Shown here in pieces: positions 1 to 64,000 of a stretch of DNA of 64,000 nt. Positions within the stretch are counted from its first letter, which is position 1, and every line of letters begins with the position of its first letter. The DNA lies in assembly GCA_041071465.1 (NCBI GenBank), contig CP163498.1, positions 5,288,001 to 5,352,000 of the forward strand, in the 5' to 3' direction. The position numbers were made by a program, and so were the translations under genes. Origin of the DNA: Pseudomonas putida (lineage in GTDB: Bacteria; Pseudomonadota; Gammaproteobacteria; Pseudomonadales; Pseudomonadaceae). Under the pieces are notes generated by a model. The model worked only from the letters and a program-made list of their open reading frames with translations, did not search any database and was not told the DNA's origin.

Positions 1-201
1 GGCATCCCAGTAACCGGTCACGTAACCGGTACTGCTTTCCAGCCATTTCTTGTCCCAGTCGAACGACAGGCCGATACGGTAGGTCATGTCGCCTTGGCTA
101 GTGGCGCCCACGGCACCGGATACCTGCGCGGCCTGGGCCAGGTTGGCCCCTGCAAAGGCCAGCACTGCAGCGGCCAGCGAAGCTGCGAGACGGGTTTTCA
201 T
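1..201 (-). CDS. PagL-like lipid A 3-O-deacylase (acyloxyacyl hydrolase), N-terminal part
   Basis: Only the first 67 codons are in the window; the gene runs off the left edge. The ATG at 201 is preceded by a GGAGA ribosome site. A signal peptide is clear (MKTRLAASLAAAVLAFAG, then ANLAQA|A). The mature start (SGAVGATSQGDMTYRIGLS, then FDWDKKW and GYVTGYWDA) resembles the first beta strands of the PagL family of outer-membrane lipid A deacylases. PagL removes the 3-O acyl chain of lipid A. The Ser-His catalytic pair lies near the C terminus and is outside the window, so the assignment rests on N-terminal resemblance only. Confidence 0.6.
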   Translation of the reverse strand, partial: MKTRLAASLAAAVLAFAGANLAQAAQVSGAVGATSQGDMTYRIGLSFDWDKKWLESSTGYVTGYWDA

Positions 202-397
202 CAACGACTCTCCTGATGGTCTACACGGCAAGCGGGGGCTTAGGCCCCTCGATCTTTTAGGGTGGACCGGCGCATCCAGACCGGTCACACGAAGTAATAG
301 TTTTTTGATTATTGTCCAGATAATCAGAAAGTTGAAAGTGTATTGCCACTATTGGCTAAATCGCTTGCTTAAGATGTGCCTTGCCGTGCACAGCACT

Positions 398-1144
398 TCA
401 GTCGTATTCCGCCTCTTCATGCTCACCCAGCAAACGCCTTTGCCGAGGCGTGGCTTCCTCCAGCACCTGCGGGTTGAAGCGCCAGTTCAAGTACGGCGAG
501 AACTTCTGCGCGACCATGCGCCGGCCATAGTGCACCTGCAGCATGTCGCGCTCGCGAGCCTGGCTGCAATTGGGCCCGGCGCTGTGCCAGACGTCGCTGC
601 GAAACACCAGTGCATCGCCCGCCTTGCACAACACGGCCTGTGCTTCACGCCCCTGCCAGTGATCTTCCCCCGCCTGGGGTGGCCGCGCCGCGCGGTGGCT
701 GCCGGGTACGATGCAGGTCGGGCCGATGCCGTGGTCGATGTCGCTGAGGTACAGCTGCGCAGTGAGGATTTGTGCGGGTTGGGTGAAGTCGCCTTGCGCG
801 CTTAGCCAATCAGGCAACTGCATGGGCAGATAATCCAGGTGCAAGGCCATGCCCGGGTAACCCGGATGGCTGCGCCAGGCAGTTTGCCCGATCAGATGGC
901 AATCAGCGCCCAGCGCCGCTTCAGCCAGGGCTATCACAGGCGGCAGGTCGAGAAAGGGCAACCACAACGGGTTGCGGTTGAACACACACTTGTAGTGTTC
1001 CAGCAGCCCCTGGTAGTCCCAGTGAATCGGCTGCAGGTCATCGATGGCGCAGCGCAACAAGGCGATGCGCAGGGGTTCGAGCACACCGGGGAGCAGCACA
1101 TAGCCCCGCTCGTCCAACATCTCCAGCTGAAGGTCCAGGTTCAT
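398..1144 (-). CDS. Phytanoyl-CoA dioxygenase (PhyH) family Fe(II)/2-oxoglutarate oxygenase
   Basis: A protein of about 248 residues with the PhyH jelly-roll metal site: H102-x-D104 in ALHLDYLP and a distal H187 in DVWHSAGPN, followed by arginines (R196/R198) suited to 2-oxoglutarate binding. PGSHR near 148 is also typical. The family hydroxylates small molecules; the substrate cannot be inferred. The start at 1144 (MNLDLQ) has GGAG about ten bases upstream. An in-frame ATG at 1162 has no ribosome site. A LexA2-type operator lies 24 bp upstream of the chosen start, which suggests DNA-damage control. The gene stands alone, with a different-type secreted protein gene upstream on the same strand. 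Confidence 0.8.
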   Translation of the reverse strand: MNLDLQLEMLDERGYVLLPGVLEPLRIALLRCAIDDLQPIHWDYQGLLEHYKCVFNRNPLWLPFLDLPPVIALAEAALGADCHLIGQTAWRSHPGYPGMALHLDYLPMQLPDWLSAQGDFTQPAQILTAQLYLSDIDHGIGPTCIVPGSHRAARPPQAGEDHWQGREAQAVLCKAGDALVFRSDVWHSAGPNCSQARERDMLQVHYGRRMVAQKFSPYLNWRFNPQVLEEATPRQRRLLGEHEEAEYD

Positions 1145-1167
1145 GACGATGTGCTCCGCCATGACGG

Positions 1168-1183
1168 GAGCACATTTGTACTC
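1168..1183. promoter_or_regulatory. LexA2-type operator upstream of the PhyH oxygenase
   Basis: On the minus strand this reads GTAC-AAAT-GTGC inside the 16-mer GAGTACAAATGTGCTC. The identical 16-mer, in the same orientation, sits at the lexA2 start (47956-47971). The flanks extend it to a near-palindrome, GGGAG...CTCCC, at 1166-1185. GTAC-N4-GTGC is the published P. putida LexA2 motif (recalled). Position relative to the gene fits a repressor site; regulation itself is inferred. Confidence 0.7.
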
Positions 1184-1198
1184 CCGCCCGTTTATCCA

Positions 1199-1642
1199 TC
1201 AACGCCAGTTCAGGTTCACGGTTGTGGGGGCTTTGCCATTCACGGTCACCAATTGCTGCACCGTCTCACCCTGGGCGTTGCCCATGATCTTGTACTTGCC
1301 AGGAGGCAACTGCACATACAGCAGCGGCCCGGCATCCGTGATGCTCAGTACAGGCTGGCCTTTTGCGTTCTGGATATCGACTGAAGCCCCGCTCTGGAAT
1401 TTGCCTTCCGCGCCAGTGGAAAGCTCCACATGCAGGTCATAACCAGATGTCTTGCGCAGCGCATTGGCCTCATCCTGGCCGATACCGCCTTGCAAGTAAT
1501 GCACGCCGTTCTGTTCCTGCGGTTGCAACTGCACGGCCTGCATGTCGATGGGGGCATTGAGATCGGCGGCGGCAGCCAGGGTCCATGGCAAGGCCAGGGT
1601 TAACAGCAACGCGGCGCCGAGTGCATAGTGATGGTTACGCAT
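1199..1642 (-). CDS. Secreted carboxypeptidase-regulatory-like domain protein
   Basis: A 147-residue protein with an excellent ribosome site (AAGGAGG seven bases before the ATG). Residues 1-25 form a signal peptide ending in LAAAA. The mature part has a central stretch (KGQPVLSITDAGPLLYVQ, LPPGKYKIMGNAQG) like carboxypeptidase regulatory or transthyretin-like beta-sandwich domains, with the usual GPLLxxxLPPGxYxI pattern. Such Pseudomonas proteins are periplasmic and of unknown function. No catalytic residues are visible. It is probably its own transcription unit: the LysR gene upstream on the same strand ends 133 bases away. Confidence 0.75.
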   Translation of the reverse strand: MRNHHYALGAALLLTLALPWTLAAAADLNAPIDMQAVQLQPQEQNGVHYLQGGIGQDEANALRKTSGYDLHVELSTGAEGKFQSGASVDIQNAKGQPVLSITDAGPLLYVQLPPGKYKIMGNAQGETVQQLVTVNGKAPTTVNLNWR

Positions 1643-1775
1643 GGTACGACCCTCCTTTAGAGGATGGCTTACCTATTATCTGATCCTCTCAGGGGGGTGG
1701 TGTTCGTGCTGATGCATGGTCGTCATCGTGATATTCGGCACTAAGCCATCAAATAAACGTAAATTTAGCTGTTTA

Positions 1776-2645
1776 TCAATTGGTTGTGCGCCCTTCCTCT
1801 AGTAGTTTCACGAACATGCTCAAACTGCGCGATACTGTGCCTCGGCGCCATACCAGCCAGGTTTTCAGGTAGCGGAAGTCCTCCGACATCGGCCAGGCGC
1901 TGACGGTGCTGCACCCGGGCATGTTGTCGAGCATGCTGCGTGGCATCATGGCCAGGCCGGCACCGGCGCTGACGCAGGCCAGCATGCCGTGGTAGGACTC
2001 CATCTCGTGGATCTTGCCCGGCACTGCCTGGTCCTGCACGAACCAGCTTTCGAAATGATGACGGTACGAACAGTTGGCACGGAAGGCGTAGATGCTTTCG
2101 CCGTTTACGTCCTGGGCGCGGGTTACGGGTGCATGGTTCAACGGGGCGATCACCATCATCTCTTCCTCAAAGACCGGTATGCCCTCCAGCGTCGGGTGCA
2201 GCACCGGGCCGTCGACGAACGCGGCCACCAAGCGGCCAGACAACACGCCTTCGAGCATGGTCCCGGAAGGCCCGGTGGACAGGTCCAGGTCAACCTTGGG
2301 GTAGCGTTGGTTGTACGCCGCCAGCAAGGCCGGAATACGCACCGCTGCGGTACTTTCCAGCGAGCCCAGAGCAAAGGTGCCCTGTGGGTCTTCACCTGCT
2401 ACGGTCAGCCGCGCCTCGTGTACGAGGTCCAGAATGCGGCGCGTGTATTCGAGGAAGTTCCAGCCTGCAGGCGACAGGCGCAGGCGGCTCTTCTCGCGAA
2501 TGAACAGCTCCACGCCCAGGTCTTCTTCCAGCTGCTTGATGCGCGTGGTCAGGTTCGACGGCACCCGATGGATGTGCTGCGCGGCAGCGCTGATGCTGCC
2601 CTGCTCTGCCACGGCTTTGAAGATCTCCAGTTGCACCAGGTCCAC
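1776..2645 (-). CDS. LysR-family regulator, PtrR/YneJ-like, divergent from sad
   Basis: A 289-residue LysR protein. Residues 2-61 form the winged helix-turn-helix ([20 protein letters not shown], then [20 protein letters not shown]); the rest is the periplasmic-binding-like effector domain. It is transcribed divergently from the semialdehyde dehydrogenase across a 107-bp gap, the same arrangement as ptrR (yneJ) and sad (yneI) in enterobacteria, and the sequence looks like that subgroup. It probably controls sad in response to a catabolic intermediate, and may act in putrescine/GABA use given the polyamine genes nearby. The start is the first ATG of the HTH. Confidence 0.8.
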
Positions 2646-2752
2646 AGCCTTTCTCCAAACGTGAATGTTTCGCTCATTATTATTCAGTTTTCATTAAAGC
2701 CATAGCCCACTAGTCTGGCGTCATTGATTAACAACAACGAGAGTGTCCCGCC

Positions 2753-4138
2753 ATGAGCGCGATCAGCAGCCTGACCCACGCCATCTCCCTCGACCCGTAC
2801 AGCGGCGAGCAGATCGGCGCCTACCCATTCGACACCGACGCCGCACTGGAAGCGGCGCTGCAACGTGCCAAGGTTGGCTACCGCCAGTGGCGCCAGGTGT
2901 CGCTGGGTCAGCGCAGCGAGTATTTGCTCGCCCTGGCCAGCACCCTCGAAACCAAGGCCGAAGCCTTCGCGCAAATGATCAGCCGCGAAATCGGCAAGCC
3001 GATTGCCCAGGCACGCGGTGAAGTCAGCAAATGCGTAGGCCTGTGCCGCTGGTACGCCGAACACGGCCCAGCCATGCTTGCCGCCGAGCCAACCCAGGTG
3101 GAAAAAGCCCGTATCGAATACCGCCCACTCGGCCCCATCCTGGCGGTGATGCCGTGGAACTTCCCGGTTTGGCAGGTACTGCGCGGCGCCGTGCCGGCGA
3201 TTCTGGCGGGCAACACCTACGTGCTCAAGCACGCCCCGAACGTGATGGGCAGCGCTTACCTTATGGGTGAGCTGTTCAAGGACGCCGGCCTGCCGGAGGG
3301 CGTGTTCGAAGTGCTGAACGTGACCCCGGATGGCGTCACCCGCGCCATCAACGACCCGCGTATCGCCGCTGTGACCCTGACCGGCAGCGTTCGTGCCGGC
3401 ATGGCGATTGGCGCCCAGGCCGGCGCAGCACTGAAGAAGTGCGTGCTGGAGCTGGGGGGGTCCGACCCGTTCATCGTGCTGGCTGACGCCGACCTGGATG
3501 CTGCCGTCAAGGCTGCGGTGATCGGCCGCTACCAGAATACCGGCCAGGTCTGTGCTGCCGCCAAGCGCCTGATCGTGGAAGCAAGCATTGTCGAGCAATT
3601 CACGCAAAAGTTCGTAGAAGCCACGCGCCAGCTGAAAGTCGGCAATCCGCTTGAAGACGACACCTACATCGGCCCGATGGCCCGCTATGACTTGCGCGAC
3701 GAGCTGGATGGCCAGGTCCAGGCGACGCTGGCCGAAGGCGCCACCCTGCTGCTGGGCGGCAACAAGGTCGAAGGCGTGGCCAACTTCTACGCCCCCACGG
3801 TGTTCGCCAACGTTACCCCGGACATGACCGCATTCAAGCAGGAGCTGTTCGGCCCGGTGGCGGCGATCATCACCGCACGCGATGCCGACCATGCAGTGGA
3901 ACTGGCCAACGACAGCGAGTTTGGCCTGGCATCGACCATCTACACCGCCGACTATGGGTTGGCCGAGCGCATGACCGCCGCGCTGGATACCGGTGGCGTG
4001 TTCATCAACGGCTACTGCGCCTCCGACCCCCGTGTGGCGTTTGGTGGCGTGAAGAAGAGCGGTTTCGGCCGTGAACTGTCGCACTTTGGTGTGCGTGAGT
4101 TCACCAATGCCCAGACCGTGTGGCTGGACCGTAACTGA
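2753..4138 (+). CDS. sad: NAD(P)+-dependent succinate-semialdehyde dehydrogenase (Sad-like aldehyde dehydrogenase)
   Basis: A 461-residue aldehyde dehydrogenase, the usual length of the Sad/YneI branch. Key residues are present: N136 in AVMPWNFPVW, the general base E233 in LELGGSDPF, and the nucleophile C267 in QNTGQVCAAAKR. Sad oxidises succinate semialdehyde, the end product of the putrescine-GABA route, to succinate; this fits the polyamine genes at 7.2-11 kb. The divergent LysR gene is the likely regulator. The end is closed by a hairpin shared with the converging helicase gene. The substrate assignment is by family resemblance and context; a broader semialdehyde range is possible. Confidence 0.85.
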   Translation: MSAISSLTHAISLDPYSGEQIGAYPFDTDAALEAALQRAKVGYRQWRQVSLGQRSEYLLALASTLETKAEAFAQMISREIGKPIAQARGEVSKCVGLCRWYAEHGPAMLAAEPTQVEKARIEYRPLGPILAVMPWNFPVWQVLRGAVPAILAGNTYVLKHAPNVMGSAYLMGELFKDAGLPEGVFEVLNVTPDGVTRAINDPRIAAVTLTGSVRAGMAIGAQAGAALKKCVLELGGSDPFIVLADADLDAAVKAAVIGRYQNTGQVCAAAKRLIVEASIVEQFTQKFVEATRQLKVGNPLEDDTYIGPMARYDLRDELDGQVQATLAEGATLLLGGNKVEGVANFYAPTVFANVTPDMTAFKQELFGPVAAIITARDADHAVELANDSEFGLASTIYTADYGLAERMTAALDTGGVFINGYCASDPRVAFGGVKKSGFGRELSHFGVREFTNAQTVWLDRN

Positions 4139-4148
4139 TTCAAAGGCA

Positions 4149-4171
4149 TTGGGGCTGGTTCGCGGCCCCAA
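4149..4171. terminator. Hairpin between converging sad and helicase genes
   Basis: TTGGGGC and GCCCCAA arms around a nine-base loop, lying between the two stop codons (4138 and 4177). Position between convergent genes supports a bidirectional terminator. The U-tract is poor on both strands, so strength is uncertain. Confidence 0.5.
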
Positions 4172-4176
4172 CTGCT

Positions 4177-6087
4177 TCAATCCCGAACCTGGTCCTTGAC
4201 CCAGTCCAGCATCCCTCCCGGCACGATCAATTCATGCCGCGCCCGTGAACAGGCGGTATACAAACCCGCCAGCATCCGCGCCCGCTCATTGCGGTTCCCG
4301 GCCACCTGGGGCGCGACCATCAGCTCTGGCGACACCATCACCCGGGCAAACTCCATGTTCTTCACATCCCGCACCCGGCCCAGGAACAATTTCGGCGCCT
4401 TGTCCCAGCGGTAACGGCTCTTGGCCTTGGCGAAGTGCTCCGGTGTATAGCCCTTGCGCAGCATGCTGGCCACCGCGAGAAACGCTTTGTCGTCACCCTT
4501 GTCCTGCTCCAACGCCTGCCAGCTGGGATAACGGAACAGCATTGGATGGCGCGCCCGAGTGCCGTAGCGGTACAGCTCGATACAGTCCTCGACGAACAGT
4601 TCGAAGTCCTTACGTGCGCTTTTCAGCAAGATGAACGGCACGCCCTGATGCGTCAGGCGCTGGAACCAGCCAAACAGGCCCCATTCGTCGTCGACGATCA
4701 GCGCCGTGGGCTGCTGCGGCACTGTCACCGTATCGAAGAAACTGACCCGGGTGTAATGCTCGGCGCTGCCACTGAAGGCCGCCTGAATCGCGGCAGGGTG
4801 CGCCTGGATCAGCGGGTTGAGCACGTTGTCCATTGCCGGCCCGGCGCGCAGCGAATGGTCGATGCAGCGCTGGCGGATGAAGCTGCCATGATGCGGGCTG
4901 AGGCCGTTGAGGTTCTGCAGTTCGTCACCCAGGGCAATGATCGACTGCGGGCTGCGATCGAGCACGGCAAGCATCGGTGCAGACAGCTCATGGGCCTCAT
5001 CGACGATGACGTGGGTGTAGCGGCTGTCAATCACATGATCCGTCAGCGACAACAGTTTCACCCGGTGATAGTCACGCACCGGCAGCTGGATGTCCCGCGC
5101 CGACGGACGAATCAGCTCCTGCCAGTACAAACGGGCCTTTTCCAGCAGCACCTCTTGATCCAGCGGCGAGGTGCCCGGCCCGGCCCAGGGCAAATGGTGC
5201 AACTGCAACTGGGTATCGGCACTGTGGCAGAACGTGCGCACGGCGCGGATGCACAAGGCGACCACATCACGCGCAGCGAGCGGCCCTATGTCGGGGATGG
5301 CCAGCCAGCGCACCACCTGCGCGTCCTGCGGGCGCCATGACAGTTTGGTGCGATAAGGGTCACGCAGGCGCCAGCCGTTGCTGGTGAGGTCGCGGTTGAG
5401 CAGCTCGTCGGCCAGCTGGCCGAAGGTCAGCGCGGTGTACGCCGAAGCGTCCTTGACCCGCGCCTGCAGGGCGCGCAACTGGCCTTCGGTCAGTGCCAGC
5501 AGCAACGTGCGCTGTGGCTCCAGCAGGCGGGCGAACTGGTGAATCAGAAAGGTCTTGCCGGTGCCGGCGAAGCCTTGCACGGCCACCGATTCGTCGACGC
5601 CACTTAGGAACTCACGCAGCAGACGGTTCTGCTGGTCGCTGAGCATCAGGTCGTTGGCCAACGACGGCAGGTGCACCGGATGCAGCGGGGTGACACGCTG
5701 GCGGTAGCTGTCGGCGAACTGGAAGTTCCACTGGCCCTCGCCATCGAGCAGCTCGACTGCCTGATACGCCACTTCGGCCGACAGCAGCGCAATGCCATTT
5801 TCGCCGAGCATACCCAGGCCCATGGCGAACGCCTCATGATCGAAATGCTGCGCCACCTGACCTTGGAATCGCCCAGGCGCGACGCCTTCGACTTCGTTGG
5901 CGATGCGCACGATTTCGGCAAAACGGCGCTCCTGCGCGTCGGCCGAGGCGGTGGCGGGCTGGCGTGGCAGATTTTGGATAAACAGTACCGCAGCGGCATC
6001 AAGCATGCTGGCAGTAGTGAAGAAGTCGCTGTCAGGCGCGTTGGCGAGGCGGTCGGCCTGGTCGCTGGGCAAAGGCAGGTAGAACAT
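4177..6087 (-). CDS. UvrD-like superfamily 1 DNA helicase/ATPase
   Basis: A 636-residue protein (start at MFYLPLP, position 6087, with GAGGTG just upstream). Earlier in-frame codons would overlap the AraC gene, so they were rejected. Residues 1-160 are an uncharacterised N-terminal region. Walker A is GFAGTGKT at 172-179, the Walker B/DExx box is VDEAHEL at about 362-368, a motif-III-like ALGDELQNL follows, and motif VI-like TACSRARHELIV is near the C terminus. This is the layout of SF1A helicases, but shorter than UvrD/Rep (about 700+). Its role is unknown; repair or stand-alone defence are both possible. Its neighbours are metabolic and give no clue. Confidence 0.75.
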   Translation of the reverse strand: MFYLPLPSDQADRLANAPDSDFFTTASMLDAAAVLFIQNLPRQPATASADAQERRFAEIVRIANEVEGVAPGRFQGQVAQHFDHEAFAMGLGMLGENGIALLSAEVAYQAVELLDGEGQWNFQFADSYRQRVTPLHPVHLPSLANDLMLSDQQNRLLREFLSGVDESVAVQGFAGTGKTFLIHQFARLLEPQRTLLLALTEGQLRALQARVKDASAYTALTFGQLADELLNRDLTSNGWRLRDPYRTKLSWRPQDAQVVRWLAIPDIGPLAARDVVALCIRAVRTFCHSADTQLQLHHLPWAGPGTSPLDQEVLLEKARLYWQELIRPSARDIQLPVRDYHRVKLLSLTDHVIDSRYTHVIVDEAHELSAPMLAVLDRSPQSIIALGDELQNLNGLSPHHGSFIRQRCIDHSLRAGPAMDNVLNPLIQAHPAAIQAAFSGSAEHYTRVSFFDTVTVPQQPTALIVDDEWGLFGWFQRLTHQGVPFILLKSARKDFELFVEDCIELYRYGTRARHPMLFRYPSWQALEQDKGDDKAFLAVASMLRKGYTPEHFAKAKSRYRWDKAPKLFLGRVRDVKNMEFARVMVSPELMVAPQVAGNRNERARMLAGLYTACSRARHELIVPGGMLDWVKDQVRD

Positions 6088-6146
6088 CGGCACCTCGGGT
6101 GGAAACAGGGCGGCACGATAGCAACTTTCAGTGAGGAATGCTGGTT

Positions 6147-7046
6147 TTAACCCCTGCCCCGCTTCAACGTCTCGCTGGGAAACTCCTTGAACAGTTGCCT
6201 GTAACTCTCTGAAAACCTTCCCAAATGCCAAAACGACCAACGCATTGCTACCTCGGCCACCGTCACCCCACCCCCGCGCAAGAGATCACGCCGCGCACCA
6301 TTGAGCCGGCGTAACCGTAACCAGTGCGCAGGCGGCATACCGGTGAACGCTTTGAAGGCCTGCTGCAACTGGCGCAATGAAACCCCGGCCACCTCAGCCA
6401 ACTCCACCAGGTTCAGCGTCTCCTCCGGGCAGTCGGCCGCCCATTCGCTGACCCGCCGCATGATCGCCCGCTCCTCGTCACGCCGCCCCAAAGCCACGCC
6501 CTGCAAGCGCTGGCAGGCGTTGTCGAGTATGAACAAGCAGTCTTCGAGCAGTTGTTCTGCCAGGGCCTGCCCCTGCAGCGGGCAATCGGCCTCGCCCAAC
6601 CGGGTCAGCGTTGCGCTCAGCCAACTGCCGAACAGTGCATTCTGGCCGCTGCCCAGCGGCACCATGAACAACCCTTCCAGGCGCTGCGGGTCCAGCCCAT
6701 GGCGGGCCAGGAAGGCCTGGTCGAACACGACCGCCACCTCCTGGTAGTTCTCCGGTGTGATCCAGATATTGCGGCTTTGTTCGTTCAGCAGGTACAGGCT
6801 GTTCTCGCTGCGGTCGAAGCAGAACGCCAGCGAACCCGTTGGCGCACGGAAAAACTGCTCCACCCGGGTGTTGAGCCGCTCTTCGTACACCTCCACGCCA
6901 TCGAGCCCCAGGCAACGCAGCTCACCGCTGAAATGCCCCGGTGACATCTGCCGGTACTGCTGCTGCCACCCAGGGGTGGCGCGCACTTGTTCGGTGACGT
7001 CGGTGGTGTGGAAAGCCTGGACCTGCAACGCATTGGCGATTGTCAC
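6147..7046 (-). CDS. AraC-family regulator, probably of the divergent polyamine genes
   Basis: A 299-residue protein from a GTG start at 7046, chosen because AGGAAG lies six bases upstream; a longer frame to 7205 lacks a ribosome site and would run into the promoter region. The C-terminal 100 residues are a double AraC HTH (LNLVELAEVAGVSLRQLQQA; VAEVAMRWSFWHLGRFSESY). The N-terminal 190 residues are an AraC-binding-like ligand domain. It is divergent from the glutamine-synthetase-like gene with 182 bp between the starts, so it probably regulates that operon. The effector may be a polyamine or its glutamyl derivative (inference). Confidence 0.8.
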   Translation of the reverse strand: MTIANALQVQAFHTTDVTEQVRATPGWQQQYRQMSPGHFSGELRCLGLDGVEVYEERLNTRVEQFFRAPTGSLAFCFDRSENSLYLLNEQSRNIWITPENYQEVAVVFDQAFLARHGLDPQRLEGLFMVPLGSGQNALFGSWLSATLTRLGEADCPLQGQALAEQLLEDCLFILDNACQRLQGVALGRRDEERAIMRRVSEWAADCPEETLNLVELAEVAGVSLRQLQQAFKAFTGMPPAHWLRLRRLNGARRDLLRGGGVTVAEVAMRWSFWHLGRFSESYRQLFKEFPSETLKRGRG

Positions 7047-7228
7047 GCATCTTCCTGTATGCACTCTTTTGGTGCATTCGATACCGGAGAAAGTGGATAG
7101 ATTGCCCCGGGGGGCTGCGACCAAGATAGTCTCCAGCGCGTCACCTGGGAAGCGCAGCGCCTTCGAAACCGTGTAACGACTTTCGTCAGCGAAGTGGCTC
7201 CACACTAAAACCCAACCAAGAGGTCTGT

Positions 7229-8587
7229 ATGAACGCCCCCTTCGATCAGCTGTCCACCTGGCTGAAAGAACACCGGATCACCGAAGTCGAATGCGTGATC
7301 AGCGACCTGACCGGCATTGCCCGCGGCAAGATCGCGCCCACCGCCAAGTTCCTCCACGAGCGCGGCATGCGCCTGCCTGAAAGCGTGCTGTTGCAGACGG
7401 TCACCGGCGACTACGTTGACGATGACATCTACTACAACCTGCTCGACGCTGCCGACATCGACATGGTCTGCCGCCCCGACCCGACCGCCGTGTACCAGAT
7501 CCCGTGGGCCATCGAGCCGACCGCGATCGTGATCCACGACACCTTCGACAAACAAGGCAACCCGATCGAGCTGTCGCCGCGCAACGTATTGAAGAAGGTC
7601 CTCAAGCTCTACGCCGACAAGGGCTGGCAGCCGATTGTCGCACCAGAGATGGAGTTCTACCTGACCAAGCGCTGCGAAGACCCGGATTTGCCACTGCAGG
7701 TGCCACTGGGGCGTTCCGGTCGTGCCGAAAGCGGCCGCCAGTCGTTCTCGATCGATGCCGCCAACGAATTCGACCCGTTGTTCGAAGACGTCTACGACTG
7801 GTGCGAGATCCAGGGCCTGGACCTGGACACGCTGATCCACGAAGACGGCCCGGCGCAAATGGAGATCAACTTCCGCCACGGCGACGCGCTGGACCTGGCG
7901 GACCAGATCACCGTGTTCAAGCGCACCATGCGCGAGGCGGCACTCAAGCACAACGTGGCCGCCACGTTCATGGCCAAGCCGATCACCGACGAACCGGGCA
8001 GTGCCATGCACCTGCACCAGAGCGTGGTCGACATCGCCACCGGCAAACCGGTCTTCGCCAACGAAGACGGCGGCATGAGCCAGCTGTTCCTGCACCACAT
8101 CGGTGGCCTGCAGAAGTACATCCCCAAACTGCTGCCGATGTTCGCGCCCAACGTCAACTCGTTCCGCCGTTTCCTGCCGGACACTTCGGCGCCGGTCAAC
8201 GTCGAGTGGGGTGAAGAAAACCGCACCGCCGGCTTGCGCGTGCCCACGTCCAGCCCCGAGGCGATGCGCGTGGAAAACCGCCTGCCAGGCGCCGATGCCA
8301 ACCCGTACCTGGCCATCGCCGCTAGCCTGCTGTGCGGCTACCTGGGCATGGTGGAGCGGATCGACCCGAGCGCGCCGGTACAGGGCCGCGCCTATGAACG
8401 GCGCAACCTGCGCCTGCCGATCACCATCGAGGACGCGCTGCAGCACATGGAAGACTGCGAGACCGTACAGCAGTACCTGGGCAAGCAGTTCGTCCAGGGC
8501 TACGTGGCGGTCAAACGGGCCGAGCACGAAAACTACAAGCGTGTGATCAGCTCGTGGGAGCGTGAATTCCTGATGCTGAGCGTCTGA
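7229..8587 (+). CDS. Glutamine-synthetase-family gamma-glutamylpolyamine synthetase
   Basis: A 452-residue member of the GS fold, shorter at the N terminus than GlnA, as in the PuuA/SpuI group. Metal-binding EMEFYL is at 140-145, MEINFRHGDALDLADQ and AMHLHQS carry further active-site acids and histidine, and NRTAGLRVP is present. The adenylylation loop of GlnA is absent. The enzyme ligates glutamate to putrescine, spermidine or another monoamine using ATP, the first step of the glutamylated polyamine route. The polyamine-binding protein and FAD oxidase genes follow on the same strand, giving a coherent operon. Exact amine preference cannot be read from the sequence. Confidence 0.85.
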   Translation: MNAPFDQLSTWLKEHRITEVECVISDLTGIARGKIAPTAKFLHERGMRLPESVLLQTVTGDYVDDDIYYNLLDAADIDMVCRPDPTAVYQIPWAIEPTAIVIHDTFDKQGNPIELSPRNVLKKVLKLYADKGWQPIVAPEMEFYLTKRCEDPDLPLQVPLGRSGRAESGRQSFSIDAANEFDPLFEDVYDWCEIQGLDLDTLIHEDGPAQMEINFRHGDALDLADQITVFKRTMREAALKHNVAATFMAKPITDEPGSAMHLHQSVVDIATGKPVFANEDGGMSQLFLHHIGGLQKYIPKLLPMFAPNVNSFRRFLPDTSAPVNVEWGEENRTAGLRVPTSSPEAMRVENRLPGADANPYLAIAASLLCGYLGMVERIDPSAPVQGRAYERRNLRLPITIEDALQHMEDCETVQQYLGKQFVQGYVAVKRAEHENYKRVISSWEREFLMLSV

Positions 8588-8595
8588 TCCACCAT

Positions 8596-8613
8596 GGGGG
8601 CTTTGCAGCCCCC
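8596..8613 (+). terminator. Weak intercistronic hairpin after the GS-like gene
   Basis: GGGGGCT-TTGC-AGCCCCC stem in the 65-bp gap between the synthetase and the binding-protein gene, without a T-tract. More likely a partial attenuator or RNA-stability hairpin than a full terminator. Confidence 0.35.
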
Positions 8614-8622
8614 TGCACCTAA

Positions 8623-9740
<1,118 letters not shown>

Positions 9741-9753
9741 GTCGAGAACGCCC

Positions 9754-11049
9754 ATGCCTTTGAACAACCAACACACCGCTTCGTACTACGCCGCCACGGC
9801 GCGCGACGCGGCACCCTACCCTAGCCTGGACGGCGAATTGACAGCCGACGTGTGCGTGGTGGGCGGCGGGCTGACCGGGGTCAATACGGCCCTGGAGCTG
9901 GCCGAGCGCGGCCTCTCGGTGGTGCTGCTGGAAGGCCGGCGCATCGGCTGGGGCGCCAGTGGTCGCAATGGCGGCCAGCTGATTCGCGGTATTGGCCATG
10001 ATGTCAGCGGCTTTGCCCGGCATGTCGGCCAGGACGGTGTGCGCTACCTCAAGCAGGCCGGCATCGATTCGGTGGAGCTGGTGGCCGACCGTATCGCCCA
10101 CTATGGCATTGACTGCGACCTGCGCTGGGGCTTTTGCGAGCTGGCCAACACAGCGGCGCAGTTCGCCGCCTTCAAGGATGAGCAGGACGACCTGGCCGCC
10201 CTGGGCTATCGCCATGAAACCCGCCTGGTCGGTGCTGCGCAACTGAACGAGGTCGTTGCCAGCGACCAGTACGCTGGCGGCTTGGTGGACATGGGCTCGG
10301 GCCACCTGCACCCACTTGATCTGGTCCAGGGCGAAGCCCGCGCAGCCCACAGCCTGGGGGTGCGCATCTTCGAACAAAGCCCGGTACTGCGCATCGAGCA
10401 CGGCCCCAGCGTGACCCTGCACACCGCCCGTGGCAAGGTGCGCGCCAGCAGCCTGGTGCTGGGCTGCAACGCCCACCTCGACGAGCTGGAGCCGCGCCTG
10501 AGCGGCAAGGTGCTGCCGGCCGGCAGCTATGTAGTGGCCACCGAGCCCTTGCCCGAAGCTTTGGCCAGCAGCCTGATCCCGCAGAACATGGCGCTGTGCG
10601 ACCAGAAGGTCGGCCTGGACTACTACCGCCTCACCGCCGACCGGCGCCTGCTGTTTGGCGGGGCCTGCCACTATTCCGGGCGTGACCCCAAGGACATTGC
10701 CGCGTACATGCGGCCCAAGGTGTTGAAGGTATTCCCGCAACTGGCCAACGTGCGCATCGACTACCAATGGGGTGGCATGATCGGCATCACCGCCAACCGT
10801 TTCCCCCAGGTCGGGCGCCTGAACCAGCACCCCAACGTCTATTACGCCCAGGGCTATTCCGGGCACGGGCTGAACGTGACGCACTGGACAGCGAAGCTGC
10901 TGGCAGAAAGCATCGCCCTTGGTCACAGCCACGGCCTGGATGTGTTCAGCGCCGTGCCGCACCTCACCTTCCCTGGCGGCAAGGCATTGCGCTCGCCGTT
11001 GCTGGCACTGGGCATGCTGTGGTACCGGTTGCGCGAAGCGCTGGGGTGA
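9754..11049 (+). CDS. FAD-dependent gamma-glutamylputrescine oxidase-like enzyme (DAO family)
   Basis: A 431-residue flavoprotein starting 13 bases after the binding-protein gene. The dinucleotide-binding GGGLTGVNTALELAERG is at 37-53, and GWGASGRNGGQL, typical of the PuuB group of glycine/D-amino-acid oxidases, is at about 66-77. The C-terminal FAD-binding part (GYSGHGLNVTHW) is present. PuuB oxidises gamma-glutamylputrescine to the aldehyde plus ammonia and peroxide, the step after the GS-like ligase encoded upstream. The operon order ligase, binding protein, oxidase supports this. The substrate could also be a spermidine or monoamine derivative. Confidence 0.82.
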   Translation: MPLNNQHTASYYAATARDAAPYPSLDGELTADVCVVGGGLTGVNTALELAERGLSVVLLEGRRIGWGASGRNGGQLIRGIGHDVSGFARHVGQDGVRYLKQAGIDSVELVADRIAHYGIDCDLRWGFCELANTAAQFAAFKDEQDDLAALGYRHETRLVGAAQLNEVVASDQYAGGLVDMGSGHLHPLDLVQGEARAAHSLGVRIFEQSPVLRIEHGPSVTLHTARGKVRASSLVLGCNAHLDELEPRLSGKVLPAGSYVVATEPLPEALASSLIPQNMALCDQKVGLDYYRLTADRRLLFGGACHYSGRDPKDIAAYMRPKVLKVFPQLANVRIDYQWGGMIGITANRFPQVGRLNQHPNVYYAQGYSGHGLNVTHWTAKLLAESIALGHSHGLDVFSAVPHLTFPGGKALRSPLLALGMLWYRLREALG

Positions 11050-11218
11050 GTTCGGGGTGGATTTTGCGGCGCCCGGGAGATCGAGCGCCGCGCGGGCGGC
11101 GCTCGGTCTTCCAGGCACCAGATGATCCAAGACGAGCACTTGGGATTAAACCCACTGGCCAACTGTCACGCACCTGCTAGCGTTGTTGAGGCCGACCTCT
11201 CAAGGATGCCTCTTCATC

Positions 11219-11896
11219 ATGAAATCACTGCATCGCATTACCCTGTTGTGCGCCGCCCTGCTTGCGGTGGCCGCTTGCTCCAGCAATCGCGTGGACCCCA
11301 AGGATTACTCCGGCTTCCTCAAGGATTACAGCCGGCTGCAGGAGGCCAAGAGCCCGTCGGGTGACCCGGTAATGCGCTGGATCGACCCCAAGGTCAACGT
11401 CAACCAGTACAGCCAGGTGTTCATCGAGCCCAGCCAGTTCTACCCCAAGCCGCAGCCGACAGCGGTGATCTCGCAGCAGACCTTGCAGGAGATCACCCGC
11501 TACTTCAATGAAGCTCTGCGCCGTGAAATGGGTAGCGTAGTGCCCTTGGCCAAGGGGCCAGGCCCCGGGGTGATCGTGGTGCGCCCTGCAATCACCGCGG
11601 TGTCTACCAGCAACGAGGGACTCAAGCCGTACGAGGTGATCCCTATCGCGCTGATTTCGGCGGGGGTGAACACCGCCATGGGTGGCCGTGATCAGGAGGT
11701 GGATGTCGGCGTGGAAGCAGCATTCCTCGATGGTGCCAGCCAGAAGGTACTGGCCCAGGTGGTACGCAAAGGTACCGGCCAGGAGCTGGAAAACGATACC
11801 CAGAAGCTGACCTTGAATGATGTCAAGCCAGTGCTCGATGGCTGGGCCAAGGACATGCGTGCGAGCTTCCTGGCGGCGAAGCAGAAAGCTCGCTGA
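11219..11896 (+). CDS. DUF3313-type lipoprotein
   Basis: A 225-residue protein from the ATG at 11219 (AAGGA about ten bases upstream). A lipoprotein signal is plain: positively charged start, hydrophobic LLCAALLAVAA, then lipobox Cys (VAAC-SS). The mature part resembles DUF3313 lipoproteins, with a conserved VFIEPSQFYPKPQP region. Function unknown; likely outer-membrane anchored. It is 170 bases after the oxidase, so it may be a separate unit, and it converges on sdaA across a clear hairpin. Confidence 0.75.
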   Translation: MKSLHRITLLCAALLAVAACSSNRVDPKDYSGFLKDYSRLQEAKSPSGDPVMRWIDPKVNVNQYSQVFIEPSQFYPKPQPTAVISQQTLQEITRYFNEALRREMGSVVPLAKGPGPGVIVVRPAITAVSTSNEGLKPYEVIPIALISAGVNTAMGGRDQEVDVGVEAAFLDGASQKVLAQVVRKGTGQELENDTQKLTLNDVKPVLDGWAKDMRASFLAAKQKAR

Positions 11897-11924
11897 TGCG
11901 GTTTTGACCCGGTTGTTCAATGCG

Positions 11925-11954
11925 GTCGCTTGCAGGAGCACGCCTGCAAGCGAC
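11925..11954. terminator. Bidirectional hairpin between lipoprotein gene and sdaA
   Basis: Twelve-base perfect arms GTCGCTTGCAGG and CCTGCAAGCGAC separated by six bases, lying between two converging stop codons (11896, 11966). The stem is strong and flanked by GTTAAAAC on one side. Confidence 0.65.
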
Positions 11955-11965
11955 TGCGTTAAAAC

Positions 11966-13341
11966 TCAGCACTCAACAAACGCAACAGCCAAACCGCCGC
12001 GCGAGGTTTCCTTGTAATTGGCATGCATATCCGCACCGGTATCACGCATGGTGCGGATGACCCTGTCGAGCGAGATGAAGTGCTCGCCATCTCCCCGCAG
12101 CGCCATCTGTACAGCGTTGATCGCTTTGACTGCAGCAATCGCATTGCGCTCGATGCACGGCACCTGCACCAGGCCGCCCACCGGGTCGCAGGTCAGCCCA
12201 AGGTTGTGCTCCAGGGCAATCTCGGCCGCATTTTCCAGTTGCGGCAGCGTAGCCCCCAGCACCTGCGCCAGGCCAGCAGCGGCCATCGAGCAGGCTGAGC
12301 CGACCTCCCCCTGGCAACCCACTTCGGCACCGGAGATCGATGCATTCTTCTTGCACAAGATGCCGACTGCCGCTGCGCCAAGCAGGAAGTCCACGACATC
12401 AGCGTCGCAGGCGTTGGGATTGAACTTCATGTAGTAGTGCAATACCGCCGGGATAATACCGGCGGCACCGTTGGTGGGCGCGGTAACCATACGCCCACCG
12501 GCGGCATTCTCTTCATTGACCGCCAGGGCGAACAGGTTGACCCATTCCATGGCGCCAAGGGTCGAGCCAATCACGTTGGGCTTGCCAAGTTCCTGCAGGC
12601 TGCGGTGCAGCCGCGCGGCGCGACGCTTGACGTGCAAGCCGCCTGGCAGGATGCCCTCATTGCGCAGACCGTTCGCCACGCACTCACGCATGGCCGCCCA
12701 GATGCGCAGTAACCCTTCCCGGACCTCGGCCTCCGGGCGCCAGGCGCATTCGTTGGCCATCATCAGTTGCGCCACGCTCAGGTCATGGCCCTTGCACAAA
12801 GCCAGCAATTGGGCGCCACTGTCGAACTCATAGGGTAGTCGCACTGCATTCGTTTCGCCTGCCGGCGCATCGATCTCGGCCTGCTCGACGATGAAACCGC
12901 CGCCCACCGAATAATACGTCTGGCACAACAGGCTACCCTGCCCGTCCATGGCCTCCAGGCTCATGGCATTGGGGTGATAAGGCAGGTTCTCGTCGAGCAG
13001 CAGCATGTCACGGCCATATTCGAAGGCCAGCGGATGGCTGCCATCGAGCATCAGGCAGTGCTCCTGCAGGGCCTGGCCTATACGCGATTCGATAGTGGCT
13101 GGGTCGATGCGGTCTGGCCACTGGCCCATCAGGCCAAGCAGGCACGCACGGTCGGTGGCATGGCCAACCCCGGTCGCCGACAGCGAGCCATACAGCCGCA
13201 CCTCCACGCGCGTTACCCGCGCCAGCAGCCCCTGCTCGCGCAGGGCCTGGGCAAAGGTAGCGGCCGCCGCATCGGGCCGACGGTGTGAGAACTGGACGGC
13301 CCGATGCCGATTTTGAAAAGGTCGAAAACACTGATAGCCAT
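11966..13341 (-). pseudogene. sdaA: L-serine dehydratase (SdaA), frameshifted at about 13266
   Basis: The true start is the ATG at 13341: [20 protein letters not shown] then VGPMR, the canonical family start. One base is missing in the GC-only stretch at 13261-13269, so the frame slips before [13 protein letters not shown] and resumes as TRVEVRLYGSLSATGVGHAT. Restored, the protein is 458 residues, the usual length for single-chain bacterial serine dehydratase. Cysteines for the 4Fe-4S cluster lie in CKKNASISGAEVGCQGEVG and the C-terminal TGADMHANYKETSRGGLAV is intact. It deaminates L-serine to pyruvate. The missing base is probably an error. The divergent LysR gene is the likely regulator. 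Confidence 0.88.
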
Positions 13342-13487
13342 GCTAATGCCTGACCGTACCCTGATATGCATCCACAGTACGGTTGTCTGAAGAAATTGAG
13401 CGATATTGCGATTTTGCGCGATACTGACGCGCTGACTCACGGATGACCAACGAAACTTTCTAAGCAAGGCTTTAGTGGTACTAAACG

Positions 13488-14429
13488 ATGCGACGACAAC
13501 TCAATGGTCAGATGTTCGTCTGGCTGCATGTATTCGCCTGCGCAGCCCGGCACCTATCCTTCACCCGCTGCGCCGAAGAACTGCACATCACCCCGGGCGC
13601 GGTCAGCCAGCAGATGCGTCAGCTGGAAGAACGCCTGGGCTATCGGCTGTTTCTGCGTCGAGCGCGGGGCGTGGAACTGAGCGCCGAGGGGCAACGCCTC
13701 GCCCAGACTGTGGCCGAGGCCTATGGCAGCATCGAGGCCGAGCTGCTGCGGCTGGACGCAGGAGAAATTCGCGGCACGTTGCGCGTCCGTTCAATCCCCT
13801 CATTCCTGGCCAAATGGCTCACGCCTCGCTTACCGCGTTTTCAACAGCGTTACCCGGATATCGAACTGCGTCTGGTAGCCGAAGACAGCGCCCAGGCGCT
13901 GACCCCGGGTGACTTCGACCTGGCCATCGACCTGAACGATGGCAGTTACCCCGGCATGCTCTCGACGCCACTGCTGGACGAGCAGATCTTCCCGGTGTGC
14001 TCACCCATGCTGTTGCGCGGGCGCCCGCCGTTACACGGGCCCGCCGATCTGGCGCACTACCCGCTGCTGCACGACATCACTGCCTGGCGCGGTAGTTCGG
14101 AATATGCCGAGTGGGAGTTCTATCTGGAAGGCATTGGCGCCGTCGGGCTGGATGTGCGGCGTGGGCATACCTTCAACCGCAACCACCTGACCATCGAGGC
14201 CGCGATTGCCGGCATCGGCGTAGCGATCGCCCGGCGCACGCTACTCAACGACGAACTGGAGCGCGGCGCTTTGATCGTGCCGTTTGGTGTGCCAATCGCC
14301 AACCACAAGCGTTATGTGGTGCATTACCCGCCAGGTGGCTTGAACCAGCCAGGCGCGCGGGCAGTGCATGACTGGCTGGTGGAGGAAGCGCGTGTGTTCA
14401 GGGAGCTGCATCCGCTGAACAAGGAATAG
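13488..14429 (+). CDS. LysR-family regulator (GcvA/DsdC-like), divergent from sdaA
   Basis: A 313-residue LysR protein with an HTH at about 8-65 ([20 protein letters not shown], then [20 protein letters not shown]), followed by an effector-binding domain. The HTH pattern ([24 protein letters not shown]) is that of the GcvA/AmpR/DsdC branch. It is divergent from the serine dehydratase gene (146 bp between starts), so control of serine degradation is likely, perhaps with serine or glycine as effector (inference). It converges on the exopolysaccharide cluster, ending ten bases before the priming transferase stop. Confidence 0.8.
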
Positions 14430-14439
14430 CCCAACAGGT

Positions 14440-15861
14440 TCAATAGGCCTGTTTACCTGTGAACGCATTGAGCGTGCGCACCAGGATCACGAAGTCCAGC
14501 CACAACGACCAGTTGTTGATGTACTCGATGTCCGAGTCCACCCGCTGGATCATTTGCTCGATGTCTTTGGTCTCCCCTCTGAACCCGCGCACCTGCGCCA
14601 GGCCTGTCATGCCGGGCTTGATGTTGTGGCGGGCAAAGTAGTCGACGATATCCTGCGAATACAAGGTGTCGTGCTGCAAGGCATGTGGCCTGGGCCCGAC
14701 CAGCGACATTTCCCCGGTCAGCACATTGAACAACTGCGGCAGTTCATCCAGGCTGGTACGGCGGATGAACGCGCCAATACGCGTGAGCCGTGGGTCGTTT
14801 TTCTGCGCCTGTTTGACCTCGCCATTCTCTGGCTGGTGAACGTGCATGCTGCGAAATTTCCAGATACGGAATGATTCCCCTGTCCAACCGGTGCGTTCCT
14901 GGCGGAAGAACACCGGGCCGCGGCTGTCGAGCTTGATAGCCAACGCAACCGCCAACAGCACCGGTGATGCGAACAGCAGAATCAAGGCTGCCAGCACCCG
15001 GTCCTCGAGGTTTTTCAAGAACAGACTCATGCCCGTCAGCGGCGTTTCCGACAAGGTCAGCACCGGAATGCCGGCAATTTCCCGCACGCTGTGGTTGATC
15101 AGGCGCAACGAGAAGATATCCGGTACCCAGTTGACCGCAATGCACTTGTCGAGCAACTTGAAATACACGTCATTGATGACTTCAGAGCCGCCCAATGGCG
15201 TTACCAGGTACACGGTGCGGATTGCATGTTGGGCCACCAGTTCGTCGAGGTCGGCAATGTGCCCCAACACTGGCAGGCGCTGTTTGCCCTCGGCATTCTC
15301 GCGCCCCTGCTCATCGGCCTTGTCGATCAGTACACAACCTAGCACCCGCTCGCCAAACCAGGGGTTGTTGCTGATCTTCTGGTACAGGAAATTGGCCAGG
15401 TCGCCGGCGCCAATGATCAGCGCATTGTCCAGGCGCGCATGCGCGCTAAAGCGTTTTTGCAGTTCGCGTACGGCAAAATGCAAAAACAACTGGGCGATAT
15501 AGCCAATGACGAATAGCTGCCCCACCAATAGCCGCGAATAGGTTTCGCTCTGTTTGGTCAGGAAGGCCATGACCACCAGGAAGCAAAAGGTTGCCGACCA
15601 GGCTTTGAACAGGCGGAAGGCCTTGATCGAAAGCCCCACGTTGGTGCGATAAATGGCGTAATGATCATAAATCACGGCCAGTGCGCCAATCAGCAACAGC
15701 AGCATGATCACGTAATCGGAGGTGATGTAGCCGAACTGGTCGTAGATCAGGTACCAGGCGATACCGGTCACGGCAATGCCATCGAGGCCGGCCTGAATGG
15801 CGTTACTGACACTGCTTCTTCTCTGGAGTAAGGAACGACTGCTTCTGGGTTCGAAAACCAT
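14440..15861 (-). CDS. Undecaprenyl-phosphate hexose-1-phosphate transferase (WcaJ-like priming enzyme)
   Basis: A 473-residue polyisoprenyl-phosphate hexose-1-phosphotransferase. The start at 15861 (MVFEPRSS) has GAGG six bases upstream. Four or five hydrophobic helices lie in residues 20-140, then a CoA-binding-like middle domain ([17 protein letters not shown]), one more helix, and the C-terminal bacterial sugar transferase domain with [23 protein letters not shown] and [10 protein letters not shown]. It loads the first sugar phosphate on undecaprenyl phosphate at the inner membrane, starting exopolysaccharide repeat-unit assembly. It is the last gene of the leftward cluster arm. Confidence 0.88.
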
Positions 15862-16038
15862 TTCAGACCTCATCAATTTGAGCGTAGCAAGTGCCTTCCA
15901 TCAAACAGCAAGTCTTGAAACCAGCTTATGCAAAGCCAGTGAAGCAGGTTCGCGGGGCCCCCAAGCCATTGATCTCACTGTAGCAGCCACCCGCCGCTGG
16001 CGTGCCCGGAATCGCCGCTGCTACGCATTTTGGCCGAT

Positions 16039-16791
16039 TCATACGGTGCGCCTGGCCGAAACCGCCGCCCGCCGGTACAACAACGTGCGCAACAGGAACA
16101 GCGGGTTACCCACCACATAACGCAGGAACAGGCGCTTGGGTTCGCGCAACAACCGGTACAGCCACTCGCCACCCAGACGCCGCAACCACTCGGGGGCCCG
16201 GCTGACCTTGCCGCCGAGAAAGTCCAGAATCGCCCCGCCGCAGACGATCAGGCAGGGCACGCCAATGGCTGCCAATTCTGCCGCTACCGCTTCCTGCTTG
16301 GGCATGCCCATGCCCAGTACGATCAGTTCGGGCTGCTGCTCGCGGGCCAGCTGCAGATAGGTTTCAACGTTGGCAAAACCATCGTGAACTGACACCGGCA
16401 CAATGCCAAACTCGGCTTCACAGCGTTGTACCGCCTGGCCCAGATAAGGTTGCCGTGTGCCCCAGAAAGCGACTTTGCGCCCACGGTATGCAGCCATGAG
16501 GCGGGGAATGAAGTCGGTGCCGTTCATGTTCAGCCCAGGCTCCAGCCCCAACCGGCGATACAGGATCGCCATGCCAGAACCATCACGCAGCAGCACATCC
16601 GCGGCAGTTAGTGCCCCGCAGTAGGCGCCATCGCGCACCACCAGGTTCATCGCATGGGCATTGACGAAGCCCAGCACGGTGGCCGACTCCGGCGTGGCCA
16701 GGCGCTCGAGCAGGTGCTGCGCGGCAGCGTCGTCGACGACCACTTCCAGCTTTTCGATAACACGCTTCCAGCGATGTGGCCACTGTGCCAT
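16039..16791 (-). CDS. WecG/TagA/CpsF-family glycosyltransferase
   Basis: A 250-residue GT26 protein. Diagnostic motifs are present: FVNAHAMNLVVRD, LRDGSGMAILYRRLG, NGTDFIPRLM, and GMGMPKQE with a downstream GGAILDFLGG. The C-terminal arginine-rich tail (PEWLRRLGGEWLYRLLREPK) fits membrane association. This family adds N-acetylmannosamine-type sugars to lipid-linked acceptors; the donor here is unknown. Its start overlaps the stop of the upstream glycosyltransferase (ATGA), so the two are translationally coupled. A 160-bp gap with an inverted repeat (15980-16024) separates it from the priming transferase. Confidence 0.87.
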   Translation of the reverse strand: MAQWPHRWKRVIEKLEVVVDDAAAQHLLERLATPESATVLGFVNAHAMNLVVRDGAYCGALTAADVLLRDGSGMAILYRRLGLEPGLNMNGTDFIPRLMAAYRGRKVAFWGTRQPYLGQAVQRCEAEFGIVPVSVHDGFANVETYLQLAREQQPELIVLGMGMPKQEAVAAELAAIGVPCLIVCGGAILDFLGGKVSRAPEWLRRLGGEWLYRLLREPKRLFLRYVVGNPLFLLRTLLYRRAAVSARRTV

Positions 16792-17978
16792 CAGTCGTCA
16801 TCCCGTTTTGAACGCACCCATTCAACCTGGCGCTTGATCAGGAAACTCAAGTACAAGGGGACCTTTCTTGCCGCGTAGAACGGCGCGTACAACAGTACCG
16901 AGAACGGTATCAGCTCACGGCAGAAACGCGCCCAGGCCAACACCACGGCCAAGCCCAGCATGGCCAAGGCGGCAAGTGCCAGCCACGCCGGTGCCGCCAG
17001 GCCGAACAGCAGGTACGCCAGCCAGGCCAGCAGGTTAAGCCCGAGCAAGGACAACACCAGCAACGCCAGGGGGGGCACCAGCAAGTCCAGGGTCATGGCC
17101 GCCAGGCTGCCGTTGCGCTGAGTAATGGCAGCCAGCGCCCGTTTGGGCGCGTCGGCCAGCATCAAACCCAGATGGCCGTGCTCCCAGCGCGTGCGCTGGC
17201 TGTTGAGGCCTTGCTGGCTGAGCGGAAACTGGCTGGTAACCAATGCCTCGGGGCAGAACACAGGGGGCTTGCCCTGCTGGCAAAGGTCCAGGCCAAGCTT
17301 CACATCCTCGACCAGGTGACCATTGGCCAGGTTGATCAGGCTCAGGTCATGCCAACCAAACGCCATGCCTGCACCCATCAGCTGGCATGGCAGGCCCAGG
17401 CGCGACCAGCCGCGTGGCCGCACCAGGTTCTTGACGCGCCAGGCGAACTCGGCCACCTGCACCTTCAACCCAGCACCTGCCGAGGCACGCATCAGGTACA
17501 GCGACTGTACTGGGCGGGCAACTTCGCGGCAGCGGCGCGCCAGGCAGTCGATTGCCCCTTCGCCCACCTGGCAGTCGGCATCCACCACGATGACGACTTC
17601 GGGTGGCCGCTGAGCCAGGTGACGCACGCCAAAGTCCAAGGCGTAGCCTTTGCCGCGCAACCGCGTATCGTAGCGCTCGACCACTTGCGCACCAGCCTCT
17701 CGCGCGAGCTGGGCAGTGTCGTCCGAGCAGTTGTCCGCCACCACCAGCAAGCGGTCACCGTCCAGCAGTTGCGGGACAATACTGGCCAACGTCGCGCGAA
17801 TGATCGAAGCCTCATCGTGGGCAGGCACCAACACCGCTACCGACGGGCGCCCGCCAGTGCCCTGGGGCTTAGACCGCGCCGGCAGGCAGGCCAGCAACAC
17901 CTGCAGCAACAGCACCAACACCGGCACCAGGACGATGATCGCCAGCAGGCCCAGTAACCAACCCAATACACTTATCAT
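16791..17978 (-). CDS. Membrane family-2 glycosyltransferase
   Basis: A 395-residue processive-type GT2. One N-terminal helix (residues 2-32), then the GT-A domain with VLVPAHDEASII, VADNCSDDT, the DxD-like VDADCQVG, and QRTRWEHG (QxxRW motif), then three or four C-terminal membrane helices (about 290-370). The topology matches enzymes that polymerise or add sugars on the cytoplasmic face of the membrane. It overlaps both neighbours by four bases, so it is in a tightly coupled operon. The sugar specificity is not readable. Confidence 0.85.
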   Translation of the reverse strand: MISVLGWLLGLLAIIVLVPVLVLLLQVLLACLPARSKPQGTGGRPSVAVLVPAHDEASIIRATLASIVPQLLDGDRLLVVADNCSDDTAQLAREAGAQVVERYDTRLRGKGYALDFGVRHLAQRPPEVVIVVDADCQVGEGAIDCLARRCREVARPVQSLYLMRASAGAGLKVQVAEFAWRVKNLVRPRGWSRLGLPCQLMGAGMAFGWHDLSLINLANGHLVEDVKLGLDLCQQGKPPVFCPEALVTSQFPLSQQGLNSQRTRWEHGHLGLMLADAPKRALAAITQRNGSLAAMTLDLLVPPLALLVLSLLGLNLLAWLAYLLFGLAAPAWLALAALAMLGLAVVLAWARFCRELIPFSVLLYAPFYAARKVPLYLSFLIKRQVEWVRSKRDDD

Positions 17979-19176
17979 GCGTATGCCTTGAAATAGCCGG
18001 CCAGCCTGGCCGCCTCGGTGTCGATGTCATGCCGCTGCAAGACTCGCTGGTAGGCCGCTTCGCCCATGTGCTGCAGCACTTCGGCCGGTTGCGCCAGGCA
18101 GTCGGCCATGGCTGCCGCCAGCTCGTCCACGGCACCGGCAGGGAATAACCAGCCGTTCTCGCCAGGGCGTACCAGCTCAGGGATACCCGCCACATAGGTA
18201 GTCAGCACGGGTCGGCGCAAGGCCATGGCTTCCATGATGACCACGGGCAAGCCCTCGGCGAAGCTGGGTAGCACCAGCGCACGGGCGGCAAGGATTTCTT
18301 CGCGCACCTGCGCGCTGCTGATCCAGCCGGTGATGCGCACCTGCGCCTGCAGGCCGTGTCGGGCAATCAACGCCCGATCTCCTCGCGCATTTCCCCGTCA
18401 CCTGCCAGCACCAGCTCGAAGTCGATTGATTGGGCCGCGAGGCGGTGCGCCGCCTCAAGCAGCAACAACTGGCCTTTCTGTTCGCAAAGGCGCCCGACAC
18501 ACACCAGGCGTGGTGCGCAAGGCACGTTAACCGGCGCCACATCATGGAAACCACGTTCCAGGCCGCAATGCACCACCTTCACCTTGCCCCAATGCTCGTG
18601 GGCCACCCACCGGTACAGTTGGCTGCGCCCGTACGAGCTTACCGCCGCGACAAAGGCGGCACGCCGCACCTTCTCACCCATGTGCAGGAACTGTGGTTTA
18701 TCGAACTCTTCCGGCCCATGCACGGTGAAGCTGTAAGCCGGCCCGCCCAGGACGTTGGCCAGCATCACCACTTCAGTAGAGTTGGTACCGAAATGTGCAT
18801 GCACGTGTGTCGCCTCCCCTGCCTGCAACCACTGCAGCACCTGGCAGGCCTCGGCCAGGTAGACCAGATGGTAGGGCCAGGCACGATCGGCCCGTAAACC
18901 AAGGCGCATGGCCAGCCACAGCGCCTGGAAAAACCGCCGCGGCTGCGCACGCAGCACTTGCCACGTAGGCCCCAGCAGCCCCTTCAGCCCGCCTTGCAGT
19001 ACGTAGCGGGTCTTGTCCCGTTCGGTTGCATCCTCGGCATCCTGCACCTGGGCGTCCCACCCGCGCAGCGCTATACGCTGCACATCCATCCCCTGGCGCT
19101 CCAGCGCCAGAATTTCGCGACGTATGAAACTGTGGCTGACCTTCGGGTACTGATTGATGAAGTAAGCAATGCGCAT
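17975..19176 (-). pseudogene. Family-4 (GT-B) glycosyltransferase, frameshifted at about 18371
   Basis: The first frame (MRIAYFINQYPKVSHSFIRR to AGDGEMREEIGR) and second frame (IARHGLQAQVRITGW to ARLAGYFKAYA) together make one GT4 protein. One C is missing at 18371 (CAACGCCC for CAACCGCCC); on the coding strand GGGCGTTGA creates a stop where GGGCGGTTGATT would read through. Restored length is 400 residues. The C-terminal half has the nucleotide-sugar motif PSFAEGLPVVIMEAMA with the E-x7-E pair. The N-terminal half has QYPKVSHSFI, typical of colanic-acid-type transferases. Probably a sequencing error in an exopolysaccharide transferase gene. Confidence 0.87.
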
Positions 19177-19225
19177 ACGAATCCAGATCCAAACCCGCTT
19201 GATGACGTACCTTCCCTGGCAACCT

Positions 19226-20230
19226 TCACTTCAGGCTGTCGACCACGGGAGGTCTGTCCACTGCCGATGCACTCACAGCAAATGCATCCCCCTGTTTTCC
19301 TTGTAGTCCAAGGTTGTGATTGCTGCTTGGCAATGCTGCCTGCAAGCGGGTAAAAACATCGTCGAGCAACGCCTCGCGGCGGCGGTACATCGCCCGTTTC
19401 TTCGCCGGGATGTCGGCTTGCGCCCGTTGCGCCGGGGCCAGCGGCAGGGTGAAAAAGTCCTCACGGTCAGACGCGGTGGCGCCGTGCTCCTGCCAGATCA
19501 CGTCATAGTTGGCTGCAAGGTCCTGGCCCTTGTCGTTGCCAAAATACGGGTGTCGATGGTGCCGACAGGTATCGTTGACGGCATACAGCCGCGTCACACC
19601 CAAGCTCCTGGCCAGGCATTTCAATGCTTCGAGCAGCAGGCTGCGTGGGCGCAGCCCTTCGAAGTCCTTGGTCAGGTCGCGGTAGATGGCCAGCGAAGTT
19701 TCACTGTCGATGCCTTTATGGATGCCCTGCACCGCACCGATGAACAGGCTTGGTTCACCTTGGCCATGGCCCAGGGTAAAGGCCAGGGATGCCACGCGCA
19801 GGTCGCCTTGGAACAGGTTCAACACCAGCTCGCCTTCGCGCTTGAACCAGATCGGCCGGTCCAGCACCAGGCTGCAGCCCGGCGAATGGCTGGACAGGTC
19901 ACACAGCCGCAGGCTTTCGTCGCGCCCCAGCAGTAACAACGCCGGAAACTGCCCAGTCACCAGTTCGAAGTGCGTAGCCACCACATCCAAACGCTGTGGG
20001 GCCTCCCAACATTGGCTGATGTAAGGCCATTGAACGACACCAATGCAATCCACACCCAGCCGATGCAAACCATCCGGGCCCAGCGCCGAGGTCATGCGCC
20101 GCATGAACCCGTTCAGCTCAGGCCACTGCCTGGCGATCTGCCGCGTCAACTTGTACTTGTTGTGCAACGCCCGCAACGAGTAACCCGGTTGCAAGGTGAA
20201 CACGCTTTTCACGAGGGTGCCGAGCATCAT
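19226..20230 (-). CDS. VirK/YbjX family protein (DUF535)
   Basis: A 334-residue DUF535 protein with the family's features: an N-terminal basic region, WFKREGELVLNLFQGD, FIGAVQGIHKGIDSE and RLYAVNDTCRHHRHPYFG. Members have been linked to surface or lipid A-related phenotypes in enterobacteria, but no biochemical role is established. Two adjacent ATG codons open the frame; GAGAG is upstream. It sits between two glycosyltransferase genes on the same strand with small gaps (ten bases upstream), so it is part of the exopolysaccharide operon. A role in acylation or envelope assembly is only a guess. Confidence 0.8.
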   Translation of the reverse strand: MMLGTLVKSVFTLQPGYSLRALHNKYKLTRQIARQWPELNGFMRRMTSALGPDGLHRLGVDCIGVVQWPYISQCWEAPQRLDVVATHFELVTGQFPALLLLGRDESLRLCDLSSHSPGCSLVLDRPIWFKREGELVLNLFQGDLRVASLAFTLGHGQGEPSLFIGAVQGIHKGIDSETSLAIYRDLTKDFEGLRPRSLLLEALKCLARSLGVTRLYAVNDTCRHHRHPYFGNDKGQDLAANYDVIWQEHGATASDREDFFTLPLAPAQRAQADIPAKKRAMYRRREALLDDVFTRLQAALPSSNHNLGLQGKQGDAFAVSASAVDRPPVVDSLK

Positions 20231-20239
20231 GGGTTTCTC

Positions 20240-21217
20240 TCACTTGTACTCGATCAAAGCCGATTTACCAGCCGCCAGGCGGTGGCGCAGGAACTTCAGC
20301 TGGCCGAGCATTTCCGGGAACTTGCCCAACACCAGAAACACCGCCTGCAGCCAGTTCTCGCGCGCCGACTTGCCACCACGGCGGGCCAGGCGCAGCGCCT
20401 GCAGTGGGTAGATCAACAGCAACAGCAGGCCCCAGCCGCCTGACACCAGGCAGGCCAGTACGATCAACACGGGTATGCCCAGCCCCCATATCCAGGCCCG
20501 GCGCGACTCGCGCAGCCAGTGCCGTTCGGGTGGCTGGCCATGCAAGTAGGCACCCTCGGCATAGGCATGCCCAGCGCGCAGGCTACGCCGCCACCATTGG
20601 CTGAAGCGGGTCATGCCGGCGTCGTGCAGGGTCATTTCGGCGGCCAGGCGCCAGACTTTCCAGCCGTTGGCCCGCAAACGCACGCACAGCTCTGGCTCTT
20701 CTCCCGCGATCAGGTCAGGGCGAAAGCCCTCAACCGCAGCAAAGGCATCTGCGCGCATCAGCGCATCGCCGCCACAGGCCTTGGCCTCACCGACAGGGGT
20801 GTCCCATTCAAGGTCACACAGCAGGTTGTACACCGAGCGCTGAGGGAAGCGCTCTCGCCGGCGACCACACACCACCGCCACTGCAGGGTGCTGCTCAAGA
20901 AATGCCTGCGCGGTGGCCAACCAACTGGCATCCACCTCGCAGTCGCCATCGACGAACTGCACCAGTTGCATCTGTGGCAACAGCTGCTGCAAGGCGGCGA
21001 AGCCTTCGTTGCGAGCACGTGCCGCAGTGAACGGGGTACTCATGTCCAGCGCCAGCACCTCCACCCCCAGGTTGGCGGCCAACTGCAGCGAACCGTCGGT
21101 GGAACCCGAGTCGACATACATGACCTTGTCCGCCCCCTGGGCCAACGAACGCAGGCAGCGCTCCAGGCGCTGGCCTTCATTGCGGCCGATCACTACCACA
21201 CCGATCACAGTCGCCAT
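20240..21217 (-). CDS. Family-2 glycosyltransferase with C-terminal membrane segment
   Basis: A 325-residue GT2 (start MATVIGV at 21217, just downstream of GAGTGAGG). The GT-A motifs are VVVIGRNEGQRLERCL, YVDSGSTDGSLQ and FVDGDCEVD. A long hydrophobic stretch (about 250-280: WGLGIPVLIVLACLVSGGWG) suggests a membrane anchor. The basic tail includes ARRGGKSARENW. It follows the acyltransferase gene with almost no gap. Specific sugar unknown. Confidence 0.83.
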   Translation of the reverse strand: MATVIGVVVIGRNEGQRLERCLRSLAQGADKVMYVDSGSTDGSLQLAANLGVEVLALDMSTPFTAARARNEGFAALQQLLPQMQLVQFVDGDCEVDASWLATAQAFLEQHPAVAVVCGRRRERFPQRSVYNLLCDLEWDTPVGEAKACGGDALMRADAFAAVEGFRPDLIAGEEPELCVRLRANGWKVWRLAAEMTLHDAGMTRFSQWWRRSLRAGHAYAEGAYLHGQPPERHWLRESRRAWIWGLGIPVLIVLACLVSGGWGLLLLLIYPLQALRLARRGGKSARENWLQAVFLVLGKFPEMLGQLKFLRHRLAAGKSALIEYK

Positions 21218-21222
21218 GGGCC

Positions 21223-21747
21223 TCACTCGACTGGCGCTGCAGCAGCCGGTTGCCGAGCCTTGATGATGGCCGGTACCCCCACCGCCAAAGAATTGTCAGG
21301 CACATCCACCAGCACGACAGCATTGGCGCCGATGATCACGTTGTTGCCAATGCGAATGCTGCCGAGCACTTTGGCACCGGTGCCAATATCGACGTTGTTG
21401 CCGAATATCGGGGCAATCGGCTCCTCGACATTCTTCAGGCCCACCACCACGCCGTTGCGGATGCGGCAGTCGTCGCCAAAGCGGGCATAGCCACTGACGA
21501 CAATGCCGCCAAAATGGTCGATGACGAAGTTGCGCCCGATCACCACTTCGCAAGGCAGTTCGATACCGGTGATGATCTGGACGAATTTGAACAGTACTTT
21601 GTAGATCAATGAGCACAGTTTGCGCAGCAGTGCCGGGCGCACGGTATAGCGCCAGCGGCCAAAGCGGTACACCAGCAATACCCAGAAACCCTGGGCGCCC
21701 CAATCCCCGCCATGGGCCCGCAGGTCGGCCCGAATATTCTCGAACAT
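21223..21747 (-). CDS. Hexapeptide-repeat (LbH) acyltransferase, serine-acetyltransferase-like
   Basis: A 174-residue protein from MFENIRADL at 21747 (GGTGGAG upstream). The N-terminal helix resembles the CysE/serine acetyltransferase start, and from residue 70 on hexapeptide turns form a left-handed beta helix (GIELPCEVVIGRNFVIDH; FGNNVDIGTGAKVLGSIRIG; NNVIIGANAVVLVDVPDNSL). The catalytic His in FVIDHFGG is present. In this context it probably O- or N-acetylates a sugar of the exopolysaccharide. It lies nine bases after the upstream glycosyltransferase. Confidence 0.8.
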   Translation of the reverse strand: MFENIRADLRAHGGDWGAQGFWVLLVYRFGRWRYTVRPALLRKLCSLIYKVLFKFVQIITGIELPCEVVIGRNFVIDHFGGIVVSGYARFGDDCRIRNGVVVGLKNVEEPIAPIFGNNVDIGTGAKVLGSIRIGNNVIIGANAVVLVDVPDNSLAVGVPAIIKARQPAAAAPVE

Positions 21748-21755
21748 GGCTCCAC

Positions 21756-22712
21756 CTACCTTGTCGGTTGGCTGGCGTACCGGGTCTTGTACAACAGTGA
21801 CCAGGTTGCCCGGCAATGACGCCAGCAGGCCTGTATCGCGCCCCAGCCGCGTCGCTTCAACAGCGCCTTGAGTGCCAGCACCAGGTCGCCCAGGGTGACC
21901 AACAGCATGTGCAGGGCAAGCCCCGCCACCCCGTGATGCTTGCGAAAGTACAGCAACTCGCTTTCGATCTGGTAGGACGAGATCTGCCGGCTGGCCGCTT
22001 CCAGTTCCGCCACCGACTTGGAGCTTTCGCCACCGATGTGCACCACCGTGGTATGCGGGTAGAACACCACCTTCCAGCCAGCCTCCTTCACCCGTTTGCA
22101 GTGGTCCACCTCTTCGTAATAAAGGAAGTAGCGTGGGTCGAACAAACCCACCGTGTCGAGCACTTCGCGGCGTACCAGGTAGAAGCAGCCAGGCAGCCAG
22201 TCACACTCGCGCACCGAAGCATGGTCCCAGTTCATTTCGTCGACCATCTTCAAGCCAGGGAAGAAGCGGCCCAGCCCGGTACGCCCGACAAACACATTGA
22301 GCGGCGTGGGGAAGTAACGGCAACTGGGCTGCAAATCACCATCGCGCCCCTCCAGACGCACCCCCAACACGCCGCATTCCGGGTGAGCATCCATGTAGTC
22401 GAGGGTTTTTTGCAGGGAGTCGGCGGCAACGAAGGCATCGGTATTGAGCAGCAAGGCGTACTTGCCCTTGAGGTGCGCCAGCAGCTGGTTGTTGGCCCGG
22501 CCAAAACCCACGTTTTGCTTGTTGCTCAGCAGCAGTGCCTCGGGGCACACCTGGGCCATGCGCTGCACCGAGTCATCGCGCGAGGCATTGTCCACCACCA
22601 GGTAACTGGCCAGCCGTTCACTATCGGCCCGGCGCAGCGCATCGAACATCGGCTGCAGCAGCCCGGCAGTATTGAAGTTGACCACCATGACGTCCACGGG
22701 TTTGCTACCCAT
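21756..22712 (-). CDS. Rhamnosyltransferase-like family-2 glycosyltransferase
   Basis: A 318-residue GT2 of the WbbL/RfbF type. Motifs: VMVVNFNTAGLL, VVDNASRDDSV, NVGFGRANNQ, LLLNTDAFV, and the C-terminal GCFYLVRREVLDTVGLFDPR with YYEEVDHCKRVKEAGWK. This pattern is typical of dTDP-rhamnose-using transferases, though donor choice cannot be proven. The C terminus has a short hydrophobic segment (LHMLLVTLGDLVLALKALL). Its start overlaps the upstream acetyltransferase gene by eight bases. Confidence 0.85.
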   Translation of the reverse strand: MGSKPVDVMVVNFNTAGLLQPMFDALRRADSERLASYLVVDNASRDDSVQRMAQVCPEALLLSNKQNVGFGRANNQLLAHLKGKYALLLNTDAFVAADSLQKTLDYMDAHPECGVLGVRLEGRDGDLQPSCRYFPTPLNVFVGRTGLGRFFPGLKMVDEMNWDHASVRECDWLPGCFYLVRREVLDTVGLFDPRYFLYYEEVDHCKRVKEAGWKVVFYPHTTVVHIGGESSKSVAELEAASRQISSYQIESELLYFRKHHGVAGLALHMLLVTLGDLVLALKALLKRRGWGAIQACWRHCRATWSLLYKTRYASQPTR

Positions 22713-23322
22713 TCTTGCTGTCCCCGAAGAAATACTGGCGCCTCTGCGCCATCAACAACGGTTCAACTTCCGGGTCGTAGGCTCCCTTGCGCTGCTTCAC
22801 CAGGTCGATCCACGGGTAGGATTCGCAACGTGCCTCGACCCGTTGAATCAACTGCTCGGTCGTGCAGATAAACACGGCCGGGTTACCACCATAGACGGTG
22901 CCTGGCGGCACATCCTTGGTCACCACCGCCCCTGCGGCTACGATGGACTCTGGCCCGATGGTCACGCGGGGCATCACGATCGCACCATGGCCGATGAAGC
23001 AGTTGTCCTTGATATCGATGAAGCCAACCGAATCGAGGTGCTTGCCGAAGCGGTGCTCGATCAGCAATACCACCCCGTCATGACCGATCAACGTGCAGTC
23101 GGACAACCCCACGCTGTTACCGATGCGTACCAGCGAAGGGTCAAGAAACTTGCAGCCTGTGTTGACGAAGAAGTTGCTGCCGACCGAGTGAAAATTACCC
23201 CACTTGGCGAGGTAGGCGCCCCACTCAAGCCCGGAAGGGTTGCAGAACCTCCTGTAGAACCTGCCCCCTCGCCCCGTTGCATGGGCATAGTGCGCCACTG
23301 CCTTGCGTATCCATCCCTTCAT
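22705..23322 (-). CDS. Hexapeptide-repeat O-acetyltransferase
   Basis: A 205-residue LbH protein, taken from MKGWIRKAV at 23322; the open frame extends upstream to 23430 but those residues look non-coding and AGG-rich sequence precedes the inner ATG. Hexapeptide repeats run from about 60 to 160 (FLDPSLVRIGNSVGLSDCTL; IKDNCFIGHGAIVMPRVTIG; AAGAVVTKDVPPGTVYGGNP). This matches WcaF/Maa-type sugar acetyltransferases. It is the second acetyltransferase of the cluster, so the polymer is probably acetylated at two places or on two sugars (inference). Confidence 0.8.
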   Translation of the reverse strand: MKGWIRKAVAHYAHATGRGGRFYRRFCNPSGLEWGAYLAKWGNFHSVGSNFFVNTGCKFLDPSLVRIGNSVGLSDCTLIGHDGVVLLIEHRFGKHLDSVGFIDIKDNCFIGHGAIVMPRVTIGPESIVAAGAVVTKDVPPGTVYGGNPAVFICTTEQLIQRVEARCESYPWIDLVKQRKGAYDPEVEPLLMAQRRQYFFGDSKNG

Positions 23323-23426
23323 ACTGCCTGGCCTCGCGATTCGAACAATCTGGAGTGTCCTGAGGCGTTCCGGTCTCGTTCTTCTAGGTGCTGACCGCAG
23401 CGCACTCAACCCATGTACAACCTGCA

Positions 23427-24893
23427 TCACGCAGCGGCGCCGCTGGCCGCTCTCATCTTGCTATCGAGGTGGTCGGCCAGCCGCACTGCAAATTGCAACA
23501 GCGGCATGGTCGGGTTGGAAGCGCCGCCCTTGGCGAAGATGCTGCTGCCGGCGACATACAGGTTTTCGGTGCCGAACACTTTGCAATTGGCATCGACAAC
23601 ACCGAACTGCGGCGAAGCGGCCATGCGCGTGGTGCCCATGTGGTGGGCATGGGGCGCCATTTTCAGCGGAATCGAGGTGTCATAAACGAAGTCGTTCAGC
23701 TTGACGAAGCCCAGGTCCATGTCGGCGAACTGCTTGGCCAGTTCGCTGCCAATGCACTTGATGGTATGCCGGTCATCGGCGCTGAGCGCCCAGTTGACAT
23801 TGACCTTGGCTACGCCCAGTGCGTCCTTTTCCTCCAGCAGCGAGATGCGGCTGTGCAGGTTGGGGAACTGCTCGATCATCGTGCTGATCACGCCGTCACC
23901 AGGGCAGCTGAACTTGGCGACGAAGGCGACCTTGCTGGCAACCCCCATGTCGCAGGCCAGGTTCTCCAGAAAGTGCTTGACCTCGGCAGTACGGCCATAG
24001 GTTTGCACATCCGCCAGCAAAGCGGCGGTGACATTGCCTTTACCGGCCTTGTACTCGTCGACGAAGGCATCGGTGGTGTAGTACTGGCGGGGCTCCGGGT
24101 CCTGCCCGGACTTGAGGATGAAGGTGCCCAGGTCGATGTTCAGGTGTTCCATGAAACACCCGCCGGCCAGCCCTTCCTTGTTCACCACACCGGCCGCCAC
24201 CAGCGTCTCGCTGTTAAGCAACTGCCGGGCATTCTCGATGGCCCCCGTGGCCAGAATGAAGTTTCTGGCCACCAGGCGCTGACGATTGCGTTCATAGTCG
24301 GACAACACCACCGCCGCCAGGTGGCCGGAAGCTTTGTCGAACTCAAGGTCCACGCAGTTGCAGTTGATGAACACGTCCAGGCCTTTGGTCTGCTCCAGTG
24401 CCGTGGCGTACTTTTGCGCAAAGCGTGTCGGCGTGCTGAGCAGAAACCGATCTGCCTCGAAGTCACCACCCGTCAGGCCGGTGTTCATGGCGCGAAAATC
24501 CGAGCCGGCAGGCAGGTCGACGATATCCATGGCTGCCGGCAGGTAACCTTCGATCTCCGAATAAGGAATAGGCCAACCCGGTAAATCACCCGGAGGGGCG
24601 ATGGTAAAGTCCGAAGGGGTGAACGGCCGACAGCGCCCTGCCCAGTGGTTGGACGTGCCTCCCAGATAGCGCAGGCGAGTTTCCTCGGGATACAGCTCCA
24701 GGCCCGTGGATGCGCAGGCGTACAGGCTTTGCGAATGCGGCGCATATTCGCGCCCACCGCCTTCGGCGAGCATCACGTTCCAGCCAGCGGCGGCCAGGCG
24801 TAAGCCCAGGGTAATGCCCGCCGGCCCGGCACCGATGATGCAGAAATCGTAGTTGTCGCGCAGCGCCTTCTGCTGCTGATAGTCCTTGATCAT
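23427..24893 (-). CDS. GMC-family FAD-dependent oxidoreductase in the exopolysaccharide operon
   Basis: A 488-residue flavoprotein from MIKDYQQQK at 24893. The N-terminal Rossmann motif is FCIIGAGPAGITLGLRLAAA at about 15-34, GGTSNHWAGRCRPF is a GMC signature, and the C-terminal GMC domain carries HAHHMGTTRMA (catalytic His) and GGASNPTMPLLQFA. It has no signal peptide, but its start overlaps the stop of a small Tat-signal protein gene (ATGA). It may oxidise a sugar or alcohol, in the cytoplasm or after piggy-back export with the Tat protein. A GMC oxidoreductase is an unusual member of an EPS operon. Confidence 0.83.
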   Translation of the reverse strand: MIKDYQQQKALRDNYDFCIIGAGPAGITLGLRLAAAGWNVMLAEGGGREYAPHSQSLYACASTGLELYPEETRLRYLGGTSNHWAGRCRPFTPSDFTIAPPGDLPGWPIPYSEIEGYLPAAMDIVDLPAGSDFRAMNTGLTGGDFEADRFLLSTPTRFAQKYATALEQTKGLDVFINCNCVDLEFDKASGHLAAVVLSDYERNRQRLVARNFILATGAIENARQLLNSETLVAAGVVNKEGLAGGCFMEHLNIDLGTFILKSGQDPEPRQYYTTDAFVDEYKAGKGNVTAALLADVQTYGRTAEVKHFLENLACDMGVASKVAFVAKFSCPGDGVISTMIEQFPNLHSRISLLEEKDALGVAKVNVNWALSADDRHTIKCIGSELAKQFADMDLGFVKLNDFVYDTSIPLKMAPHAHHMGTTRMAASPQFGVVDANCKVFGTENLYVAGSSIFAKGGASNPTMPLLQFAVRLADHLDSKMRAASGAAA

Positions 24894-25084
24894 GCTGGCT
24901 CGTTCCGGAAATAACGGGACGGCAATACCCAACCGTTGATGACCACGAACCCAGGCTTTTCGAGCGGCTTGCCAGCAACGGCCGCCGAGGCGCCAAACAC
25001 CGCGCCACCCACACCGAGCAAGACACAACTTTGGAGAAAGCCTCTACGGCCCAATTGCGCAGTACAAAAAGTGAGCTTCCCCAT
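24890..25084 (-). CDS. Small Tat-signal protein coupled to the GMC oxidoreductase
   Basis: A 64-residue protein (71 if the ATG at 25105 is used; neither start has a strong ribosome site). It begins MGKLTFCTAQLGRRGFLQS, with a twin-arginine motif RRGFL, then a hydrophobic stretch LLGVGGAVFGASAAVAG. The remaining 26 residues (GKPLEKPGFVVINGWVLPSR, then YFRNEPA) are too short for a catalytic domain. It resembles the leader of gluconate-dehydrogenase-type small subunits. The four-base overlap with the oxidoreductase implies coupled synthesis. It might be an export partner or a truncated small subunit; function unknown. Confidence 0.65.
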   Translation of the reverse strand: MGKLTFCTAQLGRRGFLQSCVLLGVGGAVFGASAAVAGKPLEKPGFVVINGWVLPSRYFRNEPA

Positions 25085-25129
25085 GATCCCGTGACCTGTA
25101 CCCATGAAAGTTACACCCAGCGCGCCGCT

Positions 25130-26505
25130 TTACAGCCAGTCGAAAAAGGCCGTCAGCAACGCCCCGCAGAGCGCCCCGACCAGCAACATCGGCAGCACCA
25201 CCAGCTCACGTTTGAGGCTGAACATATCCAGTTTGCAGTTCACATACACAACCAGCACCAGCGTTGGCACGGCATGCAGGGCAACCCCCAGATCGCCCAC
25301 TCCACACCACCAATCGCCAGCAACAGCGGTAGCAGCCCCCACAGCGAAACCAGGCGAATGATGTTGTCCATGGCCTGATACTTGGTCAGGCCCAAGGCAA
25401 TCCACACCTGATGAGCCAATGTATAGCGCATAACGATGAACGACAGCGAAAGAATTGCCAGCATCGGGCCAGCTTCACGGTAGCGATCATCGTACATCCA
25501 GCCGATCAGTAGCGGGCTGGCGGTCAGAAAACCACCGCAAATAAACAGCACCAGCAGGTCGACCAGCAGGCGGAAGCGGTGATACAGCGCTTTCAGGCGT
25601 TCCTTGTCGTCGGCCCGGGCCGCTTCACTGAACGCCGGCAGCGCCACGGCGCCCACTATTTTCATCAGCGCTGTCTGCACCGCGCCAAGGATCAGCACCG
25701 CAATCGAATACACCCCCAGTTGCGCCGCCGACATGCTGGCGCCAAACCAGATGCGGTCACCGTACATGGCCAGCACGCCGACCATCGACGACAACAGGAT
25801 CCAGCGGCCAAACACGATCAGTTCGGTCAGCGCCGTGCGGTCCCAGCGCAGGTGGTTGTTCGGCCCCTCCAGGGCGGTATGGCCCAGCACGGTCCAGGCC
25901 ACCGCCGACACCAGGCCCGAGACCACCAGTGCCCAGATCGAGTGGGTCAGCAAGCCCAGCACCAGCATCACCACCAGGCCGGCTACTTGCGAGGCCAGGT
26001 CGACCAGCACCACGCGCTTTTGTTGGAAAGTTCGTACAGCCACATCTATCTTGGTGGACTGGAACCCCCAGATGGCCGCCGACAGCCCGGTTATCGCCAG
26101 TACCATCGGCAGCACCGGGGCGGCATAGGTAGAGTCCGCTGGCCACAGCTCGGCCAGTTGAGCCAACCAGGCGCCCAGTGCCAGCAGCAGGGTCAGGGCG
26201 AACAGCAGGAAACCGCGAATGATCTGCACGGTCCAGGCGGTGTTGAGAAAATCCGGGTCGTCACCGCGGTGACTCTGGATGATGTTCTGCCGCAGGCCGA
26301 CATCGGAAAGCAGATGCAGAAGTACCGAAACGGTGGTGGCAATGACCATCACCCCGAACATTTCCGGCAGCAGCAAGCGGGCCATGATCAGATTGCCGCC
26401 CAGGCGCATCACCTGAGAAGCCACCTGCGAGACCAGGTTCCACGACCCGGCGTTCAGGGCCCGCTTGCGCAGGCTCGCAGTGGCTGACGCATCAATCGAC
26501 GGCAT
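25130..26505 (-). pseudogene. Wzx-like polysaccharide flippase (MOP superfamily), frameshifted at about 25285
   Basis: The main frame has about twelve membrane helices from MPSIDASATASLRKRALNAG to VEWAIWG. It then slips where the coding strand reads GGGGG (25285-25289) and the last 55 residues (VALHAVPTLVLVVYVNCKLD to LLTAFFDWL) lie in another frame. Adding one G gives a continuous 458-residue protein, typical of Wzx/MOP flippases (SWNLVSQVASQVMRLGGNLI; MARLLLPEMFGVMVIATTVS). It would flip lipid-linked repeat units across the inner membrane for the Wzy-type polymerase encoded divergently. Most likely a sequencing error. Confidence 0.87.
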
Positions 26506-26600
26506 GACTTCATTCTCTGACTGATTGGCTAAAAGTCACTATAGTTTCAATTAGCCACGATGCTAGCCGTTGCCCACCGAAGGAAAGGTGTACATAGCCG

Positions 26601-28127
26601 ATGCCTGAACATTTTCGTGCGTTGATCGTCATCCTGTTTTTGGCGAGCGTGGTCTTCCTGCTGGCGCGGCGGCCTGCCACCGACCTGATTCCGCTTGGCG
26701 ACTACAAGCGCCGGCGCAATCTGTGGTTCCTGCTGACCGTGCTGGCCTTTGCCTCTCACAGCTTCTGGCTGTACCTGGGGGCGGGCGCGGTCATTTTGCT
26801 GCTTGCCGGGCGCCGCGAGCACAACCCCATGGCGCTGTTCTACATGCTGCTGTTCCTGATCCCGCCAGCGTCGGTGCAGGTGCCGGGGTTTGGCGTGGTC
26901 AATTACCTGGTCGACCTCAACCACATCCGCCTGCTGACCCTGTGTGTGCTATTGCCGGCCGCGCTGCAACTACGCCGCCAACCTGACACGCTGCGCTTTG
27001 GCCGCACCTGGGCCGACAAGCTGCTGGCGGCCGGCCTGGTGCTGATGAGCGTGCTGTATTTGCGCGAAACCACGCCCACCGACACCCTGCGCCAGGCGCT
27101 GTACCTGTATGTCGATGTGTTCCTGCCGTACTACGTGGCCAGCCGTGGCCTGCGCCAGATCAGCGACTTCAAGGACACCTTGCTGGCCTTCGTGCTCACC
27201 GCCTTCGTCATGGCGCTGATTGCCGTGGCTGAATATGTGCGCCACTGGCTGCTGTACAGCGCCCTGGTCGACGCCATGGGCGTGCCATGGAGCATGTCCG
27301 GTTACCTGAGCCGCGGCGGCGCGCTGCGGGCCAGCGTCACCACCGGCCAGGCGATTGCCCTGGGTTATGTGATGAGCGTGGCGATTGGGTTGTTCTTGTT
27401 CGTCCAGGGTTATGTGCAGCGCCCGCTGCACAGGGCCATGGGCGCCCTGCTACTGGCCGCCGGGCTGTTCGCGCCGTTATCGCGTGGCCCGTGGATCGGC
27501 GTAGTGGTCATCGTGGTGGTGTTCATTGCCTTGGGCAAAGGCGCCGTCAAGCGTCTGGCGCTGCTAGGCGCGGCCGGCATGCTGGCGTTGCCGCTGCTGA
27601 CCGTCGTGCCTGGCGGTGACAAGGTGCTGGACCTGCTGCCGTACATCGGCAACATCGAAAAAGAGAACATCACCTACCGCGAGCGACTGATGGACAACTC
27701 CTGGATCGTCATCCAGCGCAACCCGCTGTTCGGCTCGTTCGACTTCCGCAACACCCCGGAAATGCAGTCGATGATCCAGGGCGAAGGCATCATCGACATC
27801 GTCAACACCTACATCAACCTGGCACTGAGGGTCGGGCTGGTCGGGCTCGGCCTGTTCGTGGCGTTCTTTGCCGTGGTGCTGAGGGGCATCCGCAGAGCCA
27901 TGCTCAGCTTCCCCGACAAGGATGACGAGCGAAGACAGCTCGGCCGGGTGTTGCTGGCGACGCTGATCGGCATTCTGGTGATCATCTTCACCGTCAGCAG
28001 CATCACCTTCATCCCGGTGGTGTACTGGTCAGTCGCCGGGCTGGGCGTGGCCTACATCCAGATGGTGCGCCGGCTGCACAACAGCCAGGCCATGGAACTG
28101 GCCGAACCCGGCCTACTACCCAGGTAA
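26601..28127 (+). CDS. Wzy/O-antigen-ligase-like membrane polymerase
   Basis: A 508-residue integral membrane protein with about eleven hydrophobic helices and a large periplasmic loop before the last helices, the O-antigen ligase/Wzy_C layout. The loop holds FAPLSRGPWIG and, further on, ENITYRERLMDNSWIVIQRN then PLFGSF, seen in EPS polymerase/ligase relatives. It begins 95 bp from the divergently transcribed flippase, and the glycoside hydrolase gene follows five bases later on the same strand. Together flippase and polymerase make a Wzx/Wzy-type assembly system. Polymerase rather than ligase is favoured by context. Confidence 0.82.
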   Translation: MPEHFRALIVILFLASVVFLLARRPATDLIPLGDYKRRRNLWFLLTVLAFASHSFWLYLGAGAVILLLAGRREHNPMALFYMLLFLIPPASVQVPGFGVVNYLVDLNHIRLLTLCVLLPAALQLRRQPDTLRFGRTWADKLLAAGLVLMSVLYLRETTPTDTLRQALYLYVDVFLPYYVASRGLRQISDFKDTLLAFVLTAFVMALIAVAEYVRHWLLYSALVDAMGVPWSMSGYLSRGGALRASVTTGQAIALGYVMSVAIGLFLFVQGYVQRPLHRAMGALLLAAGLFAPLSRGPWIGVVVIVVVFIALGKGAVKRLALLGAAGMLALPLLTVVPGGDKVLDLLPYIGNIEKENITYRERLMDNSWIVIQRNPLFGSFDFRNTPEMQSMIQGEGIIDIVNTYINLALRVGLVGLGLFVAFFAVVLRGIRRAMLSFPDKDDERRQLGRVLLATLIGILVIIFTVSSITFIPVVYWSVAGLGVAYIQMVRRLHNSQAMELAEPGLLPR

Positions 28128-28131
28128 TTTC

Positions 28132-30732
28132 ATGAACGTGCTTACCTTGCGTCATTTCGTGCGCCTTTCGGCCCTTGCCGGCCTGGCCCTGTTACCGTTG
28201 GCCGGCTGGGGCTCAGACTGGCAGGTCAGTGTCGATGAGCAGAATGGCCTGCCTACCGTGACACGCGGTGGCGGCCCGGTGATGAAGGCCAAGTTCGATT
28301 TCTGGGCCGCCAACTGGAGCTGGACTGGCTTTTATACCGACTTCAAGGTCAATGGCCCCTACCACTACACGCTGAAGGGCAAGAACAAGGAACTGGACTT
28401 CGACCTGCAGGCAGATATCCGCAAGGAACAGGCGCAAACCCTGAGCTGGGCCTTCGACCTCGACGCCCACAGCCAGCAGCGCGGTGTAATGGGAGGCGGC
28501 ATGGTGTTCCAGTTCGACCCGGCGCAAATCGCCGGCGACATGGGCGCCCCGCAGCTGCTGCCCGACAACCGCGGCTGGACGTGGGGCAAGGCCGACCAGG
28601 GCCGGCGCATCGAGATGCGCTTCGACCCGCCACTGGCCAAGGTCTACTTCGAGCGCGGCAACCCGTCCGAGCTGCGTGCATTCCTCTACAAGGACCCGAT
28701 CGCCGCCGGCCGCCAACAGCTCAAGGCCGTGCTCAACGTGACCGGCGACATCGACCTGGGCCCCACCCCCAACGAGCGCTTCGGGCTGGCCGACCCTGCC
28801 AGCTGGCCCGATGACCAACTGGATTGGCGCACCTCACCGGTGGACCTGGCATTCCTCAACGCCGCAGAAAAGCCCGCCGGCAAGCGCGGCTTCGTCAAGG
28901 CGGTCGGTGACCAGTTGATGTTCGCCGACAACACCCCGGTGCGCTTCTGGGGCACCAACTTGTCTGCCTACTCGCTGTTCAAAAGCCCGGACGAAGAAAT
29001 CCGCCAACAGGCCAAGCGCCTGTCGGCCCTGGGTTTCAACCTGGTGCGCCTGCATCACCACGACTCGCCCTGGGTCAGCCCCAACGTGTTCGGCGACGGC
29101 ACCCTGGTGCGCGATACCCAGCAGCTCAGCGCCGAATCGTTACGCAAACTAGACCTGTGGATCAAAGCGCTCAAGGACGAAGGCATCTACATCTGGTTGG
29201 ACATGCATGTGCAGCGTGCATTTACCGCCAACGACAACATTGAAGACTTCAAGGAGTTGCCCGAGAAGGAAGGTCGCGTTGACCTGAAGGGTTACGCCTA
29301 CGTGAACGACAGTATCCAGAAAGCGATGAAGCGCTTTGCCGAGCAGTACATGACCCATGTGAACGAGTACACTGGGCTGGCGTACAAGGACGACCCGGCC
29401 ATCGCCGCCGTGCTGATCACCAACGAGAACGACCTCACCCAGCACTACGGCAACGCCCTGTTGCCAGACAAGGATGTACCACGCCACAGCGAACGCTACA
29501 TGTCGGCCGCCAAGGCCTTCGCCAGGCAACATGACCTGCCCGCCGACCTCACCTGGCGTGCCTGGGAGCATGGCCCGTCCAAGCTGTTTCTCAATGACCT
29601 GGAGCAGCGCTTCAATGCCGACATGATCGCCCACTTGCGCGGCCTCGGTGTAAAAGTACCGATCGCGACCACCAGCACCTGGGGCGGCAACGGTTTGAGC
29701 GCGTTGCCGGCGCTTACCGCAGGGGATGTCATCGATGCCCATAGCTACGGTGCCAATGGCCAGCTGGAGAAGAACCCACTGACCAGCGACGGCATGATCG
29801 ACTGGATAGGCGCCGCCCAAGTGGTCGGCAAACCACTTACTGTCACCGAGTGGAACGCTGAACCCTTCCCGCTGCCCGACCGTCACTCACTGCCGCTATA
29901 CGTGGCCGGTACCGCCAGCCATCAGGGCTGGGACGCGATGATGCAATACGCCTACAGCCAACAGGGGTTCAACCCCGGCTGGCGCACCGCGGACAACTGG
30001 CACGCCTACAACGACCCGGCGATGATCGCCACGCTACCCGCCGCCGCCCTGCTCTACCGCCGTGCGGACGTCAAGCCAGCCACCACTCGCTACGTGTTCG
30101 CACCAACACCTGCCACCCTCTACGATCAGGAAATCACTCCACGCAATTCAGTGCTGTTGCGCACGGCCATGGAAAAGGGCCAGTTGCAGATCGCGCTGCC
30201 ACAAACACCGGAACTGCCTTGGCTGAAGCCTGCGGCTATCCCGGCAGGCGCACAGGTACTGCAGGACCCAGGGCAATCGCTGCTGCCCGCCGATGCCACC
30301 GAGTCGGTAACCGACACTGGCGAGCTCAAACGCAACTGGCAACAAGGCCTCTACACCATCGACACGCCGTTGACCCAGGCCGCCACCGGCTGGCTGGGCG
30401 GCCGCTCGATCAGCCTGGGGGCCATTGAGGTTAATTCGAAAACACCTTATGCCAGCGTCGTGGTGCAGAGCCTGGACGGTAAACCCTTGGGCCAGTCGCG
30501 TGAGCTGCTGCTTTCTCTGGGCACCCGTGCCATGCCCAAGGCCGATGACAAGACACCCTTCAATGTCGAACCCCTTGAAGGCAGCCTGACCCTCAAAGCG
30601 CCCGCTGGCCTGAAACTGTTCGCCCGCGATGCGCAGGCACAACTGAAGCCACTGCCGGCGGCGTACAAGGATGGGCAATACACCCTTACCTTCGACGGTC
30701 ACTACATGTCCAACTGGCTGTTCTTGAAATAG
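28132..30732 (+). CDS. Exported cellulase-fold (clan GH-A) glycoside hydrolase
   Basis: An 866-residue protein with a signal peptide (cleavage near GWG-SDWQ). An N-terminal beta domain of about 240 residues precedes a (beta/alpha)8 domain (about 255-640) with GTNLSAYSLFKSPDEEI and NLVRLHHHDSPW. The acid/base glutamate is in ITNEND (about residue 431) and the nucleophile in VTEWNAEPF (about 572). The last 200 residues look like a beta-sandwich. GH-A enzymes cut beta-glycans. Located right after the polymerase gene, it may trim or release the cluster's own polysaccharide in the periplasm, as seen in alginate, Pel and cellulose loci. Substrate unknown. Confidence 0.82.
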   Translation: MNVLTLRHFVRLSALAGLALLPLAGWGSDWQVSVDEQNGLPTVTRGGGPVMKAKFDFWAANWSWTGFYTDFKVNGPYHYTLKGKNKELDFDLQADIRKEQAQTLSWAFDLDAHSQQRGVMGGGMVFQFDPAQIAGDMGAPQLLPDNRGWTWGKADQGRRIEMRFDPPLAKVYFERGNPSELRAFLYKDPIAAGRQQLKAVLNVTGDIDLGPTPNERFGLADPASWPDDQLDWRTSPVDLAFLNAAEKPAGKRGFVKAVGDQLMFADNTPVRFWGTNLSAYSLFKSPDEEIRQQAKRLSALGFNLVRLHHHDSPWVSPNVFGDGTLVRDTQQLSAESLRKLDLWIKALKDEGIYIWLDMHVQRAFTANDNIEDFKELPEKEGRVDLKGYAYVNDSIQKAMKRFAEQYMTHVNEYTGLAYKDDPAIAAVLITNENDLTQHYGNALLPDKDVPRHSERYMSAAKAFARQHDLPADLTWRAWEHGPSKLFLNDLEQRFNADMIAHLRGLGVKVPIATTSTWGGNGLSALPALTAGDVIDAHSYGANGQLEKNPLTSDGMIDWIGAAQVVGKPLTVTEWNAEPFPLPDRHSLPLYVAGTASHQGWDAMMQYAYSQQGFNPGWRTADNWHAYNDPAMIATLPAAALLYRRADVKPATTRYVFAPTPATLYDQEITPRNSVLLRTAMEKGQLQIALPQTPELPWLKPAAIPAGAQVLQDPGQSLLPADATESVTDTGELKRNWQQGLYTIDTPLTQAATGWLGGRSISLGAIEVNSKTPYASVVVQSLDGKPLGQSRELLLSLGTRAMPKADDKTPFNVEPLEGSLTLKAPAGLKLFARDAQAQLKPLPAAYKDGQYTLTFDGHYMSNWLFLK

Positions 30733-30837
30733 AGCATATGGCCATCTACGCTCAGGTCATCTGTCGCTGATCATCCCACCTGCACGTTTCAGGGAGGGTT
30801 CGCTGCGTCTGTAAACAGCAGTTTCCAGGAGGTAGGG

Positions 30838-31812
30838 ATGAAATTTCTGGTGGTGGGTGGCGCGGGTTACATTGGCTCGCACATGGTCAAGCACCTGCTT
30901 GCTGTGGGCCACGAAGTGGTGGTGGCAGACCTGGTCTGGCCTGGCCCGGGCATCCAGTGGGCCAAGCTCGACATTGCCGACGAGGCCGCACTGGATGTGC
31001 TGTTTGGCGTCTGTCGCTTCGATGCGGTGTTCCATTTTGCCTCGTTCATTCAAGTGGGCGAGTCGGTCAGCGCGCCCGGCAAGTACTACCAGAACAACGT
31101 CGCAGCCACCCTTGCCCTGCTGCAGGCCATGGTGAATGCCGGCATCAAGCACCTGGTGTTTTCTTCGAGTGCCGCCGTTTATGGCAACCCACAGTACGTG
31201 CCGATCGATGAAGCGCACACCAAGGGGCCGATCAACCCATATGGGCTGAGTAAATGGATGGTCGAGCAGATTCTTGAGGACTTCGACCGTGCCTATGGCT
31301 TGAAGTCGGTTTGCCTGCGCTATTTCAATGCCGCAGGCGCTGACCCCGAAGGGCAACTGGGGGAACGTCACGACCCGGAAACCCACCTGATTCCATTGAT
31401 CCTGCAGGCGGCATCTGGCCGGCGGGAGGCGGTGACCGTGTTTGGCCGCGACTACGATACGCCGGATGGCACCTGCATACGTGACTACGTGCATGTTGCA
31501 GACCTGGCGGCGGCCCATGCGTTGGCAGTGGACTATTTGCTGGCAGGTGGCGAGCGTACCGCGTTCAACCTGGGCAACGGCTTGGGCTTTTCGGTGCAGC
31601 AGGTGATCGATACGGCGCGGACGGTGACCGGGCGGCAGATCAATGCCCTCGATGCGCCGCGCCGCGCTGGCGACCCGCCACGGCTGGTGGCTGATGCGAG
31701 CAAGGCGATACAGGTATTGGGCTGGCGGCCAGAGTTTGCCTCGCTGGAGCAGATTGTGCGGCATGCCTGGCAGTGGGAGTTGCAGTATCCCTGGACTGTG
31801 CAGCAGGGCTGA
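30838..31812 (+). CDS. galE: UDP-glucose 4-epimerase (GalE-like)
   Basis: A 324-residue extended SDR. The NAD motif GGAGYIGSHMVKHLL is at about 7-21; SSSAAVYG supplies the catalytic Ser, and NPYGLSKWM gives Y135-x3-K139. ADPEGQLGERHDPETHLIPL and FNLGNGLGFSVQQV match GalE. GGAGG lies seven to eleven bases before the ATG. It interconverts UDP-glucose and UDP-galactose (or N-acetyl forms), supplying donors for the cluster. It is the last gene of the rightward arm and faces the kinase gene across a long inverted repeat. Confidence 0.9.
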   Translation: MKFLVVGGAGYIGSHMVKHLLAVGHEVVVADLVWPGPGIQWAKLDIADEAALDVLFGVCRFDAVFHFASFIQVGESVSAPGKYYQNNVAATLALLQAMVNAGIKHLVFSSSAAVYGNPQYVPIDEAHTKGPINPYGLSKWMVEQILEDFDRAYGLKSVCLRYFNAAGADPEGQLGERHDPETHLIPLILQAASGRREAVTVFGRDYDTPDGTCIRDYVHVADLAAAHALAVDYLLAGGERTAFNLGNGLGFSVQQVIDTARTVTGRQINALDAPRRAGDPPRLVADASKAIQVLGWRPEFASLEQIVRHAWQWELQYPWTVQQG

Positions 31813-31833
31813 GGATCTGGGGGCGCTTTGCGC

Positions 31834-31924
31834 CCCATCGCGACACAAGGCCGCTCCCACAGGTGCAGCGCAAATGGTCGATTTTTGCGCTGCACCTGTG
31901 GGAGCGGCCTTGTGTCGCGATGGG
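31834..31924. repeat. Long REP-like inverted repeat between galE and the kinase gene
   Basis: Two perfectly complementary 41-base arms (31834-31874 and 31884-31924) around a nine-base loop TGGTCGATT. The arms include the common P. putida repeat core GCGACACAAGGCCGCTCCCA. It lies between converging genes and would fold into a very stable hairpin, so it can act as a bidirectional terminator or as a BIME-type repeat mobilised by a RAYT transposase. Confidence 0.85.
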
Positions 31925-31943
31925 CTGCAAAGCAGCCCGACAA

Positions 31944-32749
31944 TCAGTAATAGGTCCGCGGTTGCTCGTCCGCCTTGTTCAACACCGTCCCAATCAGGTT
32001 CACCGTGGCCAGGTGATGCAGGCAATCCTCGATTTCCTTTTTGTTGTCATCCCGTTGGCCACCACCAGCAACACACAATCGAACTTGGGTATCACGGTGA
32101 TCGCATCGTCCGAGCTGAGCAGTGGTGGCAAATCGAAAATGCAAATACGCGACTCGTAGCGGTTGCGCAAATCGCTGATCAGGTTGTTCACCTTGGGCGA
32201 CGACAGCATCTCGGTGGACAGCGGGACTGGCACCCGCGTTGGCAGCACCACAAAGCGCGGCAAGGTCGGGTTGACCAGGCATTCCTGCAACTCGGCCTTG
32301 TCCGTCAGGAACTCGTTCAACGCCTGCTCCATGGGCAGGCCCAGGGTGCTGCCAACCTTGGGCCGGCGCAGGTCGAAGTCCACCAGCAACGCCGTCTTGG
32401 TGGTGTGGTGGGCAATACTCATGGCCAGGTTGATCGCCAGCACCGTCTTGCCCGCTTCAGGCGTTGGCGAGGTGATCGCCAGCGTGCGCCAGCCGTTTTC
32501 CTCCATGGCCCTGAGCACCTGCGTGCGCAGCAGGTCGATCGGCCCGTTCATGTTGGAGTTCTTGTTGTACGCCACGATGCGGTGGCGCTCCAGGTGGTCC
32601 GCACGCAGGGGCACCACCTTGGTATTCACGTAGTCGAACTGCCCCGGCACTTCTGCCAGCGCCGTACCGGGGGCGGGAGACAGTGCCTGGGGTGTGCCTG
32701 GGGTAACCTGATGAAGATTATTGCCAACAGCCGGCTTGGTCCTGTCCAT
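31944..32749 (-). pseudogene. Polysaccharide tyrosine-kinase-like P-loop ATPase, frameshifted at about 32051
   Basis: The main frame has the BY-kinase/ParA-type ATPase motifs: TSPTPEAGKTVLAINLA (Walker A), LLVDFDLRRPKVGS (Walker A') and CIFDLPPLLSSDDA (Walker B). It slips at CCC 32051-32053: with one more G on the coding strand, VVANG continues as DDNKKEIEDCLHHLATVNLI to KADEQPRTYY. Restored length is 268 residues. The short tail has only two tyrosines instead of a long cluster. This separate cytoplasmic kinase pairs with the chain-length protein encoded 12 bases upstream, resembling the kinase of PEP-CTERM/EPS loci. Probably a sequencing error. Confidence 0.86.
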
Positions 32750-32760
32750 CACTGCTTTCC

Positions 32761-34323
32761 CTATACAAACCGAGACATGACTTTGAACAACAGCACATCC
32801 AGTGGCATGTAGAACATGTGCACCAACACTACCATGATAGCCGCCAACGCCAGTGCCGCCAGGATCAGCCGGTTGCGCCAGCGCTTGCGCCTGGCCACGT
32901 CGGCCCTGGTATCGATATAGGGCACCGCAACCAAAACCCGTTTACCCAGCAGGTTTTCCAGGGCGCCAACACCGCGCACGCGCTGATTGAGCATTTCCAT
33001 CAGCATCACCAGCGCACCGCCGCCAGCAGGTGCCAGCACCAGGCCAAGCGCCGCGATTTTCTTGCGGTTTGGCTTGATCGGCTTCTCAGGCAGCAGAGGG
33101 GGCTCCAGTAGCACGAAGCGTTCGGCCTTGTTTTCCTGCTCGAGGCTTTCGGTAATCTTCGCGCCCATTTCCTTGGCGCGGATTTCTTCATACTTTTTAC
33201 GTGCGTTGTCGTGGTCACGCATCAAGGTCACCAACCCGCGCTCGACCTGCGGTGCTTCGAGGATCTCGGCTTCATAGCCTTCCATCTTCTTGGTCAGCTC
33301 ACGCTTCTGCTCGGACAGTGAGGCAATCCGCTCCTGGGCAGCGCTCATCTTGGCGCGCACACGGGCCACGTCGAGGCTGACCGTGGACGCTGCCGCCGTA
33401 CGATCGCCACTGGCTTCGAGCGCCTGGATCTTGCGTTTGATCGCCACCACATCCGGGTGGGCGTCCTTGTAGCGGGTCAGCAGCCGGGCATACTCGGCCT
33501 TCAGGCTTGGCAGGTCCTGGGGTTGGTCGGCAGAGGCTGGCCTGGTGCCCTCAGTCGTTTTGGTCGCCAGGCCGGCATTGGCCGCGGACAGTTCCAGCTC
33601 CAGGTAGCGCAGCTCTTCCTGGGCAGCCTTGTAGTCACGGTCGACTTCGCGGAACTCCAGCTCCGAACGCGACAGCATGTTCATGCGCAGGGTCTGGTGC
33701 TCGGGCAACGCATTGGCATGAGCCTGCTTGAAATCGGCCAGCTGGTTTTCCAGGCTGGCCAGTTCGGCGCCCAGTTTGTTGGCTTCCTGGGTAAGAAACT
33801 CGGTGGTTTCGTTGGCCCGCTCGGTGCGCTGCTTGAGGTTTTCGTTGAGGAACAGCGTCACCAACTCGTCGGCGACTTCCTTGGCCACTTGCGCTTGCTT
33901 GTGCTCGAACGACACATTGAACGCCACGGTCGCTTCACCACGGCCACGGACAAAGGTGGTGAGGGTTTCGACCACGATGGCGTTGCGCATCTGGTCGATC
34001 TTGTCGCTTTCACTGAGGCGTTTGTCGGCGAACAGGTCGTACTTGCCGATGATGCGCAGCAGGTTTTCACGGGTCATCACCCGCTGGCGGATCACCTCGA
34101 TGCGCTCATCGGCAAAGCTGGTGTTGTTGGTCGACACCAGCTCGGGCGAAATCTGCTGCGACTCCACCAGAATGGTGCCGGTCGATTGGTAGATCGGCGG
34201 CACCATCAAGGCGACGGCGACGGTCGCGACAAGAATGACTGCGGCACTCACCCCTAGCACCAGGGCTCTGTCCTTGATAATGGCGATGTAATCTCTGAGG
34301 GAGAGCTCGTAGTCAGACTTCAT
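32761..34323 (-). CDS. Polysaccharide chain-length determinant (Wzz/PCP family)
   Basis: A 520-residue Wzz-domain protein. N-terminal helix at about 20-42 (LVLGVSAAVILVATVAVALM), a long periplasmic coiled-coil region (about 160-400, rich in E/K/Q/A heptads), a second helix near 423-445 with the PxKPIKPNRKK-type motif before it, and an extra C-terminal helix (about 480-505). The GNVR-like segment (EAPQVERGLVTLMRDHDNAR) is present. There is no fused kinase; that function is encoded by the next gene. It controls polymer length and bridges the polymerase and outer-membrane exporter. Confidence 0.87.
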   Translation of the reverse strand: MKSDYELSLRDYIAIIKDRALVLGVSAAVILVATVAVALMVPPIYQSTGTILVESQQISPELVSTNNTSFADERIEVIRQRVMTRENLLRIIGKYDLFADKRLSESDKIDQMRNAIVVETLTTFVRGRGEATVAFNVSFEHKQAQVAKEVADELVTLFLNENLKQRTERANETTEFLTQEANKLGAELASLENQLADFKQAHANALPEHQTLRMNMLSRSELEFREVDRDYKAAQEELRYLELELSAANAGLATKTTEGTRPASADQPQDLPSLKAEYARLLTRYKDAHPDVVAIKRKIQALEASGDRTAAASTVSLDVARVRAKMSAAQERIASLSEQKRELTKKMEGYEAEILEAPQVERGLVTLMRDHDNARKKYEEIRAKEMGAKITESLEQENKAERFVLLEPPLLPEKPIKPNRKKIAALGLVLAPAGGGALVMLMEMLNQRVRGVGALENLLGKRVLVAVPYIDTRADVARRKRWRNRLILAALALAAIMVVLVHMFYMPLDVLLFKVMSRFV

Positions 34324-34342
34324 GGGGCCACCTGCCTGCGGT

Positions 34343-35458
34343 TCAGATGTCGGGGTACCTGTACGTCAACGTCAAACCAACGATCGTTGCGGTCGCATCC
34401 GGTACATGGTCCTGTTGCCGTTCCTTGTACATCAGTGACAGGCGCAGGTCCCAGTAAGGCGAAAACTGGCGGCTGGCCCATACGCTGTAAGTCTGCAGCG
34501 TGTTGGGCGACTGCCCTTTGCTGTCTTGCCAGGCCGCGTCGGCGCCCACCCGAGTCAGTTCGGCCACCGCGTAGCTCCATACACCACGTACCTGGTCCAG
34601 CTCGGCGAAACCGCCTTCGGCGCTGGCCACCGTGCTGCGTTCGGCGGTAAAGCTGGCATCGGCACGCGGGCCGGTGTACAGCAACGCAACCCCACCCTCC
34701 CCACGCCGGCCGCCGTCGTCACCAGACACCTGGTTGACGCCAATGTGGGCATCGGCGCTCAAACCTTCGGCAAGCTGGTACTTGACGCCGACTGCAGGGG
34801 TGTAGCTGTTGGAGGCGGTCGCGGTAAGGTCCTGCTCAGGCTCATAGCGTCGTGCGCCAAAGCGGGTGTACACATCGGCCCGCTCGCTCCAGGCGTAAGT
34901 CCAGGTAAATACGTTCGCCAGCTCCTCGTAGCCCGTCAGCGTACTGATGTCATAACGGGCACGGTTGTAAGTGGTTTCGTTGCTCAAGGTGCTGCGTTCA
35001 GTTACCGCCTGGCTCCAGTTGCCCGTCAGGGTGTAGAGCTTTTGCGTACCGTCGGTGGTGATCACCCCGGTGTCCAGCACTGTCCCCGACAGCGTCGAGC
35101 TTTCGTTGTAGCGCGCCACCAGGCCGAACCGCCCACGCTCGGTGGTGCGCTGCCAGCCCAGGCTGATATCGGGATCTTCACGGTCATCGACTATATCCGT
35201 GTCGGACGAGCGCAACACATGCATGCCCAGCCCCAACCTCAATTCGTCACGGTCGAACGTACCGATCAGGGTGTAATCAGGCGCAATGATCGTGCGCGTT
35301 ATGCCCTTCTCCCCCGAGGTCAGCAACAAAGGGTTGCTGTCATATTCGACGGATGTCGGTACCGCCACCGTAGACTGCCAATTTGCCGCCAGGACCGCGT
35401 CCGTAAACGGCAAGGCCAAGATTGCCGTTGCAATGCTAGTTGTTCTAAGAAGAGGCAT
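34343..35458 (-). CDS. Outer-membrane beta-barrel protein of the EPS export module
   Basis: A 371-residue exported protein with a signal peptide ending DAVLA|ANW. The mature part alternates polar and aromatic residues in many beta strands (GLVARYNESSTLSGTVLDTG; ANVFTWTYAWSERADVYTRF) and ends LTLTYRYPDI, as expected of an outer-membrane barrel of about 16 strands. Position between the export-protein and chain-length genes matches the TIGR03016-type barrel of PEP-CTERM-associated EPS loci (from memory, not searched). It may form part of the secretion channel or an adaptor for it. Confidence 0.72.
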   Translation of the reverse strand: MPLLRTTSIATAILALPFTDAVLAANWQSTVAVPTSVEYDSNPLLLTSGEKGITRTIIAPDYTLIGTFDRDELRLGLGMHVLRSSDTDIVDDREDPDISLGWQRTTERGRFGLVARYNESSTLSGTVLDTGVITTDGTQKLYTLTGNWSQAVTERSTLSNETTYNRARYDISTLTGYEELANVFTWTYAWSERADVYTRFGARRYEPEQDLTATASNSYTPAVGVKYQLAEGLSADAHIGVNQVSGDDGGRRGEGGVALLYTGPRADASFTAERSTVASAEGGFAELDQVRGVWSYAVAELTRVGADAAWQDSKGQSPNTLQTYSVWASRQFSPYWDLRLSLMYKERQQDHVPDATATIVGLTLTYRYPDI

Positions 35459-35483
35459 TAAATGTTCTTATTAAAAGGCAAGA

Positions 35484-36041
35484 TCAAGGAACGACCAGCG
35501 TATCGCCAGCCTGAAGTTGGATGTTGGTGGACATGTCCCGCCCAGACACCAGGTCCTTATATCGCACGGGCAGGATCTTTTGGGAAGCGCCTGCGCCACG
35601 GACCACCTTGATTTCGCTTTCGTCAGCAAACTTGTCCAGGCCACCCGACATGCTCAAAGCTTGAAGCACCGCCGTAGGGCCTGCCATTTGCACCGGCCCA
35701 GGCTTGATCACTTTGCCTTGTACGTAGACCATGTTGCCGGCGATGCTCTTGACGACAACGCTGACGTTAGGGTCGGGAAGGAACTTTTCGAGTTTGGCAG
35801 CCACCTGTTTTTCGACTGCCGTCACATCCAGGCCGGCGACATTGATGCGCCCGGCCAGGGGGAAGGTGATACTGCCATCGGGAAGAACGGTGGCTTCTTG
35901 ACGCAGGCTGTCTTCCTGCCACACCGAAACCATCACCACATCGCCGGGGCTGAGCAGATAGGCAGCACTGCTCTGGTCGGCGTTACCGGCGCCAGACCAC
36001 ACCGTCAGCAGGCAGAACGCGGCAAACATTGAACGCACCAT
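35484..36041 (-). CDS. Polysaccharide export outer-membrane protein (Wza/SLBB family)
   Basis: A 185-residue protein from MVRSMFAAFCLL at 36041 with a GGAGGG ribosome site; the longer frame to 36071 adds residues before the signal peptide. After cleavage (GAGNA|DQ) it has the Poly_export domain (YLLSPGDVVMVSVWQEDSLR, then ITFPLAGRINVAGLD) and one SLBB region (VVKSIAGNMVYVQGKVIKPG). No lipobox cysteine is visible, and it lacks the C-terminal helix of Wza, so it resembles the short periplasmic/outer-membrane export proteins that need a partner barrel, which the next gene may provide. Confidence 0.87.
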   Translation of the reverse strand: MVRSMFAAFCLLTVWSGAGNADQSSAAYLLSPGDVVMVSVWQEDSLRQEATVLPDGSITFPLAGRINVAGLDVTAVEKQVAAKLEKFLPDPNVSVVVKSIAGNMVYVQGKVIKPGPVQMAGPTAVLQALSMSGGLDKFADESEIKVVRGAGASQKILPVRYKDLVSGRDMSTNIQLQAGDTLVVP

Positions 36042-36302
36042 GAGGGTCCCTCCGGCCAAATGGCCCGACAAAGAGCACTGAATGAGAACAACACACCAAC
36101 TCTCGCTCCGCTTCGCGACGTACCGCTGCCGCGATGGCCTCGACCTTCCTGGAGGCCCTTACCTTGACGCTGTAGACGTGGGCTGCAACACCCTGCAGAC
36201 ATGGGCCTATACAGGCTACTGGGAATATAGCAACGGTTGAAGAATTCACAAGCCAGGTCTTGCGCTTGCGGCATGCATCCCTTCACATGCCAGGCATGCG
36301 GT

Positions 36303-36479
36303 TCAGATCTTTCTGCGGTTGGCAACGGCTACAAAGCCGATGACGGCAAAGGCAAAGAACCAGCCGGCAGTTGAAACAGGAATGATACTGTTCTGATTTA
36401 TATACGAATCTGCCGCGCGCGCAGCGCCACTCAGCATTACCAGCAAAAACATCGATTTGATAATCAGAGTCGTGCGCAT
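36303..36479 (-). CDS. 58-residue exported peptide with a PEP-CTERM-like tail
   Basis: An ATG at 36479 is preceded by GGAGG five bases away. The peptide has a signal sequence (MRTTLIIKSMFLLVMLSG, AARA|A), a linker of about ten residues (DSYINQNSI), then IPVSTAGWFFAFAVIGFV followed by AVANRRKI. That tail has the three parts of PEP-CTERM-type sorting signals: a P-containing motif, a membrane helix beginning GWFF, and a basic end RRK. The mature linker is too short for a folded domain. It is the first gene of the export module. No exosortase gene is in the window. A simple two-helix membrane peptide is the alternative. Confidence 0.7.
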   Translation of the reverse strand: MRTTLIIKSMFLLVMLSGAARAADSYINQNSIIPVSTAGWFFAFAVIGFVAVANRRKI

Positions 36480-36569
36480 ACACCCCTCCAGAAAACAGGA
36501 AAAATCAAATAGTTATTAGCGCGGTGTGGCGGGAGTTGTTTCTTTGTTGACTTGAGCTTATGGGCACAA

Positions 36570-36582
36570 TGACATTACGTCA
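36570..36582. promoter_or_regulatory. Palindrome TGACATTACGTCA upstream of the export operon
   Basis: TGAC-N5-GTCA palindrome about 90 bases upstream of the 58-residue peptide gene, in an AT-richer stretch (36490-36660) that probably holds the operon promoter. It partly resembles FleQ-type boxes (GTCAAT-N2-ATTGAC), but the fit is loose. The regulator is not identified. Confidence 0.35.
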
Positions 36583-36704
36583 ATGATCCGACACCATAAT
36601 AAAATTCAATGGGCGATGGGGGCTTTCGTCAAAATATCGACATGCAATTTATGCAAGGGCGCGCTATCAGGGCGGAGGCTGCGTTTCACGGCTGAGAACG
36701 CATA

Positions 36705-36722
36705 GGGGGCATGCCCTGCCCC
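36705..36722 (-). terminator. Hairpin after the XRE-cupin gene
   Basis: GGGGGCATGCCCTGCCCC forms a compact stem just downstream of the regulator's stop codon (36731). No clear T-tract follows, so it is a tentative terminator. Confidence 0.4.
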
Positions 36723-36730
36723 CAGAGGTT

Positions 36731-37273
36731 TCACTCGTCTGCGTGGTGAACCACGACCAGCAACTGCGCCGGCGTGACACCTACCGAGCGTAGCCGGTGC
36801 GGCGTCTGGGCGTTGAAATGAAGGGCATCGCCCTGTTCCAGCAGCACCCGTTCGTTCATGAAGTCCACTTCCACCTGGCCAGCATGCACGAACAGGAACT
36901 CCTCGCCCTGGTGTTCCTTGAACGTGGGGTCACTGAATTCGGAGGGTGGCTGAATCAGGAACGGCAGCAGGCTGCGTTGGCCGACCTGGCTGGTGAGGGC
37001 CGCGTATCCCGGCCCTTGCCCATCGCCTACCAACGCCTGGCGCTGGCCATGGCGCACCAGGCTGTAGCGGCTCTGCCCAGCCTGTTCTTCGGCGAACAGC
37101 TCTTCGACATTGACGTTCAGCGCCCGTGCCAGTTTCAGCGCCGCCGCGATCGAGGGCGTGTTGAGGCCGCGCTCGACCTTGGACAGGTAGCTTTTGGTCA
37201 TGCCGGTCTTTTCGGCGAGCATTTCCAGGGTCATCCCCAGTTTCTTACGCAGCAGTTTCAATCGAATAGACAT
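36731..37273 (-). CDS. XRE-family regulator with C-terminal cupin
   Basis: A 180-residue protein: HTH at about 5-60 (LRKKLGMTLEMLAEKTGMTK, SYLSKVERGLNTPS) and a cupin_2 domain at about 105-178 (GEEFLFVHAGQVEVDFMNER, ALHFNAQTPHRLRS). This two-domain type senses a small molecule with the cupin. It is upstream of, and co-oriented with, nothing obvious on its 3' side. On its 5' side it is 80 bases from the end of the short-chain fatty acid transporter gene on the same strand, so it may be co-transcribed with and control that operon (inference). Confidence 0.85.
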   Translation of the reverse strand: MSIRLKLLRKKLGMTLEMLAEKTGMTKSYLSKVERGLNTPSIAAALKLARALNVNVEELFAEEQAGQSRYSLVRHGQRQALVGDGQGPGYAALTSQVGQRSLLPFLIQPPSEFSDPTFKEHQGEEFLFVHAGQVEVDFMNERVLLEQGDALHFNAQTPHRLRSVGVTPAQLLVVVHHADE

Positions 37274-37352
37274 GTAACGCGTGTTTCCCAGGCTGAGGCA
37301 GCCATGATACGCGTCTGAAAGCTGACGCCAAGCCTGCAGGGATGGCCTTCAA

Positions 37353-38771
37353 TCAAGGCATCACTGGCGGTACGTACTGCAACGTCGTACCCAGTGCCCA
37401 CAGCAACACCAGCACCAACGGCACATGCACCAGCAACTGCACGAACGAGAAGCCGATCAGGTCGCGCGCCTTGAGCCCCAGTACGCCCAGCAGCGGCAGC
37501 ATGTAGAACGGGTTGATCAGGTTCGGCAAAGCTTCGGCGGCGTGTGAGATCTGCACCGCCCAGCCCAGGTGGTACTGCAGGTCATTCGCCACCAGCATCA
37601 CGTAGGGGGCCTCGATGATCCACTTGCCACCGCCCGAGGGGATGAAGAAGCCCAGCACCGCCGAATACACCCCCATCAGCACGGCATAGGTGTCATGGGT
37701 GGCAATCTGGGTGAAGAACAACGAAATATGGTGGGCCAGGGTCTGTTCGTCGACACCCTTCACCTGGGTGAGGATGGCGGCGATCGAACCGTACAGCGGG
37801 AACTGGATCAGCACCCCCGTGGTGGTCGGCACGGCACGCGCCACCGCGTCAAGGAAACTGCGCGGGCGCCAGTGCAGCAAGGCACCGAGCATGATGAACA
37901 ACAGGTTGTAGGTGTTCAGCCCGGAGATAGCGGTAATCGCCGGCTTGGTGGCGAACTCCTGGTACAGCCAGCCAGCGGCCAGGGCCACCAGCAGCAGAAT
38001 CAGGATGGGGCTGTGCTCCAGCCACTCACCTGGGCGGGTACGTTGCGGTGCGGGCGGCGCCGTGAAGGTGGGGTCGACACCACAGTCTTCAGCGCTGCGT
38101 GCACTGTTCGGGCCCGGGGCGGTGGCGTAGGCGATCACCAGCGAGACCACCACCAGCGCCGCCAACATCACGCCGGACTGCCAGAGGAAAATGGTTTCGG
38201 TGAACGGGATCACCCCAGTAATCGACAGGATCGAGGGTGGCAGGCTGGCCGGGTTGGCTTGTAGCTGCGCCGCCGACGATGACAGGCCCAGCGCCCACAC
38301 CGCGCCCAAGCCCAGGTAGGCAGCCGCACCGGCGGCGCGGTAGTCCATTTTCAGGTCGGTGCGCCGCGCCAGGGCGCGTACCAGCAAACCACCGAACACC
38401 AGCGACAGGCCCCAGTTGAGCAAGGAGGCCAGCATCGATATCAGCGCTACCCAGCACACGGCCGAGCGACCGTTGCCGGGGATGCGCGCCAGGCGATCGA
38501 TCAGACGCGCGGCGGGCGGCGAACTGGCAACCACATAGCCACCAATGACCACGAAGGCCATCTGCATGGTGAACGGGATCAAGCTCCAGAAACCGTCGCC
38601 AAACGCTTTGGCGGTGTCGGTCGGCTTGGCCCCCATGGCCAGTGCGCCAATGCACACCAGCAGCACCGCCAAGGCGGCGAACACCCAGGAATCGGGGAAC
38701 CAGCGTTCGGCCCAGTTGGAGCAGCGCAAGGCAAAGCGCGCGGAACGGCTGTCTTGAATTTCAGCGGCCAC
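37353..38771 (-). CDS. Short-chain fatty acid transporter (AtoE family)
   Basis: A 472-residue membrane protein with about eleven helices, of the AtoE (TIGR00366-type) family: FWSLIPFTMQMAFVVIGGYV, GYVVASSPPA, LNWGLSLVFGGLL, and the conserved VLGFFIPSGGGKWIIEAPYV. The start is a GTG at 38771 with AAGGA eight bases upstream; a longer frame to 38846 runs into a REP element. It imports short-chain acids such as acetoacetate or butyrate, which the two CoA-transferase subunits encoded just upstream would activate. Confidence 0.87.
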   Translation of the reverse strand: MAAEIQDSRSARFALRCSNWAERWFPDSWVFAALAVLLVCIGALAMGAKPTDTAKAFGDGFWSLIPFTMQMAFVVIGGYVVASSPPAARLIDRLARIPGNGRSAVCWVALISMLASLLNWGLSLVFGGLLVRALARRTDLKMDYRAAGAAAYLGLGAVWALGLSSSAAQLQANPASLPPSILSITGVIPFTETIFLWQSGVMLAALVVVSLVIAYATAPGPNSARSAEDCGVDPTFTAPPAPQRTRPGEWLEHSPILILLLVALAAGWLYQEFATKPAITAISGLNTYNLLFIMLGALLHWRPRSFLDAVARAVPTTTGVLIQFPLYGSIAAILTQVKGVDEQTLAHHISLFFTQIATHDTYAVLMGVYSAVLGFFIPSGGGKWIIEAPYVMLVANDLQYHLGWAVQISHAAEALPNLINPFYMLPLLGVLGLKARDLIGFSFVQLLVHVPLVLVLLWALGTTLQYVPPVMP

Positions 38772-38827
38772 AGTTGAATTCCTTTTATTGGTTTTATGAG
38801 GTGACACGTGTTGCCAGAAAACACAAA

Positions 38828-38907
38828 ACCCTGTGGGAACAGCCATGCCCGCGAATGCATCGGTAAATTCACCGCAGCATTCGCGGGCACGCCCGCTCCC
38901 ACAGGGT
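38828..38907. repeat. REP-type inverted repeat upstream of the transporter gene
   Basis: Outer arms ACCCTGTGGGA/TCCCACAGGGT and inner arms GCCCGCGAATGC/GCATTCGCGGGC around an AT-rich loop. It lies between the CoA-transferase B gene and the transporter gene on the same strand. The core GCGGGCACGCCCGCTCCCAC is typical of Pseudomonas REP sequences. Confidence 0.75.
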
Positions 38908-38923
38908 AGGATCGTGTAATGCC

Positions 38924-39580
38924 TTAGAAGGTCATTTCCTTCACATCATCCGGCACGATCAGCTTGCCGGCGGTTTTCTCGATGATTTCCTCGACGCTCA
39001 CCCCCGGCGCAGTCTCGCGCAGGATGAACGCGCCGTCTTCGATTTCCAGGTAGGCCAGGTCGGTGAGCACCTTGCGGATGCAACCGGCACCGGTCAGCGG
39101 TAAGCTGCACTGGGGCAAAAGCTTGGACTCGCCATCCTTGGAGGCGTGGGTCATGGTGACGATGATGTTGTCGGCGCCAGCCACCAGGTCCATGGCGCCA
39201 CCCATGCCCTTGACCAGCTTGCCCGGGATCATCCACGAGGCGATGTTGCCCTGCACGTCCACCTCGAAAGCACCCAGCACGGTCAGGTCGACGTGGCCAC
39301 CACGGATCATGGCGAACGATTGTGCCGAATCGAAGATCGAGGCACCGCGGCGGGCGGTGACGGTTTGCTTGCCGGCATTGATCATGTCGGCATCGATAGT
39401 GCTTTCGGTCGGGAATTCGCCCATGCCGAGCAGGCCGTTTTCCGACTGCAGCATCACATCCATATCGGCCGGTACATAGTTGGCCACCAGGGTCGGAATG
39501 CCGATGCCCAGGTTGACGTAGTAGCCGTCCTTCAGTTCACGGGCGACGCGTTGTGCCATCTGTTCGCGGGTCAGTGCCAT
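38924..39580 (-). CDS. 3-oxoacid CoA-transferase subunit B
   Basis: A 218-residue family I CoA-transferase beta subunit from MALTREQMAQ at 39580. The catalytic glutamate E47 lies in LQSENGLLGMGEF, and GIGIPTLVANYVP and GGHVDLTVLGAFEVD are conserved. It forms a heterotetramer with subunit A and moves CoA from succinyl-CoA (or acetyl-CoA) to acetoacetate or 3-oxoadipate. The neighbouring AtoE transporter favours acetoacetate or other short-chain acids over 3-oxoadipate. It follows subunit A by 34 bases. Confidence 0.88.
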   Translation of the reverse strand: MALTREQMAQRVARELKDGYYVNLGIGIPTLVANYVPADMDVMLQSENGLLGMGEFPTESTIDADMINAGKQTVTARRGASIFDSAQSFAMIRGGHVDLTVLGAFEVDVQGNIASWMIPGKLVKGMGGAMDLVAGADNIIVTMTHASKDGESKLLPQCSLPLTGAGCIRKVLTDLAYLEIEDGAFILRETAPGVSVEEIIEKTAGKLIVPDDVKEMTF

Positions 39581-39614
39581 GGTCAGGATCTCTTTGTTGT
39601 TCTGGTGATGGCGC

Positions 39615-40313
39615 TCAGGCCTTGACGGTGCGCTTTTCGATACGCTTTTCGAAGGTGCCGACGATGACACGGTCCACGTAGATGCCCGGGGTGTGGATTT
39701 CGCTGGGCAGCAGCACGCCCGGCTCGACGATTTCTTCCACTTCGACCACGGTGATCTTGCCGGCGGTGGCCGCCAGCGGGTTGAAGTTTTGCGCGGTGTT
39801 GCGGTACACCACGTTACCGTAGTGGTCGGCCTTCCAGCCCTTGACGATGGCGAAGTCACCGGTGATGGATTCTTCGAGGATGTACTTGCGGCCCTTGAAC
39901 TCGCGCACTTCCTTGCCGTCGGCTACCGGTGTGCCGTAGCCGGTGGCAGTGTAGAACGCCGGGATGCCGGCCCCTCCTGCGCGCATTTTTTCGGCGAGGG
40001 TGCCCTGCGGGGTCAGTTCCACTTCCAGTTCGCCGCTGAGCAGCTGGCGCTCGAACTCGGCGTTTTCGCCCACGTAGGAGGCGATCATCTTGCGGATCTG
40101 CCGGTCTTCCAGCAGCACACCCAGGCCGAAGCCGTCGACGCCGCAGTTGTTGGAGACCACCGTCAGGCCCTTGACGCCACGCCGCTTGATTTCGCTGATA
40201 AGGTTTTCCGGGATGCCGCACAGGCCAAAGCCACCGGCCAGTACCGTCATGTTGTCGGTCAGGCCTTCGAGGGCCTGTTCATAGGTTGCAACGCGCTTGT
40301 CCAGTCCGGCCAT
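39615..40313 (-). CDS. 3-oxoacid CoA-transferase subunit A
   Basis: A 232-residue family I CoA-transferase alpha subunit from [13 protein letters not shown] at 40313 (AGGCGG upstream). Signature [13 protein letters not shown] is at about 26-38, followed by [16 protein letters not shown] and the CoA-binding region [16 protein letters not shown]. Works with subunit B. The gene is divergent from a LysR regulator across 140 bp, a likely control region with AT-rich sequence. Confidence 0.88.
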
Positions 40314-40453
40314 GCTGATCCGCCTTTTGTAGTTGTTGAACCGACGAGGCTGTCGGTGAGCGTGTGCAGACATCTTCACCGCAAGCGACTGATTTGTTAA
40401 TTTTGTTTTCGTCATCGATTGATAACTTTTACAAAACAAACAATAGGCCCGAC

Positions 40454-41359
40454 ATGAACGTCAAGCAACTGCGCGCCTTTGTCGCCGTGGCCAAGTACCA
40501 GAGCTTCGCCCAGGCCGGTGAACACCTGCATGTTTCGCAACCGGCCTTGAGCCTGACCATCAAGGCCCTGGAAGAAAACCTTGGCGGCGCCCTGCTCAGC
40601 CGCACCACGCGCAGCGTCAGCCTGACCGCCGAAGGCGAAGTGCTACTGCCACTGGCACGGCGCCTGCTGGCCGACTGGGACGACACCGAGGAGATGCTGC
40701 GCCAGCGCTTCACCCTGCAACTGGGCCGCGTGTCGGTGGCGGCCATGCCGGCCTTCGCCGGCAATTTGCTGCCCCATTCGCTCAAGGTGTTTCGCCAACG
40801 CTACCCCAAGGTCAACGTCACCGTGCATGACGTGATCAACGAACAGGTACAGGAACTGGTTCGCCATCGCCGCGTCGAACTGGGCATCGGCTTCGAGCCG
40901 GATAACATCGATGGGCTGGACTTTCACCCGCTGTACATGGACCGCTTCGTTGCAGTGCTGCCCGCCGACTCACCCTTGGCACTGCTGCCCCAGGTCAGCT
41001 GGGCACAGCTGATGGCCGAAGATTTCGTGGCCCTGCAACGCCCTTCGGCGGTGCGCCTGCTGATGGAGCAGAATGTGGCGGCCCAACACGGCAAGCTGGC
41101 AGTGGCCTTCGAGAGCCACCAGCTGACAACCATTGGCCGCATGGTCGCCAGCGGCCTGGGGGTCAGTGCAGTGCCGGCGCTGTGCATCAACCAGATGCAG
41201 GAGCTGGGCGCCCGTTGCGTGACCTTGGTCGAGCCTGTCGTCGAGCGGCGCATTGGCGTGATTGCGCTCAGCGAGCACCAGCTTTCCACCGCAGCGCAAG
41301 CGCTGCTTGAAGTTCTGCTTTCCAATACCCGCATCCCGGAGGTGACATGCGTTATGTGA
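40454..41359 (+). CDS. LysR-family regulator, divergent from the CoA-transferase operon
   Basis: A 301-residue LysR protein from [20 protein letters not shown] at 40454; an earlier in-frame ATG at 40364 would intrude into the divergent promoter. HTH at 1-60 ([20 protein letters not shown]), effector domain after that. Divergence from the CoA-transferase genes suggests that it activates them in response to a short-chain acid or its CoA ester. Its end overlaps the start of the aldo/keto reductase gene by 13 bases, so the two are probably co-transcribed. Confidence 0.83.
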
Positions 41360-42167
41360 AACTGGCAGGTACGCAGGTCCCGGCCATCGGCCAGGGCACT
41401 TGGTACATGGGGAAGACCCTGCGCGCAAGGCTGACGAAGTGGCGGCCCTGCAACAGGGTATCGAGCTGGGCCTGAACCTGATCGACACCGCCGAGATGTA
41501 TGCCGAAGGGGGGGCGGAAGAAGTCGTTGGCCAGGCCATTGCCGGGCGCCGCGAGCAGGTGTTTCTGGTCAGCAAGGTCTACCCGCACAATGCCGGCCGC
41601 CGCAACATGTCGGCCGCCTGCGAACGTAGCCTCACGCGCTTGGGCACCGACTGCATCGATCTTTACCTGTTGCACTGGCGAGGCCAGCACCCGCTGGAGG
41701 AAACCGTCGAAGCCTTCGAACGCTTGCGCGAGCAAGGCAAGATCAAGCGCTGGGGCGTGTCCAACTTCGACGTCGATGACCTGCGCGAACTGCACAACCC
41801 TGACTGTGCCACCAACCAGGTGCTGTACAACCCGGCCCAACGTGGCATCGAATTCGACTTGCTGCCGTGGTGCGAAAAGCGTGCATTACCGACCATGGCC
41901 TACTGCCCGCTGGCCCAAGGCGGGCGCTTGTTGCAACACCCGGTACTGGCAGAAATCGCCGAGCGCCATGGCGCCACACCGGCCCAGGTTAGCCTGGCCT
42001 GGGTGACCCGTGATGACGGGGTGGTTGCCATCCCCAAGGCGGTGACGCCCGAGCATGTGCGGCTGAATGCGGCTGCGGGTGCGCTGACCTTGACCCGCGA
42101 AGACCTGCGAGCGATTGATCGGGCGTTCCCGGCACCCACGCGCAAGCAGCGGTTAGCGATGGTCTGA
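41347..42167 (+). pseudogene. Aldo/keto reductase, frameshifted at about 41409
   Basis: Starts [20 protein letters not shown] at 41347 (GGAGGTGAC upstream) and slips at GGGG 41409-41412. With one more G, WYMG runs into EDPARKADEVAALQQGIELG and the rest. Restored length is 273 residues, typical of the AKR4/AKR5-like short subgroup. The catalytic tetrad is visible: D in IDTAEMYAEGG, Y in the same motif, K in VSKVYP and H in LLHWRG. It reduces an aldehyde or ketone with NADPH; substrate unknown. Probably a sequencing error. Confidence 0.87.
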
Positions 42168-42178
42168 GTGGTAGCACT

Positions 42179-42219
42179 GCTAATTGTATGAGCGGCCTTG
42201 GGCCGCTCATACAATTAGC
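42179..42219. terminator. Perfect bidirectional terminator hairpin
   Basis: Two perfect 19-base arms (42179-42197 and 42201-42219) around TTG, starting GCTAATTGTATGAGCGGCC. It lies between converging stop codons at 42167 and 42226, and its AT-rich arm ends give a T-run on both strands. Confidence 0.85.
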
Positions 42220-42225
42220 GTACGG

Positions 42226-45200
42226 TTAATGAAAATCCCGGCTACGCACATCCAGCCCTTGCAACAGCGGGCTCACATCCTCCAGCCGCCGTGCAATCAA
42301 GTGCCGCACACCATTCTCCTGCTCCAGCCGCCCACTGACCTTGAGCAGCTGAGACCCCACCAAGGCTCGCCGCTGCCGTTCGGCAATATCCCGCCACACC
42401 ACCACGTTGACCATCCCGTGCTCATCCTCCAGGGTAACGAAGGTCACTCCACTCGCGGTCTGGGGCCGTTGGCGGCCTACTACCAGCCCGGCCACGGCAA
42501 TGGTGTCGCCATGCTCGACACCTTGCAGCTCACTCGAGCTACGACACCCCAGCGCCCTCAGGCGTGAGCGCAGCAGGGCCAGTGGATGCGGGCCAAGCGT
42601 AGTACCGAGGGTTTGATAATCGGCTACCAGGTCCTCGTCCACGGTAGGTGCAGGCAAAGCCACCGCCACTTCCGGCAAGGCTTGCACGTCGGCGAACAAC
42701 GGCAGCTGCGGCTGCACCGCTGCCACCTGCCAGCGTGCCTGATGCCGATCGCTGGCCAAGGCCCGCAGCGCTCCGGCATCGGCCAGGCGGGCTCGGGCCC
42801 GTGAGTCGAGCCCGGCACGCAGGCACAGGTCTTCGACGTCGCGCCATGGCCGTTGCGCCCTTGCCTGCTGCAAACGCCTGGCATCGGCTTCGGCCAGGCC
42901 ACGCACAAGGCGCAAGCCCATGCGAATGGCCAACGTGCCATGCTCATCAGGCTCGAGGGTACAGTCCCATTCACTGTGGCAAACGTCTACGGGCCGCACC
43001 TCGATACCCTGGCGGCGAGCCTCCTGCAGCAACTGGTCAGGGCTGTAGAAGCCCATCGGCCAGCTGTTGACCAACGCACACGTGAAGATCGCCGGCTCAT
43101 GGCACTTCAACCAACTGCTGGCGTAGCACAGCAGGGCAAAACTGGCCGCATGCGATTCAGGGAAGCCATAGCTGCCAAAGCCCTTGATTTGCTCGAAGAT
43201 GCGCTGGGCAAACGCCAGCTCGTAACCGTTGCGCAGCATGCCCTGTACCAGCCGCTCGCGGTGCGGTTCCAGGCCCCCATGGCGCTTCCAGGCCGCCATG
43301 CTGCGGCGCAACTGGTCAGCCTCGCCCGGCGTATAGTCGGCTGCGACCATGGCCAGTTCCATCACCTGCTCCTGGAATAGCGGTACACCCAACGTACGTT
43401 CGAAGACTGCCTTGAGTTGCGCGGACGGGTACGTCACCGGCTCCTGTTTCAGGCGCCGGCGCAGGTACGGATGAACCATGTCGCCCTGGATCGGACCGGG
43501 GCGGACGATGGCCACTTCGATGACCAGATCGTAGAACGTGGTGGGCCGCAGCCTGGGCAACATGGCCATTTGCGCGCGTGACTCGATCTGGAACACACCC
43601 ATGGTCTCGGCGCGGCTGATCATGGCGTAGGTGGCTGGGTCTTCGCTGGGGATGGTCGCCAGGGTCAGCTGCCGGCCACGGTGGCGCTGCAGCAGGTCGA
43701 AGCAACGGCGCAAGGCACTGAGCATGCCCAGCGCCAGCACGTCGACCTTGAGCAAGCCGACCATGTCCAGGTCGTCCTTGTCCCACTGGATCACCGTACG
43801 CTGCGCCATGGCCGCATTCTCCACTGGCACCAACTGGTCGAGCGGTTGCTGGGAGATGACGAAGCCACCTGGGTGTTGCGACAGGTGCCGGGGAAGCCGA
43901 TCAGTTCACCAGCAAGTACCAGCACCCGCCGCAGCGAAGGGCTGCCGGCCTCAAAACCGGCCTCGGCCAGGCGCTGCTCATCGGGTATACGGTCGCTCCA
44001 GCGGCCACAGCACTTGGCCAATGCATCCACCTGGTCGGCAGGCAGCCCCAGCACCCTCGCCACATCCCGCACAGCTCCGGCGGCATGATAGGTGTTGACC
44101 ACCGCCGTCAGTGCTGCACGGTGCCGGCCATAGCGGCGGAACACGTACTGGATCACTTCTTCGCGTCGGTCATGCTCGAAATCCACATCGATATCGGGCG
44201 GCTCGTTGCGTTCGCGAGACAGAAATCGCTCGAACAGCAGGTGATGCTCCATAGGGTCGAGTTCGGTGATGCCCAGCACGAAACACACTACCGAGTTGGC
44301 TGCCGAGCCACGGCCCTGGCACAGAATGCGCTGGCTGCGGGCGAAAGCGACAATGTCGTGCACGGTCAAGAAATAGCTTTCGTAACCAAGCTCTTCGATC
44401 AACGCCAGTTCCTTGGCCAGCACATCGCGCACCTTTTCACTTGGCCCGTTTGGCCAGCGCAACGGCAAGCCCTGCTCGCACAGATCACGCAACCAGCTGG
44501 CCGGGGTGTGGCCCTCGGGCACCAGTTCGCACGGGTACTGGTATTTCAATTCGCTGAGGTCGAATTGACAGCGCTGGGCAATGGTCAAGGTCTCTGCCAG
44601 CAAGTTGGCCGGGTACAGTTCCCCAGTTGCGCTTGGCTGCGCAGGTGCCGCTCGCCGTTGGCAAACAGAAAGCGCCCGGCCTCGTTTACCTGGCAATGCT
44701 GGCGGATGGCAGTCATGCAGTCCTGCAAGGCACGGCGGCCTCGCACATGCATATGTACGTCGCCACAGGCCACGGCGCGCACGCCCACATCAGCCGCCAG
44801 TGCCTGCAGACGCTGCAGGCGCATGGCATCGTCACAGCCCCGGTGCAGGTGCACGGCCAGCCACAGACGCTCGGCGAATACACTGCACAGCCATTCACCG
44901 GTGGCTTTATCAACACTGTCGTCGGCCACCCACAAGGCCAGCAGGCCTTGATGGTGCTGCTGCAGGTCGTCACGAAACAACTGGTACTCACCCTTCTCTG
45001 TCCGCCGCCGGGCACGGGTGATCAGTGCGCACAGGTTCTGGTAGCCGGTCAGGTTCTCGACCAACAGCACCAGCTTGGGCCCGTCGTGCAACTGCACCTC
45101 GCTGCCGACGATGAGCCGCAGCTGATGCGCCTTGGCGGCCTGCCAGGCGCGCACGATACCGGCCAACGTGCATTCGTCAGTAATCGCCAAGGCCTGGTAG

Positions 45201-45304
45201 CCTTGTTCGCGCGCGCGCCGGAACAGCTCATCGGCACTCGACGCACCGCGCTGGAAGCTGAAGTTGGACAGGCAATGCAGCTCGGCATAACCCGGCGTGC
45301 TCAT
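42226..45304 (-). pseudogene. dnaE2: Error-prone DNA polymerase DnaE2, frameshifted at about 43890 and 44621
   Basis: Three consecutive frames join into one protein of about 1026 residues, the normal DnaE2 length. It begins with a PHP domain ([20 protein letters not shown]), has the catalytic region [20 protein letters not shown], and ends with the OB-fold and tail ([20 protein letters not shown]). Breaks are at GGGG 43890-43893 (coding strand CCCC, one C short: [16 protein letters not shown] should follow) and CCCC 44621-44624 (one G short on the coding strand: [13 protein letters not shown]). Together with ImuA and ImuB it performs mutagenic translesion synthesis. Its start overlaps the imuB stop by four bases. 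Both breaks look like sequencing errors. Confidence 0.9.
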
Positions 45305-46719
45305 GCGAACCAGCCCTGCAACCACAGTGGGCCGGCCTGGCTCAAGTCGCGGTAGGCCCAGCCGCGCAGGCCGTCACGGGTTTCGATATGGTAGTAATCG
45401 CGTCGCACATCGCCGCCATCCCACCAACCGGATTCGATGCGTTCAGCGTAACCCTGCACCTGATAGCCGGCGCCATCCAGCGCCATCGGTGCCGGCAGCA
45501 GCCAGCCTGGGCGACTGCCTGGGGCAACCGGCATGTGGCCTTGAGCGCCCTGCTCTGCCAGTTGCCAGGCGCATTCGGGGCGGTGATCGGCTGCCGCGCT
45601 TAGCCCCTTGACGGCCTCATCCCCCAGGCGCGCGCGCAGCCGCTCACGCAATTGCTCCCAGGGTTGCGCCTGTTGCGCCCGAGGGTCGAACAACGCCTGA
45701 TGCTGTGGCACGAACGGTGGCAAGTCTTCGGCCACCAGCCGCAGGTTGCGCACCGGTGCGGGTATGCGTAGCGGCTCCAGGCGGCCACGGGCCAATTCGA
45801 ACAACATCGACGCATCGCGTTCGGCCGCCAGCAGGCCAACCTTGAGCACCGTGTCTGGCCCCTCGGCATGCTCCAGATACAGGCAAAAGCGCTGCACCCC
45901 GCAGTCGCGCCCGGCCAGAAAGGCAGCAAGGTCGTTGAGCATGCGCCGCAGTGGGAACAACAGCGCCTGGTGCGATTCGACGTCGAAGTTCAGTTCGAGA
46001 CGGGTTTCAAAGCGGTCCGGTGGCCGATAGAAGTCCAGCCCCAGGTTGCGCAGGCCTAGCAGCTGGTCGAGGTGCAACTGCACCTGGGCAGAAAAGCGTC
46101 TGGCCAACGTGTCGCGCGGCAAGGCCACTACCTGGCCCAGCTGGCGCAGGCCCATGCGGGCAAAAGCTTCGGCGGCTTCTGCCGGCAAGCCGACACGTGT
46201 GATGGGCATGCTCAACAGCGCTGCACGGGTGGCCTCGGCATCGCTCACGGCCAAGCCATCGTGCCCATTGGCAAGCATGCGAGCCGCCACCGGGTTGCTA
46301 GCCAGAACGATGCGTTGGCGCAGGCCCAGTTCTGCCAACTCCTGGCGCAGGCGCGCCTCGAACAAAGGCCAGGGGCCGAACAGTTGCAGGCTGGAGCCTA
46401 CTTCCAGCAACAGCGCCCGAGGGTAATGCAGGCTGACCTGGGCACTGAAGCGGTAAGCCCAGGCTGCCAGCAGTTGCTGCACCTGGTCGATGCGTTTTGG
46501 GTCGACTTCGACGCAGGTGAAGCCATCCGCCAGGGCACGCGCTGCAGTCAGGGTTTGCCCGGCTCGCAGGCCCAGTGCAGCGGCGGCCATGTTGACCGAC
46601 TGCAACACACGTCGCTGAGTCGGCCCGCCAATGAGTACCAAGGGGGTATCAAGGTCGTCACGCTCACGCAGCACGGTATCCAGCGCAAGCTGGGGGAGCA
46701 GAATGCAAGCCCAGAGCAT
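45301..46719 (-). CDS. imuB: ImuB, Y-family polymerase-like translesion factor
   Basis: A 472-residue protein with the Y-family fold. The N-terminal catalytic segment is degenerate ([10 protein letters not shown] in place of the DxD region), as in other ImuB proteins, so it is thought to be inactive as a polymerase and to act as a clamp-binding hub for DnaE2. [16 protein letters not shown] and [13 protein letters not shown] match the family; [20 protein letters not shown] is the HhH region. The gene lies between imuA (six-base gap) and dnaE2 (four-base overlap) in the LexA2 operon. Confidence 0.9.
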
Positions 46720-46725
46720 GGCGCA

Positions 46726-47346
46726 TCAGCCCCGCCCTGGGCAGGCAATGGGCAGCGCTGGAGGCATGCCACCACGGCTTTTCAGCACGCGCCATTGTGC
46801 CGGCCGAGTGTCGACGGCAATGCGCAGTGCTGCCGGTGAAGGGTTGTGCGCCGCCTGCTGCGGCCTGCAGGCGAATGCCAACGCCTGACCGGTTTCGGCG
46901 GCCACCTGCAAGCGCCGCAGGGCGCGGTCATCGGCGCGCTCCGGCCAGCACAGCACCGCCGCACAACTGCCCGAGCGCAGGCACTGCTCGGCGGCCCACA
47001 GGGCATCGGCAGGTTCGGCGTCCACTTGTACCAGCCAGCGCAGGTCCACACCTGCTGCCTGCCAGGCCGGTGCGTAAGGAATGAAGGGCGGTGCCACCAG
47101 CACTACGCGGTTGGCATCTGCACTCAGCCGGGCCAGGGTTGGCCACAGCAAGTGCAACTCGCCACAGCCGGGGCTGGCCAGCAACAGCTCGCTCAGTGCT
47201 GCCGCCGGCCAGCCGCCTTCGGGCAAGCGGGCGTCGAGGGCCGCATGGCCGGTTGGCTGCAACCCGAGTGGCCGCGCCTCGGCCTGCCGACCGCGCCAGA
47301 TACGGCGCTGGTCGAGCAGCCTGTCGAGGTCGACCACCGCGCCCAT
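46726..47346 (-). CDS. imuA: ImuA (SulA2/RecA-like) mutasome protein
   Basis: A 206-residue protein distantly related to RecA. LPEGGWPAAALSELLL and GELHLLWPTLARLSADANRV correspond to the P-loop region but lack a perfect Walker A lysine. It ends GMPPALPIACPGRG. ImuA is required with ImuB and DnaE2 for damage-induced mutagenesis. Its start codon overlaps the lexA2 stop by one base. Confidence 0.88.
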   Translation of the reverse strand: MGAVVDLDRLLDQRRIWRGRQAEARPLGLQPTGHAALDARLPEGGWPAAALSELLLASPGCGELHLLWPTLARLSADANRVVLVAPPFIPYAPAWQAAGVDLRWLVQVDAEPADALWAAEQCLRSGSCAAVLCWPERADDRALRRLQVAAETGQALAFACRPQQAAHNPSPAALRIAVDTRPAQWRVLKSRGGMPPALPIACPGRG

Positions 47347-47963
47347 CAGTCGCGCCTCAGCAGGCCGCAGAATACGCCTTCGATGAAGAATTCCTGTTCT
47401 GGCTGCACATCGATGGGCGCATAGGCCGGGTTACGGGGCAACAGCCGGTAATTGCCGCCCTGGCGTTGCAGGCGCTTGATGGTCACTTCGCCGTCCAGGC
47501 GCGCCACCACGATCTGCCCGTCACGGGCGTCGGCCTGTTGCAGGATGCCGACCAGGTCACCGTCGAAGATGCCGTCGTCGATCATCGAGTCGCCACGCAC
47601 TTTAAGCAGGTAGTCAGGGGTGCGGCGGAACATGCTGGGGTCGAGCAGCAACTGTTCGTGGATATCGAGGTCCGGGCCTATGGGGGCGCCTGCCGCTACC
47701 TGGCCCAGCACCGGGATTTCGAGAATCTCCGGCCGGCGCAACGGTTCGGCCAGGCGAATGCCCCGCGCCTGGTTAGGCGTGACATCGATGTAACCGGCTT
47801 GGCACAGGGCGGTAATGTGCTTGCGGGCGACGCTGCGCGAAGCAAAACCGAAGCGCGTGGCGATATCGGCCAGGCTTGGCGGCTGGCTGTGCTCGGCAAT
47901 GCGCTCGCGGATGAATTCGAAAATGGCGCGGCGCTTGGGGGTAAGATTGTCCATGGAGCACAT
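47346..47963 (-). CDS. lexA2: LexA2 repressor of the mutagenesis operon
   Basis: About 205 residues. The N-terminal winged HTH (PPSLADIATRFGFASRSVAR) differs from LexA1 in the recognition helix. The self-cleavage site is A-G in QVAAGAP, with catalytic Ser in KVRGDSMIDDG (S123 from MDNL) and Lys in DGEVTIKRL (K160). Two ATGs are possible: 47963 (MCSMDN, AAAGAG five bases before) and 47954 (MDNLTPKRR, aligns best with LexA1). The upper one lies inside the operator itself. It represses its own operon (imuA-imuB-dnaE2) and is cleaved when RecA is activated. Confidence 0.92.
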   Translation of the reverse strand: MCSMDNLTPKRRAIFEFIRERIAEHSQPPSLADIATRFGFASRSVARKHITALCQAGYIDVTPNQARGIRLAEPLRRPEILEIPVLGQVAAGAPIGPDLDIHEQLLLDPSMFRRTPDYLLKVRGDSMIDDGIFDGDLVGILQQADARDGQIVVARLDGEVTIKRLQRQGGNYRLLPRNPAYAPIDVQPEQEFFIEGVFCGLLRRD

Positions 47964-47971
47964 TTGTACTC
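47956..47971. promoter_or_regulatory. LexA2 operator at the lexA2 start
   Basis: Minus-strand GAGTACAAATGTGCTC contains GTAC-N4-GTGC, the recalled P. putida LexA2 motif. It covers the first possible start codon, so LexA2 binding would block the start of its own operon directly. The same 16-mer occurs at 1168-1183. Confidence 0.85.
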
Positions 47972-48055
47972 TTTTCGTGGCGCGCTGACCAGCCCCCTTT
48001 GTCGTCCACTTTGGTTATGATCCCTTGGCTTGTGTTTTTTTGATCTGGATATCCC

Positions 48056-48712
48056 ATGCTGACCGCCCTGCTGTTCGACCTCGACGGAACCCTTACCGAC
48101 ACCGACCCCCTGCACCTGCAGGCCTTTCGCCAACTGCTGCGTGAGCACGACGGCCGTGAGCTGAGCCAGGCGCAGTTCGATGCTCAGGTCAGTGGCCGCG
48201 CCAATGGTGAACTGTTCGCCGAGCTGTTCAACGGCGCCAGTGTCGAACAGTGCCAGGCGTTGGCCGACCGCAAGGAGGCATTGTTCCGCGACCTGTCGCC
48301 GTCACTTGAACCCATGCCAGGCCTGCTGCGCCTGTTGGAGCACGCCCAGGCCCATGCCATCGGCATGTGTGTGGTGACCAACGCACCGCGACTGAACGCC
48401 GAGCACATGCTGAACGCCATGGGCCTTGGCCAGCGCTTTGAACATGTGTTGGTGGCCGAGGAACTGGCGCGGCCCAAGCCAGACCCGCTGCCTTACCTCA
48501 CCGGGCTGCAGCAGCTGGGTGCCGAGGCCAGGCAGGCGCTGGCTTTCGAGGACTCATTGCCGGGGGTGACCGCTGCCAGTGGCGCGGGGATCTTTACCGT
48601 GGGCGTGGCAACGACGCAGACCGCTGAACGTTTGCTGGCGGCGGGTGCACAGCTGGTGATAGATGACTTCAACGACCCTGCACTGTGGGCCCTGATCGAG
48701 TCCATGCAGTAA
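48056..48712 (+). CDS. HAD-superfamily phosphatase (beta-phosphoglucomutase/Gph-like)
   Basis: A 218-residue HAD subfamily IA protein. Motif I is FDLDGTLTDTD (D8, D10), motif II VVTNAP, motif III K in RPKPDPLPY, motif IV FEDSLPGV. The helical cap spans about 17-85. It hydrolyses a phosphosugar or phosphoglycolate; the substrate is not readable. It is divergent from lexA2 with 92 bp between starts and is followed by a LysR gene after 16 bases. Confidence 0.85.
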   Translation: MLTALLFDLDGTLTDTDPLHLQAFRQLLREHDGRELSQAQFDAQVSGRANGELFAELFNGASVEQCQALADRKEALFRDLSPSLEPMPGLLRLLEHAQAHAIGMCVVTNAPRLNAEHMLNAMGLGQRFEHVLVAEELARPKPDPLPYLTGLQQLGAEARQALAFEDSLPGVTAASGAGIFTVGVATTQTAERLLAAGAQLVIDDFNDPALWALIESMQ

Positions 48713-48727
48713 GCATCTGGGGCCCCC

Positions 48728-49639
48728 ATGCTGATCGACGAAGAACTGACCCTTAAAAAGCTGGAAACCTTCCTCGCCTTCATGCGCACCGGCAACCTCG
48801 GCCGCGCCGCCGCCGAGCTGTCGACCAGCGCAGTCAGCGTGCACCGTGCCATCCATTCGCTGGAAAGCGCGCTGCGCTGCCCTTTGTTCAAGCACGAAGG
48901 CCGCCAGCTGATCCCGCTGGAAAGCGCCTACGTGCTGGAAAAGAAAGCCCGGCAGCTGATCCAGGATGCCGAGCAGATGGTGCGTCAAACCCGCGAAGCC
49001 GCCGGTTTCTACGCCGAACGTTTCCGCCTCGGCGCACTCTACTCGCTGACCGTGAAAACCGTGCCAAAGCTGGTCATGGGCCTCAAGCTGCGCCGCAGCG
49101 AACTGAACATCGACCTGACCCTGGGCTCCAACGTCGACCTGCTGCAGCGCCTGAAGAACCACGAACTGGAGGCCATCCTCGTCTCCCTCGACGAAAGCGC
49201 CAGCGACCCGGCCTGCGAGCAACTGCCGCTGTTCTCCGACGACATTTTCCTTGCCGTACCTACTGATTCGCCCTTCGCCGGGCAGGCCGAGGTAGACCTG
49301 GCCGACCTCGCCGACTCCACTTTCATTACCCTGACCCAGGGCTTCGCCACACACCGCGATGGCGCCCGGGTGTTCCAGCAGGCCGGGTTCGAGCCGAAGG
49401 TGGCCATGCAGGTGAACGATATCTTCACCCTGCTGAGCATGGTCAGTTCAGGCGTGGGCTTCGCCCTGCTGCCTGGGCGCATCGCGGCGGTGTACGAGAA
49501 CCGCGTCAGGTTGATTGCCTTGAAGCCGCAATATCGCCTGCAGCAGCACATTGGCGTGGTGTTTCTGAAGGCGCGCGAGCGGGAGCCAAACTTGTTGGCG
49601 TTGTTGGCAGAGTGCCGAATGTACAGCCGAGATAACTGA
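48728..49639 (+). CDS. LysR-family regulator resembling MdcR (malonate utilisation)
   Basis: A 303-residue LysR protein. The HTH (LTLKKLETFLAFMRTGNLGR, AAAELSTSAVSVHRAIHSLE) and effector domain (YSLTVKTVPKLVMGLKLRRS, ILVSLDESASDPACEQLPLF) strongly recall MdcR, the malonate decarboxylase regulator. No mdc genes are in the window, so its target here may be the TonB receptor/catabolic genes that follow or genes elsewhere. It converges on the receptor gene with a terminator hairpin between. Confidence 0.8.
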   Translation: MLIDEELTLKKLETFLAFMRTGNLGRAAAELSTSAVSVHRAIHSLESALRCPLFKHEGRQLIPLESAYVLEKKARQLIQDAEQMVRQTREAAGFYAERFRLGALYSLTVKTVPKLVMGLKLRRSELNIDLTLGSNVDLLQRLKNHELEAILVSLDESASDPACEQLPLFSDDIFLAVPTDSPFAGQAEVDLADLADSTFITLTQGFATHRDGARVFQQAGFEPKVAMQVNDIFTLLSMVSSGVGFALLPGRIAAVYENRVRLIALKPQYRLQQHIGVVFLKAREREPNLLALLAECRMYSRDN

Positions 49640-49670
49640 ACCTGCGCCAGCAACGGCCAGCGCAGGTTCA
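49637..49670. terminator. Bidirectional hairpin between LysR and TonB receptor genes
   Basis: Eleven-base perfect arms TGAACCTGCGC and GCGCAGGTTCA, 12-base loop, overlapping the LysR stop codon and ending six bases before the receptor stop. Confidence 0.65.
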
Positions 49671-49675
49671 TGGGG

Positions 49676-51736
49676 TCAAAGGTCGTAACGCAACGCCAGG
49701 CCTACCGTGCGCGGGGCGCCCACATCGAGGATGTCGCCGCTGCGATTGTTGGTGATGTATTCCTTGTCGAAGGCGTTTTTCACAAAACCGGACACGGCAA
49801 TGTTGCGGGTAATCTTGTACTCGGTATTGAAGTTGACCAGCCAATAATTGTCGCTGCGACGCTCGTCGGTGACCTGCCCGGCGTCATCAAACTCGTACTC
49901 GGAGGGCGACGTGCTCTGGTAGACGAGGTCGGTGTTGAGGGTGAGGCGCTCGTTCCAACGGTAGGTCGCGCCCAGCGACATCTTGTATTTGGGCGAGTAG
50001 AGGAAGTCTTCGCCACTCATGTCGCGACCATCGCCGGTCACGAAGTCCTTGTACTTGCCAACGGTTACCGAGGCTGCACCGTTGAGGGTCAACTGCTGGC
50101 CCAGGTCTTTCTCGACCGACACTTCCAGGCCCTTGATATCGCTGCGGCCGGCATTGAACACATGGACGAACTCGATGTTGGGGTCCAGCACGCTGACCTG
50201 CTGGTCTTTCCAGTCGGTGTAGTACAGGTTGGCGCGGGTGCGCAGCGTATCGTCAAGTAACGAGCCCCGGTAAGACAACTCGTAGTTTGTGGTGTATTCC
50301 GGGTCGTAGGCCTCGTGACCGCCACCGGCACGCATGTTCACACCGCCACCGCGATAACCCTTCTGCACCATGAAGCCCAGGTACTGCCCATCGGCCAATT
50401 CATAGTCCAGGCCAAGCTTGGGCAGAACCGCATCAAACGATTTTCTGACCTTTCCGGGGCTGGAGAAGTCGTCCTGGTCAATGTCAGTGTCATTGGTTTC
50501 GTGGTCGTATCGCAAACCAGTGATCAGTGTCCAGCTCGGTACGAAGGTCCAGTTGATCTCGCCGAACAGCGCCTGGTTTTCAATTGTGGTATCGCCCTTG
50601 GCAGTGCCGAACAGCTGGTTGTCGAAGAGCAGGCGATCATGGAAATCGTTGGTGTTGTGCCCGTAGTAGGCCCCGACGAAGCTCTTCAAGGTGTCGCCGT
50701 TGTAGTTCAGGCGCAGTTCCTGGCTGAACAGGTTGCCGTCCTGCTGACGCAACACCACCTGGTTGGCGTCGGCCGACTGGTCGAAGTCCAGGCGTGCGTC
50801 GTAGTCCGAGCTTGTGTTGGCGGTAAGACTGGTCAGCGACCAGTAATCGTCCAACCGATAGTCGACCTTGGCGCTGACCGTGTCCTGCTGCAGCTTGTCG
50901 AAGGCCTTGGTGTCGGAGGTCATCTTGTAATAGCGAACCTTGCCGTTTTGCCGCATGACCGTGTTATCCCCCTTGCGGCTTTCACCGTGGGCGTAGGTCA
51001 GCAGGATGTCGAGGTCGTCGCTGGGCAGGATCAGCAACTTGCCACGGGCATTGGCGGTACGGGTGGGGTTGGCATCGTCATGCAGGGTGGTGTTGTCGAT
51101 GTAGCCATCGCCTTCCTGATAGTCCACGGCAATGCGGCCAGCGACCTTGTTGTCGACCAACGCACCGCCACCGGCCACGGCCGCCCCGCGTTCGCCGTAA
51201 TTCCCCATGTTGGTCTGCGCCGAAAAGCTGGGGTCGAAGGTCGGGTTACGGGTCTGGATCACCACCGCACCCGCCAAGGAGTTGCGGCCCTGGGTCGTGG
51301 ATTGCGGGCCGAGAAACACTTCAACCTGCTCGGTATCCCATAGCGGCATGGGGCTCAAGGTCAAGGCGCGGTTGGGTTGTACAGCGCCGTCGACAAACAC
51401 CGACACCGCACCGTTGAGCGTGGCAGGGCCCTGGTCTTCGAAGCCGGATACGGGTACGCCGCGGATCCCCCAGTTTTCATTGCCAGACTGGTTGTACACA
51501 CCGGGCGTGCGCGCAAACACATCGACCAGGTTGTGGTCTTCCTTCTCGCGCAGTTGCTTGTCGGTGATCACGACTACACTCGACTGGGTCTGCTCCAGGG
51601 TGCGGTTGATCTTTTCCCCGGTCACCGTGATCTGTTCCAGCTCCACCGCCCCAACCGGTGCTGCTGCCCAGGCATTGTTTGCCAGGCACAGGGCCGAGCC
51701 CACTGCCAGTGCCAGTGTACTTTTCTTGACGTCCAC
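49676..51736 (-). CDS. TonB-dependent outer-membrane receptor
   Basis: A 686-residue receptor from a GTG at 51736 with AAGGAG seven bases upstream; longer frames contain an unlikely leader. Signal peptide ends NAWA|AAP. The TonB box region (LEQITVTGEKINRTLEQTQS) and plug (VFARTPGVYNQSGNENWGIR, QVEVFLGPQSTTQGRNSLAG) precede a 22-strand barrel ending GLALRYDL. The carboxyl aromatic-poor end is normal for the family. It sits downstream of an aromatic-acid-type MFS gene on the same strand (103-bp gap). The substrate is unknown: siderophore or a large catabolic substrate are both possible, and the neighbours favour the latter. Confidence 0.88.
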   Translation of the reverse strand: MDVKKSTLALAVGSALCLANNAWAAAPVGAVELEQITVTGEKINRTLEQTQSSVVVITDKQLREKEDHNLVDVFARTPGVYNQSGNENWGIRGVPVSGFEDQGPATLNGAVSVFVDGAVQPNRALTLSPMPLWDTEQVEVFLGPQSTTQGRNSLAGAVVIQTRNPTFDPSFSAQTNMGNYGERGAAVAGGGALVDNKVAGRIAVDYQEGDGYIDNTTLHDDANPTRTANARGKLLILPSDDLDILLTYAHGESRKGDNTVMRQNGKVRYYKMTSDTKAFDKLQQDTVSAKVDYRLDDYWSLTSLTANTSSDYDARLDFDQSADANQVVLRQQDGNLFSQELRLNYNGDTLKSFVGAYYGHNTNDFHDRLLFDNQLFGTAKGDTTIENQALFGEINWTFVPSWTLITGLRYDHETNDTDIDQDDFSSPGKVRKSFDAVLPKLGLDYELADGQYLGFMVQKGYRGGGVNMRAGGGHEAYDPEYTTNYELSYRGSLLDDTLRTRANLYYTDWKDQQVSVLDPNIEFVHVFNAGRSDIKGLEVSVEKDLGQQLTLNGAASVTVGKYKDFVTGDGRDMSGEDFLYSPKYKMSLGATYRWNERLTLNTDLVYQSTSPSEYEFDDAGQVTDERRSDNYWLVNFNTEYKITRNIAVSGFVKNAFDKEYITNNRSGDILDVGAPRTVGLALRYDL

Positions 51737-51839
51737 GCCCCGCTCCTTCGACAGATTGCTGTTGTTATTTGCCGTATGCCTGCACGTTCCTCCCTGCAGG
51801 CGGAGCGGAGTCTGGAGTAAAGGTAATGGGAAGTAAATA

Positions 51840-53189
51840 CTATTGGTAATACGTCGCATTAGTGACGGATGAAGCCCTGCTCACATGCCACCCTTGCAGC
51901 AATACGGCCAAAGCCGCCAACCCGGCAGGGACCAGTAATGATGCAAACACTTGTGCAAAACTCCAGCCCAACGCCAGCATCTGAGCCCCGGCGAAGGCGC
52001 TGAGCACGGCGCCGATGCGCCCAATGCCGCTCATCCAGCTGGCCCCGGTCGCCCGCGCTTGCGTAGGGTAAAAGGCCGCCGCCAATGCATTCATGCCAAC
52101 ACTCGCGCCGTTCAGCCCAAAGCCCACAGCGCAGGCTATGGCGCACAGCCAGGCGAAATCCCCCACCACTTGGCCAATCGTGAAGATAACCGCGCCACTG
52201 AACAGAAACGTCAGCATCAACACCCGCTGCGGATTGCAACGGTCCATGGCCCAACCCACTGAAATCGCCCCCACCGGGCCGCCTATCTGGAAACAGGCCG
52301 TGACAATGGCCGCTTCCGAGACCGAAAAACCACCGCCCTCCTTCACCAGCGTCGGCAGCCAGCCGCTGAACAGATAGACCAGAAACAGCGCCAACACATA
52401 GCCCGCCCAGAGCATGCAGGTACCAAAGCGATAGCGCGGTGAGAGGATGGTGCCGATGGCTCCACCTGCAGCCGGGGCGTTGCCGGGCATGACAAAGGTG
52501 GTGTCGGCGTTGACATGCTCAGGTGCCAAGCGGCGGACAATGGCCATAATGCGCTTGCGCTCTGCACCTTTGCTGACCAGGAACGTTACCGATTCCGGCA
52601 GGCGCCAATACAGCAGCGGCAGGACCAGCAGCGGCAACACCCCACCCAGCACCAGAACACTGCGCCACCCCAGGTTGGGGATCATCCAGGCGCTGACGAA
52701 CCCACCCATCGCCGCCCCCAGGGAGAACCCGCAGAACGCCAGGGTAATCAGCAGTGAGCGGCTGCGTGCTGGGGCGTATTCACTGACCAAGGTGCTGGCA
52801 TTGGGCATGGCCGCCCCCAGGCCCAGGCCCGTGAGAAAGCGCAGCGCAACCAAGGTGTCCAAGTTGGGTGAAAAGGCCGAGGCCAAGGTCCAGATGCCGA
52901 ACAGCAGCACGCTGTACAGCAGCACCGCCTTGCGCCCGTAGCGGTCCGCCAGGGGCCCGGCAATCAGCGCGCCAAGCGCCAGGCCGATCAGCGCGGCGCT
53001 CAAAACCGGGCCCAGGCTTTGCGCACCCAGGTGCCAATCGCTTTTCAGTTGTGGGGCAATGAAGCCGATGATGGCGACGTCCAGGCCGTCCAGCGCAATG
53101 ATGAGAAAGCCGAGGAACACCACCCATTTCTGGTAGCGGCCGATGGGTTGCTGGTCGATCAGTTGGCGCACGTCGAGCGTGTTGTTCAT
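51840..53189 (-). CDS. MFS transporter of the aromatic acid:H+ symporter (AAHS) family
   Basis: A 449-residue 12-helix transporter from MNNTLDVRQLIDQQ at 53189. The AAHS signature DGLDVAIIGFIAPQLKSDW and loop 2-3 motif GPLADRYGRKAV are present, with a matching VGWAMDRCNPQRV in the second half, as in PcaK, BenK and VanK. It probably imports an aromatic or carboxylic acid across the inner membrane, the likely substrate of the enzymes encoded upstream. The gene starts 34 bases after the NIPSNAP gene, in the same operon. Confidence 0.85.
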   Translation of the reverse strand: MNNTLDVRQLIDQQPIGRYQKWVVFLGFLIIALDGLDVAIIGFIAPQLKSDWHLGAQSLGPVLSAALIGLALGALIAGPLADRYGRKAVLLYSVLLFGIWTLASAFSPNLDTLVALRFLTGLGLGAAMPNASTLVSEYAPARSRSLLITLAFCGFSLGAAMGGFVSAWMIPNLGWRSVLVLGGVLPLLVLPLLYWRLPESVTFLVSKGAERKRIMAIVRRLAPEHVNADTTFVMPGNAPAAGGAIGTILSPRYRFGTCMLWAGYVLALFLVYLFSGWLPTLVKEGGGFSVSEAAIVTACFQIGGPVGAISVGWAMDRCNPQRVLMLTFLFSGAVIFTIGQVVGDFAWLCAIACAVGFGLNGASVGMNALAAAFYPTQARATGASWMSGIGRIGAVLSAFAGAQMLALGWSFAQVFASLLVPAGLAALAVLLQGWHVSRASSVTNATYYQ

Positions 53190-53223
53190 GGGTATCACCT
53201 GTTGTTGTTTTTATGACGGTGTT

Positions 53224-53547
53224 TCAGCCCAGGCTGGGCAAGCGCACAGGCCTTATGATCCGTGTCTCCTGCGCTACCACAAGGTCGCGGGTGGCATGCA
53301 GATAGGCAGCAAAGTCCGGGTCGGCATCCCGCGCCGCGCTGCGCTTTTCAAAATCATCGAGGCTGTCATAGCCCCACAAGTGCACCACCTGGTTCAACGG
53401 GCCGATGCTGCTGGTGTAGAACGCCAGGGGTGCGCCGAGGTGGCGCAGCAAGATCGGCATCGCCAACTGGTCAAAGGCTTCGAGAAACGCCGCCATGCAG
53501 CGTGGGCGAATGGTGTAGATACGGTGGTCGACCACAGGCTTGTCCAT
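53224..53547 (-). CDS. NIPSNAP-family protein
   Basis: A 107-residue alpha+beta barrel-like protein (DHRIYTIRPRCMAAFLEAFD; VHLWGYDSLDDFEKRSAARD), matching bacterial NIPSNAP proteins, which are often found beside catabolic dehydrogenases. ATG at 53547 has GGAGGT upstream and shares its A with the TGA of the preceding gene, so the two are translationally coupled. The function is unknown; a dimeric ABM-like oxygenase or binding role is possible. Confidence 0.8.
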   Translation of the reverse strand: MDKPVVDHRIYTIRPRCMAAFLEAFDQLAMPILLRHLGAPLAFYTSSIGPLNQVVHLWGYDSLDDFEKRSAARDADPDFAAYLHATRDLVVAQETRIIRPVRLPSLG

Positions 53548-55265
53548 CACGCCACCTCCCGTGCATTGCCCGCCGCCGCCAGCCCCTGCTCGACACCTGC
53601 CAAGTGACGGCCAGTGATGTAGCCAAAGGTCATGATCGGCCCCAGGGTGATGCCCGCGCCGGGGTAAGTGCCACCCATGATGCTGGCGCGGTCATTACCC
53701 ACCGCGTACAGGCCGTCGATGGCCTGCCCATCGGCCGCCAATACTTCACCGACCACGCTGGTGCGTAGCCCGTCGAAGGTGCCCAGGTCGCCCATGATCA
53801 CCTTCACGGCAAAGTACGGCCCTTCGCCCACCGGCGCCACGCACGGGTTGGGCTGTTGCTGCGGGTCGGCCAGGTAGCGGTTGAAGCTGGTGCTGCCGCG
53901 ACCGAACTGGCGGTCTTCGCCCTGCACCGCGCCAAGGTTGTATTCGCGCACGGTCTGCTGCAGCCCTTGCGCGTCGATACCGGCCTTGCCCGCCAGCTCG
54001 GCCAGGGTCTTGCCCTTGAGCAGGTAACCATTACGCAACAAGGGCCCCAACGGCATCGGTGCAGGCTTGGCAAAGCCCAGGCCATACTTGGCCAGGGTGC
54101 GGCGGTCGCACACCAGCCACATGGCGGTTTCTGCCTGACCGGCGCAGGCTTCGATCAATGCTGCGCCCACGTCATGGTAAGAGTTCGACTCGTTGGTGAA
54201 ACGCTGCCCCGAACGCAGCACGCCGATCACACCTGGCTTGTAGCGGTCGAGCAAATGCGGAAAGGCAATGTGCCGCCCGCCAGCCACTGGCACCTTCGAT
54301 ACCGGCATCCAGGCGGCGGCTGCCTGCAGGCGGATATCGACCTTGGCCCCCAACGCCTCGGCCATGCGCGCACCGTCACCGGTATTGCCCGCCGGCACCG
54401 GCGAAAAGTGCTCGCCGCCACGCCGCACATGCGGGTAGGCCTGGCGCAGCCGTTGCAAATCATGGGAGAAACCGCCACAAGCCAGTACCACCCCACGCCG
54501 GGCCTGAATGCGCTGCTCGCTGTCAGCCTGCCCGACCAATGCCCCTGTCACTCGACCCTCTTCATGCAGCAGTTGCCGCGCCGGTGTACCTGTGAGAATC
54601 GGGATGCCCAGGTCCAGTGCCGAGCGTACCAGCCGCGCTGCCAGGGCATTGCCGCTGGTGACCTGGGTGCCACGTCGGTACAGGGCAAGCTCCTTCAAAT
54701 GGGTTATCAGGCGCTTGGCCACATACACGAACGAAGTCAGCGAGCGGGTGACATTGAAGAAATGCTTGAGGTCGGCATTCGACGAATTGAACATCATGCC
54801 AATGAACGTGATGGTCTTCAGCGGCGGGCGCAGGCGCGCCATGTCCGGCCCCAGGCCACGAATGTCGTAAGGAGCGGCCAGTATCGAGCGGCCCACATCG
54901 ACACCACCCTCCACCTGTGGGTGGTAATCGGGGTACAGCGTGGGCACGAACTTGACCGCCGTTTCGCGCTCGAAAAACGCCACCATCTGCGGCGCGTAGC
55001 GCAAGAAGGCTTCCACCCCCGCCGCATCGAAACAGGCACCGGCTTCGTTGCGCAGGTAGGTCATGGCCGCTGCATGGCTGTCCTCGGCCCCGTGCGGGTT
55101 GCCCGGCACCCACAACACGCCACCGGAAAACGCCGTGGTGCCACCAAAGCAGTCGTCCTTTTCAATGACGATGACATCCAGGCCAAGCTTTTTCGCCGTG
55201 ATGGCTGTCGCCAGGCCGCCAGCCCCCGCGCCGATTACCAGTACATCGCAGCTACGCGTATTCAT
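53547..55265 (-). CDS. FAD-dependent oxidoreductase, 3-ketosteroid Delta1-dehydrogenase/fumarate-reductase type
   Basis: A 572-residue flavoprotein from MNTRSCDVLVIGAGAGGLAT at 55265. FAD motifs: GAGAGGLATAITAKKLG at the N terminus, GGTTAFSGGVLWVPGN, and the C-terminal GTYPGAGITLGPIMTFGYIT. The pattern GGTTAFSGG...W(V/I)P and the terminal GxTYPGxGxTLGP are characteristic of KstD-like enzymes, which desaturate ring ketones. Middle parts contain a catalytic domain with KPGVIGVLRSGQRFTNESN. It overlaps the SDR gene by four bases, so alcohol to ketone to enone is a plausible sequence (inference). Confidence 0.82.
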   Translation of the reverse strand: MNTRSCDVLVIGAGAGGLATAITAKKLGLDVIVIEKDDCFGGTTAFSGGVLWVPGNPHGAEDSHAAAMTYLRNEAGACFDAAGVEAFLRYAPQMVAFFERETAVKFVPTLYPDYHPQVEGGVDVGRSILAAPYDIRGLGPDMARLRPPLKTITFIGMMFNSSNADLKHFFNVTRSLTSFVYVAKRLITHLKELALYRRGTQVTSGNALAARLVRSALDLGIPILTGTPARQLLHEEGRVTGALVGQADSEQRIQARRGVVLACGGFSHDLQRLRQAYPHVRRGGEHFSPVPAGNTGDGARMAEALGAKVDIRLQAAAAWMPVSKVPVAGGRHIAFPHLLDRYKPGVIGVLRSGQRFTNESNSYHDVGAALIEACAGQAETAMWLVCDRRTLAKYGLGFAKPAPMPLGPLLRNGYLLKGKTLAELAGKAGIDAQGLQQTVREYNLGAVQGEDRQFGRGSTSFNRYLADPQQQPNPCVAPVGEGPYFAVKVIMGDLGTFDGLRTSVVGEVLAADGQAIDGLYAVGNDRASIMGGTYPGAGITLGPIMTFGYITGRHLAGVEQGLAAAGNAREVA

Positions 55266-56089
55266 TGGCCAGCCCCCTCGAAGCCCGGGCGCGGGATCAA
55301 TGCCATGGGCATGCACTCCAGCCCGCCATCCACGGTCAGCTCGGCGCCGTTGATATAGTCGGCGCGGCGGCTGGCCAGAAACAGCACGGCCTCGGCGATA
55401 TCCTGCGGCTCACCAATGCGACGGTTGGCGGTCATGGCGCTACGCTGGCGTTCCACCTGCGGGTCGGCATAGAACGCCGCCGACAAGGGCGTGCGGATCA
55501 AGCCCGGGCACACGGCGTTGCTGCGCACACCCCGCGGCCCCCACTCCACGGCAAGCTGCCGCGACAGCATGCTCACGCCAGCCTTGGCCGCGCTGTAGGC
55601 ACCGCTGTTGGGTTGCGGGTAATGGGCGGCAATCGAGGCTACATGCACGATGCGGCCCTGGCCGCGAGCCAGCATCGAGCGGCCGAAGGCCTGGGCACAC
55701 AACAGGTAGCCGCTGAGGTTGACCGCCAGCACCTGGTTCCATTGCTCCAGGCTCAGCGTGTCCAGCGCGCCGGGGCGCAGCACGCTGGCATTGTTGACCA
55801 GCACATCGCAGCGCCCATGCAGTGCCTGCACCTGGGCAGCCGCTTGCTCCACGCTGGCCGGGTCGGCAATGTCACAGGCCAGGGCGCTGACTTCGCCCGT
55901 GCTGTGCTCACCCAAGGTGGCCGCCAGTTCGCGGCATTTGTCCAGGTCGCGGTCCAGCAGCACCACGTGGGCCTGCTGCTCCACCAAGGCTGCGGCCAGC
56001 GCGGCACCAATGCCGCCGGCGGCGCCGGTTACCACGCATACGGCCGAGTCCAGGCCCAGCCACTGAGAGGCAATCTTATTGTTGTTCAT
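55262..56089 (-). CDS. Short-chain dehydrogenase/reductase
   Basis: A 275-residue classical SDR from MNNNKIASQWLG at 56089 (GGAG nine bases upstream). NAD-binding VTGAAGGIG, NNAS, catalytic Ser in VASIAAH and Y-x3-K in GAYSAAKAG are all present, with the usual ELTVDGG end. It probably oxidises a secondary alcohol to a ketone for the FAD dehydrogenase encoded next. First gene of the leftward operon, divergent from the AraC gene. Confidence 0.85.
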   Translation of the reverse strand: MNNNKIASQWLGLDSAVCVVTGAAGGIGAALAAALVEQQAHVVLLDRDLDKCRELAATLGEHSTGEVSALACDIADPASVEQAAAQVQALHGRCDVLVNNASVLRPGALDTLSLEQWNQVLAVNLSGYLLCAQAFGRSMLARGQGRIVHVASIAAHYPQPNSGAYSAAKAGVSMLSRQLAVEWGPRGVRSNAVCPGLIRTPLSAAFYADPQVERQRSAMTANRRIGEPQDIAEAVLFLASRRADYINGAELTVDGGLECMPMALIPRPGFEGAGQ

Positions 56090-56266
56090 GCTGTTCTCCA
56101 GAGTGTCGCTTGTTCTGGACAACAGCCTATGGCCGGCAGGCCCATCGGCAGAATGGACAAAACCTGCAACCAGCCCCACATTCCCGTCATTTTTTCCTTT
56201 GTGCCCTGAAGCCTGCGTACAGCTGTGGCACAGTGATCAGGTACCGAACAGAACAATTACAACAAC

Positions 56267-57139
56267 ATGAACAAAATCCCCAATTACGCCCTGTACGGTG
56301 AAACCGCACAGCCGGTGTGGCACGAAGCCCTGCACGTGGAGCAGATTTCCCAGCGCTCTGGCGCGCACAACTGGGAAATCGCCGCACACCGTCACGAAGG
56401 CTTGCTGCAGCTGCTGTACCTGCAAAGCGGTGGCGGTGAAGTGCTGTTCGACAGTGACCGGTTGCAGGTTCATGCGCCTTGCGTGGTGTATGTGCCGGCG
56501 CAAGTGGTGCATGGCTTTCATTGGGCCGGCCAGGTCGAGGGCCAGGTGATCACTGCCGCGCAACACCCGCTGGAGAGCATCGCCCAGGTGCTGGCGCCCA
56601 ACCTGCTGGTGCAACTTCGCAAACCGCAGGTGGTCGCCCTGCCGAAATGGGCCGCTGATGAGGACCCGTTGCTGCCACTGTGCCGGGCCCTGCGCGAGGA
56701 ATACCACAACCGCGCCCGCGAGCATGTGGCCAGCAGCATGGCGCTATTGCTGACGCTGATGATCCAGGTGCTGCGCCATGAGCCGCACCTGCCCCAGGGG
56801 GAACAGCGACCGGTATCCAGGCGCAGCCAGCAGTTGACCGCTTTTCGCGAGCTGGTAGACATGCACTACCGCGCGCACAGGCCACTGGCAGACTACGCCG
56901 CCGAACTGGGCATGACCCTGGCGACGTTGGGGCGGTTATGCCAGGAGCACCTGGGCATGACACCCATGAACGTGATCAATGCCCGCCAGGTGCTGGAGGC
57001 CAAGCGCATGCTTGGGCATTCGAGCCTTAGTGTGAAAGAGATCGCCCATGAACTGGGGTTTGCCGATGTGGGGTATTTCAGCCGGTTCTTTCGCAAGCAG
57101 GCTGGGGTGAGCCCGAGTGCTTTCCGTGAAGGCCATTGA
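56267..57139 (+). CDS. AraC-family regulator (PobR/HpaA-like), divergent from the SDR operon
   Basis: A 290-residue protein with an N-terminal cupin-like ligand domain (WEIAAHRHEGLLQLLYLQSG; APCVVYVPAQVVHGFHW) and a C-terminal AraC HTH (LADYAAELGMTLATLGRLCQ; VKEIAHELGFADVGYFSRFF). The layout and sequence are like PobR and HpaA, which respond to hydroxylated aromatic acids. Divergence from the SDR/FAD/NIPSNAP/MFS operon (177 bp) makes it the probable activator, hinting that the substrate is an aromatic or alicyclic acid. Confidence 0.85.
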   Translation: MNKIPNYALYGETAQPVWHEALHVEQISQRSGAHNWEIAAHRHEGLLQLLYLQSGGGEVLFDSDRLQVHAPCVVYVPAQVVHGFHWAGQVEGQVITAAQHPLESIAQVLAPNLLVQLRKPQVVALPKWAADEDPLLPLCRALREEYHNRAREHVASSMALLLTLMIQVLRHEPHLPQGEQRPVSRRSQQLTAFRELVDMHYRAHRPLADYAAELGMTLATLGRLCQEHLGMTPMNVINARQVLEAKRMLGHSSLSVKEIAHELGFADVGYFSRFFRKQAGVSPSAFREGH

Positions 57140-57165
57140 CACCTGCAGGGGCGGTGCAGGAACGA

Positions 57166-57939
57166 TCAAACAGCCAAGGCCCGCTGCACCTCGCCGACGG
57201 TGGTCGCCAGGCTGCTCAAGTGTAAATTCAATACCCGCTCCACCGGCGCCTGGTCCAGCGGCCAGTGCAAGGCAATGCTCCCGGCAAGGCGCCCTTCGGC
57301 ATGCACCGGCAAGGCAATGGCGCGGATCAGGAACGGCAGGCGCACCGGGTACTCCCAGTGCCCCTCGGTCCGCTGACCAAAGCCCTTGTGGGCTTCTTCT
57401 TCGATATCGCGCAGCAACGTGTCGTCACCCAGCCGCGCATGGGCCGCCAGGCGCTGCACTTCGTCCTCCGCCAGCTCACCCAGGCAGGCCCGCCCCATCG
57501 CCGAATGGAACAGGCTGGCATGGTGCCCGACGATCTGGCAGGTGTGCGGGTAACGCTTGCGCAACACCTGGGGAATGGCGCTTTCCATCACTTCCAGCCG
57601 CTGGCCGTCGAAGCACGACAGGTCCGCTACCAGCCCAGTGCGTTCACTCAGCTCCAGCAGCATGGGCGCGGCGCTTTCCACCAGGCGCCGCTTGAAGCGC
57701 AACTGGCGGTCACCGAACAGCCGCCGCGCGCACAGCCGGTAGCGCCTGTCGCTCAGGCCACGGTACACCCAGCCTTGCTCCTGCAGGGTGGCAAGCATGC
57801 GCGACACCGTGGCCTTGGGCAGCGCCGTCAGGTAATGCAGTTCTTCCAGGCCCAGTGCCTGGTGTTCGCCCAGCAGGTCGACAATGGCCAGCGCCCGCTC
57901 CACCGAACGCACGCCGCCGCTGTCTGCCGTGATGCCCAT
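57166..57939 (-). CDS. IclR-family regulator
   Basis: A 257-residue IclR protein: N-terminal HTH (RSVERALAIVDLLGEHQALG, LPKATVSRMLATLQEQGW) and C-terminal effector domain (LVADLSCFDGQRLEVMESAI, FHSAMGRACLG). It lies 65 bases after the amidase gene end on the same strand, so it is probably the last gene of the amidase/transporter/M20 unit and its regulator. IclR proteins often respond to aromatic or carboxylic intermediates. Confidence 0.85.
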   Translation of the reverse strand: MGITADSGGVRSVERALAIVDLLGEHQALGLEELHYLTALPKATVSRMLATLQEQGWVYRGLSDRRYRLCARRLFGDRQLRFKRRLVESAAPMLLELSERTGLVADLSCFDGQRLEVMESAIPQVLRKRYPHTCQIVGHHASLFHSAMGRACLGELAEDEVQRLAAHARLGDDTLLRDIEEEAHKGFGQRTEGHWEYPVRLPFLIRAIALPVHAEGRLAGSIALHWPLDQAPVERVLNLHLSSLATTVGEVQRALAV

Positions 57940-58004
57940 GGGTATGACCTCCTTGTAGCGGGATGGTCAGGATAGCCAGCAAGAACCGCGCCTGCCCAGT
58001 GCTT

Positions 58005-59462
58005 TCATGAACCCTGCAGGCATTGTGGCGGGCAACGCTCCACCCAGCGGGTGAGCTGCTCATGGGCATACGCCAGCTGCAACACGGCATGGTCCGCCTG
58101 CGCCGGGCCTATGATCTGCAGGCCCATGGGCAGGCCGCCAGCATTGAACCCGACCGGCACGCTGATGCTCGGCAAGCCGGCCAGGGTTGGCCCGATCACC
58201 ACCTCCATCCAACGGTGATAGGTGTCCATCGCCCGCCCGCCGACCGCCGTCGGCCATGGCTGGCGTGCATCGAAAGGGAACACCTGGGCCGAGGGCAACA
58301 GCAGGAAATCGTAACGTTCGAACAGCTTGGCCAAGGCGCGGTACCAATCGCTGCGGTCCAACGAGGCCTGGTACAGCGCCGCCGCACTCATCTGCAAGCC
58401 ACCTTCCACCTCCCACTGGGCTTCGGGCTTGAGCAGTGCGCGCTTGGCTGGGTCGGCATAGGCCGCGCCGAGGTTGCCGTGCACCAGGAAGTGGCGATGG
58501 CTCAGCCAGCATTGCCACAAGCGTGCCAGGTCGAATGCCGGCTGGCAGGCCTCGACCTGGCAGCCCAGTTCGGCAAAGTCGGCCAGCGCCGACTCGCACA
58601 GGCTCATCACCCCGTCATCCATCGGCAGGTAACCGTTGTAGTCGCCCAGCCAGCCGACCCGCACACCTCGGAAGTCGCGCTGCAAGGCGTCGGTGAAATC
58701 GCGCCGGCCTTCGCTTAACGACAGCGGCACCCGTGCGTCGACGCCAGCCTGTATCGACAACAACCGCGCCACATCGACCACACTGCGGCCCATCGGCCCC
58801 TCGGTGGCCAGCTGCTGCACGAACAACTCCGGCGCCGGCCCATGCGGCACCCGGCCTTGTGACGGGCGCAGGCCGAACACGTTGTTGAACGCCGCCGGGT
58901 TGCGCAGCGAGCCCATCATGTCGCTGCCGTCGGCCACCGGCAGCAAGCGCATGGCCAGTGCCGCAGCCGCCCCGCCGCTGCTGCCACCGGCCACCCGCCC
59001 TGAGTCGTAGGCATTGGTAGTGGTGCCAAACAGGCTGTTGTAGGTTTGCGAGCCGAGGCCGAACTCAGGCACGTTGCTCTTGCCCACGATCAGCGCCCCG
59101 CTAGCCCGCACCCGCGCCACGCTGATCGCATCCTGCTCGGGCACCTGCTCGGCGAACAGCGGCGAACCCAGGGTGGTGCGCAGCCCGGCGGTGGCGGCCA
59201 GGTCCTTGATCGCCTGCGGCATGCCATGCATCCAGCCGCGCGAATGGCCACGGGCAAGTTCGCGGTCGCGCTCGTCGGCCTCGGCCAGCAGCACCTCGGC
59301 CGGGCGCAGCGACACCAGCGCATTGACCTGCGGGTTGAAGCGTTCGATATGCGCAAGGTAAGCCTGCATCACCTCCCGGCACGACAGCTGGCCGCCATGA
59401 ATGGCCTGGGACAATGCCTCTGCATCGAGGGCAACGATGGGGTCGATGGCTAGCGGCTTCAC
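58005..59462 (-). CDS. Amidase (amidase-signature family)
   Basis: A 485-residue AS-family hydrolase. The catalytic triad is K86 (in MPQAIKDLAA), cis-Ser S161 (GGSSGGAAAA) and nucleophile S185 (SDMMGSLRNPAAF). The spacing of 75 and 24 residues between triad members is the family norm; the usual DxGGS is changed to DMMGS. It hydrolyses an amide to acid and ammonia. The start overlaps the MFS gene stop (ATGA), so the two are coupled. Substrate unknown; an aryl or N-acyl amide would suit the neighbours. Confidence 0.87.
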   Translation of the reverse strand: MKPLAIDPIVALDAEALSQAIHGGQLSCREVMQAYLAHIERFNPQVNALVSLRPAEVLLAEADERDRELARGHSRGWMHGMPQAIKDLAATAGLRTTLGSPLFAEQVPEQDAISVARVRASGALIVGKSNVPEFGLGSQTYNSLFGTTTNAYDSGRVAGGSSGGAAAALAMRLLPVADGSDMMGSLRNPAAFNNVFGLRPSQGRVPHGPAPELFVQQLATEGPMGRSVVDVARLLSIQAGVDARVPLSLSEGRRDFTDALQRDFRGVRVGWLGDYNGYLPMDDGVMSLCESALADFAELGCQVEACQPAFDLARLWQCWLSHRHFLVHGNLGAAYADPAKRALLKPEAQWEVEGGLQMSAAALYQASLDRSDWYRALAKLFERYDFLLLPSAQVFPFDARQPWPTAVGGRAMDTYHRWMEVVIGPTLAGLPSISVPVGFNAGGLPMGLQIIGPAQADHAVLQLAYAHEQLTRWVERCPPQCLQGS

Positions 59463-60769
59463 GGTTTTACTCCAAGGTTGAAAGTGGCAGGCTGGCCCGC
59501 CCGGGGTGCTTCTTTCAGGCAGTAGGTAGCCAACAGCGTCAGCAGGCAGGCGAACAGCACGTAGAACGATGGCGCCACCGGGGTACCCAGCACTTTGCTC
59601 AGCCAGGTCACGATCAACGGGGCAAAGCCGCCGAACACCATTACCGCTACGTTATAGGCCACCGACACGCCAGTGGAACGCACCTCGACCGGGAACTGCT
59701 CGGCCAAGGCGGTAGGTGCCGGGCCAAAGAAGCCGCCAATGGCGGTGCACAGCAGCAGTTGCATGACCAGCAGCCGCTCCACGGAGGGCGCGGCGGCCAC
59801 CCACACATACAGCGGGTAGACCATCACGAAGAACGCCAGGGTGAAGGCCATCAGCACCGGGCGCCGACCCAACCGGTCAGACAGCGCGCCAGACAACGGA
59901 ATCACCACGGTCATCAGCCCGACCGCGAGCATCTGTACCAGCAGCACCTGGTCCAGCGGCAGCCCAAGGTTCTTGTGGGCGAAGGTCGGCATGTTCACCA
60001 ACACGACGTAAAACGACACCGTCGCGCCACAGGCCAGGCCCATCGACACCAGCAGGCTACGCCGATGTTCACGCAGTACCTGCCACAGGCTGGGCGACTG
60101 TCCCTTGGCCTGGCGGCGCGCCTCGACGAACTCTTCGGGCTCTTCCATATGCTTGCGAATCCACAGCCCCACCGGGCCGATCAGCAGGCCCAGCACGAAG
60201 GGAATACGCCAGCCCCAGCTGTCCAGCGCTTCAGGCGTGCACAGGTGAGTAACCAGGGCCACCATGGCCGCGCCGGAGAACACCGCCAGGCACTGCCCTA
60301 CCAATTGCCACGAGCCATATAGCCCCTTGCGGTGGGCCGGCGCGCTTTCCACCAGAAACGCCGTAGCGCTGGCATACTCGCCACCCGTGGCAAAGCCCTG
60401 CAGCATGCGCGCGACCACGATCAACAGCGGCGCCGCCATGCCGATGGCCAGGTAGTCGGGGGCAAAGGCGATCATCGCGATCGACACGGTCATCAGGCGG
60501 ATGATCATCTGCATGGCCGCCTTGCGGCCCTTGCGATCGGAATACATGCCCAACAACACGCCACCCACCGGGCGCATGAAAAAGCCGACGCCGAAGGTGG
60601 CCAAGGCCATCAGCAGCGAAGCGTATTCATCGTCGGACGGGAAAAACTGCCGGGCAATGATGCTGGCCAAAAAGCCGTACACGATAAAGTCATACCATTC
60701 CAGGGCATTGCCGATAACGGCGGCGACCACTTGCCGGGTACGCGACACGCCAGTGCTCGAAGTCTGCAT
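59459..60769 (-). CDS. MFS transporter of the metabolite:H+ symporter (MHS) family
   Basis: A 436-residue 12-helix protein from MQTSSTGVSRTRQVV at 60769. The MHS signature GNALEWYDFIVYGFLA at the first helix, FFMRPVGGVLLGMYSDRKGR in loop 2-3 and GFATGGEYASATAFLVE are clear. It resembles carriers for dicarboxylates, aromatic or amino-acid-derived compounds. Co-transcribed with the amidase gene and 84 bases after the M20 hydrolase gene. It probably imports the amide or N-acylated substrate. Confidence 0.87.
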   Translation of the reverse strand: MQTSSTGVSRTRQVVAAVIGNALEWYDFIVYGFLASIIARQFFPSDDEYASLLMALATFGVGFFMRPVGGVLLGMYSDRKGRKAAMQMIIRLMTVSIAMIAFAPDYLAIGMAAPLLIVVARMLQGFATGGEYASATAFLVESAPAHRKGLYGSWQLVGQCLAVFSGAAMVALVTHLCTPEALDSWGWRIPFVLGLLIGPVGLWIRKHMEEPEEFVEARRQAKGQSPSLWQVLREHRRSLLVSMGLACGATVSFYVVLVNMPTFAHKNLGLPLDQVLLVQMLAVGLMTVVIPLSGALSDRLGRRPVLMAFTLAFFVMVYPLYVWVAAAPSVERLLVMQLLLCTAIGGFFGPAPTALAEQFPVEVRSTGVSVAYNVAVMVFGGFAPLIVTWLSKVLGTPVAPSFYVLFACLLTLLATYCLKEAPRAGQPATFNLGVKP

Positions 60770-60853
60770 AGGGAACACTCCACACAATGATTGGGTGAAC
60801 GCCCAGGCGCGGGCGCGCCCAGGTTCCAGCGGCAGTCGTCCAAAAAAGGCCGA

Positions 60854-62029
60854 TCAGGCGGGCGCGAGCCAGCGCTCTGCCAGCGCGCCCCAGTAGGCGG
60901 CGCCGGTCAGCAGGATGTCGTCGTTGAAGTCATAGGCCGGGTTGTGCACCATCGGCCGCGATACCCCATTGCCAATGAACAGGTAGGCGCCCGGGCAGCG
61001 CTGCAGCATCCAGGCGAAGTCTTCACTGCCCATCAGCTTGCGGGTGTTGCCATCCACCGCCTCGGCACCGAGCAGCTCTACCCCTACCTGCGTGGCGAAG
61101 GCATTTTCCGCTGCATGGTTGACCAGCACCGGGTAAGCCGGGCGGTGTTCGATGCTGGCGCGGCAGCCAAAGCTTTCGGCCTGGCTGACGATGATCGCCC
61201 GCACCCGTTCCAGGGTCTGCGCCCGTACTTCGGCGTTCAGCGCGCGCAGGCTCAGGCGCAGTAGCGCCTGTTGCGGGATCACGTTGGCCGCTTCGCCAGC
61301 CTGCAACGCACCGACGGTGACCACCGCCGCCTCCTGCGCATCGATATTGCGCGCCACCACGGTTTGCAGCGCCATCACCACACTGGCCGCTGCCACCAGC
61401 GGGTCGACGGTCAGGTGCGGCATCGAGCCATGGCCGCCCACCCCGTCGAGGGTCACCGTGAGCAGGTCTTGCGAGGCCATCATCGGCCCCTCGCGAAAGC
61501 CAAGGTGCCCGGCCGGCAGCCCAGGCATGTTGTGCATGCCGAACAGTGCATCGCAGGGGAAGCGTTCCAGCAGGCCGTCGGCCAGCATTGCCTCGGCGCC
61601 ACCCTGGCCCTCTTCGGCCGGCTGGAAGATCAGCGTCAGCGTGCCGTCGAACTGCCGGGTCGCCGCCAGGTAGCGCGCCGCGCCCAGCAGCATGGTGGTG
61701 TGCCCGTCATGGCCACAGGCGTGCATGCAGCCTTGATGCTGGCTGCTGTAGGCCGCGCCCGTTGCTTCGTGGATGGGCAACGCGTCCATGTCGGCGCGCA
61801 GGCCCAGGCGGCGTGGGCTGCTGCCATTGCGCAGCACGCCGACCACACCGGTTTTGCCGATGCCGGTGTGTACTTCATAGCCCCATTCCAGGAGCAGCCG
61901 GGCGACCAGCGCCGAAGTGCGGCTTTCTTCGAACCCCAGTTCCGGGTGGGCATGGATATCGTGACGGATCGCGTGCAGGTCGCTGGCCACATCGTTCAGC
62001 CAGGCCAGAATGTGCTGATGTCGGGACAT
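60854..62029 (-). CDS. M20D-family amidohydrolase (N-acyl amino acid/hippurate hydrolase type)
   Basis: A 391-residue metallopeptidase-fold hydrolase. Metal and catalytic residues: C-x-H in CMHACGHDGHTT, catalytic D in LRADMDALPIHE, E-E in PAEEGQGGAEAM, H in MHNMPGLPAG, and H358-region MVHNPAYDFNDD. This is the aminoacylase/hippuricase/IAA-amino acid hydrolase pattern. It splits N-acyl amino acids to acid plus amino acid. First gene of the leftward unit M20-MFS-amidase-IclR. Confidence 0.88.
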   Translation of the reverse strand: MSRHQHILAWLNDVASDLHAIRHDIHAHPELGFEESRTSALVARLLLEWGYEVHTGIGKTGVVGVLRNGSSPRRLGLRADMDALPIHEATGAAYSSQHQGCMHACGHDGHTTMLLGAARYLAATRQFDGTLTLIFQPAEEGQGGAEAMLADGLLERFPCDALFGMHNMPGLPAGHLGFREGPMMASQDLLTVTLDGVGGHGSMPHLTVDPLVAAASVVMALQTVVARNIDAQEAAVVTVGALQAGEAANVIPQQALLRLSLRALNAEVRAQTLERVRAIIVSQAESFGCRASIEHRPAYPVLVNHAAENAFATQVGVELLGAEAVDGNTRKLMGSEDFAWMLQRCPGAYLFIGNGVSRPMVHNPAYDFNDDILLTGAAYWGALAERWLAPA

Positions 62030-62223
62030 GTAGAGTCTCCTCGCGCGGGTGGTTTCCCGTTCTTGTTGTTCGCCTTGAGGTCACGACACGTAAGGCAGGT
62101 CGTGCTTGGCTGACAGATAAGCGCGAGTGACGAGGGATAACAAACGAATGTGGTTCCACCCAGCGGAACCAGTCGCGGAGGCGGGAAGTGGTGCGAGCAA
62201 GGGAGTGGTCAAATTTCCGGGGC

Positions 62224-62430
62224 TTAGTAGCTGAAACGCCGGGTCAAGTTATCCACCCGCACCTCTTCGCTTAGCCGGTCCGACACGTCGTAGGCAAAGC
62301 TTTAGGGATGAGGCGGACGGCCTTGTCGTACTCGTAGCGCACCCGCTGCCCCTTGGCATCCTGGCGGCTGCTCGGCAGGCCACGGGCCGTGCGCACCAGG
62401 CGGGTCGTCTGGCCCTTGCCGTCGAGTTGA
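62224..62430 (-). pseudogene. Degraded rhs fragment
   Basis: Minus-strand frames give LDGKGQTTRLVRTARGLPSS, RQDAKGQRVRYEYDKAVRLI, then, after a slip, FAYDVSDRLSEEVRVDNL and TRRFSY before a stop at 62224. The G-rich YD-repeat pattern (xxYxYDxxxRL) is that of Rhs/YD-repeat proteins. It is too short and frame-shifted to function. About 150 bases to its right hold nothing recognisable. Confidence 0.6.
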
Positions 62431-62599
62431 CCAGTGCGATCAGGCCCAAGGCGTTGGCGAGTTTTCGGCTGTTGATGACAACGTTGGGTGAGACCTTGGT
62501 AATTGCCCCAGCAGAGATCGCATCGGACTTAAAGCAAACGAGTCAACTAGAGTGGGAATACCCACCCCGGAATTCGGCCAAATCGAACTTCAACACTGA

Positions 62600-63310
62600 T
62601 CAAGCGAAAGCGAAAATTTTAATTTCATCAAACAGGCCTTCAACTGACAGTGCCTGCTCATCCTTTCTGTTCCTAATCAAAATATACTCACCTTCGCCAG
62701 GAGAGGTAATCTCAATGACTTCATCGCGCCAATTGGCCACTTCAATAAATCCATTTGAAATACCGTCAAGCGCGTCAATCTCCCTTAATAAATCTGCCCA
62801 CTTGAGGAATACCCCCGCGCCATCGGTGCCACCACCGGTTTGGGGATTATCAAAATAAACCCGAAGCTTAGGGCAAGCCTGTCTCTGCCCATCTAGTGTC
62901 GGGACGTAATGCAAACGCAACTCTTTAAACTCTTCGGTAGTCTCGCGCCCGGAAAACTCACACCTGAAGATTGGCAAACATAAAAAAGTTTATCCCTAAC
63001 CACCCCGCCATTGCCCTTCAGGTAACCATGGAAATTACTGGGAATAACAAACACATGAGTGAAGCCTCTTTCGGATGAGTTCAGCACAAATATCGAAGGA
63101 TGTACTCGACTCACCTCCGGCGCAACAGAATTTAAAATATCCAGCGCCAGCGAGTCTTTTATCTCACCTTGAGAAACTACAATCAAATCCAGATCACTGG
63201 ACGGCCTTAACCAATAATTGTATGTATAATCCCGCATTACATCCTGGAAAAAGTGAACGCCGCCAACAAGATCTCTAACGGAGTCGTATTCTTCAAGCAG
63301 ATCATTTCAT
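62600..63310 (-). pseudogene. AT-rich, immunity-like gene next to rhs material, frame-broken
   Basis: Two frames join into one protein: MRDYTYNYWLRPSSDLDLIV to GGVVRDKLF, then (one T restored in the run at 62982-62987) LCLPIFRCEFSGRETTEEFK to LFDEIKIFAFA. An upstream in-frame extension NDLLEEYDSVRDLVGGVHFF may start from the ATG at 63310 if one A of AAA is surplus. Restored length is about 212-236 residues. The acidic composition and AT-richness contrast with the rest of the window. It follows an rhs-like tail by 20 bases, the usual place of an immunity gene. No family was recognised. Confidence 0.5.
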
Positions 63311-63329
63311 GATATCATTGCAACATGCC

Positions 63330-63475
63330 TCACTCGTAGTTCGGACCAGTATCTTGTCTATATCTAGCCCCGCTAGCTCCCATTTTTGCACCCTCGGAGC
63401 TATTGGCGAAGCTCAGTTCAATTGTAAGAAAACGCTCCGGTGAAGGAGGCTCTGCATTAAGATGCGGCCTCTTTC
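63330..63475 (-). pseudogene. Possible Rhs toxin C-terminal tail
   Basis: A minus-strand open stretch of 47 codons without a start: PHLNAEPPSPERFLTIELSF, ANSSEGAKMGASGARYRQDT, GPNYE and a stop at 63330. It is cut off from the Rhs core further right by about 90 bases in which another frame reads ERREREERLEHERLKEAAS and stops. AT-rich and placed just before the immunity-like gene. Its identity as a toxin tail is inferred from position only. Confidence 0.35.
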
Positions 63476-63566
63476 AGACGCTCATGTTCAAGGCGCTCTT
63501 CGCGCTCACGCCGCTCAGCTAATCCGTGTGAAAATTGCCGCGTATGGGACCTTTCCCTGTCGCTAA

Positions 63567-64000
63567 TCAAGACTTATTCAGATTAATTATTGTGCTGCCT
63601 GCTACGTCCAGTGTGACCCCTGACAGGGTAGTGGTCTGGCTCAACGCGTCGGTCACCGCGACCAGGTGCTGACGCTCGCCGTAGCGGTAATAGGTGCTCT
63701 TGCCCGAGTAGTCCTGGTAACGCTCCACCTGGGCCAGGGTATTCCACCACAGGTGCTTGGACTTGTCTGTTGCATCGAGGATGGTGTGCGGCAGGCCGTC
63801 GTCGCTGTTCAGGTACGGCGGTCAGCTGGCCGTGTTCGTAGTAGAGATACTGCGCGAGTGTCTCGACCGCCTCATTGTTGACCAGCCGTTTGATGTCGGT
63901 CAGGCGCCCCTGCGGGTTGTCATAATGCAGGTGCGCACGGAGGCCGCCGGTAGCGCTTAACCTTGGGTTCCACCTTGAGTAGGTGTGGTTCATGGCTCGC
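63567..64000 (-). pseudogene. Rhs/YD-repeat core fragment, running off the right edge
   Basis: Minus-strand frame SATGGLRAHLHYDNPQGRLT, DIKRLVNNEAVETLAQYLYY, EHGQLTAV, then a slip at about 63812-63817 and LNSDDGLPHTILDATDKSKH, LWWNTLAQVERYQDYSGKST, YYRYGERQHLVAVTDALSQT to a stop at 63567. The Y-x2-x-G-x-L/YD pattern identifies the Rhs family. Whether the slip is real decay or an error is open. The large N-terminal part lies outside the window. Rhs proteins are usually carried by type VI secretion or act as contact toxins. Confidence 0.7.

Follow-up and report, generated by a model that had tools for sequence, protein, structure and literature searches.

In Pseudomonas putida, LexA2 binds the sequence GTAC-N4-GTRC, and the LexA2-regulated imuC promoter is cited as inducible by mitomycin C (both from PMC5544203). 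The lexA2-imuA-imuB-imuC genes are placed under LexA2 control in PMC3901139, PP3901 is given as the sole gene under both LexA proteins in PMC4595014, and the lexA2 promoter serves as a damage reporter in PMC5261740. A preliminary description of the DNA studied here had given the LexA2 regulon as tiny, comprising its own operon and one prophage gene, in agreement with PMC4595014 and PMC3901139. Among the matches listed in a search of the openly licensed literature (titles and starts of abstracts), no report of a PhyH gene as a LexA2 target was found. Here we analyse a 64-kb stretch of a P. putida genome (the window), in which a predicted LexA2-type operator precedes a PhyH-type oxygenase gene, phyH, and is contained in a stem-loop.

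Results

The exact 16-mer GAGTACAAATGTGCTC occurs on the minus strand at 1168-1183, upstream of phyH, and again on the minus strand at 47956-47971, where it constitutes the LexA2 operator of lexA2 and overlaps the start codon region. No further place in the 64-kb window lies within 3 mismatches of this sequence. The preliminary description had reported such a same-strand pair, and both copies are exact; the interval that it gave for the phyH copy, 1166-1185, extends 2 bp beyond the 16-mer at either end. With the base composition of the window, 1.1e-5 exact copies are expected in 64 kb, which upholds the rarity claimed earlier but not the exact value of 3e-5. A third exact copy is located at C1:5157504-5157519, giving 3 copies per 6.32 Mb genome where 0.001 would be expected by chance. 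The site upstream of phyH had been called a perfect LexA2 operator, and it indeed fits the published consensus GTAC-N4-GTRC and agrees letter for letter with the operator that lexA2 has in this genome; by prediction, the site is an operator of the LexA2 type. The looser pattern GAGTACNNNNGTRCTC, of 12 positions, matches six places in the genome versus 1.4 expected and 2 for a reversed control pattern, and some of the six may be due to chance. A lone 12/12 match is therefore weak evidence, and the case rests on conservation. An ORF scan cannot separate real from chance sites, since five of the six 12/12 sites, including those of lexA2 and phyH, lie inside a mechanical ORF of at least 150 aa.

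The operator is located in the gap between two minus-strand genes, u147 (1199..1642), a 147-aa ORF directly upstream of phyH, and phyH itself (398..1144), whose 248-aa product is assigned to the PhyH-type Fe(II)/2-oxoglutarate oxygenases from its PF05721 match, orthologue starts, and invariant residues. The longest phyH ORF opens at ATG 1162, 5 bp from the operator. The gene likely starts at ATG 1144 instead, because the ATG equivalent to 1162 is missing in most orthologues, an in-frame stop lies ahead of the 1144 start in 7 of 36 upstream regions, and a probable ribosome-binding sequence, GGAG (1154..1157, minus strand, read 1157-1154), precedes ATG 1144; most of the 27 aligned leaders are purine-rich at this place. 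The start used in the preliminary description is therefore the better one, and its placement of the operator 24 bp before the dioxygenase start corresponds to 23 bases between the site and ATG 1144. No sigma-70-like promoter was detected on the minus strand within 1100-1800, and the spacing upstream of the operator varies among orthologues. The u147 product, secreted-looking by eye, matches no Pfam family over its cut-off. Among 17 named loci, 15 have u147 next to phyH, as part of a neighbourhood ALDH-LysR-u147-phyH-acyloxyacyl-hydrolase-like that is kept in these 15 (ALDH and acyloxyacyl-hydrolase-like are names that we presume for the outer neighbours). In guariconensis (L056), u147 is absent, and flexibilis (L055) has no such neighbours beyond a weak ALDH match.

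The longer phyH ORF matches PF05721 (PhyH) at 56.1 bits (cut-off 22, 8e-15), the sole Pfam family at E <= 0.001. The idea of a DNA- or nucleotide-modifying oxygenase, raised in the preliminary description, found no footing in these searches, as there is no AlkB or TET/JBP match in Pfam and no family match in NCBIfam. His102, Asp104, His187, and Arg199 are invariant in 16 orthologue sequences and fit an HxD...H...R arrangement that we take to be the Fe(II) triad plus the 2-oxoglutarate-binding Arg. An AlphaFold2 model built from the 16-row alignment has a mean pLDDT of 35.5, too low to judge a double-stranded beta-helix fold. The nearest solved sequences are SptF, DhiD, and TlxI, presumably natural-product oxygenases, and to our knowledge DNA-damage control is unusual for the PhyH family. 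No phyH relatives were found among viral contigs, no phage record matches the phyH region, and the four plasmid matches are remote (24.5-27.7% identity). The genome carries a second PhyH-family gene at C1:6021272-6021901 (L274, 88 bits).

At the other end of the window, lexA2 (47346..47954, minus strand) would encode the presumed repressor, with 202 aa from ATG 47954 or 205 aa from ATG 47963; the protein matches TIGR00498 (180.5 bits, cut-off 110.95), PF01726, and PF00717. ORFs at 42226..47346 on the same strand form the rest of the operon, and from their position we take them to be imuA, imuB, and dnaE2/imuC. The presumed dnaE2/imuC region (42226-45325, minus strand) consists of three overlapping ORFs in different frames, the result of either a frameshift in the gene or indel errors in the sequence. 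An ORF at 8653-9138 (plus strand), which we assume to be polyamine-binding-protein-like, also seems to switch frame near its end, compatible with sequencing indels. The composition of the lexA2 operon follows PMC3901139.

We surveyed 398 genomes of the genus, found a phyH relative in 70 at E <= 1e-40, and scanned 330 bp upstream in all 70 phyH-bearing genomes with a score that, following the lexA2 operator, accepts G in place of A in either of the GTAC halves. The 70 regions contained a 12/12 site in 18 cases, 11/12 in 3, and 10/12 in 1, whereas 1,400 mononucleotide shuffles of them yielded 0, 3, and 50, respectively. The 30 nearest of the 70, combined with 16 of the 17 named loci and with duplicates removed, gave 36 distinct upstream regions; the locus left out, L040, has the same phyH and leader as the window. 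Of these regions, 21 contain a 12/12 site, 4 an 11/12 site, 1 (G190) a 10/12 site, and 2 a 9/12 site, with 8 scoring 8 or less. Of the two 9/12 regions, G308 has a degenerate site in the usual position; the match in G170 is unrelated and lies 183 bp upstream. A search among 194 relatives returned zero further phyH orthologues.

A column profile of 27 sequences reads GGAGTAC-RNNT-GTRCTCC, with half-site columns of 1.4-2.0 bits, except for the R column (0.7 bits), values that are inflated because the sequences were chosen by score (at least 9, G170 dropped). The first and last of the four centre bases are constrained, and the inner two drift (0.2-0.5 bits). Position 7 is G in 8 of the 27 sequences, and the operator-to-start distance is 23 bp in 20 of the 27 rows. 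G364 and G193 have different intergenic DNA, with the site 125 and 130 bp upstream and still at 12/12. All 27 genomes of the profile have a LexA2 match at E <= 1e-60. The operator is maintained by evolution upstream of phyH, in the pattern of a site for a dimeric protein.

In the tree of PhyH proteins, a single 24-row clade (support 83/85) bears the site in 23 rows and in degenerate form in G308, and outside it the site is also present in G025 and in G127/G190, two further lineages. The P. putida-group part of the tree has 32 rows, and five upstream regions in it do not have the site: guariconensis, G371, and the group of peradeniyensis, spGD04091, and G170. The site is likewise missing in all 40 of the phyH relatives that are most distant among the 70 (62-70% identity). 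Since 25 of these 40 distant genomes have a LexA2 match (15 have none, as read by hand), recruitment of phyH appears to be lineage-specific. The preliminary description had proposed looking for the site in related strains; it is conserved in much of the P. putida group (25 of 36 regions at 11-12 of 12), but this conservation does not extend to the 40 most distant relatives.

We also compared the lexA2 operators across genomes. Those found have the centre AAAT, except for AAGT in G025; none was found in G127 (best 8 of 12) despite its LexA2, or for the second LexA2 of G364. The GTGC/GTAC variant is the same at the lexA2 and phyH operators in 18 of 24 genomes (G364 was coded by its other half). 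Coevolution of the variants at the two operators was considered and set aside, as tree-aware pairing leaves too few independent pairs. Among 199 genomes compared by hand, each of the 149 that have a LexA2 match (E <= 1e-60) carries at least one 12/12 site, as expected because lexA2 itself supplies one, and the 50 genomes with no LexA2 match divide into 24 with a 12/12 site and 26 with none.

The predicted operator is contained in a stem-loop (1164..1187, minus strand) with a 10-bp stem and a 4-nt loop, identified by RNA folding and covariation. In much of the clade, the bases flanking the operator extend its symmetry, with varying sequence and conserved pairing. Among 23 sequences, the pair k=2 is formed in 22, with six pair types, against 12.1 expected when partners are shuffled, k=3 in 20 (14.0 expected), and k=5 in 20 (17.4 expected, p 0.04), in tests that leave out G364, G193, G127, and G190, whose leaders differ, a choice that favours the stem, and that ignore relatedness in the shuffles. 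The nearly constant pair k=1 and the pairs k=4 and k=6-8 display no significant covariation by partner shuffling in the same sequences. A control that preserves relatedness, in which the partner is slid by 1-4 columns, reduces the paired cells for k=2-5, 82 of 92 in register, to 55 or fewer and the double-change cells, 16 in register, to 10 or fewer; the extra pair types, 11 against a slid maximum of 10, are hardly above. The window leader (1138-1200, minus strand) folds at -27 kcal/mol (z -3.6), and the other leaders give z values of -4.3 (L041), -2.6 (L051), and -1.9 (L049, plecoglossicida); no comparable fold exists at the lexA2 operator region (z -0.3). No Rfam match was found at E <= 1 within 900-1900, and a terminator reading of the stem-loop was rejected, as no terminator-like site was called. 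The stem-loop with its covarying outer pairs is a new observation, and in many species it places a second constraint on the same bases.

A natural contrast between operator and hairpin is offered by G308 (L075), where compensated changes keep the stem and the operator core is down to 9/12. Conversely, few of the flank pairs k=1-5 are formed in several leaders despite an 11-12 of 12 operator: one in plecoglossicida and in G025, two in G193 and in G127, and three in G245 and in G364, those of G245 not all adjacent. Because the operator is kept where flank pairs are few and the stem is kept in G308 without the operator, the two constraints look separable, with operator and stem superimposed on one sequence.

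LexA2-type sites were also seen elsewhere. Sites of 11-12 of 12 lie ahead of a thymidylate-kinase-like gene in 6 of 30 loci examined, at C1:4998420-4998435 in the genome of the window (L005/L244) and in L245, L246, L247, L249, and L254, 71-73 bp before the gene (162 bp in L249); the two loci tested match PF02223, and by position G065 has such a site as well. The gene possibly belongs to the family of KT2440 PP_3363, a gene treated in PMC10653934; the link is our own inference. The third exact 16-mer, at C1:5157504-5157519 (L001, L009), lies between two small hypothetical ORFs, and a similar block with the exact 16-mer occurs in G057 (L011); neither Pfam nor PHROG yielded a match at E <= 0.001 for the neighbours tested around the C1:5157504 block. 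A block, TAGAGGGGAGAGG, is found just ahead of the LexA2-type sites of L007 (C1:6026064 in the genome of the window), L013, L016, L020, L023, and L038, and neighbours in L013 and L016 match phage families of unknown function. GAGTAC-N4-GTACTC palindromes in L178, L179, and L190, from genomes with no LexA2 match, suggest another regulator with a similar site. Viral contigs contain at least 120 stretches with the extended operator, about equal to a rough chance estimate for which the collection size was assumed.

Discussion

Because its operator is identical to that of lexA2 and evolutionarily maintained, phyH is probably a new member of the very small LexA2 damage regulon. Judging from the sequence, the 16-mer at 1168-1183 quite probably functions as a LexA2 operator and keeps phyH repressed until the DNA is damaged; binding, repression, induction, and the position of the promoter are what we infer here. 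A predicted LexA2 dimer on the operator would repress phyH, or its part of a u147-phyH unit. DNA damage would then trigger RecA-stimulated self-cleavage of LexA2 and free the operator, and the oxygenase would be made together with the lexA2-imuABC cassette.

The element could instead be in the first place an RNA structure, a stem-loop in the stretch from u147 to phyH that acts as a transcript 3' end, a stabiliser, or a translational control, with its likeness to the LexA2 operator being secondary. Covariation of the outer pairs k=2 and k=3, the fall in paired cells upon partner sliding, folds at z -3.6 (window), -4.3 (L041), and -2.6 (L051), and the survival of the G308 stem by compensated changes with an operator core of 9/12 are all as such a stem-loop would have them, and some of the symmetry of the operator region evidently has a different cause, given the flanking hairpin. 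However, the inner six pairs do not covary like the outer ones, and their nearly fixed letters are those of the lexA2 operator, which has no such fold (z -0.3). Moreover, an 11-12 of 12 operator stays where flank pairing is poor, the plecoglossicida leader (L049) folds weakly (z -1.9), extra pair types number 11 versus 10 after sliding, and neither a terminator call nor an Rfam match was obtained. We consider a primarily RNA element unlikely.

The site might also be used by another palindrome-binding repressor, for example of the FabR/DesT kind. FabR and DesT are fatty-acid regulators, and GAGTACAACTGTACTC-type sites do occur near an ORF that we take to be fabA-like in L178, L179, and L190 (G177, G078, and G185), all without a LexA2 match. 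Against such a repressor, the phyH site has the same sequence as the operator of lexA2 in this genome and allows G at position 7 (8 of 27 sequences). The site is also absent from all 40 of the most distant phyH relatives, including 15 without a LexA2 match, and we judge the involvement of such a repressor very unlikely. Chance, or a decayed relic with no function, could account for some matches to the 12-position pattern, with about 1.4 places expected per genome and six seen, but it would hardly explain the 12/12 sites in 21 of the 36 distinct regions, most of them at a constant distance and with diverging adjoining bases, and we give this explanation scarcely any credence.

Returning to LexA2 control of phyH, we tentatively raise the possibility of a double control, doubtful as it still is, in which the bases that serve as a LexA2 operator in the DNA also form the core of a conserved stem-loop in the transcript. 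If so, DNA damage would switch phyH at both the transcriptional and the RNA level, and the oxygenase would be a conserved arm of a LexA2 response whose regulon has so far been confined to mutagenic repair and phage genes. The conserved operator of an oxygenase that looks metabolic, together with those ahead of a nucleotide-kinase-like gene, suggests a broader response under the second SOS repressor. The superimposed stem-loop also makes a good case of one sequence under both DNA-binding and RNA-folding constraints.

In comparison with known systems, the phyH product shares its family match and the HxD...H...R residues with the solved PhyH-family relatives SptF, DhiD, TlxI/J, SnoK, and EasH, whereas sequence similarity to them is weak (best profile E 5e-8). 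The E. coli-type LexA (LexA1) SOS boxes, CTGT-N8-ACAG, likewise place a repressor of the same family on a palindrome, with a half-site that differs from that of LexA2. With the known LexA2 regulon of P. putida (lexA2-imuA-imuB-imuC and the prophage gene PP3901), the phyH site shares the consensus, the 16-mer, and nearness to the start codon; in contrast to that regulon, the predicted target here is a PhyH oxygenase rather than translesion-synthesis or phage genes, and the operator lies inside a stem-loop.
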